A stretch of 64,000 nucleotides of DNA from Sporosarcina ureae DSM 2281 (GTDB lineage Bacteria; Bacillota; Bacilli; Bacillales_A; Planococcaceae). Where the stretch lies: positions 1 to 64,000 of the forward strand of contig NZ_AUDQ01000006.1 of the NCBI RefSeq assembly GCF_000425545.1, written 5' to 3'. Each line of letters begins with the position of its first letter. The stretch's first letter is position 1. A model generated the notes under the pieces. The model saw nothing but the letters and a program-made list of their open reading frames with translations, had not been told where the DNA came from and made no database searches. The translations under genes and the position numbers were made by a program. Shown here in pieces: positions 1 through 64,000 of this stretch.

Positions 1-218
1 TGCTCCTTTAACCATTCAAGTATTTGATCTCGATAGGGATCTAACTTCTTACTTCTAGTCTGTAAAGACAATGTGAATTTGAAGAATTCATCTGGTTTCA
101 TTTTCCCATAATCAATCACCCTATTTCTAGAAATTTTGAGCTTTCTGGAGATTGCACTGTTAGAGAATCCTTCTTTACGCAATCTATGTATTTCATTGTA
201 AACCATCCACTTTTCCAC
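1..218 (-). CDS. istA: IS21-family transposase IstA, N-terminal part (cut by window edge)
   Basis: A 72-codon open frame enters from the window edge. It starts at GTG 218 behind a GAGAGG-type ribosome binding site; an in-frame ATG lies four codons further in. The residues include a helix-turn-helix of the IstA type (RLRKEGFSNSAISRKLKISR near residues 12-31), followed by a pattern typical of IstA around 'YRDQILEWLKE'. The DDE catalytic domain would lie outside the window. I recognise this by family resemblance only. The protein would cut and join the IS ends with the help of the IstB ATPase. Confidence 0.7.
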   Translation of the reverse strand, partial: MEKWMVYNEIHRLRKEGFSNSAISRKLKISRNRVIDYGKMKPDEFFKFTLSLQTRSKKLDPYRDQILEWLKE

Positions 219-313
219 TTCCTATACCTCTCTTTCTATAGACTAGCTTCAGTATATAGAAAGTAGATTTTTTTGTGGAAAACTGTTGATTCTTATTTGT
301 TGAAAGCTGTTGA
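1..313 (-). mobile_element. IS21-family insertion sequence, one end (partial)
   Basis: The left edge carries the 5' part of an IS21-type transposase on the minus strand, followed by about 95 bases that hold three copies of the hexamer TGTTGA at 284, 298 and 308. Multiple short repeats at the termini are usual for IS21 elements, so I take this as the outer end. The rest of the element (most of istA, and istB) lies outside the window. The end sits within about 15 bases of the stop codon of the neighbouring regulator gene, so it probably separated that gene from its original 3' flank. The exact boundary and target duplication cannot be defined from one end. Confidence 0.6.
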
Positions 314-327
314 ATCTAGTTTAACGT

Positions 328-2127
328 TTACAAGTGGTAAATATTCCCGGCCAGCTGAATGTTAAATAATTGCTGGCCATCTGTCAGGTCGGTTGAAAGA
401 ATTTCTTCAATCCGTTTCAGGCGATAGTTCAGCGTGTTCGTGTGGACGTGAAGGGCAACGGCAGTTCGTTTGATGTTTTGGTTTTGACGCAAATAGGTAA
501 GTAGTGTTTGCAGCAAGTCTCCTTTTCGGGCTTGTTCGTATTGAATGAGCGGGCCGATGACTTCATGGACGAAATCGAGCAGCTCTTCTTCTGAATTCCG
601 TAAGATGAAGCGTTGGATGCCGAGGTCTGTGTAGGACAGGGCGCGTTCTTCGAATTGGTAGTTTTTCATGAATGTGATGCATTTTTCAGCTTCTTTGAAT
701 GATTCGTGGGCGGCGGCGAGGTTTGGTTTCATTCTGCCGATGCCGATGGTGATGTCGAGTTCGTTGTATGTTTTTTCAATTTCCTGCTGCAAGTGCAAGG
801 CGAGTTGTTTAATGCTGCCTGCCTGGTTTGCTGCCTGCAGTTTGGCAGGGTAAGAGAATAAGGCGGCGAGCTTGTTTTGATCGATGAGCGCGGCACCTTG
901 CGAGTTCTTTCCCAGGAAATATTTATTCGCCATATGGAGCAGGTTGTTGATGACGTTTTCGCTTATAGCTCCGCGCTGCAATTTGTCTTTGTTTTCGACG
1001 CTGACGCTGACAGCGATGTAGTTGCGGTTCAAGTCAAATTGTAGTTTTTTTGCCTGCTTCATTAATGTTTCATCGATTGCCTGGCCGGATAAAATTTTTG
1101 TCATGAATTCACCCTGCAGACGCTGCTGTGTTTCGTAGACAGCTTGTTCTTTGACGAGCTCGAGCATGATGACCGTGCAGATGTGTTCTAGCGCGTTGAT
1201 TCCGTCTTCTCCAATTGGGTCTTTTGAGACAATGATGAGCGAACCAAGTGGCTTCATTTTCGATTGTAGCGGTAGCGCGATGAATTGATAGTTTTCGAGG
1301 CCTATCGTGATATTAGAGACGCTATACGGGCTGTTGAGCGACTGGTCGTTCTGTTTCTCAAAGCGTAAAAGTTCGCTTTTCATCTCTTCTGAAACAGGCG
1401 CGCGACAGGCAGAAGCGGTCAGTTCGCCTGTCTCATCGAATAAGAAAATATGCTCGCCGATAGTTTTGTAAATATAGTCAATAATGGACTGGATTCCTTC
1501 TCCGTTGACGACGAGATTGGCGATATTGCGCTGCGTTTCGATCGAGCGGGACAGCAGCTGGACAGTCTTTTTCTCGTTATGATAAATATTCGATTTTTCG
1601 AGCGCGATGGCGGCTTGTTGGGCGATCGCATCTAACAACTGCATATCTTCTTTTTTGAAATGAAGCGATTTATCAAATGAATCAAGCGTAATGACACCGA
1701 TGCACGTTCCTTTCAATATAATCGGTGATGAAATGACTGAAGTGAAATGAAAATTATTTGAAATAGATTCATCGAGCAACGTCCGGTTGCAAGGAGTGAG
1801 TGTATCGAGCGCCTGTTTGATTTCTTCTTCATTTTTAAACACCAACCCTTTTTCCGCTTGAAACGTCATGCCCGTCATGGATTCACCGCTGCTTAATTCA
1901 ATCGATTTAAAGATTTGTGGATAAAACAAACCATGAGCGGATTTGGCCATCAGGCGCTGTTTCTGCTGGTCGAAAACCCAAATCGAACCGCCTCCTGCTG
2001 CGTCTACAGCGGAAATTGCTTCATCAATAATCAAATCGAAAATCGTTTCAATATCTAATGAAGAGTTAATGACAGTGGAAACATGTACAAGAGATTTGAG
2101 CTGCCGGCGAGTTAAAGTGTCCTGCAT
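328..2127 (-). CDS. PucR/CdaR-type transcriptional regulator with N-terminal GAF domain
   Basis: This 599-residue protein has three visible parts. A GAF sensor domain covers about residues 19-178, a CdaR GGDEF-like middle region runs from about 375 to 500, and a PucR-type C-terminal helix-turn-helix lies at about 540-597 (TAVALHVHTNTLNYRLKRIE). ATG 2127 follows a GAGGATGG ribosome binding site. The gene is divergent from the leucine-degradation operon, with about 240 bases between them. PucR-type proteins usually activate catabolic genes in response to a small ligand sensed by the N-terminal domain, so the neighbouring operon is the likely target and an acyl-CoA or branched-chain acid the likely signal; that is inference. 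An inverted repeat lies just upstream of its start. An IS21 end abuts its 3' end, but the reading frame looks complete. Confidence 0.85.
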   Translation of the reverse strand: MQDTLTRRQLKSLVHVSTVINSSLDIETIFDLIIDEAISAVDAAGGGSIWVFDQQKQRLMAKSAHGLFYPQIFKSIELSSGESMTGMTFQAEKGLVFKNEEEIKQALDTLTPCNRTLLDESISNNFHFTSVISSPIILKGTCIGVITLDSFDKSLHFKKEDMQLLDAIAQQAAIALEKSNIYHNEKKTVQLLSRSIETQRNIANLVVNGEGIQSIIDYIYKTIGEHIFLFDETGELTASACRAPVSEEMKSELLRFEKQNDQSLNSPYSVSNITIGLENYQFIALPLQSKMKPLGSLIIVSKDPIGEDGINALEHICTVIMLELVKEQAVYETQQRLQGEFMTKILSGQAIDETLMKQAKKLQFDLNRNYIAVSVSVENKDKLQRGAISENVINNLLHMANKYFLGKNSQGAALIDQNKLAALFSYPAKLQAANQAGSIKQLALHLQQEIEKTYNELDITIGIGRMKPNLAAAHESFKEAEKCITFMKNYQFEERALSYTDLGIQRFILRNSEEELLDFVHEVIGPLIQYEQARKGDLLQTLLTYLRQNQNIKRTAVALHVHTNTLNYRLKRIEEILSTDLTDGQQLFNIQLAGNIYHL

Positions 2128-2155
2128 AATCTACCATCCTCACTCTATAGTATTT

Positions 2156-2176
2156 TGTGTTTTTGTGTAAAACACA
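2156..2176. promoter_or_regulatory. Inverted repeat upstream of the PucR-type regulator
   Basis: TGTGTTTT and AAAACACA form exact 8-base arms around a 5-base spacer. The repeat begins 29 bases upstream of the regulator's start codon, between it and the divergent operon. It could be an autoregulatory operator or a short mRNA hairpin; the sequence alone does not decide. Confidence 0.35.
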
Positions 2177-2283
2177 CAAATTCTTTCGGAAAATCACACA
2201 TGGAATAGATTTCTTTATTGTTTATAATTATAAGTGAATTGGGAATAAAATGAAAGCGGGTATGTTGAAAGTATACGTATATA

Positions 2284-2297
2284 TGAAAGCGTTTGCA
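2284..2297 (+). promoter_or_regulatory. Probable CcpA cre box ahead of the leucine-degradation operon
   Basis: TGAAAGCGTTTGCA matches the cre consensus TGWAANCGNTNWCA at 13 of the 14 positions; the only departure is G where W is expected. It lies 68 bases before the acyl-CoA dehydrogenase start, in the divergent intergenic region. Carbon catabolite repression of branched-chain acid oxidation is expected in Bacilli, but binding here is inferred. Confidence 0.6.
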
Positions 2298-2364
2298 ATC
2301 TGAGTGTTGATAGAATGATATACGGCAATGACGGAATGTAAAAGAAGAATGGAGGGTATTGGAT

Positions 2365-3504
2365 ATGAATTTTGATTTGACGGATGAACAACAAATGGTG
2401 CGCAAGCTGGTTCGCGAATTTGCGGAAGCGGAAGTGGCGCCGGGTGCGGATGAGCGCGATCGTACAGGGGAATTCCCGAAAGAGATTTTTGAAAAGTTTT
2501 CGGAGCTCGGCTTGATGGGGTTGCCTTTCTCGGAAGAGTACGGCGGTGGAGGAGCGGATACAACGAGTTTTGCGATCGTCACAGAAGAATTAAGTCGTGT
2601 TTGCGCGTCAACAGGCATCACGTATTCTGCGCATATTTCACTTGGCGGAGCGCCGCTTCATTTATTCGGCACACCGGAGCAGAAAGAGAAATATCTTACG
2701 CCGATTTGTACGGGCGAATCGTTCGGGGCCTTTGGATTGACGGAGCCAAATGCAGGGTCAGATGCGGGCGGTACAGAAACGACAGCTGTTCTTGAAGGCG
2801 ATGAGTGGGTTATTAACGGTTCGAAATGTTTCATTACGAATGCGAGCTATGCGAAACATCTTGCGGTGACAGCGATTACAGACCGCTCGAAAGGAACGAA
2901 CGGCATCAGCGCGTTTATCGTGCCGACTGATACACCAGGGTTTACGGTCATTGCAAACTACGAAAAAATGGGACTTCATTCTTCTAATACAACGGAATTG
3001 ATTTTGGAAAATGTCCGTGTACCGAAAGAAAATCTTCTTGGTGAAATTGGAAACGGTTACAAACAATTTTTGGCAACGCTTGACGGCGGACGGATTGGCA
3101 TCGGTGCGATGGCTGTTGGTTTAGCGCAGGGAGCGTACGAAAAGGCACTGAATTACGCGCAGGAGCGAAAGCAGTTCGGCAGAAGCATTTCAAACTTCCA
3201 AGCGATTCAGTTCAAACTTGCGGATATGGCGATGAATATCGAACTGTCACGCAATATGGTGTATAAAGCAGCGTGGCTGAAAGATCAAGGCCGCCCATTC
3301 AAAAAAGAAGCGGCGTTTGCGAAATTATTCGCATCTGAAATGTGCATGCGCGTCTGCGATCAAGCAGTGCAGATTCACGGCGGCTACGGCTATATTAAAG
3401 AATACCAAGTCGAGCGTTTCTTCCGCGATGCGAAACTTTTAGAAATTGGCGAAGGCACGTCCGAAGTACAGCGAATGGTCATTGCGAAACAAATCGGCTG
3501 CTGA
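2365..3504 (+). CDS. yngJ: Acyl-CoA dehydrogenase, likely isovaleryl-CoA dehydrogenase (YngJ-like)
   Basis: First gene of the leucine-degradation operon. The FAD enzyme probably oxidises isovaleryl-CoA to 3-methylcrotonyl-CoA. At 379 residues it has the usual short-chain acyl-CoA dehydrogenase length. Signature stretches are visible: GLTEPNAGSDAGG (about residue 126 on), the FAD-binding R-K-Q-F-G stretch near residue 270, QIHGGYGY, and GEGTSE near the C-terminus, where the catalytic base is Glu363. ATG 2365 sits nine bases after GGAGG and is preferred to TTG 2359, which is only three bases from it. Order and content match B. subtilis yngJ and the liu clusters of other bacteria. Substrate is inferred from context, since family members cannot be separated by eye. 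Confidence 0.88.
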   Translation: MNFDLTDEQQMVRKLVREFAEAEVAPGADERDRTGEFPKEIFEKFSELGLMGLPFSEEYGGGGADTTSFAIVTEELSRVCASTGITYSAHISLGGAPLHLFGTPEQKEKYLTPICTGESFGAFGLTEPNAGSDAGGTETTAVLEGDEWVINGSKCFITNASYAKHLAVTAITDRSKGTNGISAFIVPTDTPGFTVIANYEKMGLHSSNTTELILENVRVPKENLLGEIGNGYKQFLATLDGGRIGIGAMAVGLAQGAYEKALNYAQERKQFGRSISNFQAIQFKLADMAMNIELSRNMVYKAAWLKDQGRPFKKEAAFAKLFASEMCMRVCDQAVQIHGGYGYIKEYQVERFFRDAKLLEIGEGTSEVQRMVIAKQIGC

Positions 3505-3546
3505 TTTTTGAAAGGATTTTCAACGAATTGACAAAGGGGCGATTGA

Positions 3547-5514
3547 ATGGATAGTGAACGAGTTTTACAAGTAGCGGCGAATAGTAAACTTATTTATCCT
3601 AGTGAAGAAAAGGCGCGCTCGACTTCGATCGGCAGCGCAGAAGCTTTCCAAGAACTTCTCCGGCAGTCCCAGGAAGATCCGGCTGCATTTTGGGATCAGC
3701 AGGCCCGTGAGCTCGAATGGTATGAACCGTGGACAGAGACGATCAGAGGCACGCTCCCTGACTTCAAGTTTTTCGTTGACGGCATTACAAATCCGAGCAT
3801 CAACCTACTCGACCGGCATATACATAACGGTGCCGGTAACCGGACGGCGCTCATTTGGGAAAGCGAGAACGGCGATTCGAAGTTTTACACGTATTCGATG
3901 CTTCTTGCGGAAGTGAACCGTTTTTCCAATGTGCTTCGGTCGTTCGGCGTGAAAAAAGGCGATTGTGTCGCGATTTATCTGCCAAACTTGGCGGAAGCGG
4001 TCATAGCGGTGCTCGCGTGTTTCCGTGTCGGGGCGATTTATAACGCAGTCTTTTCGGGCTATTCCGAGCGCTCTTTGTCCGATCGGCTGGAAAGCTTTGA
4101 ACCGAAAATCATCATCACAGCGGATGCGACAGTTCGCCGCGGCAAAGAAATCCGTTTGAAAGAAAAAGTCGATCAAGTGGTGCCGTCTACTTCTTCAGTT
4201 GAAGCGATCATCGTCGTCAATCGCATGGGAATCGATATCGATATGCAGGAAGGCCGCGATTACTGGTGGCATGAGCTGACGGAAAAAGCGAGCATCCATT
4301 GCGAACCGGAGCGACTTGAAGCGAATGAAAGCGGCATCGTTTTCTATACGAGCGGCACGACGGGCAAGCCGAAAGGGATCGTGCATTCAGGGACGGCATT
4401 CGTCGTGCAGAACTATGTCTACGCAAAATACCATCTCGACCATCGCGAAGACGACGTATTTTGGTGCACGGCGGATATCGGCTGGCTGACGATGCATATT
4501 TGGGGCATCGTCGGATCTCTTGCGAACGGCGTCACAACAGTCATTTGCGAAGGGGCAATCGATTATCCCGAGAAAACACGTTTTTATCAAATCATTGAAA
4601 AATACCGTGTCAATAAATTATTTACCGCTCCGACTGCGCTGCGCATGTTGAAAAGCATGGGCGAGAAGCCGATCGAGCAGTTTGACTTATCATGCCTTGA
4701 CGTGATCGCACTCGTCGGCGAGCCGTTCGATGCGGAGACGTGGCACTGGACATATGAAGTGCTCGGCAAGAAAAAAGTCTATATTAACAACACTTGGGGG
4801 CAGACCGAAACAGCCGGCTCGCCAATTGCAGGAGCAGCATGGCTGACGCCGATGAAACCGGGCTCTTCCGGCAAGCCGTTTATAGGCGCGGTGTTCGATG
4901 TCGTTAATGAAGCCGGCGAACCCGTGAAAGCCGGGCAGCTCGGTAACTTAATCATTAAAAAGCCGTTTCCGATGCTGTGCCGAACGATTTGGAGAGAGCC
5001 GGAACGTTACTACGGTTCATACTACAGCCAAGTCGACGACAGCTACTACGCAAGCGATCTCGCGCTAATCGACGAAGACGGCTATATTTGGGTAGTCGGC
5101 CGTTCCGACGATGCGTTCAACGTCGCCGGCCACCGTTTAAGCACAATGGAAATGGAAAGCGCTGTGCTCGAAAGTGCAGGCGTAGCGGAATGCGCGGTCA
5201 TTGGCGTGCCGGATGAAATTAAAGGAGAAGTGCCTCTAGTTTTCGTCTGCCTTTCTGAAGATGCAGCTGACGGGCAAGAAGTAGTAGAGCGGATTCAAGA
5301 AAACATCATCCGCCAGATCGGAAAAATTGCCCAGCCGAAAGAAATCGTCATAACCGACTCTTTGCCGAAAACGGTGAGTGGAAAAATTATGCGCCGCCTG
5401 ATTAAAGAAATCGTTACGACAGGCAATGTCGCAGGTGATGTGACGGGGCTTGAAGATCCGTCGACAGTTGCAGAACTTCAGAGCGTCATGGAAGCGAAAA
5501 CTGTGGGCAAATAA
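3547..5514 (+). CDS. Acetyl-CoA-synthetase-like acyl-CoA ligase with enlarged acyl pocket
   Basis: This is a 655-residue AMP-forming ligase of the acetyl/propionyl/acetoacetyl-CoA synthetase branch. An ACS N-terminal region covers residues 20-75. The phosphate-binding loop is TSGTTGKPKGIVHSG (about 268-282), and the adenylate motif is WGQTETAG (about 418-425). A hinge and C-terminal domain follow, ending in PKTVSGKIMRRL with the catalytic lysine. In acetyl-CoA synthetases the adenylate motif reads WWQTETG, and the second Trp closes the acyl pocket. Here it is Gly, which in this family allows longer or branched acids. I therefore propose isovalerate or acetoacetate rather than acetate as substrate. 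B. subtilis has a different ligase family member (YngI) at this place in the operon, so no symbol is given. Confidence 0.8.
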   Translation: MDSERVLQVAANSKLIYPSEEKARSTSIGSAEAFQELLRQSQEDPAAFWDQQARELEWYEPWTETIRGTLPDFKFFVDGITNPSINLLDRHIHNGAGNRTALIWESENGDSKFYTYSMLLAEVNRFSNVLRSFGVKKGDCVAIYLPNLAEAVIAVLACFRVGAIYNAVFSGYSERSLSDRLESFEPKIIITADATVRRGKEIRLKEKVDQVVPSTSSVEAIIVVNRMGIDIDMQEGRDYWWHELTEKASIHCEPERLEANESGIVFYTSGTTGKPKGIVHSGTAFVVQNYVYAKYHLDHREDDVFWCTADIGWLTMHIWGIVGSLANGVTTVICEGAIDYPEKTRFYQIIEKYRVNKLFTAPTALRMLKSMGEKPIEQFDLSCLDVIALVGEPFDAETWHWTYEVLGKKKVYINNTWGQTETAGSPIAGAAWLTPMKPGSSGKPFIGAVFDVVNEAGEPVKAGQLGNLIIKKPFPMLCRTIWREPERYYGSYYSQVDDSYYASDLALIDEDGYIWVVGRSDDAFNVAGHRLSTMEMESAVLESAGVAECAVIGVPDEIKGEVPLVFVCLSEDAADGQEVVERIQENIIRQIGKIAQPKEIVITDSLPKTVSGKIMRRLIKEIVTTGNVAGDVTGLEDPSTVAELQSVMEAKTVGK

Positions 5515-5523
5515 ATGGACAGC

Positions 5524-5551
5524 GGAGCCGGTCTTTATGCTTCCGGCTTCC
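5524..5551 (+). other. Hairpin between the ligase and biotin carboxylase genes
   Basis: GGAGCCGG pairs with CCGGCTTCC (one bulge) in the 99-base gap between two operon genes. Only a weak pyrimidine run (TCTTT) follows, so it may be a leaky terminator or an mRNA processing/stability element that separates the upstream pair from the carboxylase genes. Confidence 0.4.
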
Positions 5552-5613
5552 TCTTTACCTAAAATGAAGCCCACGAATGCTTGATTACATGATAAATAGA
5601 AAGGGTGTACATC

Positions 5614-6981
5614 ATGTTTAAAAAGATATTAATTGCGAACCGCGGGGAAATAGCGGCTCGAGTCATACGTACGTGCAGAGCGCTCGGCATTAAAACGGTC
5701 GGTGTCTATTCGGAAGCGGATGCGGAAGCTGTCCATGTCAAACAGGCGGATGAAGCATATTTGCTCGGCGGACCGCGAGTAACGGAAAGTTATATGAAAA
5801 TTGATAAAATTTTCGAAGCAGCGCATCAGTCGAAAGCACAAGCGATTCACCCAGGCTATGGTCTGCTATCTGAAAATGCCGAATTTGCGCGCCGCTGTGA
5901 GGAAGAAGGATTCGTGTTCATCGGGCCTTCGCCTGAAGTCATTTCAGAAATGGGTAGCAAAATTGCGTCACGCAAGGCGATGGAAAAAGCCGGTGTTCCG
6001 GTCGTGCCGGGTGTTACCCGTTCGCTTGCAGACGCGGAAGATGCGATCGAAGCGGCGGAAAGCATCGGCTATCCGGTTATGTTGAAGGCGTCTGCAGGAG
6101 GCGGCGGAATCGGGATGCAAGTCGTCTACAGCGCCGACGAAATCCGCAAAGCGTTCGAAGGCAATCAAAAACGAGCGACTGATTTCTTCGGCGACGGCGC
6201 GATGTATATTGAAAAATTCGTTGAAAAACCGCGCCATATCGAAATCCAAATTTTAGCGGACAATGAAGGAAATACAGTGTACTTATGGGAGCGCGAATGC
6301 TCAATCCAGCGCCGCCACCAAAAAGTCGTAGAAGAAGCGCCGTCTTCATTCATTTCAGAAGAGACACGAAGAAAAATGGGCGAAGCGGCGGTTAAAGCGG
6401 CGAAGTCCATCGGTTATAAAAACGCCGGCACGATCGAGTTTTTAGTCGACGCAGATCAAAACTTCTACTTTCTTGAAATGAATACACGGCTGCAAGTTGA
6501 GCACCCGATTACGGAAGAGATTACGGGGCTTGACTTAGTGAAGGAGCAGCTTGATATCGCAGCGGGGAGAACACTGTCATTTGCGCAAGAAGACGTCAAA
6601 CGCGACGGACACGCAATTGAAGTGCGGATTTACGCAGAAGATCCGAAAACATTTTTCCCTTCACCTGGAACGATCACGAAACTGGAGCTGCCGGAAGGAC
6701 CGGGCATCCGCCACGAATTGGCAGTTCACGGCGATTCGGTCGTCACACCGTTTTACGACCCGATGATCGCGAAACTCGTCGTTAAAGGTAAAGACCGCGA
6801 TGAAGCAATCGACCGGCTGCAAGAAGCGCTATCAAACTACCATATTGAAGGCATCAAGACGAATATCCCGATGCTCCAGGAAGTAGCAGCGCATGAAGCA
6901 TTCCGTTTTGGGGATACGACGACGGAATTCGTGGAAAAATACTTGACGAAGAAAAAGAAAAAACAAAAACAGACGAAATGA
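5614..6981 (+). CDS. yngH: Biotin carboxylase subunit of (methylcrotonyl-CoA) carboxylase
   Basis: ATP-grasp biotin carboxylase of 455 residues, which carboxylates biotin on the small carrier encoded next. Visible motifs are the N-terminal FKKILIANRGEIAARVIR, the Gly-rich ATP loop KASAGGGGIGM, ERECSIQRRHQKVVEEAPS and EMNTRLQVEHPITE. ATG 5614 lies eight bases after AAAGGG; GTG 5605 overlaps that site and is rejected. The C-terminus is Lys-rich. Fatty-acid AccC proteins look alike, but the position between an acyl-CoA ligase and HMG-CoA lyase supports a role in methylcrotonyl-CoA carboxylation. The biotin carrier domain, often fused in MCC alpha subunits, is a separate gene here. Confidence 0.9.
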   Translation: MFKKILIANRGEIAARVIRTCRALGIKTVGVYSEADAEAVHVKQADEAYLLGGPRVTESYMKIDKIFEAAHQSKAQAIHPGYGLLSENAEFARRCEEEGFVFIGPSPEVISEMGSKIASRKAMEKAGVPVVPGVTRSLADAEDAIEAAESIGYPVMLKASAGGGGIGMQVVYSADEIRKAFEGNQKRATDFFGDGAMYIEKFVEKPRHIEIQILADNEGNTVYLWERECSIQRRHQKVVEEAPSSFISEETRRKMGEAAVKAAKSIGYKNAGTIEFLVDADQNFYFLEMNTRLQVEHPITEEITGLDLVKEQLDIAAGRTLSFAQEDVKRDGHAIEVRIYAEDPKTFFPSPGTITKLELPEGPGIRHELAVHGDSVVTPFYDPMIAKLVVKGKDRDEAIDRLQEALSNYHIEGIKTNIPMLQEVAAHEAFRFGDTTTEFVEKYLTKKKKKQKQTK

Positions 6982-6997
6982 CTCTGGAGGAATTATT

Positions 6998-7210
6998 ATG
7001 ACAGAAATTACAGCAAGCATGGCAGGAAGCGTTTGGAAAGTACTCGTGAAAGCAGGAGACGAAGTAGAAGAAGATCAAGACATCGCCATCTTGGAATCGA
7101 TGAAAATGGAAATACCGATTGCTACTGATTTTGACGGAGTCGTAAAAGAAGTAAAAGTGAACGAAGGCGAATTCGTCAACGAAGGAGACGTCATCGCAGT
7201 CATTGAATAA
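6998..7210 (+). CDS. yngHB: Free-standing biotin carboxyl carrier protein
   Basis: A 70-residue biotinyl domain. The biotin attachment motif ESMKMEIPI places the modified lysine at residue 36, and the flanking Gly-rich hairpins (ITASMAGSVWK, VNEGDVIAVIE) complete the fold. It starts at ATG 6998, seven bases after CTGGAGG, and 16 bases after the biotin carboxylase stop. Such one-domain carriers occur in the B. subtilis yng operon. It shuttles carboxybiotin to the carboxyltransferase encoded two genes downstream. Confidence 0.92.
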   Translation: MTEITASMAGSVWKVLVKAGDEVEEDQDIAILESMKMEIPIATDFDGVVKEVKVNEGEFVNEGDVIAVIE

Positions 7211-7233
7211 TTCCTGTAGAAGGAGATGAAACG

Positions 7234-8139
7234 ATGAAATGGCCTGAAACGATTACGATTAAAGAAGTTGGACCGCGCGACGGACTCCAGAACGAAAAAA
7301 TCTTCATTCCGACCGATGACAAAATTGCTTGGATTAATGAGCTGTCTAAAAGCGGCCTGACATCGATTGAAGTGACGTCTTTCGTCAATCCGAAATGGAT
7401 TCCGGCACTTGCGGACGCAGTTGATGTGATGGCGGGCATTAAGCGGGAGCCGGGCGTCTCTTACTCGGCGCTCGTCCCGAACCGCCAAGGGCTTGAACGG
7501 GCCTTTGCGGCAGATATCGATGAAGCGGCGGTGTTCATGTCGGCGAGCGAAACGCATAATTTGAAAAATATTAATAAAACGATTCCGGATACACTGCCTG
7601 TATTAAAAGAAATTGTCCAAGACGCGAATGCGGCGGGCAAGAAGACGAGAGGTTATGTGTCTACAGTGTTCGGCTGTCCGTACGAAGGTGTGGTCAATAC
7701 GGAAGCGGTCGTCCGCGTGGCGGATTCGTTGTTTGATATGGGCATTGACGAATTGTCGCTAGGCGATACGATCGGCGTTGCGAATCCGCGGCAAGTCCAG
7801 GAAGTGCTTGACCTGCTATTGAAACGTTTTCCGTCAGACAAATTGGCGATGCATTTCCATGACACGCGCGGGATGGCTTTAGCGAATGTCCTGGCGTCGC
7901 TTGATATGGGCATTACGGTATTCGACAGTTCAGCTGGCGGGCTCGGTGGCTGTCCGTACGCACCGGGTGCTTCAGGCAACGCGGTGACAGAAGATCTATT
8001 GTATATGTTGCATGGCATGGGCATTCATACCGGCGTCGATGAAGAAAAGATTTTAGCGGCATCCGCGTTTATTCAAGAAAAAATCGGCCAGTCGCTTCCA
8101 AGTAAAAACTTGCAGGCTGCCGGTGCGCATGATCAGTGA
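7234..8139 (+). CDS. yngG: Hydroxymethylglutaryl-CoA lyase
   Basis: This 301-residue TIM-barrel lyase cleaves HMG-CoA to acetyl-CoA and acetoacetate, the last step of leucine breakdown. Key sequence features are VGPRDGLQNE near the N-terminus (catalytic Arg and metal-binding Asp), HFHDTRG with metal-binding histidines, and GGLGGCPYAPGASGN carrying the flexible-loop cysteine of HMG-CoA lyases. The start is ATG 7234 behind AGAAGGAGA. The next gene's ribosome binding site overlaps its stop codon, so the two are translationally close. Confidence 0.92.
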   Translation: MKWPETITIKEVGPRDGLQNEKIFIPTDDKIAWINELSKSGLTSIEVTSFVNPKWIPALADAVDVMAGIKREPGVSYSALVPNRQGLERAFAADIDEAAVFMSASETHNLKNINKTIPDTLPVLKEIVQDANAAGKKTRGYVSTVFGCPYEGVVNTEAVVRVADSLFDMGIDELSLGDTIGVANPRQVQEVLDLLLKRFPSDKLAMHFHDTRGMALANVLASLDMGITVFDSSAGGLGGCPYAPGASGNAVTEDLLYMLHGMGIHTGVDEEKILAASAFIQEKIGQSLPSKNLQAAGAHDQ

Positions 8140-8152
8140 AGGACGTGAGTAT

Positions 8153-8935
8153 ATGGGGAATCAAGTGATGCTAGAGAAGCGCGGCGACGGAATTGCGATC
8201 ATCGTATTGAATCGTCCAGAAGCGGCAAATGCATTGTCGGTCGAGATGCTACAAGGGCTTTACGATGCGTTGCAGGAATGCCGTTACGACCGGGAAATAC
8301 GCGCAGTTATTCTAACAGGCGCCGGTGAAAAAGCTTTTTGTGCGGGCGCTGATTTAAAAGAACGCGCAGGAATGAATCCGGTCGATGTGCGCAAGACGGT
8401 TTCATTAATCAGGGAGACGATTAACGGTATTGAATTACTGCCGCAGCCGGTCATCGCCGCAGTCAACGGCGTTGCGCTCGGCGGCGGAACAGAACTGGCG
8501 CTGGCATGCGACATCCGCATTGCTGCAGAGACAGCAAAGTTCGGATTGACGGAAACTTCGCTTGGCATTATTCCGGGAGCTGGCGGTACGCAGCGTCTGC
8601 CGAGATTGATTGGCAAAGGACGGGCGAAAGAGATTATTTTCACAGCGCGTAGAGTCGAAGCGGCAGAAGCTTTGGACATCGGGCTCGCTGAGTACATTGT
8701 GGCGCCTGATCAGCTGAGGGATAAAGCGTTTGCTGTCGCTGGACAAATCGCAGCGAACAGCCCGCTTGCTGTCACGCAGGCGAAGTTCGCGATTGACCAT
8801 GGCTATGACGTCGAACTGCAGACGGGGCTCGCAATCGAACAGAACGCCTATGAAGTGACGATTCCTTCAAAAGACCGGCTCGAAGGACTGCAGGCATTTA
8901 AGGAAAAACGCAAGCCTGTATATACTGGCGAATGA
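8153..8935 (+). CDS. yngF: Enoyl-CoA hydratase family, likely methylglutaconyl-CoA hydratase
   Basis: Crotonase-fold protein of 260 residues. AFCAGADLKER and GGGTELALACDIRIAA form the oxyanion-hole region, and GLTETSLGIIPGAGGTQRL carries the Glu expected in a true hydratase. ATG 8153 is nine bases after GAAGGA; the longer frame from GTG 8123 overlaps the lyase gene and lacks a site. Its position between the HMG-CoA lyase and the carboxyltransferase indicates hydration of 3-methylglutaconyl-CoA to HMG-CoA. It overlaps the ATG-TGA region of the next frame, consistent with one transcript. Confidence 0.88.
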   Translation: MGNQVMLEKRGDGIAIIVLNRPEAANALSVEMLQGLYDALQECRYDREIRAVILTGAGEKAFCAGADLKERAGMNPVDVRKTVSLIRETINGIELLPQPVIAAVNGVALGGGTELALACDIRIAAETAKFGLTETSLGIIPGAGGTQRLPRLIGKGRAKEIIFTARRVEAAEALDIGLAEYIVAPDQLRDKAFAVAGQIAANSPLAVTQAKFAIDHGYDVELQTGLAIEQNAYEVTIPSKDRLEGLQAFKEKRKPVYTGE

Positions 8936-8961
8936 TAAATGACTATAAGGGAGGCAGGACG

Positions 8962-10506
8962 ATGACAACAGATACGAAATCTTTGCAGCAAGCATTGAAT
9001 GAAAGAGTAGAGCAGATAAAAAAAGGTGGCGCGCCGAAATACCATGAGAAAAATGCGGACCAAGGGAAAATGTTCGTCCGGGACCGCTTGAAATTATTAT
9101 TCGATTCAGATCTTGAAATCGAAGATGGCCAATTTGCGAACTGCATGGCGGGCGATCTTCCTGCTGACGGTGTTGTAACAGGTATGGGGAAGATTAACGG
9201 CCAAGTTGTTTGCGTCATGGCGAATGATTCTACAATCAAAGCAGGCTCATGGGGCGCGCGGACAGTGGAAAAAATTATTCGCATTCAGGAAACCGCTGAA
9301 AAATTGAATGTGCCGCTCGTTTACTTAGTTGATTCAGCAGGCGCGCGGATTACGGATCAAGTCGAAATGTTCCCGGGTCGCCGTGGTGCAGGTAGAATTT
9401 TCTACAATCAAGTGAAATTATCCGGCCGGATTCCACAAATCTGTGTCTTGTTCGGACCGTCTGCTGCTGGCGGCGCGTATATTCCGGCGTTTTGCGATAT
9501 CGTCATCATGGTCGACAAAAACGCTTCGATGTACCTTGGATCACCGCGCATGGCGGAAATGGTTATCGGAGAAAAAGTAACGCTAGAGGAAATGGGCGGA
9601 GCGCGCATGCACTGCTCAACTTCAGGATGCGGCGATGTGCTCGCGAAAAGCGAAGAAGATGCAATCGCAGCAGCGCGAAGATATTTATCATATTTCCCAG
9701 CAAACTTCTCGGAAAAGCCGCCTGTACGTGATGCAGTGGAGCCAAAACAGCTGGAGAAGGCACTGGAAGAAATTATTCCGAAAAACGAAAACGCTCCGTT
9801 TAATATGCACGACTTGATCAAAGGGATTATCGATGAAGATTCATTTTTTGAAATAAAGAAACTATTTGCAGGCGAGCTCATTACTGGCCTTGCACGCATC
9901 GATGGAAAAGCGGTCGGCATTATCGCGAACCAACCACGTGTGAAAGGTGGCGTGCTATTCCACGACTCTGCCGACAAATCGGCAAAGTTTATCAACCTTT
10001 GCGATGCATTCCACATTCCGCTGCTGTTCTTAGTCGACGTGCCTGGATTCATGATCGGTACAAAAGTTGAACGTGCAGGCATCATACGCCACGGCGCGAA
10101 AATGATTTCTGCGATGTCTGAAGCGACAGTGCCGAAAATTTCCGTCATCGTCCGTAAAGCGTATGGCGCAGGGTTGTACGCTATGGCAGGTCCGGCATTT
10201 GAACCGGACGCGTGTTTAGCGCTACCAACCGCTTCCATCGCGGTCATGGGGCCGGACGCAGCTATCAACGCAGTCTACGCGAATAAAATCGCCGCGCTGC
10301 CTGAGCAAGAGCGCGCAGCTTATATTGAAGAGAAGCGTAACGAATACAGAGAAGATATCGACATTTACCGTTTAGCTTCCGAAATGATTATCGATGGCAT
10401 CATCCCGGCAGACTCACTGCGCGATGAGCTGATTACGCGATACGAAGCGTATGCGACGAAATATATCCAGTTTACAGACCGCAAGCATCCGGTTTATCCG
10501 GTGTGA
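8962..10506 (+). CDS. yngE: Carboxyltransferase subunit, methylcrotonyl-CoA carboxylase type
   Basis: This 514-residue acyl-CoA carboxyltransferase has two crotonase-like halves. The first holds GARITDQVEMFPGRRGAGR and GPSAAGGAYIPAFCD; the second holds FINLCDAFHIPLLFLVDVPG and YGAGLYAMAG. It would move the carboxyl group from carboxybiotin to 3-methylcrotonyl-CoA. ATG 8962 follows GGGAGG at seven bases; the upstream ATG 8932 overlaps the previous stop codon but has no site. It is the last gene of the operon and is followed by a strong terminator about 110 bases later. Propionyl-CoA carboxylase beta chains are similar, so the substrate rests on context. Confidence 0.88.
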   Translation: MTTDTKSLQQALNERVEQIKKGGAPKYHEKNADQGKMFVRDRLKLLFDSDLEIEDGQFANCMAGDLPADGVVTGMGKINGQVVCVMANDSTIKAGSWGARTVEKIIRIQETAEKLNVPLVYLVDSAGARITDQVEMFPGRRGAGRIFYNQVKLSGRIPQICVLFGPSAAGGAYIPAFCDIVIMVDKNASMYLGSPRMAEMVIGEKVTLEEMGGARMHCSTSGCGDVLAKSEEDAIAAARRYLSYFPANFSEKPPVRDAVEPKQLEKALEEIIPKNENAPFNMHDLIKGIIDEDSFFEIKKLFAGELITGLARIDGKAVGIIANQPRVKGGVLFHDSADKSAKFINLCDAFHIPLLFLVDVPGFMIGTKVERAGIIRHGAKMISAMSEATVPKISVIVRKAYGAGLYAMAGPAFEPDACLALPTASIAVMGPDAAINAVYANKIAALPEQERAAYIEEKRNEYREDIDIYRLASEMIIDGIIPADSLRDELITRYEAYATKYIQFTDRKHPVYPV

Positions 10507-10616
10507 TAGAAGGTGACAGGGACTTTTAATTAAATAGTCAACTATCGCTACTATTGCATTTTTTCATGTCCTCTTAGGACGTCATAAAGTAAAATCTAGA
10601 TACGAATTAAAAAAGT

Positions 10617-10655
10617 ACGGTCTACATTGTTAAATCAATGTAGACCGTGCTTTTT
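10617..10655 (+). terminator. Rho-independent terminator after the leucine-degradation operon
   Basis: A perfect 13-base stem (ACGGTCTACATTG with its complement) encloses a 6-base loop and is followed by GCTTTTT. It lies 110 bases downstream of the carboxyltransferase stop. Confidence 0.85.
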
Positions 10656-10984
10656 ATGTAAGAATTCAAATAGTAACACTGAAATACCAAAGCATTTCAT
10701 AAAAAATCATGCAAATTCTTTGCCTATTTCCTTTTCTAAATTTATTTCATAAACGAATGAATTTCATAATTTCATAATTTCATACCCTATCTGAGTCGAT
10801 AAATTTATTTCGCAATCGAACACTTTCTGACTAAAGACTTCGCCTTACTTAATTTGAAGTAAATATTTTGTAATTAATAGTAAAAACACAGAAAGATAAA
10901 GAATTATTCTAACAGAAAAGATTGAATGAGAATTTAATTATAGGTAAGTGAATAAAGCGATGCCAATTATGCCAAGAATAAACA
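10656..10984. other. AT-rich intergenic stretch without a gene
   Basis: About 330 bases with no plausible reading frame or ribosome binding site. It contains several copies of the short motif TTTCATAA between 10690 and 10775, of the kind that arises by slippage in AT-rich DNA. I see no other structure. Confidence 0.6.
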
Positions 10985-11033
10985 TTGACACGACACTGGC
11001 CAGTGTCATAAGTTGAAGACACTAAAGGGTGTC
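10985..11033 (+). promoter_or_regulatory. Promoter with two matching operators for the ArsR-type regulator
   Basis: A consensus -35 box TTGACA (10985-10990) is followed after 16 bases by a weak -10 (CATAAG, 11007-11012). Two palindromic sites of the form GACAC-N6-GTGTC lie at 10992-11007 and 11018-11033, exactly 26 bases apart. The first is a perfect 16-base palindrome and fills the spacer between the two boxes; the second lies just downstream. This arrangement would block RNA polymerase when bound. The regulator encoded 20 bases further on is the obvious candidate binder (inference). Confidence 0.65.
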
Positions 11034-11053
11034 CTATTGCGAGGTGGGAGGTT

Positions 11054-11377
11054 ATGAGCGATAAAAAACATGAACGTGATATTTATGTAGCCATCGCTGA
11101 TCCAACAAGACGTAAATTGCTACATTTGTTGGCAGAAGCAGATGAATTACCTTTGTACGAACTAACTTCGAAATTTCAAATGGGGCGTACTGCAATATCT
11201 AAACATTTGGCTATTCTTAAAGAGGCTGGCCTAGTTACTGTTCGTAAAGTTGGAAGGGAAACAAGGTATCGAATACATGCAGCTCCTTTGCAAGAAATTA
11301 AAGACTGGGTAACGTTTTACGAAAATTTTTGGATGGGAAAAGTGTCACAACTTAATAAAGTGTTATTGGAGGAATAG
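11054..11377 (+). CDS. ArsR-family winged-helix transcriptional regulator
   Basis: This 107-residue protein has an ArsR/SmtB-type winged helix. It contains the stretch ADPTRRKLLHLLAEADELPL (about 14-33), a recognition helix around GRTAISKHLAILKEAGL and a wing VRKVGRETRYRI. No metal-binding CxC pair is visible in the recognition helix. This type, paired with an SRPBCC protein, is common in Bacilli and usually acts as a repressor of its own two-gene unit. ATG 11054 follows GGGAGG. The paired palindromes in its promoter fit autoregulation. The effector is unknown. Confidence 0.88.
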   Translation: MSDKKHERDIYVAIADPTRRKLLHLLAEADELPLYELTSKFQMGRTAISKHLAILKEAGLVTVRKVGRETRYRIHAAPLQEIKDWVTFYENFWMGKVSQLNKVLLEE

Positions 11378-11380
11378 AGA

Positions 11381-11791
11381 ATGGCAGATGTAACATTAGA
11401 TTTTCAATTTTCAAGTTCAATTGAGCAAGTGTGGAAGGCATTAACAGACTCAGAGATACTGGCAACATGGATATGGAAAAATGACTTTGCACCAGTGATA
11501 GGAGAAAAATTTCAATTTCGTTCTGAGCCAAATGAATGGTGGGATGGAGTCGTTAATGGTGAAGTGCTGGAAGTAGAGGAACCTCATATACTAACGTACA
11601 CTTGGGCAAGTGCCGGAGAAACTACTACGATTACATGGACATTATCAACAGAAACAGATGGTGCTACACATGTGTATTTTGAACAAACTGGTTTCAGTGA
11701 AGAAACAAAAGCAACCAAAGGAGCAATTGAAGGAGCAAAATATAGTTGGATGAATTTTGGAGAGCAACTTAAAAAAATAGTAGAACAATGA
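11381..11791 (+). CDS. SRPBCC / AHSA1-like ligand-binding protein
   Basis: A 136-residue START-like domain of the AHSA1 (Hsp90 ATPase activator homologue) group. Recognisable stretches are FSSSIEQVWKALTDSEILATWIW at the N-terminus, the LTYTWAS region and the C-terminal helix GAKYSWMNFGEQLKKIVE. It begins three bases after the ArsR gene's stop codon, so the two are co-transcribed. The fold has a deep hydrophobic pocket and may bind or modify a small hydrophobic molecule; no catalytic residue can be named. Confidence 0.85.
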   Translation: MADVTLDFQFSSSIEQVWKALTDSEILATWIWKNDFAPVIGEKFQFRSEPNEWWDGVVNGEVLEVEEPHILTYTWASAGETTTITWTLSTETDGATHVYFEQTGFSEETKATKGAIEGAKYSWMNFGEQLKKIVEQ

Positions 11792-11850
11792 TTGCATGTG
11801 GCTTTAGCTAACAGAACAAGCCCAAGTAGCGTATAATAAGTAACGATAAA

Positions 11851-11892
11851 CAGCACACTAAATGGTTTTATTCGCCAATTAGTGTTCTGTTT
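11851..11892 (+). terminator. Possible terminator after the ArsR-SRPBCC pair
   Basis: An imperfect 15-base stem (13 pairs) at 11851-11865 and 11874-11888 with an 8-base loop, followed only by TTTTAC. The T run is short, so the call is tentative. Confidence 0.4.
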
Positions 11893-12072
11893 TACAATGT
11901 AAGGAAAAAGGAGATCATAGATTGACTCTATTTGGATAGCAATTTATCATTTCTATTTAAAGATGAACTTGATGGCATTGCCGACCAAGCATCGATAGGT
12001 GTAACTTACCTAAATACAAGGAATGAGGTTGTTATAAACGATTAGTGATTTATCTTAGGAGGGGGTTACATA

Positions 12073-12441
12073 ATGGTTTTTTCAAAATATCTAGCAAGTA
12101 TCGATCATCCCGAACATCGTGACCGGACGGAGGAAGTTTTGAAGTGGGTTGCTAATGAATTTCCTAATTTGGAACCAATAATCAAATGGAATACACCAAT
12201 GTTTTCTAATGATGGCACATTTATTATTGGTTTTTCCACAGCTAAGCATCATTTAAGCGTTTCACCCGAACCGGCAGGGATTGCGAACTTTGCAGGTGAT
12301 ATTGCACAACTCGGCTACAGCGCTACTAAAGGTTTGTTTAGAATTCAGTGGAATGAGCCGATCAATTACGAATTGCTTAAGAAAATTATTGAATTTAATA
12401 TTCAAGATAAAGCAGACTATAAGAGTTTTTGGCGGAAATAG
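12073..12441 (+). CDS. DUF1801 protein, frataxin-like iron chaperone type (YdhG-like)
   Basis: A 122-residue DUF1801-fold protein. The pattern from [20 protein letters not shown] through HHLSVSPEP, with a late [16 protein letters not shown], matches the family that includes B. subtilis YdhG (Fra), described as an intracellular iron chaperone. ATG 12073 follows GGAGGGGG. Its 3' end is seven codons from the ribosome binding site of the VOC gene. Function here is by family only; many DUF1801 proteins have no proven role. Confidence 0.78.
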
Positions 12442-12482
12442 AACAGAAAAATAAAGTTTATATAAAGAAAGGGAAGTTAAAT

Positions 12483-12881
12483 GTGAAGGACGTAAAACCA
12501 TTTTTAATGTTTCAAGGCGGTACAGCGGAAGAAGCTATGAAATACTACACCTCTCTCATCGAAGATTCAGAAATTAAAAGCATTACTCGTTATGGAGCTG
12601 AGGGACCTGGTAAAGAAGGTACAGTTATTCAAGCGGTGTTCTCATTAAAGGGACAGGAGTTCATGTGTATAGACAGCCATATTGATCACGAGTTTACGTT
12701 TACACCATCTTTTTCTATTTATCTAACATGTGATACCGAAGAGGAAATTGATAGCCTGTATGAAAAAATGATGCAAAATGGTACGGCACTCATGCCTATA
12801 AACAACTATGGGTTCAGTAAAAAATTCGGATGGCTGAATGACCAGTTCGGGATCTCTTGGCAGTTGAATTTACCAGAGTAA
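12483..12881 (+). CDS. VOC-superfamily protein of the PhnB type
   Basis: A 132-residue glyoxalase/PhnB-like protein. The family pattern shows as VKPFLMFQGGTAEEAMKYY at the start, GQEFMCIDS in the middle and KFGWLNDQFGISWQL at the end. GTG 12483 lies nine bases after AAAGGG and is chosen over TTG 12429, which would overlap the previous gene and add an uncharacteristic 18-residue head. PhnB-type proteins are metalloenzymes or resistance proteins of unclear substrate. Confidence 0.85.
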   Translation: MKDVKPFLMFQGGTAEEAMKYYTSLIEDSEIKSITRYGAEGPGKEGTVIQAVFSLKGQEFMCIDSHIDHEFTFTPSFSIYLTCDTEEEIDSLYEKMMQNGTALMPINNYGFSKKFGWLNDQFGISWQLNLPE

Positions 12882-12975
12882 TTCAGTTGCAAGTGGGGTG
12901 TGAGATATTTAACAATCGGGTGCTTAACTAAAAGTATGAGTGCTCTTTCTTATTTTCAAAGACATAATAAACAGT

Positions 12976-13021
12976 AAAACGCTGACTTCATTTATAAGAT
13001 ATAAATGAAGTCAGCGTTTTT
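12976..13021. terminator. Strong bidirectional terminator
   Basis: A perfect 20-base stem (12976-12995 with 13001-13020) and a 5-base loop, with A-rich and T-rich ends, downstream of the VOC gene. Confidence 0.9.
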
Positions 13022-13211
13022 GTTGAATCAACGGTATTATTAAAGCTTCATGAAGTAGGTGGGGTTTCCAGATTTTTTGTCTATGGTGAGAAGGCATTTA
13101 TGTAAAATTAGCAAGATTTATATATTGGTAACCAACATATATTTATTGATATTCGATAAATCACGTGTTAAAGTAAAATCTACAATATAGAAGTTAAGCG
13201 AGGTGCTTTTT

Positions 13212-13703
13212 ATGAAACGAGGAACAACACTATTTTTAAAGATAGCCGTCGTATTAATCGGAATTCCAGTTCTAGCTTTATGCATATTTTTATTGCCACA
13301 AATTGCAAGTGAAGCAAGTAAAGCAGCAGGAAGAGGTTGGGAGTTTGCATATGTGGTGAATAGTATTTTACTAGTCATGTATATTTCAGTGATCCCATTT
13401 TATTTCGCATTGTATCAAACCTTTAACCTATTAAGTTTTATTGACAAAAATCAAGCTTTCTCCGAGTTATCTGTTAGGGCTTTAAAGAAAATTAAATACT
13501 GTGCGATCACAATCAGTGGCTTGTATGTAGTAGCCCTTCCATTCGTCTTTATTATGGCAGAGATAGATGATGCCCCAGGTGTGGTAATAATCGGAATGAT
13601 ACCTATTTTTGCTTCCATGGTGATTGCGGTCTTTGCTGCTGTTCTCCAAAGGCTTTTAAAAGAAGCTATAGATATAAAAGAGGAAAATGATTTAATAGTC
13701 TGA
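13212..13703 (+). CDS. DUF2975 membrane protein
   Basis: This 163-residue protein has four predicted membrane segments (about 10-30, 50-72, 95-115, 125-150). The order and the motif FIDKNQAFSELSVRALKKIKYC between segments two and three are typical of DUF2975. ATG 13212 follows GAGGT at seven bases. It is followed 15 bases later by a small Xre-type regulator, the usual partner of this family in Bacilli. The role is unknown; the pair is often treated as a membrane protein with its cognate regulator. Confidence 0.88.
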   Translation: MKRGTTLFLKIAVVLIGIPVLALCIFLLPQIASEASKAAGRGWEFAYVVNSILLVMYISVIPFYFALYQTFNLLSFIDKNQAFSELSVRALKKIKYCAITISGLYVVALPFVFIMAEIDDAPGVVIIGMIPIFASMVIAVFAAVLQRLLKEAIDIKEENDLIV

Positions 13704-13718
13704 GCTGAGGTGAATAAC

Positions 13719-13949
13719 ATGGTAATTGTCATCAATATTGATGTAATGTTGGCTAAAAGGAAAATGAGTGTTACAGAACTTTCCGAGCGAGTTGGAATTA
13801 CAATGGCGAACATTTCCATACTGAAAAACGGAAAGGCGAAAGCGATTCGCCTTTCGACTTTGGATGCGATTTGTAAGGCTTTAGAGTGTCAGCCTGGAGA
13901 TATATTAGAATATAAAATGGATGAAGACACTGTAAGTACAGTAGATTAG
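13719..13949 (+). CDS. Small Xre-family regulator (YozG-like)
   Basis: A 76-residue helix-turn-helix protein almost entirely made of the Cro/CI-type domain: VMLAKRKMSVTELSERVGIT, NISILKNGKAKAIRLSTL, DAICKALECQPGDILEY. ATG 13719 lies seven bases after GAGGT; the nearer GTG 13710 overlaps that site. It is co-transcribed with the DUF2975 gene and probably regulates it. Confidence 0.9.
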   Translation: MVIVINIDVMLAKRKMSVTELSERVGITMANISILKNGKAKAIRLSTLDAICKALECQPGDILEYKMDEDTVSTVD

Positions 13950-14010
13950 AAAACAAATTTCTTCAATTGCCAGGCCTTTAATTCAATAAGTGATAATTAA
14001 TAACTTAAAG

Positions 14011-14053
14011 ATATAGAGCATATCCGTGAAATATGGAATGCTCTATATTTTTG
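14011..14053 (+). terminator. Terminator after the DUF2975-Xre pair
   Basis: A 14-pair stem with one bulge (14011-14025 with 14035-14048) followed by TTTTTG. Confidence 0.8.
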
Positions 14054-14230
14054 TCTATAACAAAATGAATGTATTAAACTGTTGAAGGTCCTTATTTGAA
14101 CCAGCGATTTCTAGTAGAGAAAAAAGGGTAATCGCGATATGATAGGGATAGTCTAAACTTTATTATTTCTAGGATAGAGTTTGTTATTCGTACAGATCAA
14201 CACGTTGTCAGATGTTAAGGGGGAATTAGT

Positions 14231-16183
14231 TTGGATATTTATCAGGAGTTTTCAGCCCGACATTTTGGGGCTTATTTGGATTCGGAAGAATTTTTGGATT
14301 ATATGTTGCGTCAGTGGTTGCTGAAAGGGCGTCACTTGGATGTTTGTCATGTCATCGACCATCCTTCGTTTACGAAAGTGATTAACGAGTGCCGGGATGA
14401 TGAACGATACGCATTGCTTGTAGAACTATCTGACTTGTATGGCAGTGAAATTACTTTAGCGAGCCAATATAATGAAACATTACTAGCGCTAGCTTATGGG
14501 GAAGAATTTGATCCGTTTGAGCTAGATCAGGATACTAAAGCCAAAGGTGATTGGCGGTACCATCTTTGGTTCTATTTCTTCAATAATGAAGGATATGTGG
14601 CCGAATCCTGGCAGCTATTCAATCTTAAAATATATCCGTTATGTGCAACATTGAATAACACACGTGCTGATCATATGCAGACACTTGTGAGGTATTTCAA
14701 TGAACTTAGTGTACTAATGGATAAAACACGCGATCCCGATATTTTGGAGAGCGTAACGAAAAAGACTATCATGAATCTGTATGACCTATTTTTACAAGTT
14801 GTGCATAACGATACATTGATCGACTTTGCAACGAAGCGAAGTTTTTGTAAACGTTTGATTCATATGATGAAGTACAAGGAGATGCACAGTGTTGGTCTGG
14901 AATTCTATATCACATTCAAAGATCTATTCGATCTAAATGATATACCAACTGTCATTAGCTTGGTGAATCTTTCTAAGTTCGCCTATGATTATCACGCGGT
15001 ACATGTTCTGCACGGTGATATGCGAACAGTTCAATATCGCATTGAGAAGTATAAAGGAGATATCGTTTCCCAGTTAACGAAGATTTCCGAATACATATTA
15101 CGGATGAAGAACGTAATTGAAGAGCACCATGGCGGGAAGATCAATGAAGATTCCTTTATCCAGGCCGATTTCAATTTTTTCTTTTACGAATGTGAAATTG
15201 AAGAAATGTGTACAGCGAATTTTTCTGAATTACCGTTTGAAGATCAAGATGCTATATTAAGAAATTTACTGAACGCAATGATATGTTTTTATAAGGCAGA
15301 TAAAACATTAACTTCAGAAGAAGGCAATGTAAAAGAACCAGCTTTGAACTTATTGATTGGCTGGGAATTGGGCAATGAAGGCATGAAGTTAAGAAACCGA
15401 GTTCTATCATTGGTACCTGACGAAGGAATCGAATACCGTGAAATTATGATTACAGATGCCTTGATCCAATTAGATGAATTTCTGACAGAGTTTTACTTAA
15501 AGGATTTATCCCCAGATGTGGAAGCAGTGATACAAAAGGCTAACCAATATGATTTGGAACCAATTGATCCTAAACAAGCTATGACACTGTTGGAAGAGAC
15601 CTTTACATCACTTCATCCTCAAAGTGCGCTGATTTTCGGCGAGGAAGAGAAAGAACGCTTTGAAAAAGCGGGAAGACAATTGCCTCGTTTGTTGAGATCT
15701 AACGAAGTGAGACGACTCTTAACGACAGCTGAAGCGAAGTGGCGAGAACTTGAAAAGGACTTTCAACCAGAAAATCAACAATCCAGTCAAAAAGCCACTT
15801 TTATTATAGCGGATTACGTAAAGGCAGTGGAAGAATTCTTCGGTCATGAACTTGTTAAAACTCGAGGTGGTAAACAGACGATGCCTTTAATAGATGTAGC
15901 GATGCCTGAATCTGGACTAACCTCTGTCGAGATCGGCAGTGAAGAGTACTATCACTATGTCACGCTCGGTAGTTTCTATCATTATATTAGTGCAAACGGG
16001 ACGAGTCTATTGAAAGAAAATGTAGATAAAGTACATGTAGTAGAGTACCTCACACATTGGGTAAATAGTATTCGCGCTTCCTCGTTTGGTAAAGAGGCTG
16101 AGTTGAAAATTGAAACGGCACAAGTCTTAAGAAGAGAAACGATGATCCTACTAAGACGCCTGGTTGCAGACTTCGCGAACTAA
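14231..16183 (+). CDS. Unrecognised 650-residue, mostly helical protein
   Basis: I do not recognise a family. The frame begins at TTG 14231 behind AAGGGGGA and runs 650 codons with normal local codon use, so it is a real gene. No signal peptide, membrane segment, Walker motif or metal-binding cluster is visible. Composition is acidic and rich in Leu, Tyr and Phe, and the predicted fold is helical throughout. A less helical insert lies near residues 535-580 (DVAMPESGLTSVEIGSEEYY), followed by a C-terminal helical bundle. It stands alone between terminators, ahead of the CoA-disulfide reductase promoter. It could be a helical-repeat scaffold or a toxin/HEPN-like protein, but no R-x4-H motif is present at the C-terminus. 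Confidence 0.75.
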   Translation: MDIYQEFSARHFGAYLDSEEFLDYMLRQWLLKGRHLDVCHVIDHPSFTKVINECRDDERYALLVELSDLYGSEITLASQYNETLLALAYGEEFDPFELDQDTKAKGDWRYHLWFYFFNNEGYVAESWQLFNLKIYPLCATLNNTRADHMQTLVRYFNELSVLMDKTRDPDILESVTKKTIMNLYDLFLQVVHNDTLIDFATKRSFCKRLIHMMKYKEMHSVGLEFYITFKDLFDLNDIPTVISLVNLSKFAYDYHAVHVLHGDMRTVQYRIEKYKGDIVSQLTKISEYILRMKNVIEEHHGGKINEDSFIQADFNFFFYECEIEEMCTANFSELPFEDQDAILRNLLNAMICFYKADKTLTSEEGNVKEPALNLLIGWELGNEGMKLRNRVLSLVPDEGIEYREIMITDALIQLDEFLTEFYLKDLSPDVEAVIQKANQYDLEPIDPKQAMTLLEETFTSLHPQSALIFGEEEKERFEKAGRQLPRLLRSNEVRRLLTTAEAKWRELEKDFQPENQQSSQKATFIIADYVKAVEEFFGHELVKTRGGKQTMPLIDVAMPESGLTSVEIGSEEYYHYVTLGSFYHYISANGTSLLKENVDKVHVVEYLTHWVNSIRASSFGKEAELKIETAQVLRRETMILLRRLVADFAN

Positions 16184-16224
16184 TCCTCAAACTTCAAACA
16201 AACTATGCATCCTAAATCAATTCG

Positions 16225-16253
16225 TTGACTATATACCCTGAGGGGTATATAGT
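16225..16253 (+). promoter_or_regulatory. Promoter with CstR/CsoR-type operator
   Basis: TTGACT (16225-16230), a 17-base spacer and TATAGT (16248-16253) form a near-consensus promoter. An exact inverted repeat with 11-base arms (ACTATATACCC and GGGTATATAGT, 16228-16253) around TGAG covers the spacer and the whole -10 box. Paired C- and G-tracts flanked by TA-rich arms are typical of CsoR/CstR operators, and CstR senses persulfides. No CsoR/CstR gene lies in this window, so control would be in trans. Confidence 0.7.
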
Positions 16254-16290
16254 TTATTTAAGTTTAATTACTAAATAAGGGGATGGCAAG

Positions 16291-17979
16291 ATGAAGATTG
16301 TTGTAATTGGCGGAGTAGCAGGTGGAGCTTCGACAGCTGCACGTATTCGACGTATGGATGAGCAAGCGGAAATCATTATGTTTGAAAAAGGACCGCATGT
16401 ATCTTTTTCTAACTGTTCTTTACCGTTTTATCTCAGCGGTATTGTAGAAGATAGCGACAAGCTTGTATTAATGGATCCTGTTGCGTTTAAAAGTAAATAT
16501 AATATTGATGCGCGTGTTAGACAAGAAGTGATAGCCATTAATCGCAAAGAAAAAACGGTAAGCATTTCGCATGTGCTGACAGGTGAAACATATGAGGAGA
16601 GCTACGATCGACTGGTGTTATCTCCAGGAGCGAGTCCAATTGTTCCGAATTTAGAAGGTGTAGATTCGAAACACGTTTTCACGGTTCGCAACGTGGAAGG
16701 TATTGAGCGTCTGAACAATTATGTACAAACGAAAGATATCGAAAATATAGCGGTCATCGGTGGTGGTTTCATCGGTGTAGAAGTGGCGGAGAACTTAAAG
16801 CTTGCTGGACGGAATGTTTCGTTAATCGAATTTGCCAACCAGGTCATGATGCCTTTTGATTATGATATGGCTCAAATTTTGCATAAGGAACTAATGGATA
16901 AAGGGATCGAAGTGATTGTAAACGATGGATTGGCTAAAATTACTGATAGCAATGTTACGTTGAATTCTGGTAAAGAAGTTGATGCACAAGTGGTTGTCTT
17001 AGCAATAGGTGTTCGTCCCGAGACAAAGCTTGCGAAAGATGCGAACCTTGAAATCGGAGAGCTTGGTGGTATTAAAGTAGATGCCAATTACAGAACAAAT
17101 GACAAATCAATTTATGCAGTCGGAGATGCCATTGAGGTGTATCACCAATTACTTCATAAACCAACGAGACTGGCTTTAGCTGGTCCTGCTCAACGTCAAG
17201 CACGTGCCGCAGCGGATCACATGTATGGGATTCCTCATCAAAACAAAGGCGTCATCGGCTCATCGAGTATCCAGATTTTTGATTTGGTAGCAGCTTCCAC
17301 AGGCCTCAATGAAAAAATGGCGAAATTAGCAGGAATCCAGCATGATAGCGTATATATTATTGCAGCCGATAAAGTTTCATTGATGCCTACTAGTAATCCA
17401 CTCCACTTCAAATTAGTATTTGAAGTACCGACAGGGAAAGTATTAGGGGCGCAAGCAATTGGTAAAGGAAATGCGGATAAGCGCATTGATGTCATTGCGA
17501 CACTTATCTCGATGGGGGGGACGCTTGAAGATCTAAAAGAGCTTGAGCTAACCTATTCACCTATGTACAGTACGGCTAAAGACGTCGTCAATCTAGCCGC
17601 ACTTGTTGCTCTTAACATTCTATACGGCCGTTATGAGCAAGTCCATGTATCAGAAGTGCGGGAACTGGTAGAGCAAAACGCGGTGATTATCGACGTACGT
17701 GAAGAGAATGAATTCGCGAACGGTCACGTATTGAATGCGATTAATATTCCACTCAGTCAGCTACGTGACCGAATGGAAGAAGTGCCGAAAGATGTACCCG
17801 TCTATGTTCATTGCAGGTCTTCACAGCGTAGCTACAATGCGTTGATGGCCTTACAAAATAGTGGCTTTGATAACATCGTGAATATCTCGGGTTCTTTCCT
17901 TGGTATTTGTTTATATGAGTATTACAATGATGTGATCTCAGATAGAGAAAAAATTGTAACGGAGTATAACTTCAATTAA
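16291..17979 (+). CDS. CoA-disulfide/persulfide reductase with C-terminal rhodanese domain
   Basis: Flavoprotein of 562 residues. The FAD site is VVIGGVAGGASTAARIRR at the N-terminus, and the redox cysteine is Cys42 in SFSNCSLP. An NAD(P) site VIGGGFIGVEVAENL lies near residue 153, and GDAIEV is near 275. A rhodanese domain (about 455-555) carries Cys508 in VHCRSSQRS. This fusion is the CoADR-RHD type, which reduces CoA disulfides and persulfides with NAD(P)H. ATG 16291 follows AAGGGGAT. The persulfide-type operator in its promoter agrees with a role in reactive sulfur control. Everything expected for activity is present. Confidence 0.92.
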   Translation: MKIVVIGGVAGGASTAARIRRMDEQAEIIMFEKGPHVSFSNCSLPFYLSGIVEDSDKLVLMDPVAFKSKYNIDARVRQEVIAINRKEKTVSISHVLTGETYEESYDRLVLSPGASPIVPNLEGVDSKHVFTVRNVEGIERLNNYVQTKDIENIAVIGGGFIGVEVAENLKLAGRNVSLIEFANQVMMPFDYDMAQILHKELMDKGIEVIVNDGLAKITDSNVTLNSGKEVDAQVVVLAIGVRPETKLAKDANLEIGELGGIKVDANYRTNDKSIYAVGDAIEVYHQLLHKPTRLALAGPAQRQARAAADHMYGIPHQNKGVIGSSSIQIFDLVAASTGLNEKMAKLAGIQHDSVYIIAADKVSLMPTSNPLHFKLVFEVPTGKVLGAQAIGKGNADKRIDVIATLISMGGTLEDLKELELTYSPMYSTAKDVVNLAALVALNILYGRYEQVHVSEVRELVEQNAVIIDVREENEFANGHVLNAINIPLSQLRDRMEEVPKDVPVYVHCRSSQRSYNALMALQNSGFDNIVNISGSFLGICLYEYYNDVISDREKIVTEYNFN

Positions 17980-17991
17980 CTTTAATTTATT

Positions 17992-18026
17992 ACCTAAGCT
18001 CCCATTCGGAGAGCTTAGGTTTTTTG
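17992..18026 (+). terminator. Terminator after the CoA-disulfide reductase
   Basis: A perfect 10-base stem (ACCTAAGCTC with its complement) and a 9-base loop, followed by TTTTTTG. Confidence 0.9.
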
Positions 18027-18147
18027 TTTATTGAAATGAATAGTAGACCACTTTACTTTTTTAATATAATATTAATAGTTGATCAGGTTTACGTAGGTTG
18101 CATAAAGGGCACTAGCAGAGTAGAGGAAAGTTAGGAGACTATAGTAT

Positions 18148-18501
18148 ATGAGAAAAATTGCTTTATACGCATTTTGTGTGTTATTTTTAGCGGCAGGAAT
18201 TGGTCACTTCGCAATGGAATCATTTTTTACAGGCATGATGCCCGAGTGGATACCGTTTAGAAAAGCCGTTGTGTACATATCAGGTGTAATGGAAATTGCA
18301 TTGGCTATTGGATTGTTCATGAAGCGGACGCGCTATGATACAGGTTTTTTAATTGCGATATTTTTAGTTCTCGTATTCCCAGTTAATATATATATGGCCT
18401 TTACAGCTGAGAATTATGATGTATCGGCAATAGCATTGTGGCTAAGACTTCCACTGCAATTCGTATTAATTTGGTGGGTATTGAAAGTGCGAAAGGTCTA
18501 A
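18148..18501 (+). CDS. DoxX-like membrane protein
   Basis: A 117-residue protein with four membrane segments (about 4-24, 40-60, 68-88, 95-113). The order, the FAAGIGHF-like stretch near residue 14 and the R-P-L-Q loop near the end fit the DoxX family. ATG 18148 follows TAGGAG. The function of family members is unclear; some take part in thiol or oxidative stress protection in other bacteria. It is transcribed alone and ends at a shared terminator. Confidence 0.75.
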   Translation: MRKIALYAFCVLFLAAGIGHFAMESFFTGMMPEWIPFRKAVVYISGVMEIALAIGLFMKRTRYDTGFLIAIFLVLVFPVNIYMAFTAENYDVSAIALWLRLPLQFVLIWWVLKVRKV

Positions 18502-18506
18502 AAATG

Positions 18507-18545
18507 AAAGCACACACAAAACCAAAAAGGTTTTGTGTGTGCTTT
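18507..18545. terminator. Bidirectional terminator shared by convergent genes
   Basis: A 17-base stem (18507-18523 with 18529-18545) with an AAAAA loop. It starts AAAG and ends CTTT, so it can act on both strands. It separates the DoxX gene from the convergent repeat-protein gene. Confidence 0.88.
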
Positions 18546-19400
18546 TTATTGTACTTTTAAATAGGCATTTCGGATCGTCAAATATTGGCCGTTCGTTATG
18601 TTAATAGACGTTTCACCTTCCACTACATCACTTACGAGAAGATCCATCATGTCTTGTCGGCTATTTTTGCTAATCTCATAAAATCCTATGTCGCTTTGAT
18701 CATCTACCAACAATGTATACGAACCAGCGGGAATATCTGTACCCACTTTGTATTGGCCATCCTTATATATTCCGTTTGTCGGTTTAATACTAGGTGCGGA
18801 TGCTACGGGATACATTTCTCCACCTTTTAGCGTAAAGTATTCACCTTCGCGTAATGTTACGTAAGTATGGGAACGTCCATCCAGTGCCACGTTGAATACA
18901 ATACTGTCAGGATTTCCTGATTGATCCGTTGTATTTTCCAAGAGTGTAACACCATTGGAGAATACGAGGTATTCACCTGGTTCTACATCTGTTCCTACCT
19001 CATACCTACCGTCTTTTATGGAATTCGTAGTTGCCGGTTTAGCTTGTTTCTTTTGTTCTGTTGGTTTTGATGCCGGCGTTGACGGCTGTGTCGGAGCTGT
19101 ATTTTGAACCGTGTTAGATGATCCTGTAACTGGTTTTGTTGACTGTTCTTTTGTTGGTTCTTCAGGTTCTTTGCCATCTTTTTTAATTTCATTCATATTA
19201 GGCTGTTCCTTAGTGGGAACTTCTGTAAGTTTAGGTTCGTCGGATTGTTCTGTTGCTTTGCCTTGTGTCGGGGTTTCGGTTAATACTGGCTCTTCTGTTG
19301 TAGTTTCTGGTGTTTCTTTGTTGCTTATAATGGCAATAATTAGCGCTACCAGCAATACGACTGCACCAGCTACAGCCCATGATAATTGTTTTTTGTTCAT
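18546..19400 (-). CDS. Membrane-anchored protein with Pro/Thr/Glu linker and two C-terminal repeats
   Basis: This 284-residue protein has a single membrane anchor at residues 8-26. A long disordered linker of Pro, Thr, Glu and Lys (about 28-125) follows, then two related modules of about 70 residues. The modules begin DGRYEVGTDVEPGEYLVF (about 135) and DGQYKVGTDIPAGSYTLL (about 214); each ends in a Y-x-T-[LI]-[KR] strand. The topology suggests an outward-facing domain held off the membrane. Similar GTD-[IV]-x-[AP]-G-E-Y repeats occur in Firmicute surface lipoproteins, but I know no assigned function. ATG 19400 follows GTGAGG. Confidence 0.82.
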   Translation of the reverse strand: MNKKQLSWAVAGAVVLLVALIIAIISNKETPETTTEEPVLTETPTQGKATEQSDEPKLTEVPTKEQPNMNEIKKDGKEPEEPTKEQSTKPVTGSSNTVQNTAPTQPSTPASKPTEQKKQAKPATTNSIKDGRYEVGTDVEPGEYLVFSNGVTLLENTTDQSGNPDSIVFNVALDGRSHTYVTLREGEYFTLKGGEMYPVASAPSIKPTNGIYKDGQYKVGTDIPAGSYTLLVDDQSDIGFYEISKNSRQDMMDLLVSDVVEGETSINITNGQYLTIRNAYLKVQ

Positions 19401-19904
19401 ATAGTCTGTAACCTCACTTTTTACATTGTATCTATATGATACATGATAGTCCTTTACAAAATCTACCTATTAGGCATTTTGAGAACCATAGAAGTGAGAT
19501 GCTGATCAGCTTACCTATAAATTGATAAATAATATAGTCTTAAGAAGAAAGAGCTCGTCAAGAATGTTTACTTACTATTTTACAGTAGATTAATTGGTAC
19601 CATGAAAACTAGAACAAGTACCTAACAGCATAGAACAGTGTACCTCTTTGGTGTTCTTAGAGTGGATGAAAGAGAATCTTCCATATAAGTAGGTGGGAGA
19701 TCAATTTACTATGCTATTCTTTACTATATAGTTTATAAATTGAAAGGTGCAAATATAATAATATTATGTAAAGTGGACTGGTAGATACAAAGTAAATTAC
19801 TCGTAGTGAATAACCATTGGTCAATGAAGAAGAATTCTAAGAAACTAAACGGATCGTACAACAGTGTTTTCAAAGAAAAAGGAGAAGCACAAAAAGGGTT
19901 TGGT
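19401..19904. other. Intergenic region without a clear gene
   Basis: About 500 AT-rich bases hold the presumed promoter of the minus-strand repeat protein and nothing else I can support. A 78-codon frame beginning GTG 19806 has no ribosome binding site and its 3' part is better explained as a relic (see next entry). Confidence 0.5.
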
Positions 19905-20042
19905 GTGGAAAGACATTTATATGGTATACATAAAATATTTCCGATGTATGGAGATAAGCATGAGAGGGAAAAAGCACCTGCACTATTTACTGATCCAAGC
20001 TATTTTAAGATGCGTTGGAAGAACTACGAGATGTTGCATTAA
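19905..20042 (+). pseudogene. Degenerate partial copy of the downstream DUF3885 gene start
   Basis: Translated in two frames, this stretch resembles the beginning of the next gene. YIKYFRCMEI in one frame matches LDKYFHGIEL, and after a shift APALFTDPSYFKMRW matches APALFYETNKAIRF. At the DNA level, 15 consecutive bases (GCACCTGCACTATTT) are shared. It looks like the remnant of a tandem duplication, with a frame change and divergence. The match is short, so chance similarity cannot be excluded. Confidence 0.4.
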
Positions 20043-20078
20043 CTATCATCTAAGTAATCATAATGGAGAGTGAAATGA

Positions 20079-20723
20079 ATGAGAACTTTAGAATTGTATT
20101 TAGATAAGTATTTCCATGGGATTGAACTGGCACCTGCACTATTTTACGAAACAAATAAAGCTATACGCTTTGAAATTTCAGAATCCATTGCATTTGATGA
20201 ACCAGATTTCTTAAAACAAGCATTCTATCGGTCCATTACGTTATTCGAAGCGGTGTTTGGGGATAATGATGAAATCATGATGGTTACTGATGTCCATACA
20301 AATAATCATTTTCTACGTGAAAGACCTTTGAATGTGTATTCCAAGTTTATTAAACGAAAAGAATTATTATATACATTGCGGTTTTCTACGATTCCTAACC
20401 CCCATGGTCATGAGGAGGAAGAAATTCTAACGCATCGATTTATGCTTACTTGTAAGAAACAGGATATTCGGTATAAGCAGTTGCTGAAAGCGATTTGTTA
20501 CGAAGACTTTGCTGATCCAACAACGATTTTAAAACAGAATCCTGAAAGTGGTTATGATATATTCTTCATCAACCTATCCAAAAATATCATTTATCATCTA
20601 TACGATGATCGGGGATGTGATATCATAGCGGCTGACAGAGAATCTATTCGATTTCTATATGAACAATACCCAGAGTGGATCCTTGATTATGATAAGCAGG
20701 AAGTGGATAATGACTTTGCGTAG
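20079..20723 (+). CDS. DUF3885 protein
   Basis: A 214-residue soluble protein. The family hallmark is near the C-terminus, YHLYDDRGCDIIA (about 181-193), followed by a helix ending in LYEQYPEWILDYDK. An N-terminal segment with LFYETNKAIRFEI also fits. ATG 20079 follows TGGAGAG. Family members often occur as paralogue clusters and have no known activity; a relic copy appears to lie directly upstream. Confidence 0.82.
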   Translation: MRTLELYLDKYFHGIELAPALFYETNKAIRFEISESIAFDEPDFLKQAFYRSITLFEAVFGDNDEIMMVTDVHTNNHFLRERPLNVYSKFIKRKELLYTLRFSTIPNPHGHEEEEILTHRFMLTCKKQDIRYKQLLKAICYEDFADPTTILKQNPESGYDIFFINLSKNIIYHLYDDRGCDIIAADRESIRFLYEQYPEWILDYDKQEVDNDFA

Positions 20724-20944
20724 AAAGGTATAGGTTTTATGTATGAAATGTATTCAGTCAAAGGTCTATTCCGGTCAGTTGTAACACCGATTGATTGTAC
20801 CAAGGTGTTTGGTCGGCATCTATCTTTGAAAAATAAGTAATTACTATTAAAGTCCGTTTTTATTTATGAGAAAAGAAATCAGCAATCGGATGGAATTAAT
20901 GGTATACTAGCCAAGTATAATTTACAAGCGAGTAGGTGAAAGAC

Positions 20945-21343
20945 ATGATAGAAGTAAAACTTTCTCCAATTGGCGAAGGGGAATTCAATAGGGGCGTATT
21001 TGCAAAATGCGATATTAAAAAAGGGCAGCTGTTACACGAGGCGCCTGTTATCTCCTATCCAAATGAACAACATCAACATATTGAAAAAACTGTTCTAGCT
21101 GACTACGCTTTCGAGTATGGAGAAAATCATACCGCTGTCCTACTTGGTTACGGAATGTTATTCAATCATTCTTATGAACCAAATGCGACCTATGATATTA
21201 ATTTCGATCACCATACATTTGATTTCTTTGCCTATACAGATATCAAGGCTGGAGAAGAAATTTTGATTAACTATAATGGCGACGTGGATGATGATGAGCA
21301 ATTATGGTTTAATGAAGATTATGATGGTACGGCTAACGATTAA
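20945..21343 (+). CDS. SET-domain protein (putative protein-lysine methyltransferase)
   Basis: A 132-residue minimal SET domain. It has a GRGVFA-like start (NRGVFAKCDIKKGQLL), the pseudoknot core LLGYGMLFNHSYEPNATY and the closing strand IKAGEEILINYNGD. These are the S-adenosylmethionine and substrate-channel elements of SET enzymes. ATG 20945 is six bases after AGGTG; GTG 20936 lies within that site. Bacterial single-domain SET proteins of this size are found in many Bacilli; targets are unknown. It lies directly upstream of tRNA-Arg. Confidence 0.85.
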   Translation: MIEVKLSPIGEGEFNRGVFAKCDIKKGQLLHEAPVISYPNEQHQHIEKTVLADYAFEYGENHTAVLLGYGMLFNHSYEPNATYDINFDHHTFDFFAYTDIKAGEEILINYNGDVDDDEQLWFNEDYDGTAND

Positions 21344-21404
21344 TCATAAGCATGAGAACACTTTGAATCAGCAGATGAATCGAAGTGTTACTCATTTCTA
21401 TCAT

Positions 21405-21478
21405 GTCCTAGTAGCTCAGCTGGATAGAGCAACGCCCTCCTAAGGCGTAGGTCGGGGGTTCGAATCCCTTCTAGGACG
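21405..21478 (+). tRNA. tRNA-Arg (anticodon CCT)
   Basis: Full cloverleaf: acceptor GTCCTAG with CTAGGAC and discriminator G, D arm GCTC...GAGC, anticodon stem ACGCC/GGCGT with loop CTCCTAA (anticodon CCT), and TTCGAAT in the T loop. CCA is not encoded. It reads the rare AGG codon. Confidence 0.97.
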
Positions 21479-21481
21479 TTA

Positions 21482-21506
21482 TTTGGTTTCTTTTACTGAA
21501 ACCAAA
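21482..21506 (+). terminator. Hairpin after tRNA-Arg
   Basis: TTTGGTTTC pairs with GAAACCAAA around a 7-base loop just after the tRNA. No T run follows, so it may be a 3' processing hairpin rather than a full terminator. Confidence 0.5.
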
Positions 21507-21793
21507 CACTTTGATAGTAATCAAATCCATGAAATTGATTACTAGAATGGACCTTTAAATTGACTTAGCAAATACTAGGTCTATAAAAAATAACTTGCCA
21601 GTGTTAGAGTAATAAACATAAACACATATCTCAGCAGAGCCACCAAACCCTCTAAGATATTGCCATAGTTAACCTCGTCTAGTAAAAACAGTTTATAAAA
21701 GTGGAGATTTGATAAAACGTTACACTTTATAATCACCTTAAGTATTAACAGTATATATAACCTATTGTCACGCTTTACGACTTCAAATCCCCA
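21507..21793. other. Intergenic stretch between tRNA-Arg and the His/Cys gene
   Basis: No gene, tRNA or clear repeat seen. It lies between the two copies of the tRNA sequence and may be leftover element DNA. Confidence 0.5.
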
Positions 21794-21827
21794 AAAGGCA
21801 ATTACTCAATTTAAAGTAATTGCCTTT
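21794..21827. terminator. Bidirectional terminator of the His/Cys repeat gene
   Basis: A 13-base perfect stem (AAAGGCAATTACT with its complement) and an 8-base loop; a TTTT run follows on the minus strand, 3' of the small gene. Confidence 0.8.
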
Positions 21828-21890
21828 CCATTTCTTATGCTTTGTCTGCGCAGACACATTTATTATTTTACCTTCTTACTCTCATTGCAT

Positions 21891-22103
21891 TTACCAGAAA
21901 AAGTTAAAGCGTCTGCGATTACATCTTCTGCATTGACACCTGAACTCATTTTTACACTTAAAATCACGGTTACAGTGGTGTTTATTATCGTGGTGTTTAA
22001 AGTCACGGTCACAGTGGTGCCTATTATCGTGATTTGATCTTACTTCTCGACATTCACAATCAAACTTTACCCGATTTCCCCGTCTATTATTTTTAAAACA
22101 CAT
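21891..22103 (-). CDS. Small His/Cys-rich protein with 13-residue tandem repeat
   Basis: A 70-residue, highly basic protein. ATG 22103 sits seven bases after a perfect GGAGGTG, which makes it a likely gene despite its length and odd composition. Two tandem 13-residue units, NHDNRHHCDRDFK and HHDNKHHCNRDFK, are followed by a Cys/Arg-rich tail (CQCRRCNRRR). The repeats are also clear in DNA as 39-base units. It contains eight cysteines and eight histidines. Metal binding or a spore-coat/crust role is plausible, since small His/Cys repeat proteins occur in Bacilli coats, but neither is shown. It lies between tRNA-Arg and a decayed copy of the same tRNA. Confidence 0.72.
   Translation of the reverse strand: MCFKNNRRGNRVKFDCECREVRSNHDNRHHCDRDFKHHDNKHHCNRDFKCKNEFRCQCRRCNRRRFNFFW
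21919..21997. repeat. Two 39-base tandem units inside the His/Cys gene
   Basis: Two imperfect copies of a unit whose core is CACGGT-T/C-ACAGTGGTG followed by TATTATCGTG. They encode the two 13-residue protein repeats on the minus strand. Limits are approximate. Confidence 0.7.
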
Positions 22104-22254
22104 ATCTTTTCACCTCCATTACGCTTTTTATGCCGGCCGACCTTATACTCATTATATGAAAAGGTAATGTAGATAATTGGACAAATACTCTAGTTCGAAT
22201 AAAAAGAGTAAGCTTGAATGTTACTAAACAAGTATTCCTGTAGGCGCTGTATTC

Positions 22255-22339
22255 ACGACGCTTCAAGTACAGCAGCACAGCTTGAAAGAGCAACGCCCTC
22301 CTAAGGCGTAGGTCGGGGGCTCGAATTCCTCCTGGGACG
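22255..22339 (+). pseudogene. Decayed tRNA-Arg(CCT) copy
   Basis: From 22287 to 22339, 49 of 53 bases equal the 3' part of the intact tRNA-Arg, including an unbroken 33-base block through the anticodon arm and variable loop. The 5' part is degraded, so the acceptor stem cannot form against CTGGGAC. A preserved 3' half next to a decayed 5' half is the pattern of an attachment site left by a tRNA-targeting integrative element, but a simple tandem duplication that decayed is also possible. Confidence 0.8.
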
Positions 22340-22368
22340 CAATCAAGACAGTTAAGAAATTTAAATAG

Positions 22369-22408
22369 CGCTATAAACGTTGTAATAACAGCGTTTATAG
22401 CGTTTTTG
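22369..22408 (+). terminator. Terminator after the tRNA pseudogene
   Basis: A perfect 11-base stem (CGCTATAAACG with its complement), a 12-base interval that can pair further (TTG with CA), and a TTTTT run. Confidence 0.8.
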
Positions 22409-22469
22409 TTTTTGGAGAAGACGTTAGAAAACGATAGGAAGTAAAGCCATTAAACACATTTACTCGATC

Positions 22470-22700
22470 ATATTCTCGCAAGTAGCGATGGTAATCTTCT
22501 CATCGCGTACGCGTAATTTATTAATGATGTGTGCACAATACTTCAATATGTTGTCAATATCCTTGTGTTCTAACCTTTGTGTAGTGCAAGATACTTGCGC
22601 GTGTATGGCGTAGTCCATAAACCGAAGTCCATTCGGTAAGCGTTATTTGAAGCTCATTACCAGTCTGTTTCCTTTTTACAAGATTCCCCTATCTTAAAGG
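22470..22700 (-). pseudogene. Relic of a tyrosine recombinase (integrase) C-terminus
   Basis: On the minus strand, one frame reads ITLTEWTSVYGLRHTRASIL, ending in the YGLRHTRAS box at 22593-22619. That box is the HxLRHT(x)AS motif of phage-type integrases with His changed to Tyr. A frame change soon after gives EHKDIDNILKYCAHI and a stop at about 22463-22465, the relative place of the dI-x-V-x-LGH segment. No intact frame or start remains. It lies just outside the tRNA pseudogene and supports a decayed integrative element. Confidence 0.5.
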
Positions 22701-23041
22701 TAGTATCCATTCCGCCATTGATCTACCTTAAAGTCTCTCTCGATAAAGTTCTTCTATAAGCATATTTTTTCTGGAGTATCTAATTCACATACCAGGAACA
22801 CTTCAAAAGAAATATAGTGTACTTCTTCGTACCTATGTTAGTAAAATATTTAATTACTAAAGTTTGAATATTTTTAATATTGTTGACTTATGAAAGTAGA
22901 TGTTTATAATGAAAAACACGGTCTCCGTTTAAAAAGTGTTATATATTGAAGGGTTAAACCTTTTTAGGAAAAAACGGGATTCGATGGAAGACAGGAAGGG
23001 GTGTAGGAGATCTTGCGATATAAATCTTTTTTTCTAGAAAA
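22701..23041. other. Gene-free stretch ahead of the penicillin acylase
   Basis: No supported gene. The left part may be further integrase debris; the right part is AT-rich and leads into the acylase control region. Confidence 0.5.
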
Positions 23042-23055
23042 TGAAAACGCTATCA
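23042..23055 (+). promoter_or_regulatory. Perfect CcpA cre box upstream of penicillin acylase
   Basis: TGAAAACGCTATCA matches TGWAANCGNTNWCA at all 14 positions. It lies 115 bases before the acylase start. Glucose repression of penicillin acylase through CcpA is known in Bacillus megaterium, which makes this site credible here. Confidence 0.75.
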
Positions 23056-23169
23056 TTTAGTAAGATTCTTATTGAAGTATTATTAATTGAATGTAGTTCT
23101 CTACACAAGTAGGAACAAACGCAGTTTGAATTGATCTTTAGAATACTAGTTGATAGGGTGGTTATTTTA

Positions 23170-25623
23170 ATGAAGCGTTCAATGAAATTACTTACGCATA
23201 CGGTACTTATTTTGGTTTTAATCTTCTTATCTGCTTGCTCAAAAGAGGATGAATCGTTAAATGAAAAAGTGAAAGCTGGTTCCAAAGCTGTGGAAGTTCA
23301 TCGCGATGAATTTGGGGTTCCACATATTTATGCGGACTCGATGGAAGACTTATACAAAGCTTATGGTTATGTGATGGCACAAGATCGACTTTTTCAGCTG
23401 GAGATGTTTAAACGGGCAAATGAAGGTACCGCTGCGGCAGTATTTGGCGAAGAGTACTTAGCGCATGATGAAAAGATTCGACGTGATGGACACACTGATG
23501 AAGCGATTCAAAAAATGATCGATGAAATGGATCCTTTTGCGAAACAAGTTATTGAAAACTTTTCAAGTGGGATTGATCGCTATGTCGATGAGGCCCTTGA
23601 GGATCCCGAAAATAAATTATCAAAGGAATTTGCTGAGTATGATTTGAAGCCTGACAATTGGACAAGTATAGATGTTCTTCGTTTGTACATGGCATCTATG
23701 ACGGCCTTCATGGACCAAGAACAAGAGCTTGAAAATGCTACTATTTATGCCAAATTGTTAGATGAATACGATGAAGAAAAAGCGCAAGCAATTTTTAATG
23801 ATATGGTTTGGATAAATGACCCAGATGCACCAACTAGTTCAGATAGCGATGCTTCAATTGGTGAAGGAACGCCATTTGCAAATGCTAAAACGCTAGATCA
23901 AGTCGCATTCGCAGGGGAAACTGTCTCGACGTTGCGAGAGGATTTTGTTAATAAACGGCAAGAACTAGGGGTTCCATTGAAAGTAGGAAGTAATGCAGCG
24001 ATTATTGGAGCTTCAAAATCTGAATCTGGTAATCCAATCATGTTTGGTGGACCACAAGTAGGTTTTACAGCACCTGGCTTTATTTACGAAGTCGGGCTTC
24101 ATGGTCCAGATCTTACTATTCAAGGTTCTTCATTTATTGGATATCCATTCATTATGTTTGGTGCGACGAATGATTTTGCCTTTACAGCAACTGCTGGCTA
24201 TGGTGATGTATCAGATGTATTTGAAGAAGAGGTAAACCCCGAAAATCCAAATGAGTATAAGTTCAATGGAGAATGGGTTGAATTTGAAAAAAGAACTGAA
24301 AGTATTGATGTGAAGAAAGATGATGGGGAGATTGAAACGGTTACTCGGGAATTTCACGATAGTGTTCATGGTCCCGTTATTTTTAAAGATGATAAACACC
24401 CCATTGCTTACAGTAAAAAGTGGGCATTTCGAGGAACTGAAGCAGACAGTTGGGCAGCTTATTTAAAGATGAACTATGCAAAGAGTCAAGACGAATTTGC
24501 GACTGCTGCAAGAGAGTATACCATGTCATTGAATTGGTTTTATGCTGATAAAAACGATGAAATTGCTTACTATCATGTCGGTCAAATACCAGAGCGGGAT
24601 GAGCGAGTAGATTGGCGTTTCCCCACACCCGGAACAGGTGAGTATGAGTGGAAAGGTTTTCTAGAAACAGAGGATAATCCGCATGAGGTCAATCCTGAAC
24701 GTGGTTTTGTAGCGAATTGGAACAACAAACCTGGACCGAACTGGAATACGAATGAACAAAACTATATGTGGGGGGCAGATCACCGAAATCATCAATTTAT
24801 TGACAGGATTAGTGAACGAAATAAGCTAACGATTGAAGAAGTTAATGAAGTAAACTATGAAGCAAGCTTTGTTAATTTGAAGACACGTTGGTTCAAGCCA
24901 TTTTTGCTAGATGTTCTCTCAGAGAAGGTAGATAGCGATCGAAAATATGAAGAAGCTCACTTCATTTTAGAGGATTGGAATAATTTAAATGAAGATAAAG
25001 ACAATGATGGCTACTACGATTCGCCCGGCGCAACAATTATGAAGGCTTGGTGGGATCAGTTCTTTGTAAATGTTACAGAAGAAGATATAGGTAAGTTTTA
25101 TGAAGAGATGAGACCATTTGTAGATCATCGATCAGGTGGATCAAGTTTATTGTCCCATCTTGTTCAAGGAGATAAAGCAGCGTTACAAGTAGAAAATGAT
25201 TGGTTAAAAGGACGCAACATTGAAGAAATTGCACGTAATAGTTTCGACCAAGTTGTAGTTGAGCTGGAAAAAGAATATGGTGTGTCTATGAAAGAATGGA
25301 GTATGCCTATTGAGACGATGACATTCGGAGCTAAATCCCTTATAGGGGTGCCACATGGACTCGGAGATCAGCAACCAATTATTTTTATGAACAGAGGAAG
25401 TGAAAATCATTTTGTGGAAATGACAGAGGATGGACCTGTAGGCATGAATATTACACCACCTGGCCAGATAGGTTTCATTAAACAAGACGGTGAGTATTCG
25501 CAACATTATAAAGATCAAATTGAAATGTTTAAGAACTTTGAGTATAAACAAATGCTCTTTGAAAAAGAGGACGTTCTAGATAATGCGGTAGAGACATTTG
25601 AGATTGATTTTCAAGGGAAATAA
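23170..25623 (+). CDS. Penicillin acylase family lipoprotein (Ntn hydrolase precursor)
   Basis: A 817-residue precursor. A lipoprotein signal peptide ends in LSAC with the lipid-attached Cys23. After the alpha-chain region comes GSNAAIIGASKSESG, where Ser274 is the expected N-terminal nucleophile of the beta chain after autocatalytic cleavage. Following family landmarks are GPQVGFTAPGFIYEVGLHG, TATAGYGDVSDVF and FVANWNNKPG, which carries the oxyanion-hole Asn. It would split amide bonds of aryl- or acyl-amines outside the membrane, such as penicillin G or acyl-homoserine lactones; the true substrate is unknown. ATG 23170 lies eight bases after AGGGTGG. It is monocistronic, with a cre box upstream and a terminator downstream. 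Confidence 0.9.
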   Translation: MKRSMKLLTHTVLILVLIFLSACSKEDESLNEKVKAGSKAVEVHRDEFGVPHIYADSMEDLYKAYGYVMAQDRLFQLEMFKRANEGTAAAVFGEEYLAHDEKIRRDGHTDEAIQKMIDEMDPFAKQVIENFSSGIDRYVDEALEDPENKLSKEFAEYDLKPDNWTSIDVLRLYMASMTAFMDQEQELENATIYAKLLDEYDEEKAQAIFNDMVWINDPDAPTSSDSDASIGEGTPFANAKTLDQVAFAGETVSTLREDFVNKRQELGVPLKVGSNAAIIGASKSESGNPIMFGGPQVGFTAPGFIYEVGLHGPDLTIQGSSFIGYPFIMFGATNDFAFTATAGYGDVSDVFEEEVNPENPNEYKFNGEWVEFEKRTESIDVKKDDGEIETVTREFHDSVHGPVIFKDDKHPIAYSKKWAFRGTEADSWAAYLKMNYAKSQDEFATAAREYTMSLNWFYADKNDEIAYYHVGQIPERDERVDWRFPTPGTGEYEWKGFLETEDNPHEVNPERGFVANWNNKPGPNWNTNEQNYMWGADHRNHQFIDRISERNKLTIEEVNEVNYEASFVNLKTRWFKPFLLDVLSEKVDSDRKYEEAHFILEDWNNLNEDKDNDGYYDSPGATIMKAWWDQFFVNVTEEDIGKFYEEMRPFVDHRSGGSSLLSHLVQGDKAALQVENDWLKGRNIEEIARNSFDQVVVELEKEYGVSMKEWSMPIETMTFGAKSLIGVPHGLGDQQPIIFMNRGSENHFVEMTEDGPVGMNITPPGQIGFIKQDGEYSQHYKDQIEMFKNFEYKQMLFEKEDVLDNAVETFEIDFQGK

Positions 25624-25677
25624 TAGGATGAGTCAAGTTTACTATGAAAGATCTTTCAGGTAGAACGTAAAGGAGAT

Positions 25678-25718
25678 ACTGAGAAGAAAAAGCATTTATT
25701 TTTCTTCTCAGTTTTTTA
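25678..25718 (+). terminator. Terminator after penicillin acylase
   Basis: A perfect 14-base stem (ACTGAGAAGAAAAA with its complement), a 7-base loop and TTTTTT. Confidence 0.92.
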
Positions 25719-26306
25719 TTAGTATGGATCGAGCGTATTAATCTAAAGCATGGGATTTACTATCAATGACTCCTGCCTAATGACTAGTAGATATGGAGAA
25801 ATATGAAATAGGTAAATATGGAGTGGCCGAACTAATGGAAATCGCTAATCATGGGGCTTTTCCAACGAATTGTGATAAAATCTTGCAAATTAAAGCAATT
25901 GTAGCGAGGGTTGGATTGCATAAGGGATTTGGCAGGTTGATGATAAATATTTAAATGACATTGGCGTTTCAATGGTAGGGTTTCTAACATCGGCCACTGT
26001 TAGTATGATGGTCTATACAATAGCCACAAAGCTATAGGACAATCAACTATTTACAACGACCGATTTACAGACGAGACATGTTTTTGAAAATCTTTTGAAA
26101 ACGTTCTTTGATTTGTCTGCATAGTAGACTTCTAACTTTTATGTATGATTCTACTTGCCGTTAATTTGATTGTTCAACCAAGTGTAAACTACCTAATATT
26201 CCTAAAGAAGTATTCTTCAAGTTAAAGTATTAAAGGTGGAAGTAAAGTCTTGCTAAATACTAGCTGAGCGTTTACTATGATATTTATATCTTTTTATTCT
26301 GAACAT
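25719..26306. other. Intergenic region with probable gene debris
   Basis: A 53-codon frame (ATG 25793 to stop 25954) and, in another frame just after it, a hydrophobic stretch ending at about 26036 (FLTSATVSMMVYTIATKL) may be pieces of one broken membrane-protein gene. I cannot assign a family, and neither has a good ribosome binding site. The remainder shows nothing. Confidence 0.35.
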
Positions 26307-26326
26307 ACCAACTGGTTAGTATACTA
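26307..26326. promoter_or_regulatory. TetR-type palindrome at the promoter of the SDR-fadE operon
   Basis: TACCAACTGGTTAGTA (26307-26322) is an imperfect palindrome of the form TACYAACYRGTTRGTA. It runs into TATACT (26321-26326), a likely -10 box with a weak -35 (TTCTGA) 17 bases upstream. Such sites are typical for TetR-family repressors of acyl-CoA genes. No TetR gene lies in the window. Confidence 0.5.
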
Positions 26327-26382
26327 AAGTGACTTTTATTTGGAGAAGGAAAATAGTAGTTTATAGAAAAGGGGAAGTAGAC

Positions 26383-27159
26383 ATGACTGTTCTTGATTTG
26401 TTTAATCTAAAGGGTAAAACGGCAGTAGTTACTGGTGGTGGAAGAGGACTAGGTTCACAAATTGCTAGGGGATTTGCAGAAGCAGGAGCAAATGTTGTGG
26501 TCTGTTCGCGCAAAGTAGAACCTTGCATTGACATGAGTCAAGAGTTAGAAAAGCTAGGTGTGAGATCAATAGGTTTAGCTTGTGACGTAGCAAATGAAGA
26601 AGATGTGAAAAGAGTAGTTGAAGAGACAGTAAAGGAATTTGGAACAATTGATATTCTGGTGAATAATAGCGGTGCCACATGGGGGGCGCCAACAATAGAT
26701 ATGCCGATCGAAGCTTTTCAGAAAGTGCTTAACGTAAACGCAACGGGAACATTCATCATGAGCAGAGAAGTGGGAAAGGTCATGATTAAGCAAAATAGCG
26801 GAAAAATCATTAATATTGCTTCTGTTGCAGGACTTGGCGGAACGCATCCAGATTTCATGGATACGATTGGTTACAATACTAGCAAAGGTGCAGTCATCGT
26901 ATTGACTAAAGATTTGGCAGCAAAATGGGGACGATATAATATTAACGTGAATGCAATTGCCCCCGGGTTCTTCCCGACGAAAATGTCGAATGTCACAATT
27001 GAAAACGGTCGTGAGTACATTTTAAATGGAACACCGTTAAATCGATTAGGTAACGAAGATGATTTAAAAGGTGTAGCTGTATTTTTAGCATCAAAAGCGT
27101 CTGATTATATGACTGGAGACGTATTAGTGGTGGATGGCGGTATGAGTAGCCAAGTCTAG
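26383..27159 (+). CDS. Short-chain dehydrogenase/reductase
   Basis: A 258-residue SDR. The cofactor loop is TGGGRGLGSQIARGFAEAG; NNSGATWG, IASVAG (catalytic Ser region) and YNTSKG (catalytic Tyr and Lys) follow in order, and a C-terminal GDVLVVDGG ends the fold. ATG 26383 follows AAAAGGGG. As the first gene of an operon with an acyl-CoA dehydrogenase and a quinone oxidoreductase it may act as a 3-hydroxyacyl or related alcohol dehydrogenase. Gluconate 5-dehydrogenase-like members look the same, so the substrate is open. Confidence 0.87.
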   Translation: MTVLDLFNLKGKTAVVTGGGRGLGSQIARGFAEAGANVVVCSRKVEPCIDMSQELEKLGVRSIGLACDVANEEDVKRVVEETVKEFGTIDILVNNSGATWGAPTIDMPIEAFQKVLNVNATGTFIMSREVGKVMIKQNSGKIINIASVAGLGGTHPDFMDTIGYNTSKGAVIVLTKDLAAKWGRYNINVNAIAPGFFPTKMSNVTIENGREYILNGTPLNRLGNEDDLKGVAVFLASKASDYMTGDVLVVDGGMSSQV

Positions 27160-27216
27160 TAAATGGAAATCGGGACAAAGTTTTCAGCTGTATTATTGAT
27201 AAAGGAGAGAACGTAC

Positions 27217-28653
27217 ATGTCTAATAAAAATCAGCTCTACCATGGTGCTGCTTTTCTATATCGCTCAACATTACCACATGAAGTATTTACTCCAGAAGAA
27301 TTTACTGACGAACACCATATGATTGCAAATACAGCAAAAAACTTTATACAAAAAGAAGTACATCCACGAAATATAGAAATTGAAAAACAAGATTTTACTC
27401 TTGTGAAGTCATTGTTAACTAAGGCGGGAGATCTCGGATTACTAGCGCACAGTATACCGGAAAAATATGGTGGGCTAGGTCTCGATAAAATTACTAAAGG
27501 ACTTGTTGGTGAGTGTTTAGGCTCTGCGGGGGGATATAGTGTGGCGCATTCCAATCATACATGTATAGCCACGCTACCTATCACTTATTTCGGAACGCAA
27601 TGGCAAAAAGAATACTATTTACCGAAACTTGCAACTGGCGTATTTATTGGTGCTTACTGTTTAACAGAGCCAGCTTCAGGTTCTGATGCATTATCGGCGA
27701 AAACGACAGCAAAGTTAAATGAAGAAGGCACACATTACATTTTGAACGGTTCAAAGTTATATATTACGAATGCTGCTTTTTCCGATACATTTATCGTTTA
27801 TGCAAAAGTAGACGGTATATCATTTACTGCATTTATAGTAGAGAAAGATTTCCCGGGAATTTCTCTTGGCCCAGAAGAGCGGAAAATGGGAATTAAAGGT
27901 TCATCGACCACTGCAGTGTATTTTGAAAACTGTGAAGTCCCCGTTCGTAATCTACTGGGGGAAGTGGGAAAGGGTCACCATATTGCATTGAACGTACTCA
28001 ATTTAGGACGTTTTAATTTAGGTTCTGCAACAATGGGTGCTTCAAAGTTCAGCATGAAATTAGCAATTGATTATACAAAAGAGCGTAAGCAATTCGGAAA
28101 ATCCATCGCTGAATTTACTGCTACAAAAGAAAAGATAGCGGATATGATGACGCGGATTTATGCTGCAGAATCGCTTCAGTATAGAACTGCTTCTCTTTTA
28201 GAAAATGCACTGGGTGACTTGGAGCATTCAGAAGACCATCGTTTACTTGATAAACGGATGATGGAATATGCTGTGGAATGTGCCATTTGTAAAGTATATG
28301 GGTCCGAAACGCTAGATCAAGTAGCCGACGAATCATTGCAGCTTCACGGAGGGTATGGGTATATCAAAGACTATGCAATTGAACAAGTGTACCGGGACTC
28401 TCGTATTAACCGAATCTTCGAAGGAACGAATGAAATTAATCGGTTGCTCATTCCCATTTCATTACTAAGTCAGGCATCTAAAGGAATGGTTCCACTTCAA
28501 GAATTGGTAAAAGAAGCGAGTAAAGCACTGGCTCAACCGGCGACTCTGCAAAGCGCTGCACTTTCAAGAGAACAACAAGCAGTTACGTTAGTAAGAAATA
28601 TATTCTTACTAAGTATCGATCTCACGTATCAAAAGTTGGAGAACATATTGTGA
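27217..28653 (+). CDS. fadE: FadE-type acyl-CoA dehydrogenase, N-terminal and catalytic part (split gene)
   Basis: A 478-residue acyl-CoA dehydrogenase with CLTEPASGSDALSAKTTA, the ERKQFGKSI segment, QLHGGYGYIKDYAIEQVYRD and IFEGTNEINRL, where the Glu of the EGTNE box is the likely base. ATG 27217 is six bases after AAAGGAGAG. Bacilli FadE is about 590 residues long, with an extra C-terminal helical domain after the core. That domain is present here but in the next frame, joined at a GTGA overlap. Together the two pieces make 590 residues. Either a frameshift split a single gene or the two chains are made by coupled translation. Confidence 0.85.
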   Translation: MSNKNQLYHGAAFLYRSTLPHEVFTPEEFTDEHHMIANTAKNFIQKEVHPRNIEIEKQDFTLVKSLLTKAGDLGLLAHSIPEKYGGLGLDKITKGLVGECLGSAGGYSVAHSNHTCIATLPITYFGTQWQKEYYLPKLATGVFIGAYCLTEPASGSDALSAKTTAKLNEEGTHYILNGSKLYITNAAFSDTFIVYAKVDGISFTAFIVEKDFPGISLGPEERKMGIKGSSTTAVYFENCEVPVRNLLGEVGKGHHIALNVLNLGRFNLGSATMGASKFSMKLAIDYTKERKQFGKSIAEFTATKEKIADMMTRIYAAESLQYRTASLLENALGDLEHSEDHRLLDKRMMEYAVECAICKVYGSETLDQVADESLQLHGGYGYIKDYAIEQVYRDSRINRIFEGTNEINRLLIPISLLSQASKGMVPLQELVKEASKALAQPATLQSAALSREQQAVTLVRNIFLLSIDLTYQKLENIL

Positions 28654-28988
28654 ATGAACAGGAAGCTCTCATGAGACTTGCTGATATAGCAATTGATCTC
28701 TATGCAATGGAATCGGCTGTATTACGAACAATTAAAGCAATAGAGTCTTCAAATATCAAGTCTGCCTCTCTAAAAATCAAACTAACAGAAGCGCTTGTTA
28801 CGGATACATTACTACGTGTGGAAATGAATGCGAGAAAACTACTTTCTAGTGTTGCTTCGGAACATACTAAAACATATATTCTGAACAATATATTTAATAG
28901 ATGTAGTGAATTATCGGTTGAAGATACAGTGGGTACAAAGCGTGAAATTGCAGAAGCGGTTAACCAAGCAGAAGACTATATTTCATAA
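28650..28988 (+). CDS. fadE: FadE C-terminal helical domain, separate frame
   Basis: A 112-residue helical protein (EALMRLADIAIDLYAMESAV near the start) that corresponds to the C-terminal domain of Bacilli FadE rather than to a free protein family. It begins at GTG 28650, overlapping the previous stop by four bases, with no separate ribosome binding site. The continuous resemblance across the junction (QKLENIL followed directly by VNEQEALMRLADI) argues that one ancestral gene was broken by a one-base change. Translational coupling through the GTGA overlap could still give both halves. Confidence 0.7.
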   Translation: MNEQEALMRLADIAIDLYAMESAVLRTIKAIESSNIKSASLKIKLTEALVTDTLLRVEMNARKLLSSVASEHTKTYILNNIFNRCSELSVEDTVGTKREIAEAVNQAEDYIS

Positions 28989-29001
28989 AGGGGAAGATGA
29001 C

Positions 29002-29994
29002 ATGAAAGCAATTCAATTAGAACAGTATGGCGGACCAGAAGTACTACAACTTGTGAAAATTGATAAACCAGATGTAGGGAATCGAGATGTACTGGTAGAA
29101 ATTAAAGCTATTGGTGTAAATTATGCAGATGTTGCACGCCGTGAAGGGAAGTATGTAGTACCGACACCACTTCCTTTTATCCCAGGAGCTGAAGTGGCGG
29201 GGGTTATTAAGGAAGTCGGGAAAGACGTAAAACGTTTTAAGCCAGGTATGCGAGTAGTATCACTTATTGAATCGGCAGGATATTCCGAATATGCAGCGAT
29301 CCCAGAAATGACACTTGCACCGATTCCAGACGGTGTGGAATATCGTGATGCAGTTGCGCTACCCCTTCAAGGTCAGACGGCTTATCACATCTTAAAGACA
29401 ATGGGGAGATTGGAAAAAGGGGAAACAGTTCTTGTACATGCAGCGGCAGGCGGTGTAGGGGCAATTGCAGTTCAGTTAGCAAAACTATTTGGTGCTGGCA
29501 GAGTTATTGCTACAGCGAGCAGTGAGGAAAAGCTAGCACACGCAAAAAATATGGGTGCAGATCATCTGGTCAACTACACAGAAGTAGGCTGGGAATCCAA
29601 GGTGCGGGAACTGACTGATGGTAAAGGTGTGGATGTGGCGCTTGAAATGGTCGGGGGAGATATTTTTAGAAAAACACTAAAATGTCTTGCACCATTTGGA
29701 CGCATGGTAGTCTTTGGTGCAGCAAGTGGAGAACGGTCTCCAATGGATGCAGGAGAATTGATGCAACGGAATCAATCGGTCGTAGGCTTTTTCTTGCCGC
29801 AAATCATGAAAAACTATGAAGTATATCAAAATAGCTTTAAAGAGTTACTCGATTATGTACGAAATGGAGATTTACAACTAACAATAGGTGGGACATTTGA
29901 TTTGGAAGAGGCAGCAGAAGCACAGCGACAATTGCAGGGAAGGAAGACGATGGGGAAATTAGTGCTGACCACATCATATAAAACGGAAAGTTAA
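29002..29994 (+). CDS. Zinc-free NADPH:quinone oxidoreductase family protein
   Basis: A 330-residue medium-chain dehydrogenase/reductase of the quinone oxidoreductase group. PFIPGAEVAGVIKEVG in the N-terminal domain and VLVHAAAGGVGAIAVQLAKL as the NADPH site are clear, and the structural-zinc cysteines are absent. ATG 29002 follows AAGGGG, 13 bases after the FadE tail. It may reduce quinones or enoyl compounds with NADPH; the operon suggests a link to unsaturated acyl intermediates. Last gene of the unit before a terminator. Confidence 0.88.
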   Translation: MKAIQLEQYGGPEVLQLVKIDKPDVGNRDVLVEIKAIGVNYADVARREGKYVVPTPLPFIPGAEVAGVIKEVGKDVKRFKPGMRVVSLIESAGYSEYAAIPEMTLAPIPDGVEYRDAVALPLQGQTAYHILKTMGRLEKGETVLVHAAAGGVGAIAVQLAKLFGAGRVIATASSEEKLAHAKNMGADHLVNYTEVGWESKVRELTDGKGVDVALEMVGGDIFRKTLKCLAPFGRMVVFGAASGERSPMDAGELMQRNQSVVGFFLPQIMKNYEVYQNSFKELLDYVRNGDLQLTIGGTFDLEEAAEAQRQLQGRKTMGKLVLTTSYKTES

Positions 29995-30105
29995 AATTTA
30001 GTTTCATTTAGGATTATAAGAAACGTTTCATATAATTGAAGCACTAAATGGAGGAGGCTAGGGAAGAGTGAAATCTATTCCGGCAAATAAATAATTTAAC
30101 GTAAA

Positions 30106-30147
30106 AATAAGCTGTTCCGGTCGGTTGAATGACTGGAACAGCTTATT
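30106..30147. terminator. Bidirectional terminator between convergent operons
   Basis: A 17-base stem (one G-T pair) at 30106-30122 and 30131-30147 with an 8-base loop, between the oxidoreductase and the convergent LCP gene. Confidence 0.82.
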
Positions 30148-30168
30148 CTTATGTGGACGTATATCGTT

Positions 30169-31245
30169 TCAGAATTGCTGATCTTGATTATATGGTTGAT
30201 CTTCTGCATATTCTCCGTCTTGTACGCTTCCATCATCTACGGATTCATCCTCTAATGATAAAAACTCTCGTAATGCTTGTTTGTTCTGTTCTAAATTAAT
30301 CTCGAGAACAGCACCAACGTCTGTGCGTAGGTCGCCAAATGATCCTTCTACGGGAATACGCAGTGATTCCATTTCGTTATTCTTGCTGCCAGTCAACATA
30401 CCTTTAGCAATGGTAAAGATAGTTTTACTGTCGATGTTCGTATCAATATACGGATCAATAACACCCATAAGTTTCGGTATATTGACGAGTGTCTGCAAAC
30501 TCATCGCTTCGTCTTTCAGTTTCGCTAGAGCTTCTTGCTGACGTTCCACACGACCGTAATCACTATGGATGTCGTGGCGGAATCGTACGTAACCAAGTAA
30601 TTGATCTCCGTTTAATTTTTGTTGGCCAGGATAGAGCGTTAAACCTAGGCCGTGTGACATTTCATATGGAATATCGACTTCAATACCGTCAGGCGCAATA
30701 ACATCGACGATTTTAGAGAAACCTTCGAAATTAACAATTGCGTAATATTGTACATCCACATCGAAATTATGCTTAATCGTTTGTCGTACTAATTCAGGTC
30801 CGCCAAGTGCATAAGCGGCATTAATCTTTTCCATACCGTGACCTGGAATGTCGACGTATGTATCACGCATTAGAGAGATCAACTTTACTTTGTTGGTTGT
30901 TTGATCGTAGTGGCCAATCATTAAAGCGTCTGAACGAGTTTCATCTTCGTCGCCTCTTGCGTCATCACCGATCAACAATACGTTAATTTCTCCAAATTGT
31001 GATTCGCCACCTTCAAAGTCGTCAAAGGTGGAATTGCTATCAGAAAAGGTATTACTACTATCGCTAAGTTCTGTATGTATTTCGTTTGTGTTGCCGTCAT
31101 TCGCAAAGGACAGGCCGTTTGAATATTGTGCAGCGACATATCCGCCACCCGCTAATAGTAGCAAAGTGAATACCAAGAATAGTACCCGTTTATATTTTCT
31201 TTTAAGTTTTTTCTTACGACGCTTTCCAGTTTCTCTGTTTTCCAT
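30169..31245 (-). CDS. LytR-CpsA-Psr (LCP) family glycopolymer ligase
   Basis: A 358-residue membrane protein with a Lys/Arg-rich cytosolic head, one membrane segment (about 20-39) and an extracellular LCP domain from about residue 85. LCP landmarks are NVLLIGDDARGDEDETRSDA, LISLMRDTYVDIPG, KINAAYALGG and GYVRFRHD...DYGRVERQQ, which carry the Arg and Asp residues that bind polyprenyl phosphate. It attaches wall teichoic acids or similar polymers to peptidoglycan. ATG 31245 lies eight bases after AGGTG; GTG 31254 is inside that site. An acidic C-terminal tail ends the protein. It is downstream of, and likely co-transcribed with, the Xre-DUF1232 gene (23 bases apart). Confidence 0.92.
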   Translation of the reverse strand: MENRETGKRRKKKLKRKYKRVLFLVFTLLLLAGGGYVAAQYSNGLSFANDGNTNEIHTELSDSSNTFSDSNSTFDDFEGGESQFGEINVLLIGDDARGDEDETRSDALMIGHYDQTTNKVKLISLMRDTYVDIPGHGMEKINAAYALGGPELVRQTIKHNFDVDVQYYAIVNFEGFSKIVDVIAPDGIEVDIPYEMSHGLGLTLYPGQQKLNGDQLLGYVRFRHDIHSDYGRVERQQEALAKLKDEAMSLQTLVNIPKLMGVIDPYIDTNIDSKTIFTIAKGMLTGSKNNEMESLRIPVEGSFGDLRTDVGAVLEINLEQNKQALREFLSLEDESVDDGSVQDGEYAEDQPYNQDQQF

Positions 31246-31268
31246 TAATGTCACACCTACTCATCTGA

Positions 31269-31904
31269 TTATGAACTCTTTGTTAGAACGCTTGAAGCAA
31301 TTTGGACTGCGATTGCATCATCCAGATATCCGACCGCAAAAATGTAGTCCGGGATGACATCCACAGGAACGATAAAGTACAATAATGCGCTACCGATAAC
31401 GGTTAGATCACGTTTTGCAACGTCTTGCATTGTAAATCGTGTAAATAATTCTTTTATTTGATCGACGAATGGACCTACTCCGCCTGCCAATTTTAACTTC
31501 TTATCGAAGTCATATAAAATTCTTTTTCTTCCTTCAGTTGTCTGAACATACGCTTCGTAACTTGTAAGTTGAAGTTTAACTTTTTCAATGGAGATATCCG
31601 CAGATAGAAGTTCTGAAGTATTGACCAAATGTTGAATGGTTTCATCATAACCAGAACGTATCGTGTGTTTATGATCAACCGGATAGCCTGCCGCCTGAAG
31701 TAATTTGGCTAAAGGGATTTCCAAAATGATCGCAAACTTCTCCAGGTGGTCTAGTGTTGCTTTGCGCTTGTCGTTGATAATCCTAGAGATAGTTGAAGTA
31801 TCAATATCTGTAAGTTCGCTTAGTTTGCGCATGGACAATGAACGTTCATCTAAAACAGTACGCAATAATTGCCCGATAGACAGACCAAGACTACCTTCTG
31901 ACAT
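31269..31904 (-). CDS. Xre-type regulator fused to a DUF1232 (YkvA-like) domain
   Basis: This 211-residue protein has an N-terminal Xre helix-turn-helix (about 10-65, SMRKLSELTDIDTSTISRII) and a C-terminal DUF1232 hairpin (LYFIVPVDVIPDYIFAVGYL, about 170-189, then DDA), which is probably membrane-associated. The middle is helical. ATG 31904 follows GGAGGGGGA. The fusion of a DNA-binding head with a membrane-type tail suggests a membrane-tethered regulator, perhaps of the LCP gene downstream; this is inference. Confidence 0.87.
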   Translation of the reverse strand: MSEGSLGLSIGQLLRTVLDERSLSMRKLSELTDIDTSTISRIINDKRKATLDHLEKFAIILEIPLAKLLQAAGYPVDHKHTIRSGYDETIQHLVNTSELLSADISIEKVKLQLTSYEAYVQTTEGRKRILYDFDKKLKLAGGVGPFVDQIKELFTRFTMQDVAKRDLTVIGSALLYFIVPVDVIPDYIFAVGYLDDAIAVQIASSVLTKSS

Positions 31905-32326
31905 GACACTCCCCCTCCATTTCTACGACAACGGTAAAAATATCTACTTCTTTAAAAGAATAAATGTTTGTTGGCAAATTGTCAACAAGTATAGGCGAGG
32001 ATCATTTTTTCAAAAAACGTCTGGATTTGGCTATATAAAATTTTCAGAATCTCAATCCATAGGTTTTATCGTGTCTTTAATTTATACTAGGTACATAAAT
32101 AGTAAAGGAAGACGTCAAACGATAGCGGACTCTCCTAAACCAAGCGATAAAGAATGGATAGAGAATTTGACGAAAGATCAGTAATAAGTGACACAAGGCG
32201 ACCATACATAAGCATTATTCTTGAATGAATAATAGGATACGTTTGAAAATGGCATCTCTATCGATGTCGCACTAATTGAACCATTACTCTCAAGTGACGA
32301 TTAGTATGACTCACAGTGCGGTTGGC
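31905..32326. other. Intergenic region with gene debris
   Basis: Promoter region of the minus-strand pair, then scraps of plus-strand coding sequence. One, around 32250-32310, reads NGISIDVALIEPLLSSDD before a stop and probably belongs to the same broken gene as the next entry. No intact gene. Confidence 0.45.
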
Positions 32327-32569
32327 CAAGCTTCACCCGACCAATCGTTCCGGAAATACTGACGGAATATATTGATAAAAGTTTCAATATGGTGCGAACT
32401 GAAGTGACAAGCCGTGCAGGAGATAGGCATCTCGTACACATTTTCGAAGACCGGCTGAAAGATCGCGGCGGATTAGGTAAGTGTATCAACAGCGCATCGA
32501 TCAATTTTGTACTGCTTGGAGAAATGGAAGCCAAAGGTTACGGCTATCTGACAAGTTATGTGAAATAGT
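32327..32569 (+). pseudogene. C-terminal fragment of an unidentified gene
   Basis: An 80-codon open stretch on the plus strand has the look of true coding sequence (RPIVPEILTEYIDKSFNMVR through EMEAKGYGYLTSYVK, then TAG) but no start codon with a ribosome binding site. Upstream pieces of the likely same protein are out of frame and broken by stops. I do not recognise the family. A terminator follows directly, as expected for a true 3' end. Confidence 0.5.
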
Positions 32570-32587
32570 ATACTCGTAATATAATAG

Positions 32588-32622
32588 AAGGAAAGGGGCC
32601 ACTTGGTTGCCTTTCCTTTTTA
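32588..32622 (+). terminator. Terminator after the gene fragment
   Basis: A 9-base stem (AAGGAAAGG with CCTTTCCTT) followed by TTTT. Confidence 0.7.
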
Positions 32623-32733
32623 CACGATAAGGTGAAATACGAGTCCTCGCAGTATATGAAGATGGTCATATACTATTTATCGTTTAAGAAACTGTAAACG
32701 GGATTGGGTATGCCTGTTTAATCAGCACATAGT

Positions 32734-32877
32734 ATGATAAAACTTGGCGGTGTAGGTATTCATAACGTTGATGAGCGTGGTAAACTCTATTACGGTGAAG
32801 CGTCTAAAGTTTCAGTAAGCTCTTCTTCAAAAATAGGTACGACGGTAATGATTCGACTCGGTAATTCAGTGAAGTGA
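32734..32877 (+). pseudogene. Relic of a LytS-type sensor kinase C-terminus
   Basis: A 47-residue stretch with VGIHNVDERGKLYYGEASKV and KIGTTVMIRL. This matches the end of the ATPase domain of LytS/YehU-type kinases (pattern G-I-G-L-x-N-V-x-x-R-L...G-x-G-T-x-V-x-I). No rest of the kinase remains and no ribosome binding site precedes it. Confidence 0.6.
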
Positions 32878-32955
32878 GCTTTATTCGTCATGAAAAAGAA
32901 CTGATTTTTAGAGAGGTATTCGCATATAACAATAAAAAAGAGGGGAAGGGACCCA

Positions 32956-33582
32956 ATGCAAGAAATGATAGCGAGATGCAGGTTAGAAGTTGAAGGCATT
33001 TACAATAAATTTGATGCGAGTCATGATCTCGATCATATTAATCGCGTAATGAAAAACGCAGAGAAAATTTTAGCGACTGAGCCAGGTGCGGATGAACTAG
33101 TCGTACGTTTAGCAGTCCTGTTGCATGATGTAGAAGATGCGAAATATAAAGAGGTGCATGAAGCAACTACGGTGGAGCTTCTTGAAAAAATAGGTGCGAC
33201 ACAACAGATTACAGATAATGTGATATCTGCGATTGATAGTGTGTCATTCAGTGGCGGCAACGCAAAAGATATTACGTCGATTGAAGGCGCTATTGTCAGA
33301 GATGCTGATCGTTTGGATGCCATTGGCGCGGTTGGAATAGCGCGTGCATTTGCGTTTGGTGGAGCGCGTGGCAGGAAACTTTATGATCAGCAAGAAGAAG
33401 CTCGAAAGGATATGTCAGTGTCAGAATACCGAAAAAAAGAAACGGCTACGGTTACGCATTTTCACGAGAAGTTATTATTGCTGAAAGAATTGATGGTCAC
33501 GAGAGAAGGCACGCGTTTGGCGAAAGAACGACATGACTTCATGGAAGATTTTTTGCATCAACTAAGAAAAGAGATTGATTGA
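32956..33582 (+). CDS. HD-domain phosphohydrolase (YedJ-like)
   Basis: A 208-residue HD-superfamily protein. The metal ligands are visible in order: SHDLDHINRV (about 22-31), LLHDVEDAKY (about 55-64) and IVRDADRLDAIGAVGIARAF (about 114-133). ATG 32956 follows GAGGGGAAGG. Members hydrolyse phosphate esters or nucleotides; the physiological substrate is unknown. A monocistronic gene amid relics. Confidence 0.9.
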   Translation: MQEMIARCRLEVEGIYNKFDASHDLDHINRVMKNAEKILATEPGADELVVRLAVLLHDVEDAKYKEVHEATTVELLEKIGATQQITDNVISAIDSVSFSGGNAKDITSIEGAIVRDADRLDAIGAVGIARAFAFGGARGRKLYDQQEEARKDMSVSEYRKKETATVTHFHEKLLLLKELMVTREGTRLAKERHDFMEDFLHQLRKEID

Positions 33583-33667
33583 AAATTAGTTTGCCAATTC
33601 TGAACTCGATAGGATAGAATAAAGTAACTAGCAATACTAATCTATCCAATAGAGAAAAGGTGACGTC

Positions 33668-33766
33668 TTGGACAGAAATAATCGATTATTCATCATTACA
33701 CTCGTTGTCATCGCCTTGTTTACATTAGGTGGATTTGCAGTACAAAAAGGATTCATCACATTTTAA
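33668..33766 (+). CDS. 32-residue single-pass membrane miniprotein
   Basis: A short frame that starts at TTG 33668 behind AAAGGTGA. It has a charged head (MDRNNR), one membrane helix (LFIITLVVIALFTLGGFAV) and a short tail. A terminator follows 20 bases later, which supports expression of a small transcript. Function unknown. Confidence 0.55.
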   Translation: MDRNNRLFIITLVVIALFTLGGFAVQKGFITF

Positions 33767-33785
33767 TACGAAAACGTATATTCAG

Positions 33786-33819
33786 AGCTCATCGGTCATA
33801 ATAGATCGAGAGCTTTTTT
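33786..33819 (+). terminator. Terminator after the membrane miniprotein
   Basis: An 8-pair stem with one bulge (AGCTCATCG with CGAGAGCT) and a 12-base loop, followed by TTTTTT. Confidence 0.65.
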
Positions 33820-33855
33820 AGTTAAAATGAAAGTTCAGTTTTGATTCTTAAAACG

Positions 33856-33890
33856 AAACCCGGAAATCTACAAGAGATGTCCGGGTTTTT
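33856..33890. terminator. Terminator between the miniprotein and the opine dehydrogenase operon
   Basis: A 9-base stem (AAACCCGGA with TCCGGGTTT) followed by TT on the plus strand. It lies six bases beyond the opine dehydrogenase stop and can serve that minus-strand operon. Confidence 0.7.
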
Positions 33891-33896
33891 AAATAG

Positions 33897-34997
33897 TTAT
33901 GATGTTAGATTCTTTAATTCCTCTGCAGTTATACCCATATCTTTCAATGTTCTGCCCGTCTTAAAATAATCGGTATCATTATACGCAGAAGCTATATGGA
34001 TACAAGACTCTACGATCGGTACACGGATACCAACTGCTTGGGCCAATTCGAAGCATGGAACAAGTAAATAAGGTACATCTTCAGTCACATATCGGTTTTT
34101 CGAACTGTTCGGAGCACTGTTTATTTTACCGTGTGTTGTAGAATCACGATTGAAATCATAGACCGATTTATAGTTTGAGCCATACAAAGCATTCATTGCT
34201 TGTAATTCAGTCCTTAATGAAAATCCAAGAGCTGCTCCAACAGCGAGCCGTTCTTGATCCATCTTGGCTGCCGCATTTGCAGTAGCTGGACTACAACAGT
34301 CCCGATAATAGTTGAAATCTCCATCAAAGTTTTCGAGTAGTCCCATATTTAATGTAGTCAATAAAGGATGTCCACCAAAATTAATGTTTTCCAATCCTGC
34401 GACTATTGGGTTATCTAAAAATTCTACAGGAACTGGGAGAGATTCTGTAATCAGCTGCTTCACTTCATCAGTCGCATTCTCTGATGGGAAAATGCTGACA
34501 GATAAAAACTCTTTCAACCCCATAATGGTTAAAACACCAGGCTCTACAATGCGTGTTGCCCATGGAATACTGATCCCGTCCACAAATGTAATATCTTTAT
34601 CCTTTTGATCAGATTCATTTTTCATGCGATTCAAGACCAATCCACCGTAGTTTCCTGGCATTATGAAAACAACTTGTCCATCTTGCAAGTGAGGGAGCAT
34701 TTGTTCAAATAAAAGTTCTTGTGCGAATGAAGGACAAATCATGATAATCATTTCAGCAAACTCCATCGCTTTTTTTATATCAGTTGTCGCATGAGTGATT
34801 TCCTCGAAACCTGGAAACATCATCTCGGCTCCGTGATCTTTCGAAAGTGCTTTAATTCCGCCTTGTTTATTTACCGCTTGAATCTGTGTATCGAACTGAG
34901 GGGAATCGTATAGACAAATACTATGTCCAAGTTTTGATAAATGATAAGCTGCTGTCAAGCCGCCGTTACCTGCACCGATGATTGAAATTTTATTCAT
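33897..34997 (-). CDS. NAD/NADP octopine/nopaline (opine) dehydrogenase family protein
   Basis: This 366-residue protein has an N-terminal Rossmann domain (ISIIGAGNGGLTAAYHLSKLG) and a helical C-terminal octopine dehydrogenase domain. The conserved His shows in NFGGHPLLTTLN (about 206-217), and a Y-G-S-N-Y-K-S-V-Y-D-F stretch near 270 is also family-typical. Family members reductively join an amino acid and a keto acid, or run the reverse. ATG 34997 follows AGGAGG. It lies 18 bases after the YfcC transporter gene in one operon, so it may act on an imported amino acid or opine. The substrate is inferred only. Confidence 0.85.
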   Translation of the reverse strand: MNKISIIGAGNGGLTAAYHLSKLGHSICLYDSPQFDTQIQAVNKQGGIKALSKDHGAEMMFPGFEEITHATTDIKKAMEFAEMIIMICPSFAQELLFEQMLPHLQDGQVVFIMPGNYGGLVLNRMKNESDQKDKDITFVDGISIPWATRIVEPGVLTIMGLKEFLSVSIFPSENATDEVKQLITESLPVPVEFLDNPIVAGLENINFGGHPLLTTLNMGLLENFDGDFNYYRDCCSPATANAAAKMDQERLAVGAALGFSLRTELQAMNALYGSNYKSVYDFNRDSTTHGKINSAPNSSKNRYVTEDVPYLLVPCFELAQAVGIRVPIVESCIHIASAYNDTDYFKTGRTLKDMGITAEELKNLTS

Positions 34998-35015
34998 ATA
35001 AAATCCTCCTATAAT

Positions 35016-36488
35016 TTAGATAATAGACAAAGTGACTAAAACGACTGTGGTAATCAATATAATACCGAGCACGAATGGGATAATATGCTTTAGCCAGCGT
35101 TCATACGGTATGTTCGCCAGCGTCAAAGTACCAACTAAAACGGCTTGTGTCGGCGAAAATAAATTCATCGTTTCTGCACCAGCTTGCATGGCAGTGACAA
35201 TATAAGCGCGGTCAACTCCTGCAAAGTCTGCAAGAGGGGCCAGTATAGGAATTGTCGCTGTGGCTAGTCCAGATGATGATGGAATTAGGAACGCGAGCGG
35301 TATATACAAGAGATAGGCAAGTGGTGCAATTATAGAACTGCTGACATTTGCCAATAGATGTTCCCCGAAATTCAGGATAGTTCCAATGATCAATCCGTTT
35401 GTCATGATGACAGAAATACCTTTTGCCACCGCGAGAATGAGTGCGACGCTGATCAAATCTTTTGCTCCATTAAGGAACAAATGTACTATTTCATCTTCCT
35501 TATATGAATACATCTTTCCGATAATAATGGAACCTAGGAAGAATAAAACTGTTAATTCACCGAATCCCCATTCCCCGAATGGACTAATATGTCCTAAAAC
35601 TACACCCAGTATAGGTGTTTGTTGTATGTTATCATGCAATGTATTAAATATTGAAATTCCAAACTTATCTTGCCAAGGGATTAGAGCGACAACCATAATA
35701 AGAAAGAAGCTACTGAATACAGCAAGTACCGCTTTTCTCCTTCCCGTAAGGTCCGCTACATCATCCGGATCGATCTTCTTAAAAGGCGCTTCGACTTTAC
35801 TTTTGATATCAAAGACAATCGATTTTTCAGGATACATTTTTACTTTTGCTGCATATCGCATAACAAAGGTAATACCGAAAGCTAGGAACAATGAGAAAAG
35901 TAATAAACGATGAAAAATTCCGTCCCCTATAGAAATACCTGCCAGGTTAGATGCGATTCCAACAGAAAACGGATTTGTAATTCCACCCGCAACACCAATC
36001 CCAGCACCTAAGAAAATCACCATGACAGCTGTAACGACATCGTAACCGGCCAATAGAAGAATAGGAACTACAATGGGATAGAACGCAATGGTTTCTTCCG
36101 CCATCCCATATGTAGCACCACCGATGGCACAAATAGTCATTAAAATAGGGATCATTAATTTTTCGCGCCCTTTTAATGAAAAGACTACTTTAGATAAACC
36201 TGCATCGATTGCTTTCGTTTCAAATACAATACCTAAACAACCACCTAGAACCAGAACGAAAATAATTATATCAATGGCATCAAAGAATCCGTTGATCGGG
36301 GCAGAGAATATGTCCCACAAACCTTGGGGATATGACTCGACTTGTTCATATGTCCCGACAATTGGTGTTCCGTCTTCATTGTAGGAATATTCTCCGGCGG
36401 GTATGATAAACGTTAGGAATGCAATTCCTACGGTAATTATAAGTAATGTAGTGAAAGCCGTGGGCAGTTTAAACTTCTTCTTTTCCAT
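35016..36488 (-). CDS. YfcC-family permease
   Basis: This 490-residue polytopic protein, with roughly 12 membrane segments, belongs to the YfcC (DcuC/arginine-permease-like) group. Family patterns are FIIPAGEYSY near residue 30, GATYGMAEETIAFYPI (about 125), GVAGGITNPFSVGIA (about 166) and LIPSSSGLATATIP (about 398) in the second half. Such carriers move dicarboxylates, basic amino acids or small peptides. ATG 36488 follows GGAGGTTT. It is the first gene of an operon with the opine dehydrogenase and is divergent from a two-component system that may control it. Confidence 0.88.
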   Translation of the reverse strand: MEKKKFKLPTAFTTLLIITVGIAFLTFIIPAGEYSYNEDGTPIVGTYEQVESYPQGLWDIFSAPINGFFDAIDIIIFVLVLGGCLGIVFETKAIDAGLSKVVFSLKGREKLMIPILMTICAIGGATYGMAEETIAFYPIVVPILLLAGYDVVTAVMVIFLGAGIGVAGGITNPFSVGIASNLAGISIGDGIFHRLLLFSLFLAFGITFVMRYAAKVKMYPEKSIVFDIKSKVEAPFKKIDPDDVADLTGRRKAVLAVFSSFFLIMVVALIPWQDKFGISIFNTLHDNIQQTPILGVVLGHISPFGEWGFGELTVLFFLGSIIIGKMYSYKEDEIVHLFLNGAKDLISVALILAVAKGISVIMTNGLIIGTILNFGEHLLANVSSSIIAPLAYLLYIPLAFLIPSSSGLATATIPILAPLADFAGVDRAYIVTAMQAGAETMNLFSPTQAVLVGTLTLANIPYERWLKHIIPFVLGIILITTVVLVTLSII

Positions 36489-36586
36489 GCGAAACCTCCA
36501 TGTATCATATTTTTGTATGCGCTTACTTCACATGCGCATCAAGTTTTCTAAGTCTTATGATAAAGTGTGAATGTGTGTACTTTTTC

Positions 36587-36618
36587 ACGAAAATGTATTC
36601 ATTTATGTACGAAATGTG
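36587..36618 (+). promoter_or_regulatory. Direct repeat between the YfcC operon and the two-component genes
   Basis: ACGAAAATGT (36587-36596) and ACGAAATGTG (36609-36618) are similar and exactly 22 bases apart, about two helical turns. OmpR-type response regulators often bind tandem direct repeats at such spacing. The match is short and the role is a guess. Confidence 0.3.
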
Positions 36619-36708
36619 TTTGATTGTGTCGAAGAGTAGGGCGGCACTACATTCGGGTAGAAGAATTGTATACTAAAAATACTATGTTTAATGAAGGGAG
36701 TGAACGTA

Positions 36709-37368
36709 ATGAAAACGATTTGTCTTGTGGAAGATGAACAAGATTTACTACAAGTACTTTCGATTTATTTAGAGAAAAGTGGCTGGAATGTGGTAACATG
36801 CGATACTTTATACAAAGCTTTAAATCAGCTTCATGTCCATATAGATTGTTGGGTAGTAGATATCATGCTTCCAGATGGTAGCGGGTTTGAATTGTTGAAA
36901 GAAATTAAAAGGCTCGATGTTCATACGCCAGTAATTTTAATTTCTGCAAGAGGTGAAAGTATAGATCGGGTTATAGGTTTTGAAATTGGGTGTGATGACT
37001 ATATCACAAAACCTTTTTTGCCAGCAGAATTAGTTCTTCGTGTAAAGAAGATCTTGCAGAGCACACCTATGCAAAATCAAACGGAATTTAAAATAGTAGG
37101 ACCTTATAAAATAGATGAAAAGCGAAGGTTAATCTTGGTAGAAGAACAAGAGTTGGATGTGACAAGTCGGGAATTTGATATTATCCAATTTTTTGTAGAA
37201 CATAATCGAGCTGCTATCCCTAGGGAGTTATTGTTACAGCAAATTTGGGGAGAGGATTATTTCGGCAGTGAACGTGTTGTGGATAATTACATTAAAAAAA
37301 TTCGTCAGAAACTGCCGCTATTTCATATAGAAACGATATACGGTTTTGGCTATCGGTGCAATGTATGA
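36709..37368 (+). CDS. OmpR-family response regulator
   Basis: A 219-residue response regulator. The receiver domain has Glu8-Asp9, phosphoacceptor Asp51 in VVDIMLPDGSG and Lys101 in YITKPF. The C-terminal winged helix ends in IWGEDYFGSERVVDNYIKKI and GFGYRC. ATG 36709 lies eight bases after GGGAG. Its stop overlaps the kinase start by ATGA. It is divergent from the YfcC-opine dehydrogenase operon and may regulate it. Confidence 0.93.
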   Translation: MKTICLVEDEQDLLQVLSIYLEKSGWNVVTCDTLYKALNQLHVHIDCWVVDIMLPDGSGFELLKEIKRLDVHTPVILISARGESIDRVIGFEIGCDDYITKPFLPAELVLRVKKILQSTPMQNQTEFKIVGPYKIDEKRRLILVEEQELDVTSREFDIIQFFVEHNRAAIPRELLLQQIWGEDYFGSERVVDNYIKKIRQKLPLFHIETIYGFGYRCNV

Positions 37369-38672
37369 AAAAACGTCAGACATGGCTTGCGTCAAAAATC
37401 ACTATATTAATGGCTGTTTTTATTACACTGATGAGTATTGCTAGTGTCGCAATCGTATACTTTTGGTCGTATTATTATTTCGGACAGATTTTTGAAGATC
37501 GTATTATCGATGAATATACGTATGAAAAGAATGAAGAACGTGGCGTATATAATGAATGGATTTTAGGTGTGACAGCGCACAGTATCGATATAGTTGAAGC
37601 TATTCATGGTCAGCCCACCGCGGAATATATCATGGATCACGCAGTGGCACAGATGGAGGAAAGTAAAGTATACCGTGAAAAAGTAGATGGTAAATATTTA
37701 TTGTACAAAATCGATTTGGATTATGAAAATGGTGAAAAAGTATATAAATACTCCGTTGTTAAAGATATTTACCGTGAAATTCTACCCGAAATGTTATTGT
37801 GGTTTTTGGCTATTACCGCATTCATCTTTATTTTGTCTGTATTACTCACACGAATGATCACGAACAAGCTTTATCATAATATCCATGAATTAAAACGGTA
37901 TATGATGCAGACTGACACAAAAAGCTGGGACACGGAACTTGTGTTGGAAACAGAAGATGCAGATATTCAAGAATTGGCTTCATCGTTTTCCGCTATGAAA
38001 TACAATTTGAAACAGAGAGATTTGGCACAGCAGTCCACGTTGCGGTATATTTCTCATGAATTAAAGACTCCCATTATGATCATATCCAGTTATGCCGAAT
38101 CCGCAAAAGAGGGAATTTATCCGAAAGGGTCTATAGACGAAACACTAGAAACCATTACACAACAAACGTCTAGGATAGAAAGTAGAGTAGAGGACTTACT
38201 ATTCATTGCAAAGTCAAATGCTGAAATACTTCAAAATGGTCGAGATATCCAACTTGTACAGTTGGATGAACTCATTGAACAAGTTGCCGAAAACCTCAAC
38301 GTATATTCATCCGGTTTAACGGTCGATTTGCAACTCGCTAAGCAGTTGACAGTGATAGGCCATCGTCATGAATTAGAAATTTTAATCGAAAATATGCTAG
38401 ACAATCAAATAAAATATGCGAGAAGACTGCTATCCATCCGTTGTGTAAAGGAAGATGGCAAAGCTGTACTTTATTTTCATAATGATGGACAAGCTATTGA
38501 TTCTTCGATTGAAGATAAATTATTTACTCCGTTTACGAAAGGCGAGGCCGGAGCACATGGTCTAGGTTTATCAATAGTTAAAGAGATTGCAGAAAAGCAT
38601 CAAGGATCGATCGAGTTGTTGAAGCAGTCAAGTGGAGTCACATTTAAAATTATTATAAGAAATTGTATATGA
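37365..38672 (+). CDS. Sensor histidine kinase
   Basis: A 435-residue kinase with two membrane segments (about 10-32 and 140-162) around an extracellular domain of about 105 residues with no family I can name. A HAMP-like linker, a dimerisation helix with phospho-acceptor His231 in YISHELKTPI, and an ATPase domain with N-box (NMLDNQIKYA) and GLGLSIVKEIAEKH follow. ATG 37365 overlaps the regulator's stop as ATGA, so the pair is translated together. An amino-acid or opine signal is possible from the neighbouring transporter. Confidence 0.92.
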   Translation: MKKRQTWLASKITILMAVFITLMSIASVAIVYFWSYYYFGQIFEDRIIDEYTYEKNEERGVYNEWILGVTAHSIDIVEAIHGQPTAEYIMDHAVAQMEESKVYREKVDGKYLLYKIDLDYENGEKVYKYSVVKDIYREILPEMLLWFLAITAFIFILSVLLTRMITNKLYHNIHELKRYMMQTDTKSWDTELVLETEDADIQELASSFSAMKYNLKQRDLAQQSTLRYISHELKTPIMIISSYAESAKEGIYPKGSIDETLETITQQTSRIESRVEDLLFIAKSNAEILQNGRDIQLVQLDELIEQVAENLNVYSSGLTVDLQLAKQLTVIGHRHELEILIENMLDNQIKYARRLLSIRCVKEDGKAVLYFHNDGQAIDSSIEDKLFTPFTKGEAGAHGLGLSIVKEIAEKHQGSIELLKQSSGVTFKIIIRNCI

Positions 38673-38679
38673 ATTTGTA

Positions 38680-38713
38680 GAAAAGAGCTGATGGTTTATG
38701 TACAGCTCTTTTC
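38680..38713. terminator. Hairpin between the kinase and the convergent small gene
   Basis: An 11-base perfect stem (GAAAAGAGCTG with its complement), 12-base loop. No immediate T run on the plus strand; it can still end transcription from either side. Confidence 0.55.
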
Positions 38714-38717
38714 TGCA

Positions 38718-38906
38718 TTACTTTTTTTGTCTCATCTCGCTCAATAAATCATCAATCTGTCTCTGCATTTTAATAAACTTATCATCTTCGATTTCCTCAT
38801 CTACTAATGCAAGATAAGCCGCTAGCGTCGTAATCGCTTGGCCGAACAAGCCGATAGATTCACCGAGCAATGCTAATTTCGCGATTTGTTTTTCACTTTC
38901 ACGCAT
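38718..38906 (-). CDS. Small conserved-looking protein, unknown function
   Basis: A 62-residue protein whose ATG 38906 sits behind a strong GGAGGG. It has a hydrophobic middle (LALLGESIGLFGQAITTLAAYLAL) flanked by charged helices that could pair as an amphipathic hairpin. No signal peptide or known motif. The family is not recognised. Confidence 0.65.
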   Translation of the reverse strand: MRESEKQIAKLALLGESIGLFGQAITTLAAYLALVDEEIEDDKFIKMQRQIDDLLSEMRQKK

Positions 38907-39048
38907 AGGAATCCCTCCATAGCCGTTTTCTTTAAGTTATGATGAAGCCTTTATTCTCGTTCAAGTGTGTGAACAAATAAAAAAGAGGTCTAACTAGGTT
39001 CGAGTGTGGCATAGACATGATAATACTGTAAAAAGGAGAGTGTTCTAT

Positions 39049-39678
39049 ATGTATAACGAACAGGAAGCACGCACGATTACTGTTTTTGGTGAAGGGGCAG
39101 TAAAGGTCTCGCCTAGTACGGTTCATATTGTACTATCTGTTATATCTAGAGGTACGGAACTCGCAGAAATCCAGCAAGAAAATGCTAGACGTATGAATCA
39201 AGTAATTCAGTCGCTGCAAAAGGCGGGCATTGCGGAAACGTCTATTCAAACGATTGATTTTCAAATTCGACCAGTCTATGAGTATATTAACGGCGAACAG
39301 CGCTTTCAGGGCTATGAAGTGATTAATTCCATCCGCATTACAAGTAATGAACTTTCACGAACAGGAGAACTCGTCGATCTTGCGGTCAAAAATGGTGCGA
39401 ATCAAATCGGCTCGATCGAATTCACGATGCCGGACCAAGATGAACAATATCAGCAAGCGTTAGTACTAGCTCTGCAAGATGCAGAGACAAAGATGATTAC
39501 GATTGGAACTTCATTGAAATTACAGAACCGACCCATTCCTATGAAGATTGAAGAGCAGCATACATCTCAACCGGTAGCATTTCGTGCGATGGCTATGGCG
39601 GATACCGGCAGAACACCAATCGAGTCCGGCACGATTACAATCAGCGCAAGTCTGCAAGTGAAATATCAAATCGTCTAG
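39049..39678 (+). CDS. SIMPL-domain (DUF541) protein
   Basis: A 209-residue SIMPL/DUF541 protein: TITVFGEGAVKVSPSTVHIVL at the start, QTIDFQIRPVYEY and GYEVINSIRI in the middle, and TIESGTITISASLQVKYQI at the end. Unlike many members it has no signal peptide, so it is probably cytosolic. ATG 39049 follows AAAAGGAGAG. Family members are linked to oxidative stress resistance or signalling in some species, but the mechanism is unknown. Confidence 0.87.
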   Translation: MYNEQEARTITVFGEGAVKVSPSTVHIVLSVISRGTELAEIQQENARRMNQVIQSLQKAGIAETSIQTIDFQIRPVYEYINGEQRFQGYEVINSIRITSNELSRTGELVDLAVKNGANQIGSIEFTMPDQDEQYQQALVLALQDAETKMITIGTSLKLQNRPIPMKIEEQHTSQPVAFRAMAMADTGRTPIESGTITISASLQVKYQIV

Positions 39679-40004
39679 TAAGTCAATTGGCAGTCTGCGA
39701 CTAGGATGAAAGAGGCGGTCCGTATGGATGTTCACTTCAGCATGAATAAATAAATTGGAGATGACAAGGAAGCTATGTTGTGGGCTAGCTTGCGAAAGAA
39801 CATCAGCTATCCATTACACATCACGGAGCGACGTGATCATGCGAAAGAACTGGCGCAGAAATTTGCTGGACAAGCCAACGTGTCGTTATTGCTCATCATG
39901 ATAGAATGATGAGCAAGGTGGTTTCCAGCATTCACTCGTTTACAGTAAGTAAAATCATATATTGCAACAGAACAAAACTGTAGACTTTGGCTCCGTTCAA
40001 TTGA
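39679..40004. other. Intergenic debris
   Basis: A 44-codon frame from ATG 39775 to about 39909 (KNISYPLHITERRDHAKELA) looks coding-like but has no family match or good ribosome binding site, and is probably a relic. Nothing else seen. Confidence 0.35.
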
Positions 40005-40428
40005 ATGACGCACATCAACGTTATTTTGCAAGTAACTGTTATTTTGGCTTGGATGTTTCATTGGCAGCTAGTCCGTCTACTATATAAAGAGACGTTAAAT
40101 AAATGGAAGCTTGGCAACGTAGTGTATGCTTTGACTGTAGCGCATATATTACTAGTCCTGAAACCTTTTAACGCGGTAATTCAAATCGATTCAGATGCAC
40201 GTGTGTTCTACGATGTCTAGATAATCACCGTCAGTAATCAAAAATATTGAAAAGGATCGGGCAGTAGGTCGCTATACCGACGGGGGATATATTGGAACAA
40301 CTACTGATCAGCGAGTCATTTGCGAAGTAGATCAGCAGAAATGGTATGTGGCGGATAAATCGCAAGTGTACTCGCTTCATATCATTCATGGCGTCAAGGT
40401 GGAATCGATTGAGAATGCTGTGCTATAG
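40005..40428 (+). pseudogene. Possible broken membrane-protein gene
   Basis: The first 71 codons encode a hydrophobic protein (INVILQVTVILAWMF, then VVYALTVAHILLVL) that stops at TAG 40218-40220. Immediately after it another frame continues with a soluble stretch (DRAVGRYTDGGYIGTTTD to VKVESIENAVL, stop 40426-40428) that has no start of its own. The two could be halves of one frameshifted gene of about 140 codons. No family is recognised and no ribosome binding site precedes 40005. Confidence 0.35.
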
Positions 40429-40458
40429 TGAAAGGAACAAAGCAGGCAGGTGATTACA

Positions 40459-41424
40459 ATGCAAAAGAAGAGAAGACAAGTCATTAGAAAAGGAAATGTG
40501 GTTGTTTTCCCTGGAACACTCGAACGTCTTCATCGGCAAGGTAGACAAGCAATGGAACGTGATCTTCATGAAGAAGCGGTCCGGAATTTCGAATCTGTAT
40601 TGGAAATTAATCCAGAAGATTACACAGTGTTCGATGGTCTGGCTATTTCTTTATATGAAATGAAAGAGTATGAACGAGCGAAAGAATTTACCCTTCTGGC
40701 TATGCAAAACCAAGCAGGCGATTACATAGAGTTACTTGAGCTTTATCTTTCGATCTCGATTCAGTTACAGCAATACGCCGAGGTAGAGCTGACGATACAA
40801 GGTCTTTTGGAGAAAGAAATCATTCCAGAATATAGCTTGCAGAAGTTCCAATATTTGCGGGAATTGAATAGTCGATTATCTGATCGTTATGAAGAACCTT
40901 CTATTGAGGAGCCCTCTATTACAAGCGAGCAATTTCACCAAATGGGATCGATGGAACAACAGGAATTCTTATTATCGTTGCAACATCAGAAATTACAGCC
41001 GCATATACCGTTGCTCGTAGAGGTAATTGAAGCAGAGGAATCGTTACCTGTTGTCAAGACCTATGCATTGATGTTATTGCAACAAACGGGATACCAAGAG
41101 TCGCTAGCTGTTCGAAAATACCACTTTGAGACTGAAGCTAATCCATCAAGACTAGTGTCACCCGAAGAAGATCAATTTATTGGAGAAGTGCAGTTTCTCG
41201 CGAAAGCGCAATTTGAGAAAGATCCAACCGCTAGTGAACTGGTCGTCAATCTGATCCTTAAGTATAGTGTCTTGCTGTTTCCATTCCACTGGGGTCCTTA
41301 CACGACGGAAGAGGTGGCAGGAGCGTATGTAGCGTATACAAAGCAGTTATTGTATGGTAAGCAGACGGAGGAATCTTCATTACTGACGTTCATACGTTCG
41401 GTAGATGAAGAAATGGAAAGCTGA
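40459..41424 (+). CDS. TPR-repeat protein
   Basis: This 321-residue soluble protein has a tetratricopeptide pair near residues 28-95 (GRQAMERDLHEEAVRNFESVL, EINPEDYTVFDGLAISLYEM) and a longer helical C-terminal part that I cannot name. ATG 40459 is six bases after CAGGTG; GTG 40450 lies within that site. Directly upstream of tig in the same direction, a place where Bacilli often carry a TPR protein. Likely a protein-protein interaction scaffold. Confidence 0.8.
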   Translation: MQKKRRQVIRKGNVVVFPGTLERLHRQGRQAMERDLHEEAVRNFESVLEINPEDYTVFDGLAISLYEMKEYERAKEFTLLAMQNQAGDYIELLELYLSISIQLQQYAEVELTIQGLLEKEIIPEYSLQKFQYLRELNSRLSDRYEEPSIEEPSITSEQFHQMGSMEQQEFLLSLQHQKLQPHIPLLVEVIEAEESLPVVKTYALMLLQQTGYQESLAVRKYHFETEANPSRLVSPEEDQFIGEVQFLAKAQFEKDPTASELVVNLILKYSVLLFPFHWGPYTTEEVAGAYVAYTKQLLYGKQTEESSLLTFIRSVDEEMES

Positions 41425-41437
41425 CAGTGATTAATTC

Positions 41438-41465
41438 TTGAAAGATGAATAGACTATGTTATACT
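41438..41465 (+). promoter_or_regulatory. Probable sigma-A promoter of tig
   Basis: TTGAAA (41438-41443), a 16-base spacer and TATACT (41460-41465). It leaves a leader of about 200 bases before trigger factor, in which I see no clear riboswitch. Confidence 0.55.
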
Positions 41466-41668
41466 AAAATGGTTGTCAACTGCTTATCTGTCCTCAGCAA
41501 CGTTGTCGCTACTTACAGGTGAAACAAAATAAGCTGATTCAGGTAAAGCCTTCAAAGAGTGTCGAAGATTTTTTAGGATGTACAGAAAAAATTCAGATAC
41601 AATCATGCGAAGGTATAATTGATTAAAATAAAAATAAAAGTATTGCAAATGATTTGGAGGTCATACAT

Positions 41669-42955
41669 ATGACAGTTAAATGGGAAAAATTAGAAGGTAG
41701 TGAAGGGAAACTTACGTTTGAAGTTTCCGTAGATCGTTTCAACGAAGCATTAGACGAAGCGTTCAAAAAAGTAGTTAAGAAAGTACAGGCACCTGGTTTC
41801 CGTAAAGGGAAAATGCCACGTAAAATGTTCAACAAAATGTACGGTGAAGAATCACTTTACAACGATGCAATCGATATCGTACTACCTGGAGCATACTCTG
41901 CTGCAGTAGACGAAGCAGACGTTGATCCAATCGCAGCTCCTGAAATCGACATCGAAAAGCTAGAAAAAGGCGAACCTGTCGTTTTCACTGCTGTTGTAGC
42001 TCTTAAGCCAGAAGTTACGCTTGGAGAATACAAAGGTCTTGAAGTAACTCGTAAAGCAGTTGAAGTTACAGACGAGGAAGTAGACGCGCAGCTTGAACAA
42101 CGTACTGAAGCACTAGCAGAAATGGTAGTCAAAGAAGACGGCGTTGTTGAAAATGGCGATACAGCTACAATCGATTTCGAAGGATTCGCTAATGGCGAAG
42201 CATTCGAAGGCGGGCAGTCTGAAAACTACGAACTTGAAGTAGGTTCTGGTTCATTCATTCCAGGATTCGAAGAGCAAGTAGTAGGCATGAAAACAGGAGA
42301 AGAAAAAGAAATTGAAATTACTTTCCCTGAAGAATATCACGCTACTGAATTAGCTGGAAAGCCTGCTACATTCAAAGTGAAAGTTAATGAAATCAAGTCT
42401 AAAGAAGTTCCTGAACTTGATGATGAGTTAGCAAAAGAGATCGATGAAAGCGTATCTTCAGTAGAAGAACTACGTACGAAGTTGAAAGAAGAAGCTGAAG
42501 AAGTGAAAAAGAATGATTCTGACACAGCTCTTCGTGACGATTTAGTAGAACAAGCTGCAAGCAACGCTGAAATGGAAATCCCACAAGCGATGATCGATTC
42601 AGAAACGGATCGTATGATGCAGGACTTCGAACAACGTCTACAAATGCAAGGTATGAACTTAGATCTTTACTTCCAGTTCTCTGGTCAAGACGAGCAAACA
42701 CTTCGCGACCAGATGAAGGACGACGCGTTAAGCCGCGTTCGTGTTTCATTGACACTTGAAGCAATCGGCGCTGCTGAAAAAGTAGAAGTTCCAGAAGAAG
42801 AAGTAAATGCTGAACTTGAAAAGATGTCTGAGCAATTCGGTATGGACGTTGAGCAAATCAAGACAACTCTTGGTGGCACATCTGTACTTGAGAACGATCT
42901 TCGCTTCAATAAAACAGTACAACTACTTGTTGATAACGCTAAAATCATCGACTAA
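41669..42955 (+). CDS. tig: Trigger factor
   Basis: The ribosome-associated chaperone, 428 residues. The N-terminal ribosome-binding domain carries [12 protein letters not shown] (about 43-54), the FKBP-type prolyl isomerase domain lies at about 155-245 ([19 protein letters not shown]), and a helical C-terminal chaperone domain follows. ATG 41669 is eight bases after GGAGG, in place of TTG 41654. Its own promoter and terminator make it a single-gene unit ahead of clpX, the usual order in Bacilli. Confidence 0.97.
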
Positions 42956-42974
42956 TCTTTCTATATGAATGTAA

Positions 42975-43004
42975 CAAGGTACGGTTTGTCCGTACCTTGT
43001 TTTT
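42975..43004 (+). terminator. Terminator after tig
   Basis: A 10-base perfect stem (CAAGGTACGG with its complement), 5-base loop, then TTTTTC. Confidence 0.92.
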
Positions 43005-43165
43005 CTTAAATGAAACAACTTCATGTATAGACTTTGGGAAACTCCATAAGCTAGAACATAAATAATGATACATATCAGGCTGGTAGTTATCGGTCATTAA
43101 GTTCTAAATAGTTGATTAAGTCATGTTAATCTTGTAGTATATTCACTTGAATAGGGGTGAGCATA

Positions 43166-44434
43166 ATGTTCAAATTTAATGATGAAAACGATAACCTGAG
43201 CTGTTCTTTTTGCGGAAAATCTCAAGAGCAAGTCCGTAAATTAGTAGCAGGTCAAGGTGTTTATATTTGTGATGAATGCGTTGAACTTTGTGCGGAAATC
43301 GTGGAAGAGGAAGTCGGTCTTGAAGAAGGCTTCGAGCTAAAAGACGTTCCAAAACCAAGAGAGATCCAAGGTATCCTCGATGATTATATTATCGGGCAAG
43401 ATCGCGCAAAGAAATCACTCGCAGTAGCAGTATACAATCATTACAAACGGGTGAATTCAAGCAGTAAAATTGATGATGTCGAGCTGGCTAAATCCAATAT
43501 CGTCTTAATCGGCCCAACTGGTAGCGGTAAAACATTACTTGCGCAAACGTTGGCTCGTATTTTGGATGTACCATTCGCGATTGCAGATGCGACTTCATTA
43601 ACTGAAGCAGGCTACGTTGGGGAAGACGTAGAGAATATTCTCTTGAAATTGATTCAAGCAGCGGACTTCGATATTGATAAAGCTGAAAAAGGAATTATCT
43701 ACATTGATGAAATCGACAAAGTAGCTCGTAAATCTGAGAACGCATCGATTACTCGTGACGTATCCGGTGAAGGTGTACAACAAGCTTTGTTGAAGATTCT
43801 TGAAGGAACAGTTGCTAGCGTACCACCACAAGGCGGTCGTAAACATCCTCATCAAGAATTCTTGCAAATCGATACGACGAATATCTTATTTGTCGTAGGT
43901 GGAGCTTTTGATGGCATCGAAGATATCGTTAAACGCCGTATTGGCCGTAAAGTGATCGGCTTCGGCTCTGAATCCAAGCAAGAGATCAACGAAGAAGATA
44001 GCCTATTGGCTAAACTGATTCCTGAAGATCTCCAGTCATATGGTTTGATTCCAGAATTCATCGGCCGTTTGCCGGTGATTGCAACTCTCGATACATTAGA
44101 TGCGGATACATTGTATCAAATTCTAACTGAGCCGAAAAATGCGATCGTAAAACAATACCAAAAGATGGTCGAACTGGATGATGTAGAACTTCAATTTGAA
44201 GATGACGCATTGATTGAAATTGCGAAAGAAGCGATCGCTCGTAAAACGGGTGCACGTGGACTTCGTTCGATTATCGAAAACATCATGTTGGATGTAATGT
44301 ACGATCTTCCTTCACTTGAAGAAGTGAAGAAATGTATCATTACGAAGGACTCTGTTCTTGGTAAGTCGACTCCGATCTTGCACAGAGAAGTCGGATCTAT
44401 ATACGAATCAGATAGCGAAAAAAATACCGCATAA
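43166..44434 (+). CDS. clpX: ATP-dependent Clp protease ATP-binding subunit ClpX
   Basis: A 422-residue AAA+ unfoldase. The N-terminal zinc-binding domain has CSFCGKS and CDECVELC, the Walker A motif is [15 protein letters not shown], Walker B is IIYIDEIDK, and the ClpP-contact IGF loop is [12 protein letters not shown] 43166 lies eight bases after AGGGG. It delivers substrates to ClpP, which is encoded elsewhere. A long terminator follows, then lon. Confidence 0.98.
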
Positions 44435-44452
44435 CGCCGAAAAGGCAAAAGG

Positions 44453-44499
44453 GCCGGCTCCACCGATGCGTATCTTATACGTTCGGCAGTCGGCTTTTT
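44453..44499 (+). terminator. Terminator after clpX
   Basis: GCCGGCT pairs with AGTCGGC (one G-T pair) and an inner stem CCGATGCGTA / TACGTTCGG extends it; TTTTTC follows. Confidence 0.8.
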
Positions 44500-44564
44500 C
44501 TTACATAAGATTTCATTTAAGCAGTACACATACATAAACATAATTTATTTGGAGGTGGCTTATC

Positions 44565-46886
44565 ATGCCGACGATTCAAAAACAGAACATCCCATTATTG
44601 CCACTTCGCGGAGTGATAGTGTATCCGACGATGCTTTTACATATTGATGTGGGTCGAGAACGCTCAATTTTCGCCATTGAACATTCATTAGCAGATAATC
44701 ATCAGGTTTTCCTTGCGACGCAGAAAGATTTGAGTTTGGAAAATCCAGAAAAAGAAGATTTGCATGAATTAGGTACTCTGGCGAATATCAAATCAATGAC
44801 TCAATTACCAAATGGTACGTACCGTGTGTTAATCGAAGGCATACATAGAGCAGAGTGGAGCAGTTACCAAGAAGCTGACCTGTATCCAGTTGTCAATGTC
44901 ACATGTTACGAAGAGAATGAAGAAATAGACGCGCAAGCAGAAGCGCTGATGCGGTCACTTGTTGCACAGTTCAAACGATATGCGAAGAATAGCAAACGGA
45001 TTTCAGACGAAACATTGGAGACGGTTGAAAGCATTCAAGAGCCGGGTAGATTAGCGGACATGATCGCATCGAACTTGCCATTAAAACTAACTGCCAAACA
45101 AGAAGTGCTTGAGATTCTAAACGTGCCTGATCGTTTGGAATGGCTAATCAGTCGAATGTATAATGAACAGGAAATTATGGAGCTTGAACAAAAAATTAAT
45201 GAACGCGTGAAGGAAGCAATGGAACGTACACAAAAAGAGTTTTACTTACGCGAACAATTAAAGGCGATTCAAACTGAGCTAGGCGATAAAGATGGTAAAG
45301 GTCTAGAAGTGTCCGAACTGAAAAAGAAAATCGAAAAGGCCAATATGCCGCAATCCGTGAGAGAGGCAGCAGAGCGCGAATTGGAACGTTATGAAAAAAT
45401 CCCTTCTGTTTCAGCTGAAAGTGGCATTATTCGTAATTATATTGAATGGCTCATTATGCTGCCATGGACTCATGCGACAGAAGATCAACTAGATTTGTCT
45501 CGTTCAGAAGATATATTGAATCGTGATCATGAAGGTTTGGAAAACGTTAAAGAACGGATTCTTGAATACCTAGCTGTACGTCAGATGACAAATTCTCTGC
45601 GTGGACCGATTCTTTGTCTAGATGGTCCTCCAGGTGTGGGTAAAACTTCGTTAGCCCGTTCTATCGCCGAGTCACTAGGACGTGAATTTGTACGTTTATC
45701 ACTAGGTGGTGTCCGTGATGAGTCTGAAATCCGTGGTCATCGCCGAACGTATGTAGGCGCTATGCCTGGACGTATTATCCAAAGCATGAAAAAAGCGGGC
45801 ACTGTCAACCCGGTCTTCTTACTCGATGAAATCGATAAAATGTCCAATGATTTCCGAGGAGATCCATCGTCTGCCATGCTGGAAGTGCTCGATCCTGAAC
45901 AAAACAGTAGTTTTAGCGATCATTATATAGAAGAGCCATATGATCTTTCAAGTGTATTATTCATTGCGACGTCAAATGACCTGGGGGCTATTCCCGGACC
46001 GCTGCGAGACCGTATGGAAATTATTTCGATTCCTGGTTATACAGAACAGGAAAAACAATCGATCGCTATTAATCATTTGATTCCCAAACAGATGAAGGAA
46101 CATGGCCTAAAGAAATCACAACTTCGTTTCCAGGAAGAAGCAGTACTGGAAGTCGTACGATACTATACACGTGAAGCTGGTGTGCGTTCACTTGAGCGAG
46201 AAATCGCAAGCATTTGTCGTAAAGCTGCGCGCCAAATTCTAGCAGGCGATAAGAAGAGCTTAACAGTGAGCCCGAAGTCTTTAGAAGTGTTACTTGGCAA
46301 AAAGCGTTTCCGGTTTGGGCAGGCAGAAACGGTGAATCAAGTCGGTATGGCTACTGGACTTGCCTATACATCCGTCGGCGGGGATACATTGCAAATTGAA
46401 GTATCTCTATCCCCAGGTAAAGGTAAATTATTGCTGACAGGTAAACTTGGGGATGTCATGAAGGAATCAGCACAAACGGCATTATCCTATGTTCGTTCAA
46501 AAGCCATGACATTTGATATAGATCCTGATTTCCATGAAAAATGGGATATTCATATTCACGTCCCAGAAGGTGCAACGCCAAAAGATGGACCTTCCGCGGG
46601 TATTACTATCGTCACGGCACTCGTATCCTCATTGACAGAACGCCCGATACGCCGTGAAGTCGGTATGACAGGAGAAGTGACACTGCGTGGACGTGTGCTG
46701 CCAATTGGTGGACTAAAACAAAAGACGCTTAGTGCTCACCGTGCAGGACTGCGTACGATCATCATCCCGTCTGAAAATGAACGCGATTTGGATGATATTC
46801 CAGATAGTGTAAGAAAAGAATTAACATTTAAACTAGTATCGGATGCTCATGAAGTACTCGATATCGCTTTGGAGGAAAAGAAATGA
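44565..46886 (+). CDS. lon: ATP-dependent protease Lon (LonA)
   Basis: A 773-residue Lon protease: N-terminal substrate domain, coiled coil near 185-245, AAA+ module with [20 protein letters not shown] and FLLDEIDKM, and a C-terminal serine-lysine peptidase. The catalytic Ser677 is in DGPSAG and Lys720 in GGLKQK. ATG 44565 follows GGAGGTGG. It overlaps ysxC by four bases. In B. subtilis lonB lies between clpX and lonA; here clpX and lonA are adjacent, with only a terminator between them. Confidence 0.98.
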
Positions 46887-47464
46887 AAGTCCATAACGTT
46901 GAAATGATTATGAGTGCGGTTAGACCTGAACAATACCCAACAGAAGGTTATCCTGAATTTGCTTTAGCCGGGCGTTCAAATGTAGGTAAATCTTCCTTCA
47001 TTAACAAAATGATCGGGCGTAAAAGCTTGGCACGTACATCTTCAAAACCAGGGAAGACCCAAACACTCAATTTCTATAAAATCGAAGAAAAATTATTTTT
47101 CGTTGACGTACCAGGGTACGGCTATGCGAAAGTTTCGAAAACCGAAAAAGAAAAATGGGGCGGTATGATCGAACAATACATCACGTCACGTGAAGAATTA
47201 CGTGCAGTAGTACAGATTGTTGATTTGCGCCATCCGCCGACAAAAGATGACTGCATGATGCACGACTTCCTGTCTCATTACAATATCCCTACGATCGTCA
47301 TTGCAACAAAAGCAGATAAAATACCTAAAGGTAAATGGGAAAAACATAAGAAGATCGTGCGGACAACATTTAACATGGAAATACACGAGCCGCTAATCCT
47401 GTTTTCATCTGAAAAGGGAATGGGTATGGATGAAGCATGGCGTGAAATTGAAAGTCGCATGTAA
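46883..47464 (+). CDS. ysxC: Ribosome-biogenesis GTPase YsxC/EngB
   Basis: This 193-residue TrmE/EngB-type GTPase has G1 [12 protein letters not shown]2 around [12 protein letters not shown]3 DVPGYGYA and G4 TKADKIP. It assists 50S ribosomal subunit assembly. ATG 46883 overlaps the lon stop as ATGA, so the two are translationally coupled, the conserved Bacilli arrangement. Confidence 0.97.
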
Positions 47465-47525
47465 GTAATGAGTTGTTATGATGGAATTGCTACATTATGA
47501 CTTCAAACGTTGTTCACAATTTGCA

Positions 47526-47555
47526 TTCCGACTAAAGCGCTATGTATGTTATAAT
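47526..47555 (+). promoter_or_regulatory. Probable extended -10 promoter of hemA
   Basis: TGTTATAAT has an extended -10 (TG at 47547-47548, TATAAT at 47550-47555) with a weak -35 (TTCCGA) 18 bases upstream. It lies 38 bases before the hemA start. Confidence 0.6.
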
Positions 47556-47593
47556 GAATGTACGAAAAAGATTCCGAAAGGTGTGAGCACCTA

Positions 47594-48970
47594 ATGTATA
47601 CAGTCGTTGTCGGTGTTAACCACCGAACCGCCCCTGTCGAAATTAGAGAGAAGCTATCATTCGTTGAGGCTGATTTGCCACAAGCGATGCAAACATTGCA
47701 ACAACAAAAGAGCATCTTAGAAAACGTCATTGTTTCTACTTGTAACCGCACAGAAATCTATGCGGTGGTTGATCAGATTCATACTGGACGATATTATATA
47801 AAAAAATTCCTTGCTGATTGGTTCTCTATTCCTATGGAGGAATTCTCCAGTCACTTGATTATTCATGAAGAAGATGGTGCAGTGGAACACTTATTACGTG
47901 TAACTGCAGGCATTGATTCCATGGTACTCGGTGAAACGCAAATATTAGGACAAGTTCGCAGTAGTTTTTTCGCTGCACAAAATATTGGTACAACAGGTAC
48001 CGTATTTAATGAATTATTCAAACAAGCGATCACAACAGCGAAGAGAGCACATACCGACACAGCAATTGGTGAAAATGCCGTGTCAGTTTCTTATGCAGCA
48101 GTAGAACTGGGTAGAAAGATTTTCGGTTCACTAAAGGATAAGCATATTGCCATTCTTGGTGCAGGTACGATGGGTGAATTAGCAGTTGAGAACTTGCAGG
48201 GAAGTGGTGTTGGGAAGATTACCGTAATCAACCGAACATTCTCTAAGGCAGAAACTCTAGCGGCGAAATTTAATGGTGAAGCGAAATCTATGCAAGAGTT
48301 GCAGTGTTTGTTACTCGAAGCGGATATTTTAATCAGTTCAACGGGCGCTACTGAATACGTTATCGATTATGAATTAATGGATTATGTCGAGAGACTACGT
48401 AAAGGCAAGCCGCTATTCATGGTGGATATCGCTGTGCCACGTGATCTTGATCCGAAAATTGGTGAATTGAGCAGTGTATTCTTGTATGATATCGATGATC
48501 TTCAAGGTATTGTCGAAGCAAACTTGGCTGAACGTAAGCGTGCAGCTGATGAGATCGGTCTGATGATTGAACAAGAAGTTGTTGCGTTTAAAGAATGGTT
48601 AACAACACTTGGCGTCGTGCCGATGATCTCTGCACTACGCAAGAAGGCGAGTCGTATTCAGAGTGAAACAATGATCAGCATCGAAAATAAAATGCCGGAT
48701 TTAACAGAACGTGAAAAGAAGGTTCTGAACAAGCATACAAAGTCAATTATTAATCAATTACTAAAAGAACCTATTCTACAGGCTAAAGAATTATCTACTG
48801 ATAAAAAAGCAGCGGAGAAACTCGCACTTTTCGAACAAATCTTTGGAATTTCCGAAGATGTCGTAACAGAAAAGGAACAGCTGGCATTACAAGCAAAAGA
48901 ACGTCTTCAAAAACGTGCTGATCAAAAATCAGATGTTGTTGATGTGACGAACTTACATTATCAACACTAA
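47594..48970 (+). CDS. hemA: Glutamyl-tRNA reductase
   Basis: First committed enzyme of C5 heme synthesis, 458 residues. The nucleophile Cys50 is in [21 protein letters not shown], the NADPH domain ([14 protein letters not shown]) and the C-terminal helical dimerisation domain follow. ATG 47594 lies ten bases after AAAGGTG. It is the first gene of the hem cluster, but a terminator-like hairpin follows it before hemX. Confidence 0.97.
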
Positions 48971-48974
48971 TCCC

Positions 48975-49026
48975 AGGTGGTTCTGTATCTGTCTTTCACA
49001 AGAACGGTACAGGCCCACCTTTTTTA
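48975..49026 (+). terminator. Terminator-like hairpin between hemA and hemX
   Basis: AGGTGG...CTGTA pairs with TACAGG..CCACCT (two mismatches), followed by TTTTTT. It stands inside the hem gene order, 220 bases before hemX, and may act as partial terminator or attenuator. Confidence 0.7.
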
Positions 49027-49192
49027 ATGCAGGTAAATATACTATATATGTATAAGTATTCATGTCACTAGTAAAAAGATGCTTTCCATGGATGCAATTA
49101 TTTGCAGTATCACCCTCTCATTTGAGACAATGAAGACGAACACACCTTACTATCAAAAGAGAGGTTTTCGCTTGAAAGGCAGAGAATAGCAT

Positions 49193-50023
49193 ATGGTTGA
49201 TTTAACCGTCGCAAGACTTCAGGAATTCATGATTGTTCTTTATGCCCTCGGTCTTGTTTTTTACTTTATTGATTACTTGAAGAAGTCAAAAGCTGTCCAT
49301 CGTATTGCTTTTTGGCTCATCGTTACCGTATGGCTTACACAAACCGCAATTTTATCACTTTATATTATTCAGATGAAACGCTTTCCGGTATTATCGTTAG
49401 TTGAAGGAATATATTTTTATGTGTGGTTGCTGGTCACATTATCTATCGTGTTCCAGTTGATTTATAAAGTAAACTTCATGGTGTTTTTCACAAATATTAT
49501 TGGATTTGCATTTTTAATGATTCATGTCTTTTCCAATTTGAAATACACAGCATCCACTGTTGGTGATTCGCTCATTTCAGAAGTACTATTTGTTCATATT
49601 ACGTCAGCAATCCTCTCGTATGCAGTGTTCGCATTAGCATTTGTTTTTGCGGTATTATATTTGATTGTTTATAACGTATTGAAAAGTAAAAAGTTTGGAA
49701 AACGATTTTCCAGTCTACCTAATTTACATCAGACGATGACGGGGATGAAAATGTCGATTTATACCGGCATTCCGATTTTATTCGTTAGTTTATTATTCGG
49801 AGTTCAATGGGCGTACGTAGCGCTTGAACACTGGTCTCCTTTTGATGTGAAAATTATGGGGTCATTTGCAGTATTACTCATCTATTCTTCAGTTATTTAT
49901 TTCAACTATAAGGGAAAGCTTCAATCAATGGAGTTTGCCTGGATGACGATATTTGCATTTCTCTTAACGGTCGTTAATTTCTTTTTGGGCAGTACGCTGT
50001 CACAATTTCATTTATGGATATAG
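49193..50023 (+). CDS. hemX: HemX-type membrane protein (cytochrome c assembly family)
   Basis: This 276-residue protein has about eight membrane segments and the pattern of the CcmC/HemX family (SLVEGIYFYVWLL near 66, HITSAILSYAVFALAF near 135). In B. subtilis HemX lowers the level of HemA, and the gene holds the same place in the cluster. ATG 49193 has only a weak AAAGG site some distance upstream. It lies 15 bases ahead of hemC. Confidence 0.92.
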   Translation: MVDLTVARLQEFMIVLYALGLVFYFIDYLKKSKAVHRIAFWLIVTVWLTQTAILSLYIIQMKRFPVLSLVEGIYFYVWLLVTLSIVFQLIYKVNFMVFFTNIIGFAFLMIHVFSNLKYTASTVGDSLISEVLFVHITSAILSYAVFALAFVFAVLYLIVYNVLKSKKFGKRFSSLPNLHQTMTGMKMSIYTGIPILFVSLLFGVQWAYVALEHWSPFDVKIMGSFAVLLIYSSVIYFNYKGKLQSMEFAWMTIFAFLLTVVNFFLGSTLSQFHLWI

Positions 50024-50038
50024 GAAAGGAAGAGTTTT

Positions 50039-50968
50039 GTGAGAAAAATTATTGTAGGTTCACGAAGAAGTAAACTAGCATTAACTCAAACGAAATGGTT
50101 CATCGAACAAATGAAGCAGGCGGGTGCACCATTTGAGTTTGAAGTAAAAGAGATCGTGACGAAAGGCGATCAAATCTTGGACGTCATGTTGTCAAAAGTT
50201 GGCGGTAAAGGATTATTCGTAAAAGAAATTCAGCAAGCATTATTTGATAAAGAAATTGATTTTGCCGTACATAGCATGAAAGATATGCCTGCGGTAATTC
50301 CAGACGGTTTGACTGTCGGCTGTATTCCTAAACGTGTAGATCCACGCGATGCATACATCGCAAACGATCATGTTCGCTTCATGGACTTGCCAATCGGAGC
50401 GGTTGTCGGTACATCTAGTCTTCGTCGCAGTTCACAGTTATTAATGTTGCGTCCAGATATTGAAATTAAGTGGATTCGCGGTAACATTGATACACGCTTA
50501 CGTAAATTACGTGACGGTGAATTTGACGCAATTCTCTTAGCAGCTGCAGGACTTAAGCGTATGGGTTGGGATGATAACATCGTCACAGAACACCTCTCGC
50601 TTGAAGATTGTATCCCAGCAGTAGGACAAGGTGCATTAGCGATTGAATGTCGTGAAGATGATGCGGAATTACTAAATGAACTGGCGAAACTCACGGATGA
50701 GAAGACTTGGGTTGAGTTACAGGCCGAGCGCACGTTCCTTAATGAAATGGATGGTTCTTGCCAAGTACCTATCGGTGGATTTGCAACGTATGATGGTAAT
50801 GAAGTGGAAATGACTGGCTTCATCGCGTCTCCGGATGCAATTCAAGTGTTCCGGGAAACGGTGAAAGGAACAGATCCTGTTGCAGTTGGTAAAGAAGTCA
50901 GCAAAATTTTACGTGACCAAGGTGCTGCTGAAGTAATCAAGAAAGTGAAGGCGGAAATGGATGCGTAA
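50039..50968 (+). CDS. hemC: Porphobilinogen deaminase (hydroxymethylbilane synthase)
   Basis: A 309-residue deaminase. [13 protein letters not shown] at the start, HSMKDMP, and the dipyrromethane cofactor attachment residue Cys241 in [11 protein letters not shown] 50039 follows AGGAAAGGA. It joins four porphobilinogens. The gene overlaps hemD by eight bases. Confidence 0.97.
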
Positions 50969-51725
50969 CGCATTACCGCTAGCAGGAGAAACGGTTATTT
51001 TCACCGGAACACCAAAATCTACGGAAGCGGCCGAACTTGTGAAAAAGTACGGCGGCATTCCGGTTTCGATTCCCCTTATTGAAGTGGGAGAAATACAGAA
51101 GAAGGCTGATCAGCAAAAGTTGCAACAAGCAATGAAAGCTGATTGGCTCATTTTTACGAGCCAATCAGCAGTTGCTGCATTCCGTGCGAAAATGTTACGG
51201 TTCAATGTAACAGCGGATACGTTTAACGGAAAAGTTGCCGCGGTCGGAACGCGAACAGCGGCTGCGCTAGATCGACTCGGTTTTGCTGTATCTTTCATTC
51301 CTAGCGTGTTTAGTGCAGATGTTTTCGTCAAACAGTTTAATCCGAAAAAGTCAGAACGATTACATGTGGTCTTTTTGAAAGGTTCTCTCGCAGGAAGTTT
51401 AATTCGTGAGGAGTTGCCGTTTCATGTATCGGAATGGACAGTCTATGAGACCAAGAGTGCAACGAGTGAAATAGATAAATTGAGTCGCTTTATACTTCAT
51501 AAAAATCAGGTGTCCGTACTGTTCGCAAGTCCGTCAGCGGTGGAAGTGTTCTCTTCACGTATTGCACCGAAAACGACGTGGTTTGGTTTTACGGTTTGCG
51601 CAATTGGACATGTTACGGAGCGTGCACTGTTAAAAGTAGGTGCGCCCGTTCACGTCAAACCTGAAACGTATACATTAGTCGAGCTAGTCCATGAACTGGC
51701 CAAACGAAAGGGAGAATTCAAATGA
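50961..51725 (+). CDS. hemD: Uroporphyrinogen-III synthase
   Basis: A 254-residue two-domain synthase of low sequence conservation, recognised by the pattern [11 protein letters not shown] (about 62-72), [12 protein letters not shown] and [12 protein letters not shown], and by its place between hemC and hemB. ATG 50961 lies inside the end of hemC. It closes and inverts the D ring of hydroxymethylbilane. Confidence 0.95.
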
Positions 51726-52702
51726 ATCCAATAGAATTTAAGCGTCATCGTAGACTTCGTACACATCCGACCGTTCGAGCGATGGTAAGAGAGACGGAAA
51801 TTAAAGCAGCGGATTTCATTTATCCTATCTTTGTTACAGAAGGCGAGAACGTACGTAATCCTATCGCTTCCATGCCAGGAGTAGATCAGTTTTCAATTGA
51901 TTTATTATTGAAAGAGACGGATGAAGTAGTCGAATTAGGTATTTCCTCTATTATTTTATTCGGTATTCCTTCCGAAAAGGACGCAACCGGTTCTGAATCA
52001 TATGACGACGAAGGAATCATTCAGCGTGCAACACGCGCAGTGAAAGAACGTCACCCGCAATTAGTCGTAGTAGCAGATACTTGCTTATGCGAGTATACAG
52101 ATCACGGTCACTGTGGCGTTATTCATGACAATGATGTAGATAATGATGCCAGCCTTGTATTGCTTGCCAAGACAGCGGTCAGTCAAGCGAAAGCGGGAGC
52201 GGATATTATTGCGCCATCGAATATGATGGACGGATTTGTGGCAGTTATTCGTCAAGCACTAGATGATGCAGGGTTCCAAAACATTCCGATCATGTCGTAT
52301 GCAGTTAAATATGCATCTGCTTATTACGGTCCGTTCCGTGAAGCAGCGCAATCCACACCACAATTTGGTGATCGTAAAACGTATCAAATGGATCCGGCAA
52401 ACCGTATGGAGGCCATGCGTGAAGCGGAAACTGATATTCTTGAAGGTGCGGACTTCTTAATTGTTAAGCCGGCATTGTCTTACCTTGATATCATTCGCGA
52501 CGTGAAGAATCATGTATTATTGCCTGTCGTAGCTTATAATGTCAGTGGAGAATATGCTATGGTCAAAGCTGCTGCGTTAAATGGCTGGGTAGATGAGAAG
52601 AAAATTGTATTAGAAACGTTAACAAGTATGAAGCGTGCAGGCGCAGATATCATCATGACGTATCATGCAAAAGATGCTGCTCGCTGGTTGGAGGAGAAGT
52701 AA
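51722..52702 (+). CDS. hemB: Delta-aminolevulinic acid dehydratase (porphobilinogen synthase)
   Basis: This 326-residue TIM-barrel enzyme has a cysteine-rich zinc site ([14 protein letters not shown]), [12 protein letters not shown] with a Schiff-base lysine and [11 protein letters not shown]. The three cysteines mark the zinc-dependent class. ATG 51722 overlaps the hemD stop by four bases. Confidence 0.98.
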
Positions 52703-52703
52703 T

Positions 52704-53999
52704 ATGGGACAAAAAACATATACAAAATCTAAACAGGCATTCAAAGAAGCAGTTGAGTTAATGCCAGGTGGCGTCAACTCACCAGTTCGTGGATTCAAAT
52801 CAGTCAACATGGATCCGATCTTTATGGAAAGTGGTAAAGGTGCGATTATTAAGGATATCGATGGCAATGAATATATAGATTACATTCTGTCTTGGGGTCC
52901 TCTAATCCTAGGACACACACACCCTGATGTAGTATCAGCAATTCAGAAAGTAGCTGAAACAGGTACAAGCTTCGGAGCACCTACTCTTCTAGAGAATGAA
53001 TTGGCAGAGCTAGTAATCGACCGTGTACCATCCATCGAAATGGTACGTATGGTATCTTCCGGTACGGAGGCGACGATGAGTGCACTTCGTTTAGCTCGAG
53101 GCTATACGAAGCGTAATAAAATCCTCAAATTCGAAGGCTGCTATCATGGGCATGCGGATTCCTTGCTCATTAAAGCGGGATCCGGCGTTGCTACATTAGG
53201 TTTACCTGATAGCCCTGGAGTACCTGAATCGATTGCGTCTAACACAATCACGGTTCCATATAACGACCTTGAAAGTGTCAAATTGGCTATTAAAGAATAC
53301 GGGGACGACCTTGCTGCAATTATTGTAGAACCAGTTGCAGGAAACATGGGTGTTGTAGGACCTGATAACGGCTTCCTTAAAGGCTTACGTGAGTTGACAG
53401 AAGAAAATGGTTCATTACTAATCTTTGATGAAGTCATGACCGGATTCCGTGTAGGGTATAAATGTGCACAAGGTCATTTCAACATCAAACCGGACCTAAC
53501 ATGTCTTGGTAAAGTAATTGGTGGTGGACTGCCTGTAGGAGCGTATGGCGGTTCTCGCGAGATTATGGAACATGTAGCGCCTGCAGGAACTATTTATCAG
53601 GCGGGTACATTGTCTGGTAATCCATTAGCAATGACAGCAGGTATTGAAACGTTGAGAAAGTTGACGCCGAAAACATACGAACACTTCATCCAGCTTGGTG
53701 ATCAGTTGGAAGAAGGCTTCCGCGCAGCAGCGAAAGCTAATAATATTCCGCATACCGTCAACCGTGCAGGTTCGATGATCGGGTTCTTCTTTACGGATCA
53801 ACGTGTTAATAACTACGATAAAGCGAAGACATCTGATTTGGAGTTGTTTGCAGAGTATTACCGTCTGATGGCAGAAGAAGGTATTTTATTACCACCTTCC
53901 CAATTCGAAGGAATGTTCTTGTCAGCAGCACACACAGAAGAGCATATCGTAAAAACTGTGGAAGCATTCCATAAAGTGTTTGAGAAATTGAAGCGATAA
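52704..53999 (+). CDS. hemL: Glutamate-1-semialdehyde 2,1-aminomutase
   Basis: A 431-residue PLP enzyme. [12 protein letters not shown] at the start, the phosphate-site stretch [28 protein letters not shown], and Lys270 in [17 protein letters not shown], which binds PLP. ATG 52704 follows GGAGGAGA one base after the hemB stop. It makes 5-aminolevulinate and ends the hem run with a terminator. Confidence 0.98.
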
Positions 54000-54004
54000 T
54001 AAAG

Positions 54005-54041
54005 AAGCGTCAGGCAAAATTATTTGCTTGGCGCTTTTTTT
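54005..54041 (+). terminator. Terminator after hemL
   Basis: A 14-pair stem with two G-T pairs (AAGCGTCAGGCAAA with TTTGCTTGGCGCTT), then TTTTT. Confidence 0.88.
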
Positions 54042-54164
54042 GATAAAAATTTGTGGAATAGCGCGATAGCCATTATTTCATTTCCAATCTACGCTATACT
54101 TCACTTCTAAACTCCTCCATTTTTTCATATAGTAGCCTGAGTTAAGAAAAGGAGTGAAGCGAAA

Positions 54165-54788
54165 ATGACGACGCATCAATGGACATTGCATGAGTCTTTT
54201 TATTTCCCTGCTGAGTATGGGGCATTTGCTGAATCGGCTGAGGTAAAGGTGACACCAGGGTTTACGGAGGATCGTACGGAAGAAGCGGTCCGTTTGCAAG
54301 GGATCTATCATATCGCGGCAAACGTTGTATTTGATGCAGACAAGCAAGTGGAATTGATAACTGAAGATGTATTAGTCATTAATGACGTGGAAGTAGAAAA
54401 TAGTAAAGGGTATTTTGAATACGCTGTGCCTTTGAATGTTGATCTGCCGGTAGAACTCGATGGAGACTTGCAACTTGAAGTGACAGATATTAAAACTTCA
54501 TCACAAGAAGACGGAGGGTTGAAGCTCGAGTGGACTGTTCACTTGAAACAGGAAAAGCCTGTACAAGAACCGGTTGTTATTGATGAAGAGCCCGCAGCAC
54601 CACAGTTCGTGGCTGCATCGACTTCTCATATGGAGTTTCTCGCAAATGCTGACCGTGCGGTGGAACAAGTAAATAATGAAATGGAAGACTTTCTCTTATA
54701 CATCGCCGAGATGGATGACGATGTAACGAGAAAGATCTTCCATTCAAATAATGTTTTTGTAGAAGCAGAAGGACAAAGCAGCGAGTAA
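54165..54788 (+). CDS. spoVID: Short SpoVID-like spore morphogenesis protein
   Basis: A 207-residue protein immediately after hemL, where B. subtilis has spoVID. The first 130 residues have the beta-rich N-terminal pattern of SpoVID (DEFL-like start, LQGIYHIAANVVF, YAVPLNVDLPVE). A short acidic Pro/Glu/Val linker and a C-terminal helix (FLANADRAVEQVNNEMEDFLLY) follow. B. subtilis SpoVID is 575 residues and ends in a LysM domain that contacts the spore surface. No LysM is present and no ysxE follows. It is either a reduced SpoVID or a relative using another anchor. ATG 54165 follows AAAGGAG. Confidence 0.72.
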   Translation: MTTHQWTLHESFYFPAEYGAFAESAEVKVTPGFTEDRTEEAVRLQGIYHIAANVVFDADKQVELITEDVLVINDVEVENSKGYFEYAVPLNVDLPVELDGDLQLEVTDIKTSSQEDGGLKLEWTVHLKQEKPVQEPVVIDEEPAAPQFVAASTSHMEFLANADRAVEQVNNEMEDFLLYIAEMDDDVTRKIFHSNNVFVEAEGQSSE

Positions 54789-54935
54789 GCAAAATATTAA
54801 AAAGTCGCCGGTCGTCGGGACAATGAGCAAACGGATCAACTGAAACACGGTTAATGGGATGATACAGCCTTTACAGTAAAATCTCGTTTTCCGTAGCCAT
54901 GGCGGCAATAGATATGGATTATAACCTCTTCGCAT
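54744..54935 (-). CDS. Small membrane protein, 63 residues, unknown function
   Basis: ATG 54935 lies nine bases after AAAGGA. The sequence is basic at the N-terminus (MRRGYNPYLLPPWLRKTRFY), then hydrophobic (LTVFQLIRLLIVPTT, FLIFCLLAALSFCFY), giving one or two membrane segments. The pattern RGYNPY-LP-W-R looks conserved rather than random. Its last 45 bases overlap the end of the convergent spoVID-like gene. Function unknown. Confidence 0.55.
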   Translation of the reverse strand: MRRGYNPYLLPPWLRKTRFYCKGCIIPLTVFQLIRLLIVPTTGDFLIFCLLAALSFCFYKNII

Positions 54936-54970
54936 CGTTCACCATCCTTTCTCTATAGACTACTATTCAG

Positions 54971-55000
54971 TTGACGGACTCTACATGTTTCGCGTATAAT
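54971..55000 (+). promoter_or_regulatory. Promoter of the valS T-box transcript
   Basis: TTGACG (54971-54976), 18 bases, TATAAT (54995-55000). Transcription would start near 55007, just ahead of the T-box stem I. Confidence 0.75.
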
Positions 55001-55009
55001 AATGGGTAT

Positions 55010-55258
55010 ATGAATATAAATGCGAAGAGTAGGAAAGTACATGTGAACCGTTTTCTTTAGAGAGGGTGCGATTGGTGGAACGTACCTGGAAACAACATAT
55101 GGAAGTCCCCTATGAGCAGTTTCTGTGAAGTTGTAGTAGCAGGATCCGGTGAAGACCGTTACCAAATCATGAAGATGTAATGCTTTTTAGCGTTCATAAA
55201 TAAAGGTGGTACCACGAGCTCCTTCGTCCTTTTACCGGGATGAGTGGGGCTTTTTTGT
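55010..55258 (+). promoter_or_regulatory. T-box riboswitch controlling valS (specifier GTC)
   Basis: A T-box leader. The 14-base T-box AAGGTGGTACCACG is at 55203-55216, followed by a terminator hairpin with TTTTTT near 55251. Stem I contains the AGTAGGAAAGTA region near 55027 and GAGAGGGTGCGATTGGTGG. The specifier triplet is GTC at 55105-55107, in the usual context GAA-GTC-CCC-TATGAGC, and codes for valine. Uncharged tRNA-Val would favour the antiterminator and allow valS expression. Confidence 0.92.
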
Positions 55259-55287
55259 ATCCCTTTTTATTTGAAGGAGGAACTGAA

Positions 55288-57933
55288 ATGACTGATGAAT
55301 TGACGATGCCGACTAAATACGATCCACAGGCAGTTGAAAAAGGACGTTATGAATGGTGGCTTAAAGGGAAGTATTTTGAATCGGATGTAACAAGCGAAAA
55401 AGAACCATACACAATTGTGATTCCACCACCGAACGTCACAGGTAAGCTTCACTTAGGGCACGCTTGGGATACGACGTTACAAGACATGCTCATCCGCATG
55501 AAGCGTATGCAAGGGTATGATGCATTGTGGCTGCCAGGAATGGACCATGCTGGAATTGCGACACAAGCAAGAGTAGAAGAAAAACTTCGCGCTGAAGGCA
55601 AAACACGTTATGATCTTGGCCGTGAAAACTTCGTACAGGAAACATGGAAATGGAAAGAAGAATATGCGAGCCATATCCGTGCACAATGGGCGAAACTTGG
55701 TCTGGCTCTCGATTACTCCCAAGAGCGTTTTACTTTGGATGAAGGTTTGTCAAAAGCAGTACGCGAAGTATTCGTTAAGTTGTATGAGAAAAAGCTGATC
55801 TATCGCGGTGAATACATCATCAACTGGGATCCTGCGACAAAGACGGCGATATCTGATATTGAGGTTATCCATAAAGATGTGCAGGGTGCATTCTATCATA
55901 TGCGCTACCCACTGACAGATGGCACAGGCTCAATTGAAATAGCGACAACACGTCCTGAAACGATGCTCGGTGATACAGCTGTTGCGGTTCATCCGGATGA
56001 CGAACGCTACCAGCATTTAATCGGCAAGATGGTTTCATTACCGATCGTAGGACGCGAGATTCCGATCGTCGCGGATGACTACGTAGAAATGGACTTCGGA
56101 AGCGGCGCAGTCAAAATCACACCAGCGCATGACCCGAATGACTTTGAAATAGGTAACCGTCATAACTTGCCACGTGTATTGGTGATGAATGAAGATGGCA
56201 CGATGAATAAATTAGCAGGTAAGTATGAAGGTATGGATCGTTTCGAATGCCGTAAGCAAATCGTCAAAGACTTACAAGAGATGAATGTGCTATTTGAAAT
56301 TGAAGATCATATGCACTCTGTCGGACACTCGGAACGAAGCGGCGCAGTAGTGGAGCCTTACCTTTCTACACAGTGGTTCGTCAATATGCAGCCACTTGCT
56401 GAGCAAGCAATCAATCTTCAGAAAAATGAAGAAGAAAAAGTAACGTTTGTGCCTGAACGTTTCGAGAAAACATACTTGGGTTGGATGGAAAACGTACACG
56501 ACTGGTGTATTTCTCGTCAACTATGGTGGGGTCACCGAATTCCGGCTTGGTATCACAACACAACAGGCGAAATTTATGTGGGTCAAGAAGCACCAGCTGA
56601 TGAAGAAAACTGGACACAAGACAATGACGTACTGGATACTTGGTTCTCATCTGCTCTATGGCCGTTCTCGACTATGGGCTGGCCAGATGTTGACAGCGAA
56701 ACGTTCAAAAAATATTACCCGACAGATGCCCTTGTTACAGGATATGATATTATCTTCTTTTGGGTGTCCCGCATGATCTTCCAAGCACTTGAATTCACAG
56801 AAGAGCGTCCATTCAAGGATGTTTTGATCCATGGATTAGTACGCGCGGAAGACGGGCGAAAAATGTCTAAATCTCTTGGCAACGGTGTAGATCCAATGGA
56901 CGTAATTGAGCAATATGGTGCAGACGCATTGCGTTACTTCCTAGCAACAGGTTCTTCACCAGGACAAGATCTGCGTTACTCTACAGAAAAAGTAGAAGCG
57001 ATTTGGAACTTTGCCAATAAAATTTGGAACGCTTCCCGTTTCGCGTTAATGAATATGGACGGTATGAAGTATGAAGAAATCGATCTATCTGGAGAGAAAT
57101 CTGTTGCAGATGCATGGATCTTAACTCGTCTGAATGAAACGATTGAATCAGTAACTAGCTTAGCTGATCGTTATGAGTTCGGTGAAATGGGTCGCGCGTT
57201 ATATAACTTCATTTGGGATGATTTCTGTGACTGGTATATCGAAATGGCGAAATTGCCACTATACGGTGAAGATGAAGCAGCGAAAAAGATGACACGTTCG
57301 GTTCTTGCGCATGTTCTAGATCACACGATGCGTTTATTGCACCCATTGATGCCTTTCATTACAGAAGAGATTTGGCAGAACCTCCCACATGAAGGAGAGT
57401 CAATCACTGTAGCGAAGTGGCCAGAAGTAGATGCAACGATGATGGACAAGTCCCGTGCTTCGAATATGAAACTGTTGATGGACATTATCAAATCCGTACG
57501 TACTATCCGTGCAGAAGTGAATACACCGATGAGTCGTAAAGTCGATTTGTATATTTCGGCGAAAGATGAGAAGACGGTGGCGGTACTGGAAGAGAATCGT
57601 AACTATATTGTGCGTTTCTGTAATCCAGAAACGTTGACGATTGGCGTGAAGGTGAATGCGCCAGGCAAGACGATGTCAGCAGTCGTGACGGGGGCAGAGT
57701 TGTATTTGCCGCTTGAAGGATTGATTGATATCGAGGAGGAGTTGGCTCGTTTGACGAAGGAACTTGGCAAGTGGCAAGGTGAAGTAAAGCGGGTTCAGGG
57801 CAAGTTGTCGAATGAACGTTTTACTGCCAAGGCGCCTGAGTCAGTTGTTGAGGAAGAACGTGCGAAAGAGAAGGATTATTTGGAGAAGTATGCGGCGGTT
57901 GAACGTCGTATTGCGGAACTAAAGGAAATTTAA
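55288..57933 (+). CDS. valS: Valyl-tRNA synthetase
   Basis: An 881-residue class I synthetase. The HIGH-type motif [11 protein letters not shown] is near residue 50, [12 protein letters not shown] near 527, the editing domain holds [17 protein letters not shown], and a C-terminal coiled coil ([20 protein letters not shown]) binds tRNA. ATG 55288 follows GAAGGAGG; upstream in-frame starts overlap the terminator stem. It is controlled by the T-box directly upstream. folC, which follows valS in B. subtilis, is not next here. Confidence 0.98.
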
Positions 57934-57954
57934 AAGTAGTTTGAAGAAGGTGAA

Positions 57955-57993
57955 AGCCCATTTGACAGCGCGATGCTGTTGGATGGGCTTTTG
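57955..57993 (+). terminator. Terminator after valS
   Basis: A 15-pair stem with two wobble positions (AGCCCATTTGACAGC with GCTGTTGGATGGGCT), 5-base loop, then TTTTG. Confidence 0.85.
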
Positions 57994-58035
57994 TCGTTTG
58001 GGGTTGGTGAGGATTAAGGGGAGAGAGATAGGGAT

Positions 58036-58082
58036 TTACGCTTCGTAGGGGACGCTTTCCAGGGGCTTCTCCTACGATCCCA
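58036..58082. repeat. Possible dispersed intergenic repeat (hairpin)
   Basis: CGTAGG pairs with CCTACG around the block GGACGCTTTCCAGGGG. Short GC-rich hairpin repeats with this GGGGACGCTTTCC core are scattered between genes in Bacillaceae and Planococcaceae genomes; only one copy is seen in this window, so the call rests on that resemblance. Confidence 0.4.
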
Positions 58083-58170
58083 AGCTAAAATCATATGTTA
58101 AATATAGTATTCATCCAGTCGGATGGGTATAATTGGAATCAAGATATTATGAATGTTAGGAGAGTGCTCA

Positions 58171-58656
58171 ATGGGTTTTTTAGTTCGGGAGATGTTAAGT
58201 AAGGATATTGAGAGAGTACAGGATATTGCTAGGGTGAGTTGGCATGCTACGTATGAGGGGATGATTCCTCGTGCGATTCAAGATTGCTTTTTGGATGCGG
58301 CTTATAGTACTAGTATGATGAATACCCGTCTACAAAATTCTAATCTATTTGTTGTAGAAGATGAAAATGAAGTAGTTGGGTTTGCTGATTTTTCACAGGT
58401 AGATGATGGCGACAAATCCGAACTGCGTGCTATTTATCTTTATCCTGATCGACAAGGGAGGGGATTGGGCTCGACTCTTATACAAAAGGGAATTGAAGTT
58501 CTGGGAGAGATGAGAGAAATTGTGGTCGAAGTGGAAAAGGAAAATCTAGTTGGGCGGAAGTTTTATGAAGCGATAGGATTTGAGACGGTTAAAGAATATG
58601 ATGATTACTTTGACGGCCATATGTTGAAAACGATTCAAATGAAATGGATTCTTTAA
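58171..58656 (+). CDS. GNAT-family N-acetyltransferase
   Basis: A 161-residue GNAT. The acetyl-CoA loop is in YLYPDRQGRGLGSTLI (about 88-103), preceded by the strand ELRAIYL and followed by the family EV-x-x-x-N-x-x-G-x-x-F-Y-x-x-x-G-F pattern. ATG 58171 lies six bases after TTAGGAGAG; the earlier TTG/ATG choices have no site. The acceptor substrate cannot be predicted. Confidence 0.9.
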   Translation: MGFLVREMLSKDIERVQDIARVSWHATYEGMIPRAIQDCFLDAAYSTSMMNTRLQNSNLFVVEDENEVVGFADFSQVDDGDKSELRAIYLYPDRQGRGLGSTLIQKGIEVLGEMREIVVEVEKENLVGRKFYEAIGFETVKEYDDYFDGHMLKTIQMKWIL

Positions 58657-58678
58657 GAGTAATTGGGGGGGGATTTGC

Positions 58679-58933
58679 TTGAATAGAATACTGTTCATTG
58701 TAGTAAATATTTTTACTGGTTTATTTGTGCTGATTACTAGTGTTGTAGGCTATGGAATTAGCGGAATGGGAGAAGATTCTACTCCTAATATTGCCATACT
58801 AGGTTTAATCGTAATATGGGCAGTCGGCTTAGCTTTGCAGTTAAGCAAAAGGATTCGTGTTTTAGGGTTTATTATCACGTTTATTCCGGTAATGTTTATA
58901 TTATATATCTACTTTACAGCTATGAATATATAA
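58679..58933 (+). CDS. Small three-segment membrane protein
   Basis: An 84-residue hydrophobic protein with three predicted membrane segments (about 3-25, 37-54, 59-80). TTG 58679 follows a run of G (GGGGGGGGA). It lies between the GNAT and S66 peptidase genes in the same direction, 13 bases from the latter, so it is probably in one unit. No family recognised. Confidence 0.7.
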   Translation: MNRILFIVVNIFTGLFVLITSVVGYGISGMGEDSTPNIAILGLIVIWAVGLALQLSKRIRVLGFIITFIPVMFILYIYFTAMNI

Positions 58934-58946
58934 AGGAGAGAAGCGA

Positions 58947-59978
58947 ATGTTAATTAAACCAAAGAAATTGCAGCGTGGTGATCAGGTCGCAACAGTGAGT
59001 CCTTCGTGGGGAGGCGCAGGCGAACCGGAAATCAGGTGGCGATATGAGCAAGGCGTAAAGAGATTGGAAAGTATTTTCGGCTTAACTGTTGTGCCGATGC
59101 CGAACAGTTTAAAGGGAGCCGCCTTTCTCTACGAGAATCCGAAAGCTCGTGCAGAAGATTTGATGACTGCATTTAAGGACACGAATATTAAAGGGATTAT
59201 TGCGAATATCGGAGGAGAGGACAGCATCCGTTTACTTTCATATATCGATTTTAGCGTAATACACGAAAATCCAAAAATCTTCATGGGATACTCTGATGTT
59301 ACGGTATCTCATCTGTTTTGTCATAAAGCAGGACTCTCGTCATTTTACGGACCAGCAATATTAACCGATTTTGCTGAAAATATAGAGATGGATTCCTACA
59401 CAGTTGAGATGGTAAATAGGACTCTCTTTTCTAATGAAATTATTGGTGAGATCCAACCAGCTGAAAAGTGGACAAGTGAGCGGTTGGAATGGATCGCTCA
59501 GAATAAAGATAAGCGACGTACGATGAATCAGAATACTGGATACGAACTGCTTCAAGGCTCAGGTACTGTGCAAGGACGATTGATTGGCGGGTGTATCGAA
59601 GTATTAGAATTTGCGAAGGGTACGGCGATTTGGCCAGAAGACGAGTATTGGAACAACAGTATATTATTCTTTGAAACATCCGAAGAGAAGCCTGAACCTA
59701 GTTTGATTCGCTACTGGTTAAGAAATTATGCAGCACAAGGAATCTTACAGAAAGTAAATGGGATTATATTCGGTAAACCTCAAGACGAGAAATATTTTGA
59801 TGAGTATAAAGAGGAAATTCTGAACGTGATGAAGGAATATGGTTTGGAGCATTTACCTATTTTATACAACTTGAACTATGGCCATACAGAACCTAAGTTT
59901 ATATTACCGTATGGGGCATTGGCGAAGATAGATTGTGAACACGAGACGTTTTCGATTCTCGAGAGTGGCGTTGAGTAA
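58947..59978 (+). CDS. S66-family peptidase, MccF/LD-carboxypeptidase type
   Basis: A 343-residue S66 serine peptidase. The nucleophile is Ser in FMGYSDVT (about residue 115), with Glu in LIGGCIEVLEF (about 215) and His in NYGHTEPKFILPYG (about 310), the Ser-Glu-His triad. The subfamily includes LD-carboxypeptidases of murein recycling and MccF, which inactivates microcin C-type nucleotide antibiotics. The sequence is closer to MccF in loop pattern (SPSWGGAGE near the start), so self-protection is possible. ATG 58947 follows AAAGGAGAG. Confidence 0.88.
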   Translation: MLIKPKKLQRGDQVATVSPSWGGAGEPEIRWRYEQGVKRLESIFGLTVVPMPNSLKGAAFLYENPKARAEDLMTAFKDTNIKGIIANIGGEDSIRLLSYIDFSVIHENPKIFMGYSDVTVSHLFCHKAGLSSFYGPAILTDFAENIEMDSYTVEMVNRTLFSNEIIGEIQPAEKWTSERLEWIAQNKDKRRTMNQNTGYELLQGSGTVQGRLIGGCIEVLEFAKGTAIWPEDEYWNNSILFFETSEEKPEPSLIRYWLRNYAAQGILQKVNGIIFGKPQDEKYFDEYKEEILNVMKEYGLEHLPILYNLNYGHTEPKFILPYGALAKIDCEHETFSILESGVE

Positions 59979-59995
59979 AATAGTAGATAAATGAG

Positions 59996-60595
59996 GTGTT
60001 TTTAATTTTTACAGATCAGCAATTGCGAATGCTCATCAAAGGTGAAGTTATAGGGGACACCTTTCCTTATGATAGCTATGATGAAAAAGAGATCTTGGCA
60101 CATATCAATCGGCTGTTTTACCGAATCAATCGCATCCACAATGTGCTCTGCGAAGCGGAATGGGATCATTTTGGCAGTGGCTATGCTTCCTTTGTGGAGT
60201 TTTTTTGTTATCGGAAAGAAGATTGTATCGTTGTGGAAGAAAAGAATGGAATACGTGAAATAGAGATAAAAGGTATTATACTCGATATAAGTCGTCTAGC
60301 ATCAGTCGCTATAATGGGAGAAGACGTTAGGTATAGAACTATTAGTATAGAGACGAACGAGGAAGTAAGCAGTGGACAAGGTACAATTCTTGATGATCCT
60401 ACTTCGTTAGTTGTGGGTGCGGAAGTGGAAATACTAGCAATAGAATTACGAAAAGCTCTACAGGAGTTTGATTTCAACCTATTAGCTGCAAAGGAAATGA
60501 GTGCACCACTATCGTTTAAAACAAAAATCCCAACAATATATCGGAATGAGCGACAATATCTAGTGTTGGATGCCATCTTTTATTGGGAAGATTAA
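59996..60595 (+). CDS. Unrecognised 199-residue protein with uncertain start
   Basis: A soluble, acidic protein of unknown family; the middle is beta-rich (VRYRTISIETNEEV, VVGAEVEILAIELR). The annotated GTG 59996 lies inside the only ribosome binding site, GAGGTG. The next in-frame codon at proper distance is ATT 60005, eight bases after GAGG, so the true start may be the rare ATT. This removes three residues. It is downstream of the S66 peptidase by 17 bases. Confidence 0.65.
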   Translation: MFLIFTDQQLRMLIKGEVIGDTFPYDSYDEKEILAHINRLFYRINRIHNVLCEAEWDHFGSGYASFVEFFCYRKEDCIVVEEKNGIREIEIKGIILDISRLASVAIMGEDVRYRTISIETNEEVSSGQGTILDDPTSLVVGAEVEILAIELRKALQEFDFNLLAAKEMSAPLSFKTKIPTIYRNERQYLVLDAIFYWED

Positions 60596-60641
60596 TAAAG
60601 GGGTTAAATGTAGATCGATAAAATAAATAGGGAGGAACGAT

Positions 60642-61160
60642 ATGAAAGTGGAAGTAGTGGAATACAACAATCAATGGCCAGAATTGTTTAAAATAGAATC
60701 TCAAAAGATCGCCACGGTTTTTAAAGAAGAATTAGTAAGTATTCATCACATCGGCAGTACATCTGTAGAGGGTCTATCAGCTAAACCAATTATTGATATA
60801 ATGCCCGTAGTAAAGACAATCGAAAATGTTGACGCCTTGAGTACTCAGATGAATGAAATCGGTTATGAAGCGCTTGGTGAATTTGGAATGAGGGGAAGAC
60901 GTTATTTTAGAAAAGGTGAACAGACTCGAACACATCAAATCCATGTATTCCAGGAGGATAACCTATACGACATTGCTCGTCATTTAGCTGTTAGAGATTA
61001 TCTTCTCGTTCATCATGAGGAGAGTAATCTCTATGGCAAATTGAAAATAAAACTGGCTGCCATGTTTCCAGACGACATAGAATCCTATATGGATGGGAAA
61101 AATTTGTTTGTGAAGGAATTAGAGCGAAAAGCGCTTATTTGGTACGATGCCAAAGCGTGA
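60642..61160 (+). CDS. GrpB-family (UPF0157) nucleotidyltransferase-like protein
   Basis: A 172-residue GrpB protein. The hallmark HHIGSTSVEGLSAKPIIDIM (about 36-55) carries the G-S-x-S/T-V...D-I/M pattern of the minimal nucleotidyltransferase fold; R-x-H-Q-I-H-V-F near 105 follows. ATG 60642 follows GGGAGGAA. Family members may modify small molecules or tRNA-like substrates; no activity is established for this protein. Confidence 0.88.
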   Translation: MKVEVVEYNNQWPELFKIESQKIATVFKEELVSIHHIGSTSVEGLSAKPIIDIMPVVKTIENVDALSTQMNEIGYEALGEFGMRGRRYFRKGEQTRTHQIHVFQEDNLYDIARHLAVRDYLLVHHEESNLYGKLKIKLAAMFPDDIESYMDGKNLFVKELERKALIWYDAKA

Positions 61161-61197
61161 TATGTGGAAGGAAAACTGAAAAGTAAAGAGGTGTTCT

Positions 61198-61647
61198 ATG
61201 AGGTTATTCGCGAAGTTAGGAATCATAGTAATTTCAACACTTCTACTAACCGCATGTTTTGGAGAAGATTATGATTTCACCCCTCCAGATGTTACGCTGA
61301 TGAATCATACGGAATATACTGATACAGATGAATTGACTGCGGTGAATATCGAGTGGGATTCGGACAAATTATACACTAAGAAAACCAATGATATTTTCTC
61401 AGTCGCAAACGATCAGAAAACATTGGTTTATCATATAGGACAAGAAGTGAGAGTCGTATTTGTCACTCAGGATTTTGCTATCAGGAAGTTGAGCGCTTAT
61501 TTTATGAAAGATGGTATTAAAACAGAAATCGAGGTAGATGGGGAAGTTTTCAACATGCCTAACGAGAAGGGTAAATATATCATTGTCTTACATCTTCTTG
61601 CAGATAGTGGAACGGTAGAATATGTAGGGAACGTGTTAATTGAGTAG
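61198..61647 (+). CDS. Lipoprotein of unknown function
   Basis: A 149-residue protein with a type II signal peptide, LLLTAC, placing the lipid-attached Cys near residue 20. The mature part is acidic and beta-rich (EVRVVFVTQDFAIRKLSAYF). ATG 61198 follows AAAGAGGTG. No family is recognised; it is probably anchored outside the membrane. Confidence 0.75.
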   Translation: MRLFAKLGIIVISTLLLTACFGEDYDFTPPDVTLMNHTEYTDTDELTAVNIEWDSDKLYTKKTNDIFSVANDQKTLVYHIGQEVRVVFVTQDFAIRKLSAYFMKDGIKTEIEVDGEVFNMPNEKGKYIIVLHLLADSGTVEYVGNVLIE

Positions 61648-61763
61648 TGGTGAACCGTTACTAGTGGTGCTAGCCATCTTTAGAATTGTGAATCTAATAC
61701 TGAGATTCCATTAAGCTGGTTTACATAATATTATTATAGGTACTAACAGAAAGGAGTTTAGTA

Positions 61764-61931
61764 ATGCTGGCAATTATTGAAGTATTGGGTATTGTATTAC
61801 CTATTATAATAGCGGGTCGGATTGTGGTATTTGTCATTAAGAGACTGGATCAGAAAATGAAGCAAGGTGCGTTGCCTAAGAAAAAATCGAATAGCGCTAT
61901 TTTCCGAATGTCGAGAAGTCATTTGATGTGA
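61764..61931 (+). CDS. 55-residue single-pass membrane protein
   Basis: ATG 61764 follows AAAGGAG at a good distance. Residues 2-25 form a membrane helix (MLAIIEVLGIVLPIIIAGRI onward), then a Lys/Arg-rich tail. The 3' end runs into the sequence of a dienelactone hydrolase relic, so the last 15 or so residues may derive from a deletion junction and the original protein may have been different. Confidence 0.5.
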   Translation: MLAIIEVLGIVLPIIIAGRIVVFVIKRLDQKMKQGALPKKKSNSAIFRMSRSHLM

Positions 61932-62113
61932 AAGAGATGCTTTGGAAATTAGAGAAATCGAATGTAGATGTACATATGTATGATGGGGAGCACGGGTTTA
62001 GTGATCCTTACGCTGCTTCATACAATAGAGAACTGGCTTACATGACCTGTAAGCAAACAATAGACTTCTTCAGAAATAATGGAATGAATCGTGTAGAGGG
62101 AAGCACTTCATGA
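61895..62113 (+). pseudogene. C-terminal fragment of a dienelactone hydrolase-type protein
   Basis: In a second frame, DVHMYDGEHGFSDPYAASYN (with the catalytic His in the E-H-G-F motif) and a final helix ending at TGA 62113 match the end of dienelactone hydrolases. The nucleophile elbow and the rest of the protein are absent. An in-frame GTG at 61928 exists, but without a proper site. A truncated relic that overlaps the previous small gene. Confidence 0.75.
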
Positions 62114-62133
62114 GGAGAAGTGCTTTTAGCTGT

Positions 62134-62718
62134 TTAGATAAATTGATAATACAACCCTAACTGTGTATCGTACCATAACAAAGTGCCATGTTTTCGTTTT
62201 GGTAGGCGTGTTTGGAAACTCCACTCAGGATACTGTTTGATGATTTGGACTTGATCACCAGTGGCGAAGGCGATAAAGGATATATAATGATCTTTTGTCA
62301 TCGGGTGATCACTTGAGATAAAATGTTCATTATCCACTTCTTCAATCGTGAGTTTTTCTGTCTGGCTCGCTTTCTTTGCTTCGAGCGCTTCCAGCTTCCT
62401 GCCACAGCAAGATATTGTAATATCTCCTGTTGCTAATACGATATTATGGCAAGATGGGCATACAAAGTACTTTGATTTCTTCATATTTCCTCCTATAAAT
62501 TCATTAGACAGTAATTCACCGTCTAAAATGTTTTCTATATTTACACCTAGTAGTGTAGATAAGCTAGATAAAAGCGTTACATCAGGACAACCATATCCGC
62601 GCTCCCATTTTGAAATGGTGCGATCCGAGATATTCATTTGATCGGCTAATTGCTTCTGTGTGAATCCTTTTTCTTTGCGCAAATTATATATTACTTCTCC
62701 AACTTTACTCGTATCCAT
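62134..62718 (-). CDS. Xre-family regulator with zinc-ribbon and desulfoferrodoxin-like tail
   Basis: A 194-residue protein with an N-terminal Xre helix-turn-helix (GFTQKQLADQMNISDRTISKWERG, about 17-40), a four-cysteine ribbon (CPSCHNIV ... SCCGRK, about 88-108), and a C-terminal region (HFISSDHPMTKDHYISFIAF) that resembles the desulfoferrodoxin/superoxide reductase fold by its His pattern. ATG 62718 follows GGAGGGAAA. The cysteines suggest a metal- or redox-sensing regulator. The target is unknown. Confidence 0.85.
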   Translation of the reverse strand: MDTSKVGEVIYNLRKEKGFTQKQLADQMNISDRTISKWERGYGCPDVTLLSSLSTLLGVNIENILDGELLSNEFIGGNMKKSKYFVCPSCHNIVLATGDITISCCGRKLEALEAKKASQTEKLTIEEVDNEHFISSDHPMTKDHYISFIAFATGDQVQIIKQYPEWSFQTRLPKRKHGTLLWYDTQLGLYYQFI

Positions 62719-62876
62719 CGTTTTCCCTCCTGCTCTCTATATATCATAGGCGCAACTCTCACGTGCATCAACAAACGTTCGGTGGAGTTTGTTACACTCA
62801 TCTGTACTAGCATGGATAATTTACTTAATAATATAAAAGAACAGCACTGAGGTAGCAGAAAGGAAGGTGAATAGGA

Positions 62877-63071
62877 ATGAAACAGCATTGTTGCGAAGAT
62901 ATGGCGTATCATGCAAATTTCACATGCGACATACACGATGAACCGTTTGATTGTCCGGATCAATTAATCCTGTTTGATAAAACAGATCAAGATTACCGAC
63001 TGCTGATTCATGATGGAGGTACTTCTAGTATCGGTATTTCTTTTTGCCCTTGGTGTGGGAATAAATTATGA
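62877..63071 (+). CDS. DUF6980 Cys-rich small protein
   Basis: A 64-residue protein with paired cysteine clusters: KQHCCEDM and CDIHDEPFDCPD near the N-terminus and FCPWCGNKL at the end, a likely zinc-ribbon. The pattern ending HDGGTSSIGISFCPWCG matches DUF6980. ATG 62877 follows AAGGAAGGTG. Function unknown. Confidence 0.8.
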   Translation: MKQHCCEDMAYHANFTCDIHDEPFDCPDQLILFDKTDQDYRLLIHDGGTSSIGISFCPWCGNKL

Positions 63072-63105
63072 ATGAGCTATTAGATTATTGAAAGGATAAG
63101 TGACT

Positions 63106-63525
63106 ATGGAATATACACTTAAAGATAGAAGTTTCGAGTTCAGTGAAACAGAAGTAAAACATGAAGTAATCAAAATTGGAGAACCAGAGGATGACCTTTT
63201 CGAAATTGAATTCAAACTAACCTTCTCTTATGGATTCTTGAATTACTCACATAATTTTATTTGGATAAATCAAGATATCGAAACGTTATTGGAACAAATG
63301 AAGAAAATGGATGAAAAGAATTATGGTACTCTTAGTGTACTTTCCCCAGGGGTTTCTTTCGCTTATTTAAAAGATCCCCATGATGAAAACCTTTATGAGT
63401 TTACGGTTTTCATGGATACTGGCTATATTAATTCCTATATGGGAACTGAATCGAAACTTGGAATTACTCTAATAGTAACCCGTGAAGATATTGCAAACTG
63501 GATTACTTCTTTTATAAAAAGTTAG
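63106..63525 (+). CDS. Unrecognised 139-residue protein
   Basis: A soluble, mostly beta protein with a central helix (DIETLLEQMKKMDEKNYG) and a C-terminal helix (REDIANWITSFIKS). ATG 63106 lies within reach of GAAAGGA; GTG 63100 is closer but less likely. It follows the DUF6980 gene by 34 bases and may be co-transcribed. No family recognised. Confidence 0.65.
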   Translation: MEYTLKDRSFEFSETEVKHEVIKIGEPEDDLFEIEFKLTFSYGFLNYSHNFIWINQDIETLLEQMKKMDEKNYGTLSVLSPGVSFAYLKDPHDENLYEFTVFMDTGYINSYMGTESKLGITLIVTREDIANWITSFIKS

Positions 63526-63535
63526 TTGAAAAACT

Positions 63536-63577
63536 GCCCACTCCCTTGCCTTCGGAAAATAGGCGAGGGAGTGGGCC
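63536..63577 (+). terminator. Hairpin after the 139-residue gene
   Basis: A 15-pair stem (GCCCACTCCCTTGCC with GGCGAGGGAGTGGGC, one wobble), 11-base loop. The T run (TTTTTT) comes about eight bases later. Confidence 0.65.
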
Positions 63578-63709
63578 ATTTACTTTTTTGTTGCTTGTTC
63601 AATTACGATCCATAAATCATTCTTATTCTCATTACGTTCTTTCCGTCAATGAATCATATCCGTATTGTCTTACTTCTGTCTACTTCATCCAATTTAGTAG
63701 AGCGTTTTC

Positions 63710-64000
63710 TTAACATGAGTCATCACCCAACTGATTTTTGACATACTTCAATAATTTCTTCGCTACTGAAAACTCATGTGTTTGATAGAGTGAACGGGCC
63801 CCAACTGGATCCTCGATTTCATTCAGCAACCAGCCACCTGAAATTGGAAGTATGAAATCCATGCCAATATAATCGCTCGAAATTGCCCGGGAAATCGCCT
63901 GAACTTGTTTGGTTTCCGTGTTGTTTAACGTGTACAATTCTACCGTGCCACCCAATGTGTAGTTGGATTTGAATGAATCTTTCGCTCCAGTTCGTTTTAC
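63710..64000 (-). CDS. ATP-grasp-type protein, C-terminal part (cut by window edge)
   Basis: A 96-codon frame is open to the right window edge and ends at the stop codon at 63710. It reads KDSFKSNYTLGGTVELYTL, IGMDFILPISGGWLLNEIED and ARSLYQ, the N-x-x-x-G-G and N-E-x-x-D pattern of the ATP-grasp catalytic end in RimK-type ligases. The binding of ATP and metal by Asn/Glu fits. The N-terminal half is outside the window, so the precise ligase is unknown. Confidence 0.68.
   Translation of the reverse strand, partial: VKRTGAKDSFKSNYTLGGTVELYTLNNTETKQVQAISRAISSDYIGMDFILPISGGWLLNEIEDPVGARSLYQTHEFSVAKKLLKYVKNQLGDDSC

Follow-up and report, generated by a model that had tools for sequence, protein, structure and literature searches.

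In the Islander definition, as given in the part of the source that we cite, a tDNA island combines a tRNA end fragment, an integrase and a length of at least 2 kb (PMC4383910). Two further arrangements resemble the locus described here: bacterial tandem tRNA duplicates and pseudogenes, in which a whole-gene paralogue decays when it is redundant, and variable gene slots that are flanked by a tRNA but have no resident integrase. The locus lies in DNA of Sporosarcina, S. ureae group, within a stretch of 64,000 nucleotides that we call the window (genome G000, contig C6). Like an Islander-class island, it shows an intact tRNA, a downstream copy in direct orientation, an insert between the two and empty sites in relatives (strains P2 and P34), but the cited part of the definition (PMC4383910) describes something else in all three respects: at this tRNA-Arg(CCT) locus the copy originated as a whole gene rather than an end fragment, there is no integrase, and the segment has a single gene and 861 bp instead of 2 kb. 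Like tandem tRNA duplicates, the locus has a whole-gene paralogue in tandem that decayed when redundant, and the genus also has intact tRNA-Arg(TCT) pairs; the difference is that the CCT copies are parted by a separate small gene. The gene content from tRNA-Arg(CCT) to the conserved backbone differs by species, as in a tRNA-flanked slot; unlike in a hotspot, the near relatives of the window showed no mobile genes in this slot. Title searches of the open-licence literature returned no paper on the locus itself, and that literature yielded none on Sporosarcina ureae with tRNA-Arg or on recombination between tandem tRNA genes.

We read 18 tRNA-Arg(CCT) loci, i.e., that of the window and those of 17 relatives. 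The named genomes are Sporosarcina sp. P32b (G001), P2 (G075), P34 (G023), P13 (G012), an S. ureae MAG (G090), S. aquimarina (G067), S. cascadiensis (G027), S. obsidiansis (G068) and the MAG cluster2_bin.35 (G082); others are given by handle. The intact tRNA-Arg(CCT) gene occupies positions 21404..21479 of the + strand (ARAGORN; Rfam RF00005, 67.4 bits at 21405-21478; genome search). No other intact CCT gene was found in the genome, and ARAGORN calls no other tRNA in the whole window. A SET-domain gene lies upstream of it. In a search with the SET protein, tRNA-Arg(CCT) adjoins the SET gene in nine of 80 loci, all from Sporosarcina, and in a tenth a tRNA-Arg TCT gene lies 3 kb off. Directly 3' of the tRNA is a 9-bp hairpin (21482..21506, +; fold z -2.9), which lacks a good T run and is a weak candidate for a terminator, and the stretch 21480-21560 recurs 3' of the tRNA in P32b only, among the flanks of 15 relatives.

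The repeat of this tRNA downstream is real. The sequence-only reading had reported that 53 bases of it recur some 860 bases further on with 49 identities and a ruined 5' half. Read directly, the final 53 bases of the tRNA and the copy indeed differ by four mismatches, and a repeat search pairs 21410-21478 with 22271-22339 (69 nt, 88%) at a spacing of 861. A genome-wide blast gives the copy an E value of 2.5e-19, which excludes a chance match. The 5' strand of the acceptor stem is destroyed, and the D-arm half is still recognisable beyond the 53-base block (AGCAGCACAGCTTGAAAGAGC vs AGTAGCTCAGCTGGATAGAGC). The decayed whole-gene copy spans 22263..22339 (+), of which 22271-22339 are clearly alignable, and has the same orientation and isoacceptor as the intact gene. 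It no longer forms a tRNA: ARAGORN does not call it, its Rfam score (26.2 bits) is below the gathering score of 29, and its folding (z +1.3) gives no tRNA fold. A search for a further att copy downstream had been proposed as a check; no third copy of the tRNA segment exists on the 169-kb contig at E <= 10. The copy is followed by a flank (22340..22414, +; fold z -6.5) with a strong 17-bp terminator at 22367-22404 and then by a gene of the penicillin-amidase family (Pfam PF01804).

The approximately 790 bp between tRNA and copy contain one ORF (21891..22103, -), which encodes a protein of 70 aa rich in His, Cys, Arg and Asn and built of 13-aa repeats. A terminator-like hairpin at the 3' side of this His/Cys gene (21794..21827) is conserved in P32b and P13. 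Gene and terminator do lie between the two tRNA sequences, as had been stated. The protein matched no Pfam, NCBIfam or PHROG family. Between the window and P32b, its gene has a dN of 0.066, far below the dS of 0.319, which indicates purifying selection. The promoter and leader (22104..22209, -) are strongly conserved: GTCCAAT is followed after 17 nt by CATATAATG and then by the palindrome-like GGTCGGCCGGC. This pattern (GTCCAAT-17-CATATAAT(A/G) plus a GGCYGGCCRGC-like palindrome) recurs in 10 of 11 upstream regions and is absent in G014. The palindrome lies between the -10 and the start codon and is possibly an operator or an mRNA element. The -10 is of a CATA type, which we take to resemble mother-cell sporulation promoters; a spore-coat-type or sporulation role for the protein would be a guess. 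The left part of the insert (21554..21890) is non-coding and alignable with P32b and G082. Its distance to P32b (0.095) is below that of rpoB third positions (0.183), and this slowly diverging part may hold a 3' UTR or a small RNA. The spacer between the conserved core of the cassette and the copy (22210..22262) is matched in P32b only.

The nature of the copy becomes clearer by comparison with P32b, which has the same insert and tRNA copy, the latter decayed differently. In the P32b copy, undetected by an Rfam tRNA search at E up to 1, the D arm and the 5' strand of the acceptor stem (GTCCCAG) survive and the 3' strand is gone; in the window copy it is the 3' strand (CTGGGAC) that survives and the 5' one that is gone. 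The two copies match tRNA positions 2-67 and 7-75, respectively. Combining the 5' strand of P32b with the 3' strand of the window restores 7/7 pairs of the acceptor stem, compared with 4/7 and 3/7 in the single copies. The whole insert aligns between the two genomes at 85-89%, so the copies are orthologous, and orthologous copies that kept complementary ends point to a complete tRNA-Arg gene in their common ancestor. By these alignments, the copy began as an entire tRNA gene, whereas an attR would be a 3' fragment, and its decay was independent in the lineages of the window and P32b, the two that retain it.

Occupied and empty sites both exist, as the sequence-only reading had proposed to check. 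The insert adjoins tRNA-Arg(CCT) in three of the 18 loci (the window, P32b and G082), with a second tRNA in the first two and none found in G082. In P2 and P34, a single tRNA is followed directly by the orthologue of the window's post-copy flank (E 2e-16 and 4e-7 in flank-only blastn); in the flanks of the other 13 relatives this sequence gave one 15-nt match only (G076). In G018, the sequence from 60 nt past its single tRNA equals that of P32b starting 23 nt past the copy. These junctions show that the unit that comes and goes is the insert plus one tRNA, bounded by the two tRNA copies. A tree of rpoB, alaS, gyrB and a second gyrase-B-type gene (9.7 kb; six-genome clade) has the topology (G001,((G000,G018),(G029,(G023,G075)))), with 94/94 support for the branch separating P32b, which is unresolved with rpoB only. 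The dS between the window genome and P32b is similar for the SET gene (0.256), rpoB (0.286) and the His/Cys gene (0.319), which suggests that the segment has been diverging for about as long as the genomes. Given the four-gene tree and the matching dS, the segment was probably present in the ancestor of G000 and P32b and lost in G018, in G029 and in the lineage of P34 and P2.

We thus favour, as the probable explanation, an old two-gene tRNA-Arg(CCT) locus with a decayed second copy and a unit that can be deleted by recombination between the repeats. We infer the course of events and the mode of recombination as follows. In the ancestor, the His/Cys transcription unit would have stood between two full-length tRNA-Arg(CCT) copies in direct orientation, at the edge of a variable slot that is nearest to the tRNA. 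As a redundant gene, the second tRNA has decayed separately in each of two lineages. As direct repeats of about 70 bp, the two copies could recombine (by a RecA-type process or slippage) and delete the second tRNA with the insert, leaving a single tRNA joined to the old downstream flank. This would be the simplest route to the arrangement of P2 and P34. The second tRNA could have originated either by tandem duplication or by arrival with other DNA. Several points count against this explanation as a whole. None of the 18 CCT loci has two intact CCT copies, the functional pair that the sequence-only reading had set against its own att interpretation; intact pairs occur only at the TCT paralogue. 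The deciding branch of the tree has only 94/94 support, and three losses are needed. The parental allele of the copy cannot be told, because the window and P32b copies disagree at the informative 3' positions. The insert of G082, without a second tRNA, needs a further loss or a transfer. Finally, the duplicated unit itself is not seen, since P32b alone has a match to the 50 nt that precede the copy.

The insert could instead be the relic of a small integrative element, whose tyrosine integrase would have acted at the 3' half of the tRNA, restoring the tRNA and leaving an attR before being deleted. This is close to the attL/attR pair of a tRNA-targeting element that had been read from the window. 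It would explain an insert bounded by a tRNA and its copy, with empty sites in relatives and a GC content of 0.338 against 0.409 for the window, and in G011 a partial repeat of the 3' side (query 28-76) lies 1.8 kb beyond the CCT gene. We nevertheless consider it unlikely. The ancestral copy was full length, the segment measures 861 bp, it diverges from P32b as the genome does and is thus old and inherited, and no tyrosine integrase domain (PF00589) was found on the window's contig or within 10 kb of tRNA-Arg(CCT) in any of 18 genomes. A tblastn search of the inserts of the window, P32b and G082 for integrase relics, with the tRNA-Arg-targeting integrase of G086, gave nothing better than E 5. 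An origin from a phage or plasmid was rejected: among the matches listed (phages, best 10 of 433, 2% of the query; plasmids, best 10 of 103, 12-15%) none holds most of the query, and coverage extends little beyond the tRNA and its copy. A transposon was also discarded, as the repeats listed by a search included no inverted ones at the insert ends. The att interpretation is therefore disfavoured.

We also dropped a candidate integrase remnant beside the CCT tRNA of G011, an ORF that by eye looked like an integrase C-terminus; it matched no PHROGs family and had no tblastn match in phages. Elsewhere in the window genome, contig C19 has four tyrosine-recombinase domains in a row (30613-34365).

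The tRNA-Arg(TCT) locus provides a control within the genus. It is a true integrase target there, a point in favour of the integrative relic. In G086, tRNA-Arg(TCT) is followed by a 14.8-kb island whose integrase (PHROG integrase, E 3e-29) lies immediately behind the tRNA and whose distal repeat covers just tRNA positions 37-76 (40 nt, 100% identical). The CCT locus is unlike this att pair, with its 3'-only 40-nt repeat and its integrase next to the tRNA. A search of 81 sequences found the G086 integrase or its relics in 17, and no CCT locus was among these. The survey of the TCT locus covered 72 loci in 62 genomes (four loci without an Arg tRNA) and revealed full-length tandem tRNA-Arg(TCT) copies within 6 kb in eight genomes (G002, G003, G005, G013, G026, G071, G074 and G078). 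In G003, G005 and G013 (first pair), the copies start approximately 0.3 kb apart, with approximately 0.24 kb between them and no integrase match; in G002 and G026, the copies have an integrase relic between them, so that duplication and integration can be mixed there. Both tandem duplication of the whole gene and a genuine integrase island are hence seen at the TCT locus, and the tandem pairs speak for the two-gene explanation of the CCT locus.

Two other features were seen around these genes. The G086 island (contig C1; L244, 4045-18903) has two tyrosine-recombinase-like ORFs and, by eye, reverse-transcriptase-like and Fic-like ORFs. An ORF of 40-49 aa (MGKYQL...) recurs in several Sporosarcina, next to a tRNA-Arg gene or in the gap between two of them; in S. 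aquimarina this is the CCT locus, in the others the TCT locus (L047 4638-4784, L122 4291-4437, L120 4176-4295, L049 924-805, L243 8402-8283).

The locus of G082 bears on another way of acquiring a second tRNA. DNA of a sister lineage organised as tRNA-Arg followed by the cassette could have entered by a single homologous crossover at the recipient tRNA, with the expected product host tRNA, cassette, second tRNA and host flank. G082 has the same insert at the same junction, right after its tRNA and in the same orientation, and its His/Cys gene is closer to those of the window and P32b (dS 0.55 and 0.38) than its rpoB is (1.08 and 1.12), which suggests exchange with a G082-like strain. However, the non-coding distances of the insert from the window to G082 and P32b (0.338 and 0.095) are in about the ratio of the genome distances (0.204 and 0.070), which points to inheritance, and the tRNA alleles give a mixed answer. 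We scored 15 native tRNAs as donors of the copy and dropped the approach: the window copy favours G082 and the P32b copy favours G000, G075 and G074. We regard such a crossover as quite unlikely.

The His/Cys unit is found in other contexts. Of 261 genomes of the family, 19 have relatives of the protein, and all 19 belong to this genus; a single-sequence search finds such relatives in 11 of 68 genomes of the genus. In most relatives compared, the unit lies in unrelated genomic places, with a variable number of 13-aa repeats, and it occurs elsewhere without a tRNA in P13, G076, G086, G084, G014 and G071/G009/G002. This would be expected if a tRNA pseudogene and a wandering gene were chance neighbours and their bracketing meaningless. 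We find this very improbable, because insert and copy are jointly absent in more than one lineage, where the post-copy flank then follows the tRNA. Beside the unit of P13, a dispersed repeat of approximately 65-100 bp (L123, about 5010-5112) is matched at least six times in the window genome (on contigs C16, C13, C9, C1, C21 and C3).

At a larger scale, a variable slot of 0.3 to 5 kb separates tRNA-Arg(CCT) from a conserved backbone, a block of PAP2-type and LCP-type genes as judged by appearance. The gap between tRNA and block is approximately 0.3 kb in G089 and G090, 0.5 kb in G074, 0.6 kb in S. aquimarina, 0.7-0.8 kb in S. cascadiensis and G082, 3.7 kb in P2 and P34, 4.1 kb in G018, 4.6 kb in G076 and 5.1 kb in P32b; in the window genome and G029, the 8 kb compared did not extend as far as the block. 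The contents of the gap differ and include an acylase, dehydrogenases and the His/Cys unit. It is distinctly doubtful, though conceivable, that paired tRNA-Arg genes of Sporosarcina, CCT and TCT alike, are integrase-free recombination sites, with small one-gene units lodging between the two direct copies and popping out when these recombine; if so, tRNA pairs would be a slow cassette-exchange device.

The locus is largely ordinary in kind and mildly instructive. A tRNA with a degraded copy, the standard signature of a genomic island, can stem from an old tRNA duplication; here, each of two independently decayed copies supplied one end of the lost gene, and setting them side by side turned the reading round. 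It thus offers a caution, of modest interest, on island signatures made of tRNA fragments. For the organisms themselves, it marks a slot of variable gene content that adjoins tRNA-Arg(CCT) in the S. ureae group, as well as a family of small Cys/His proteins restricted to the genus.
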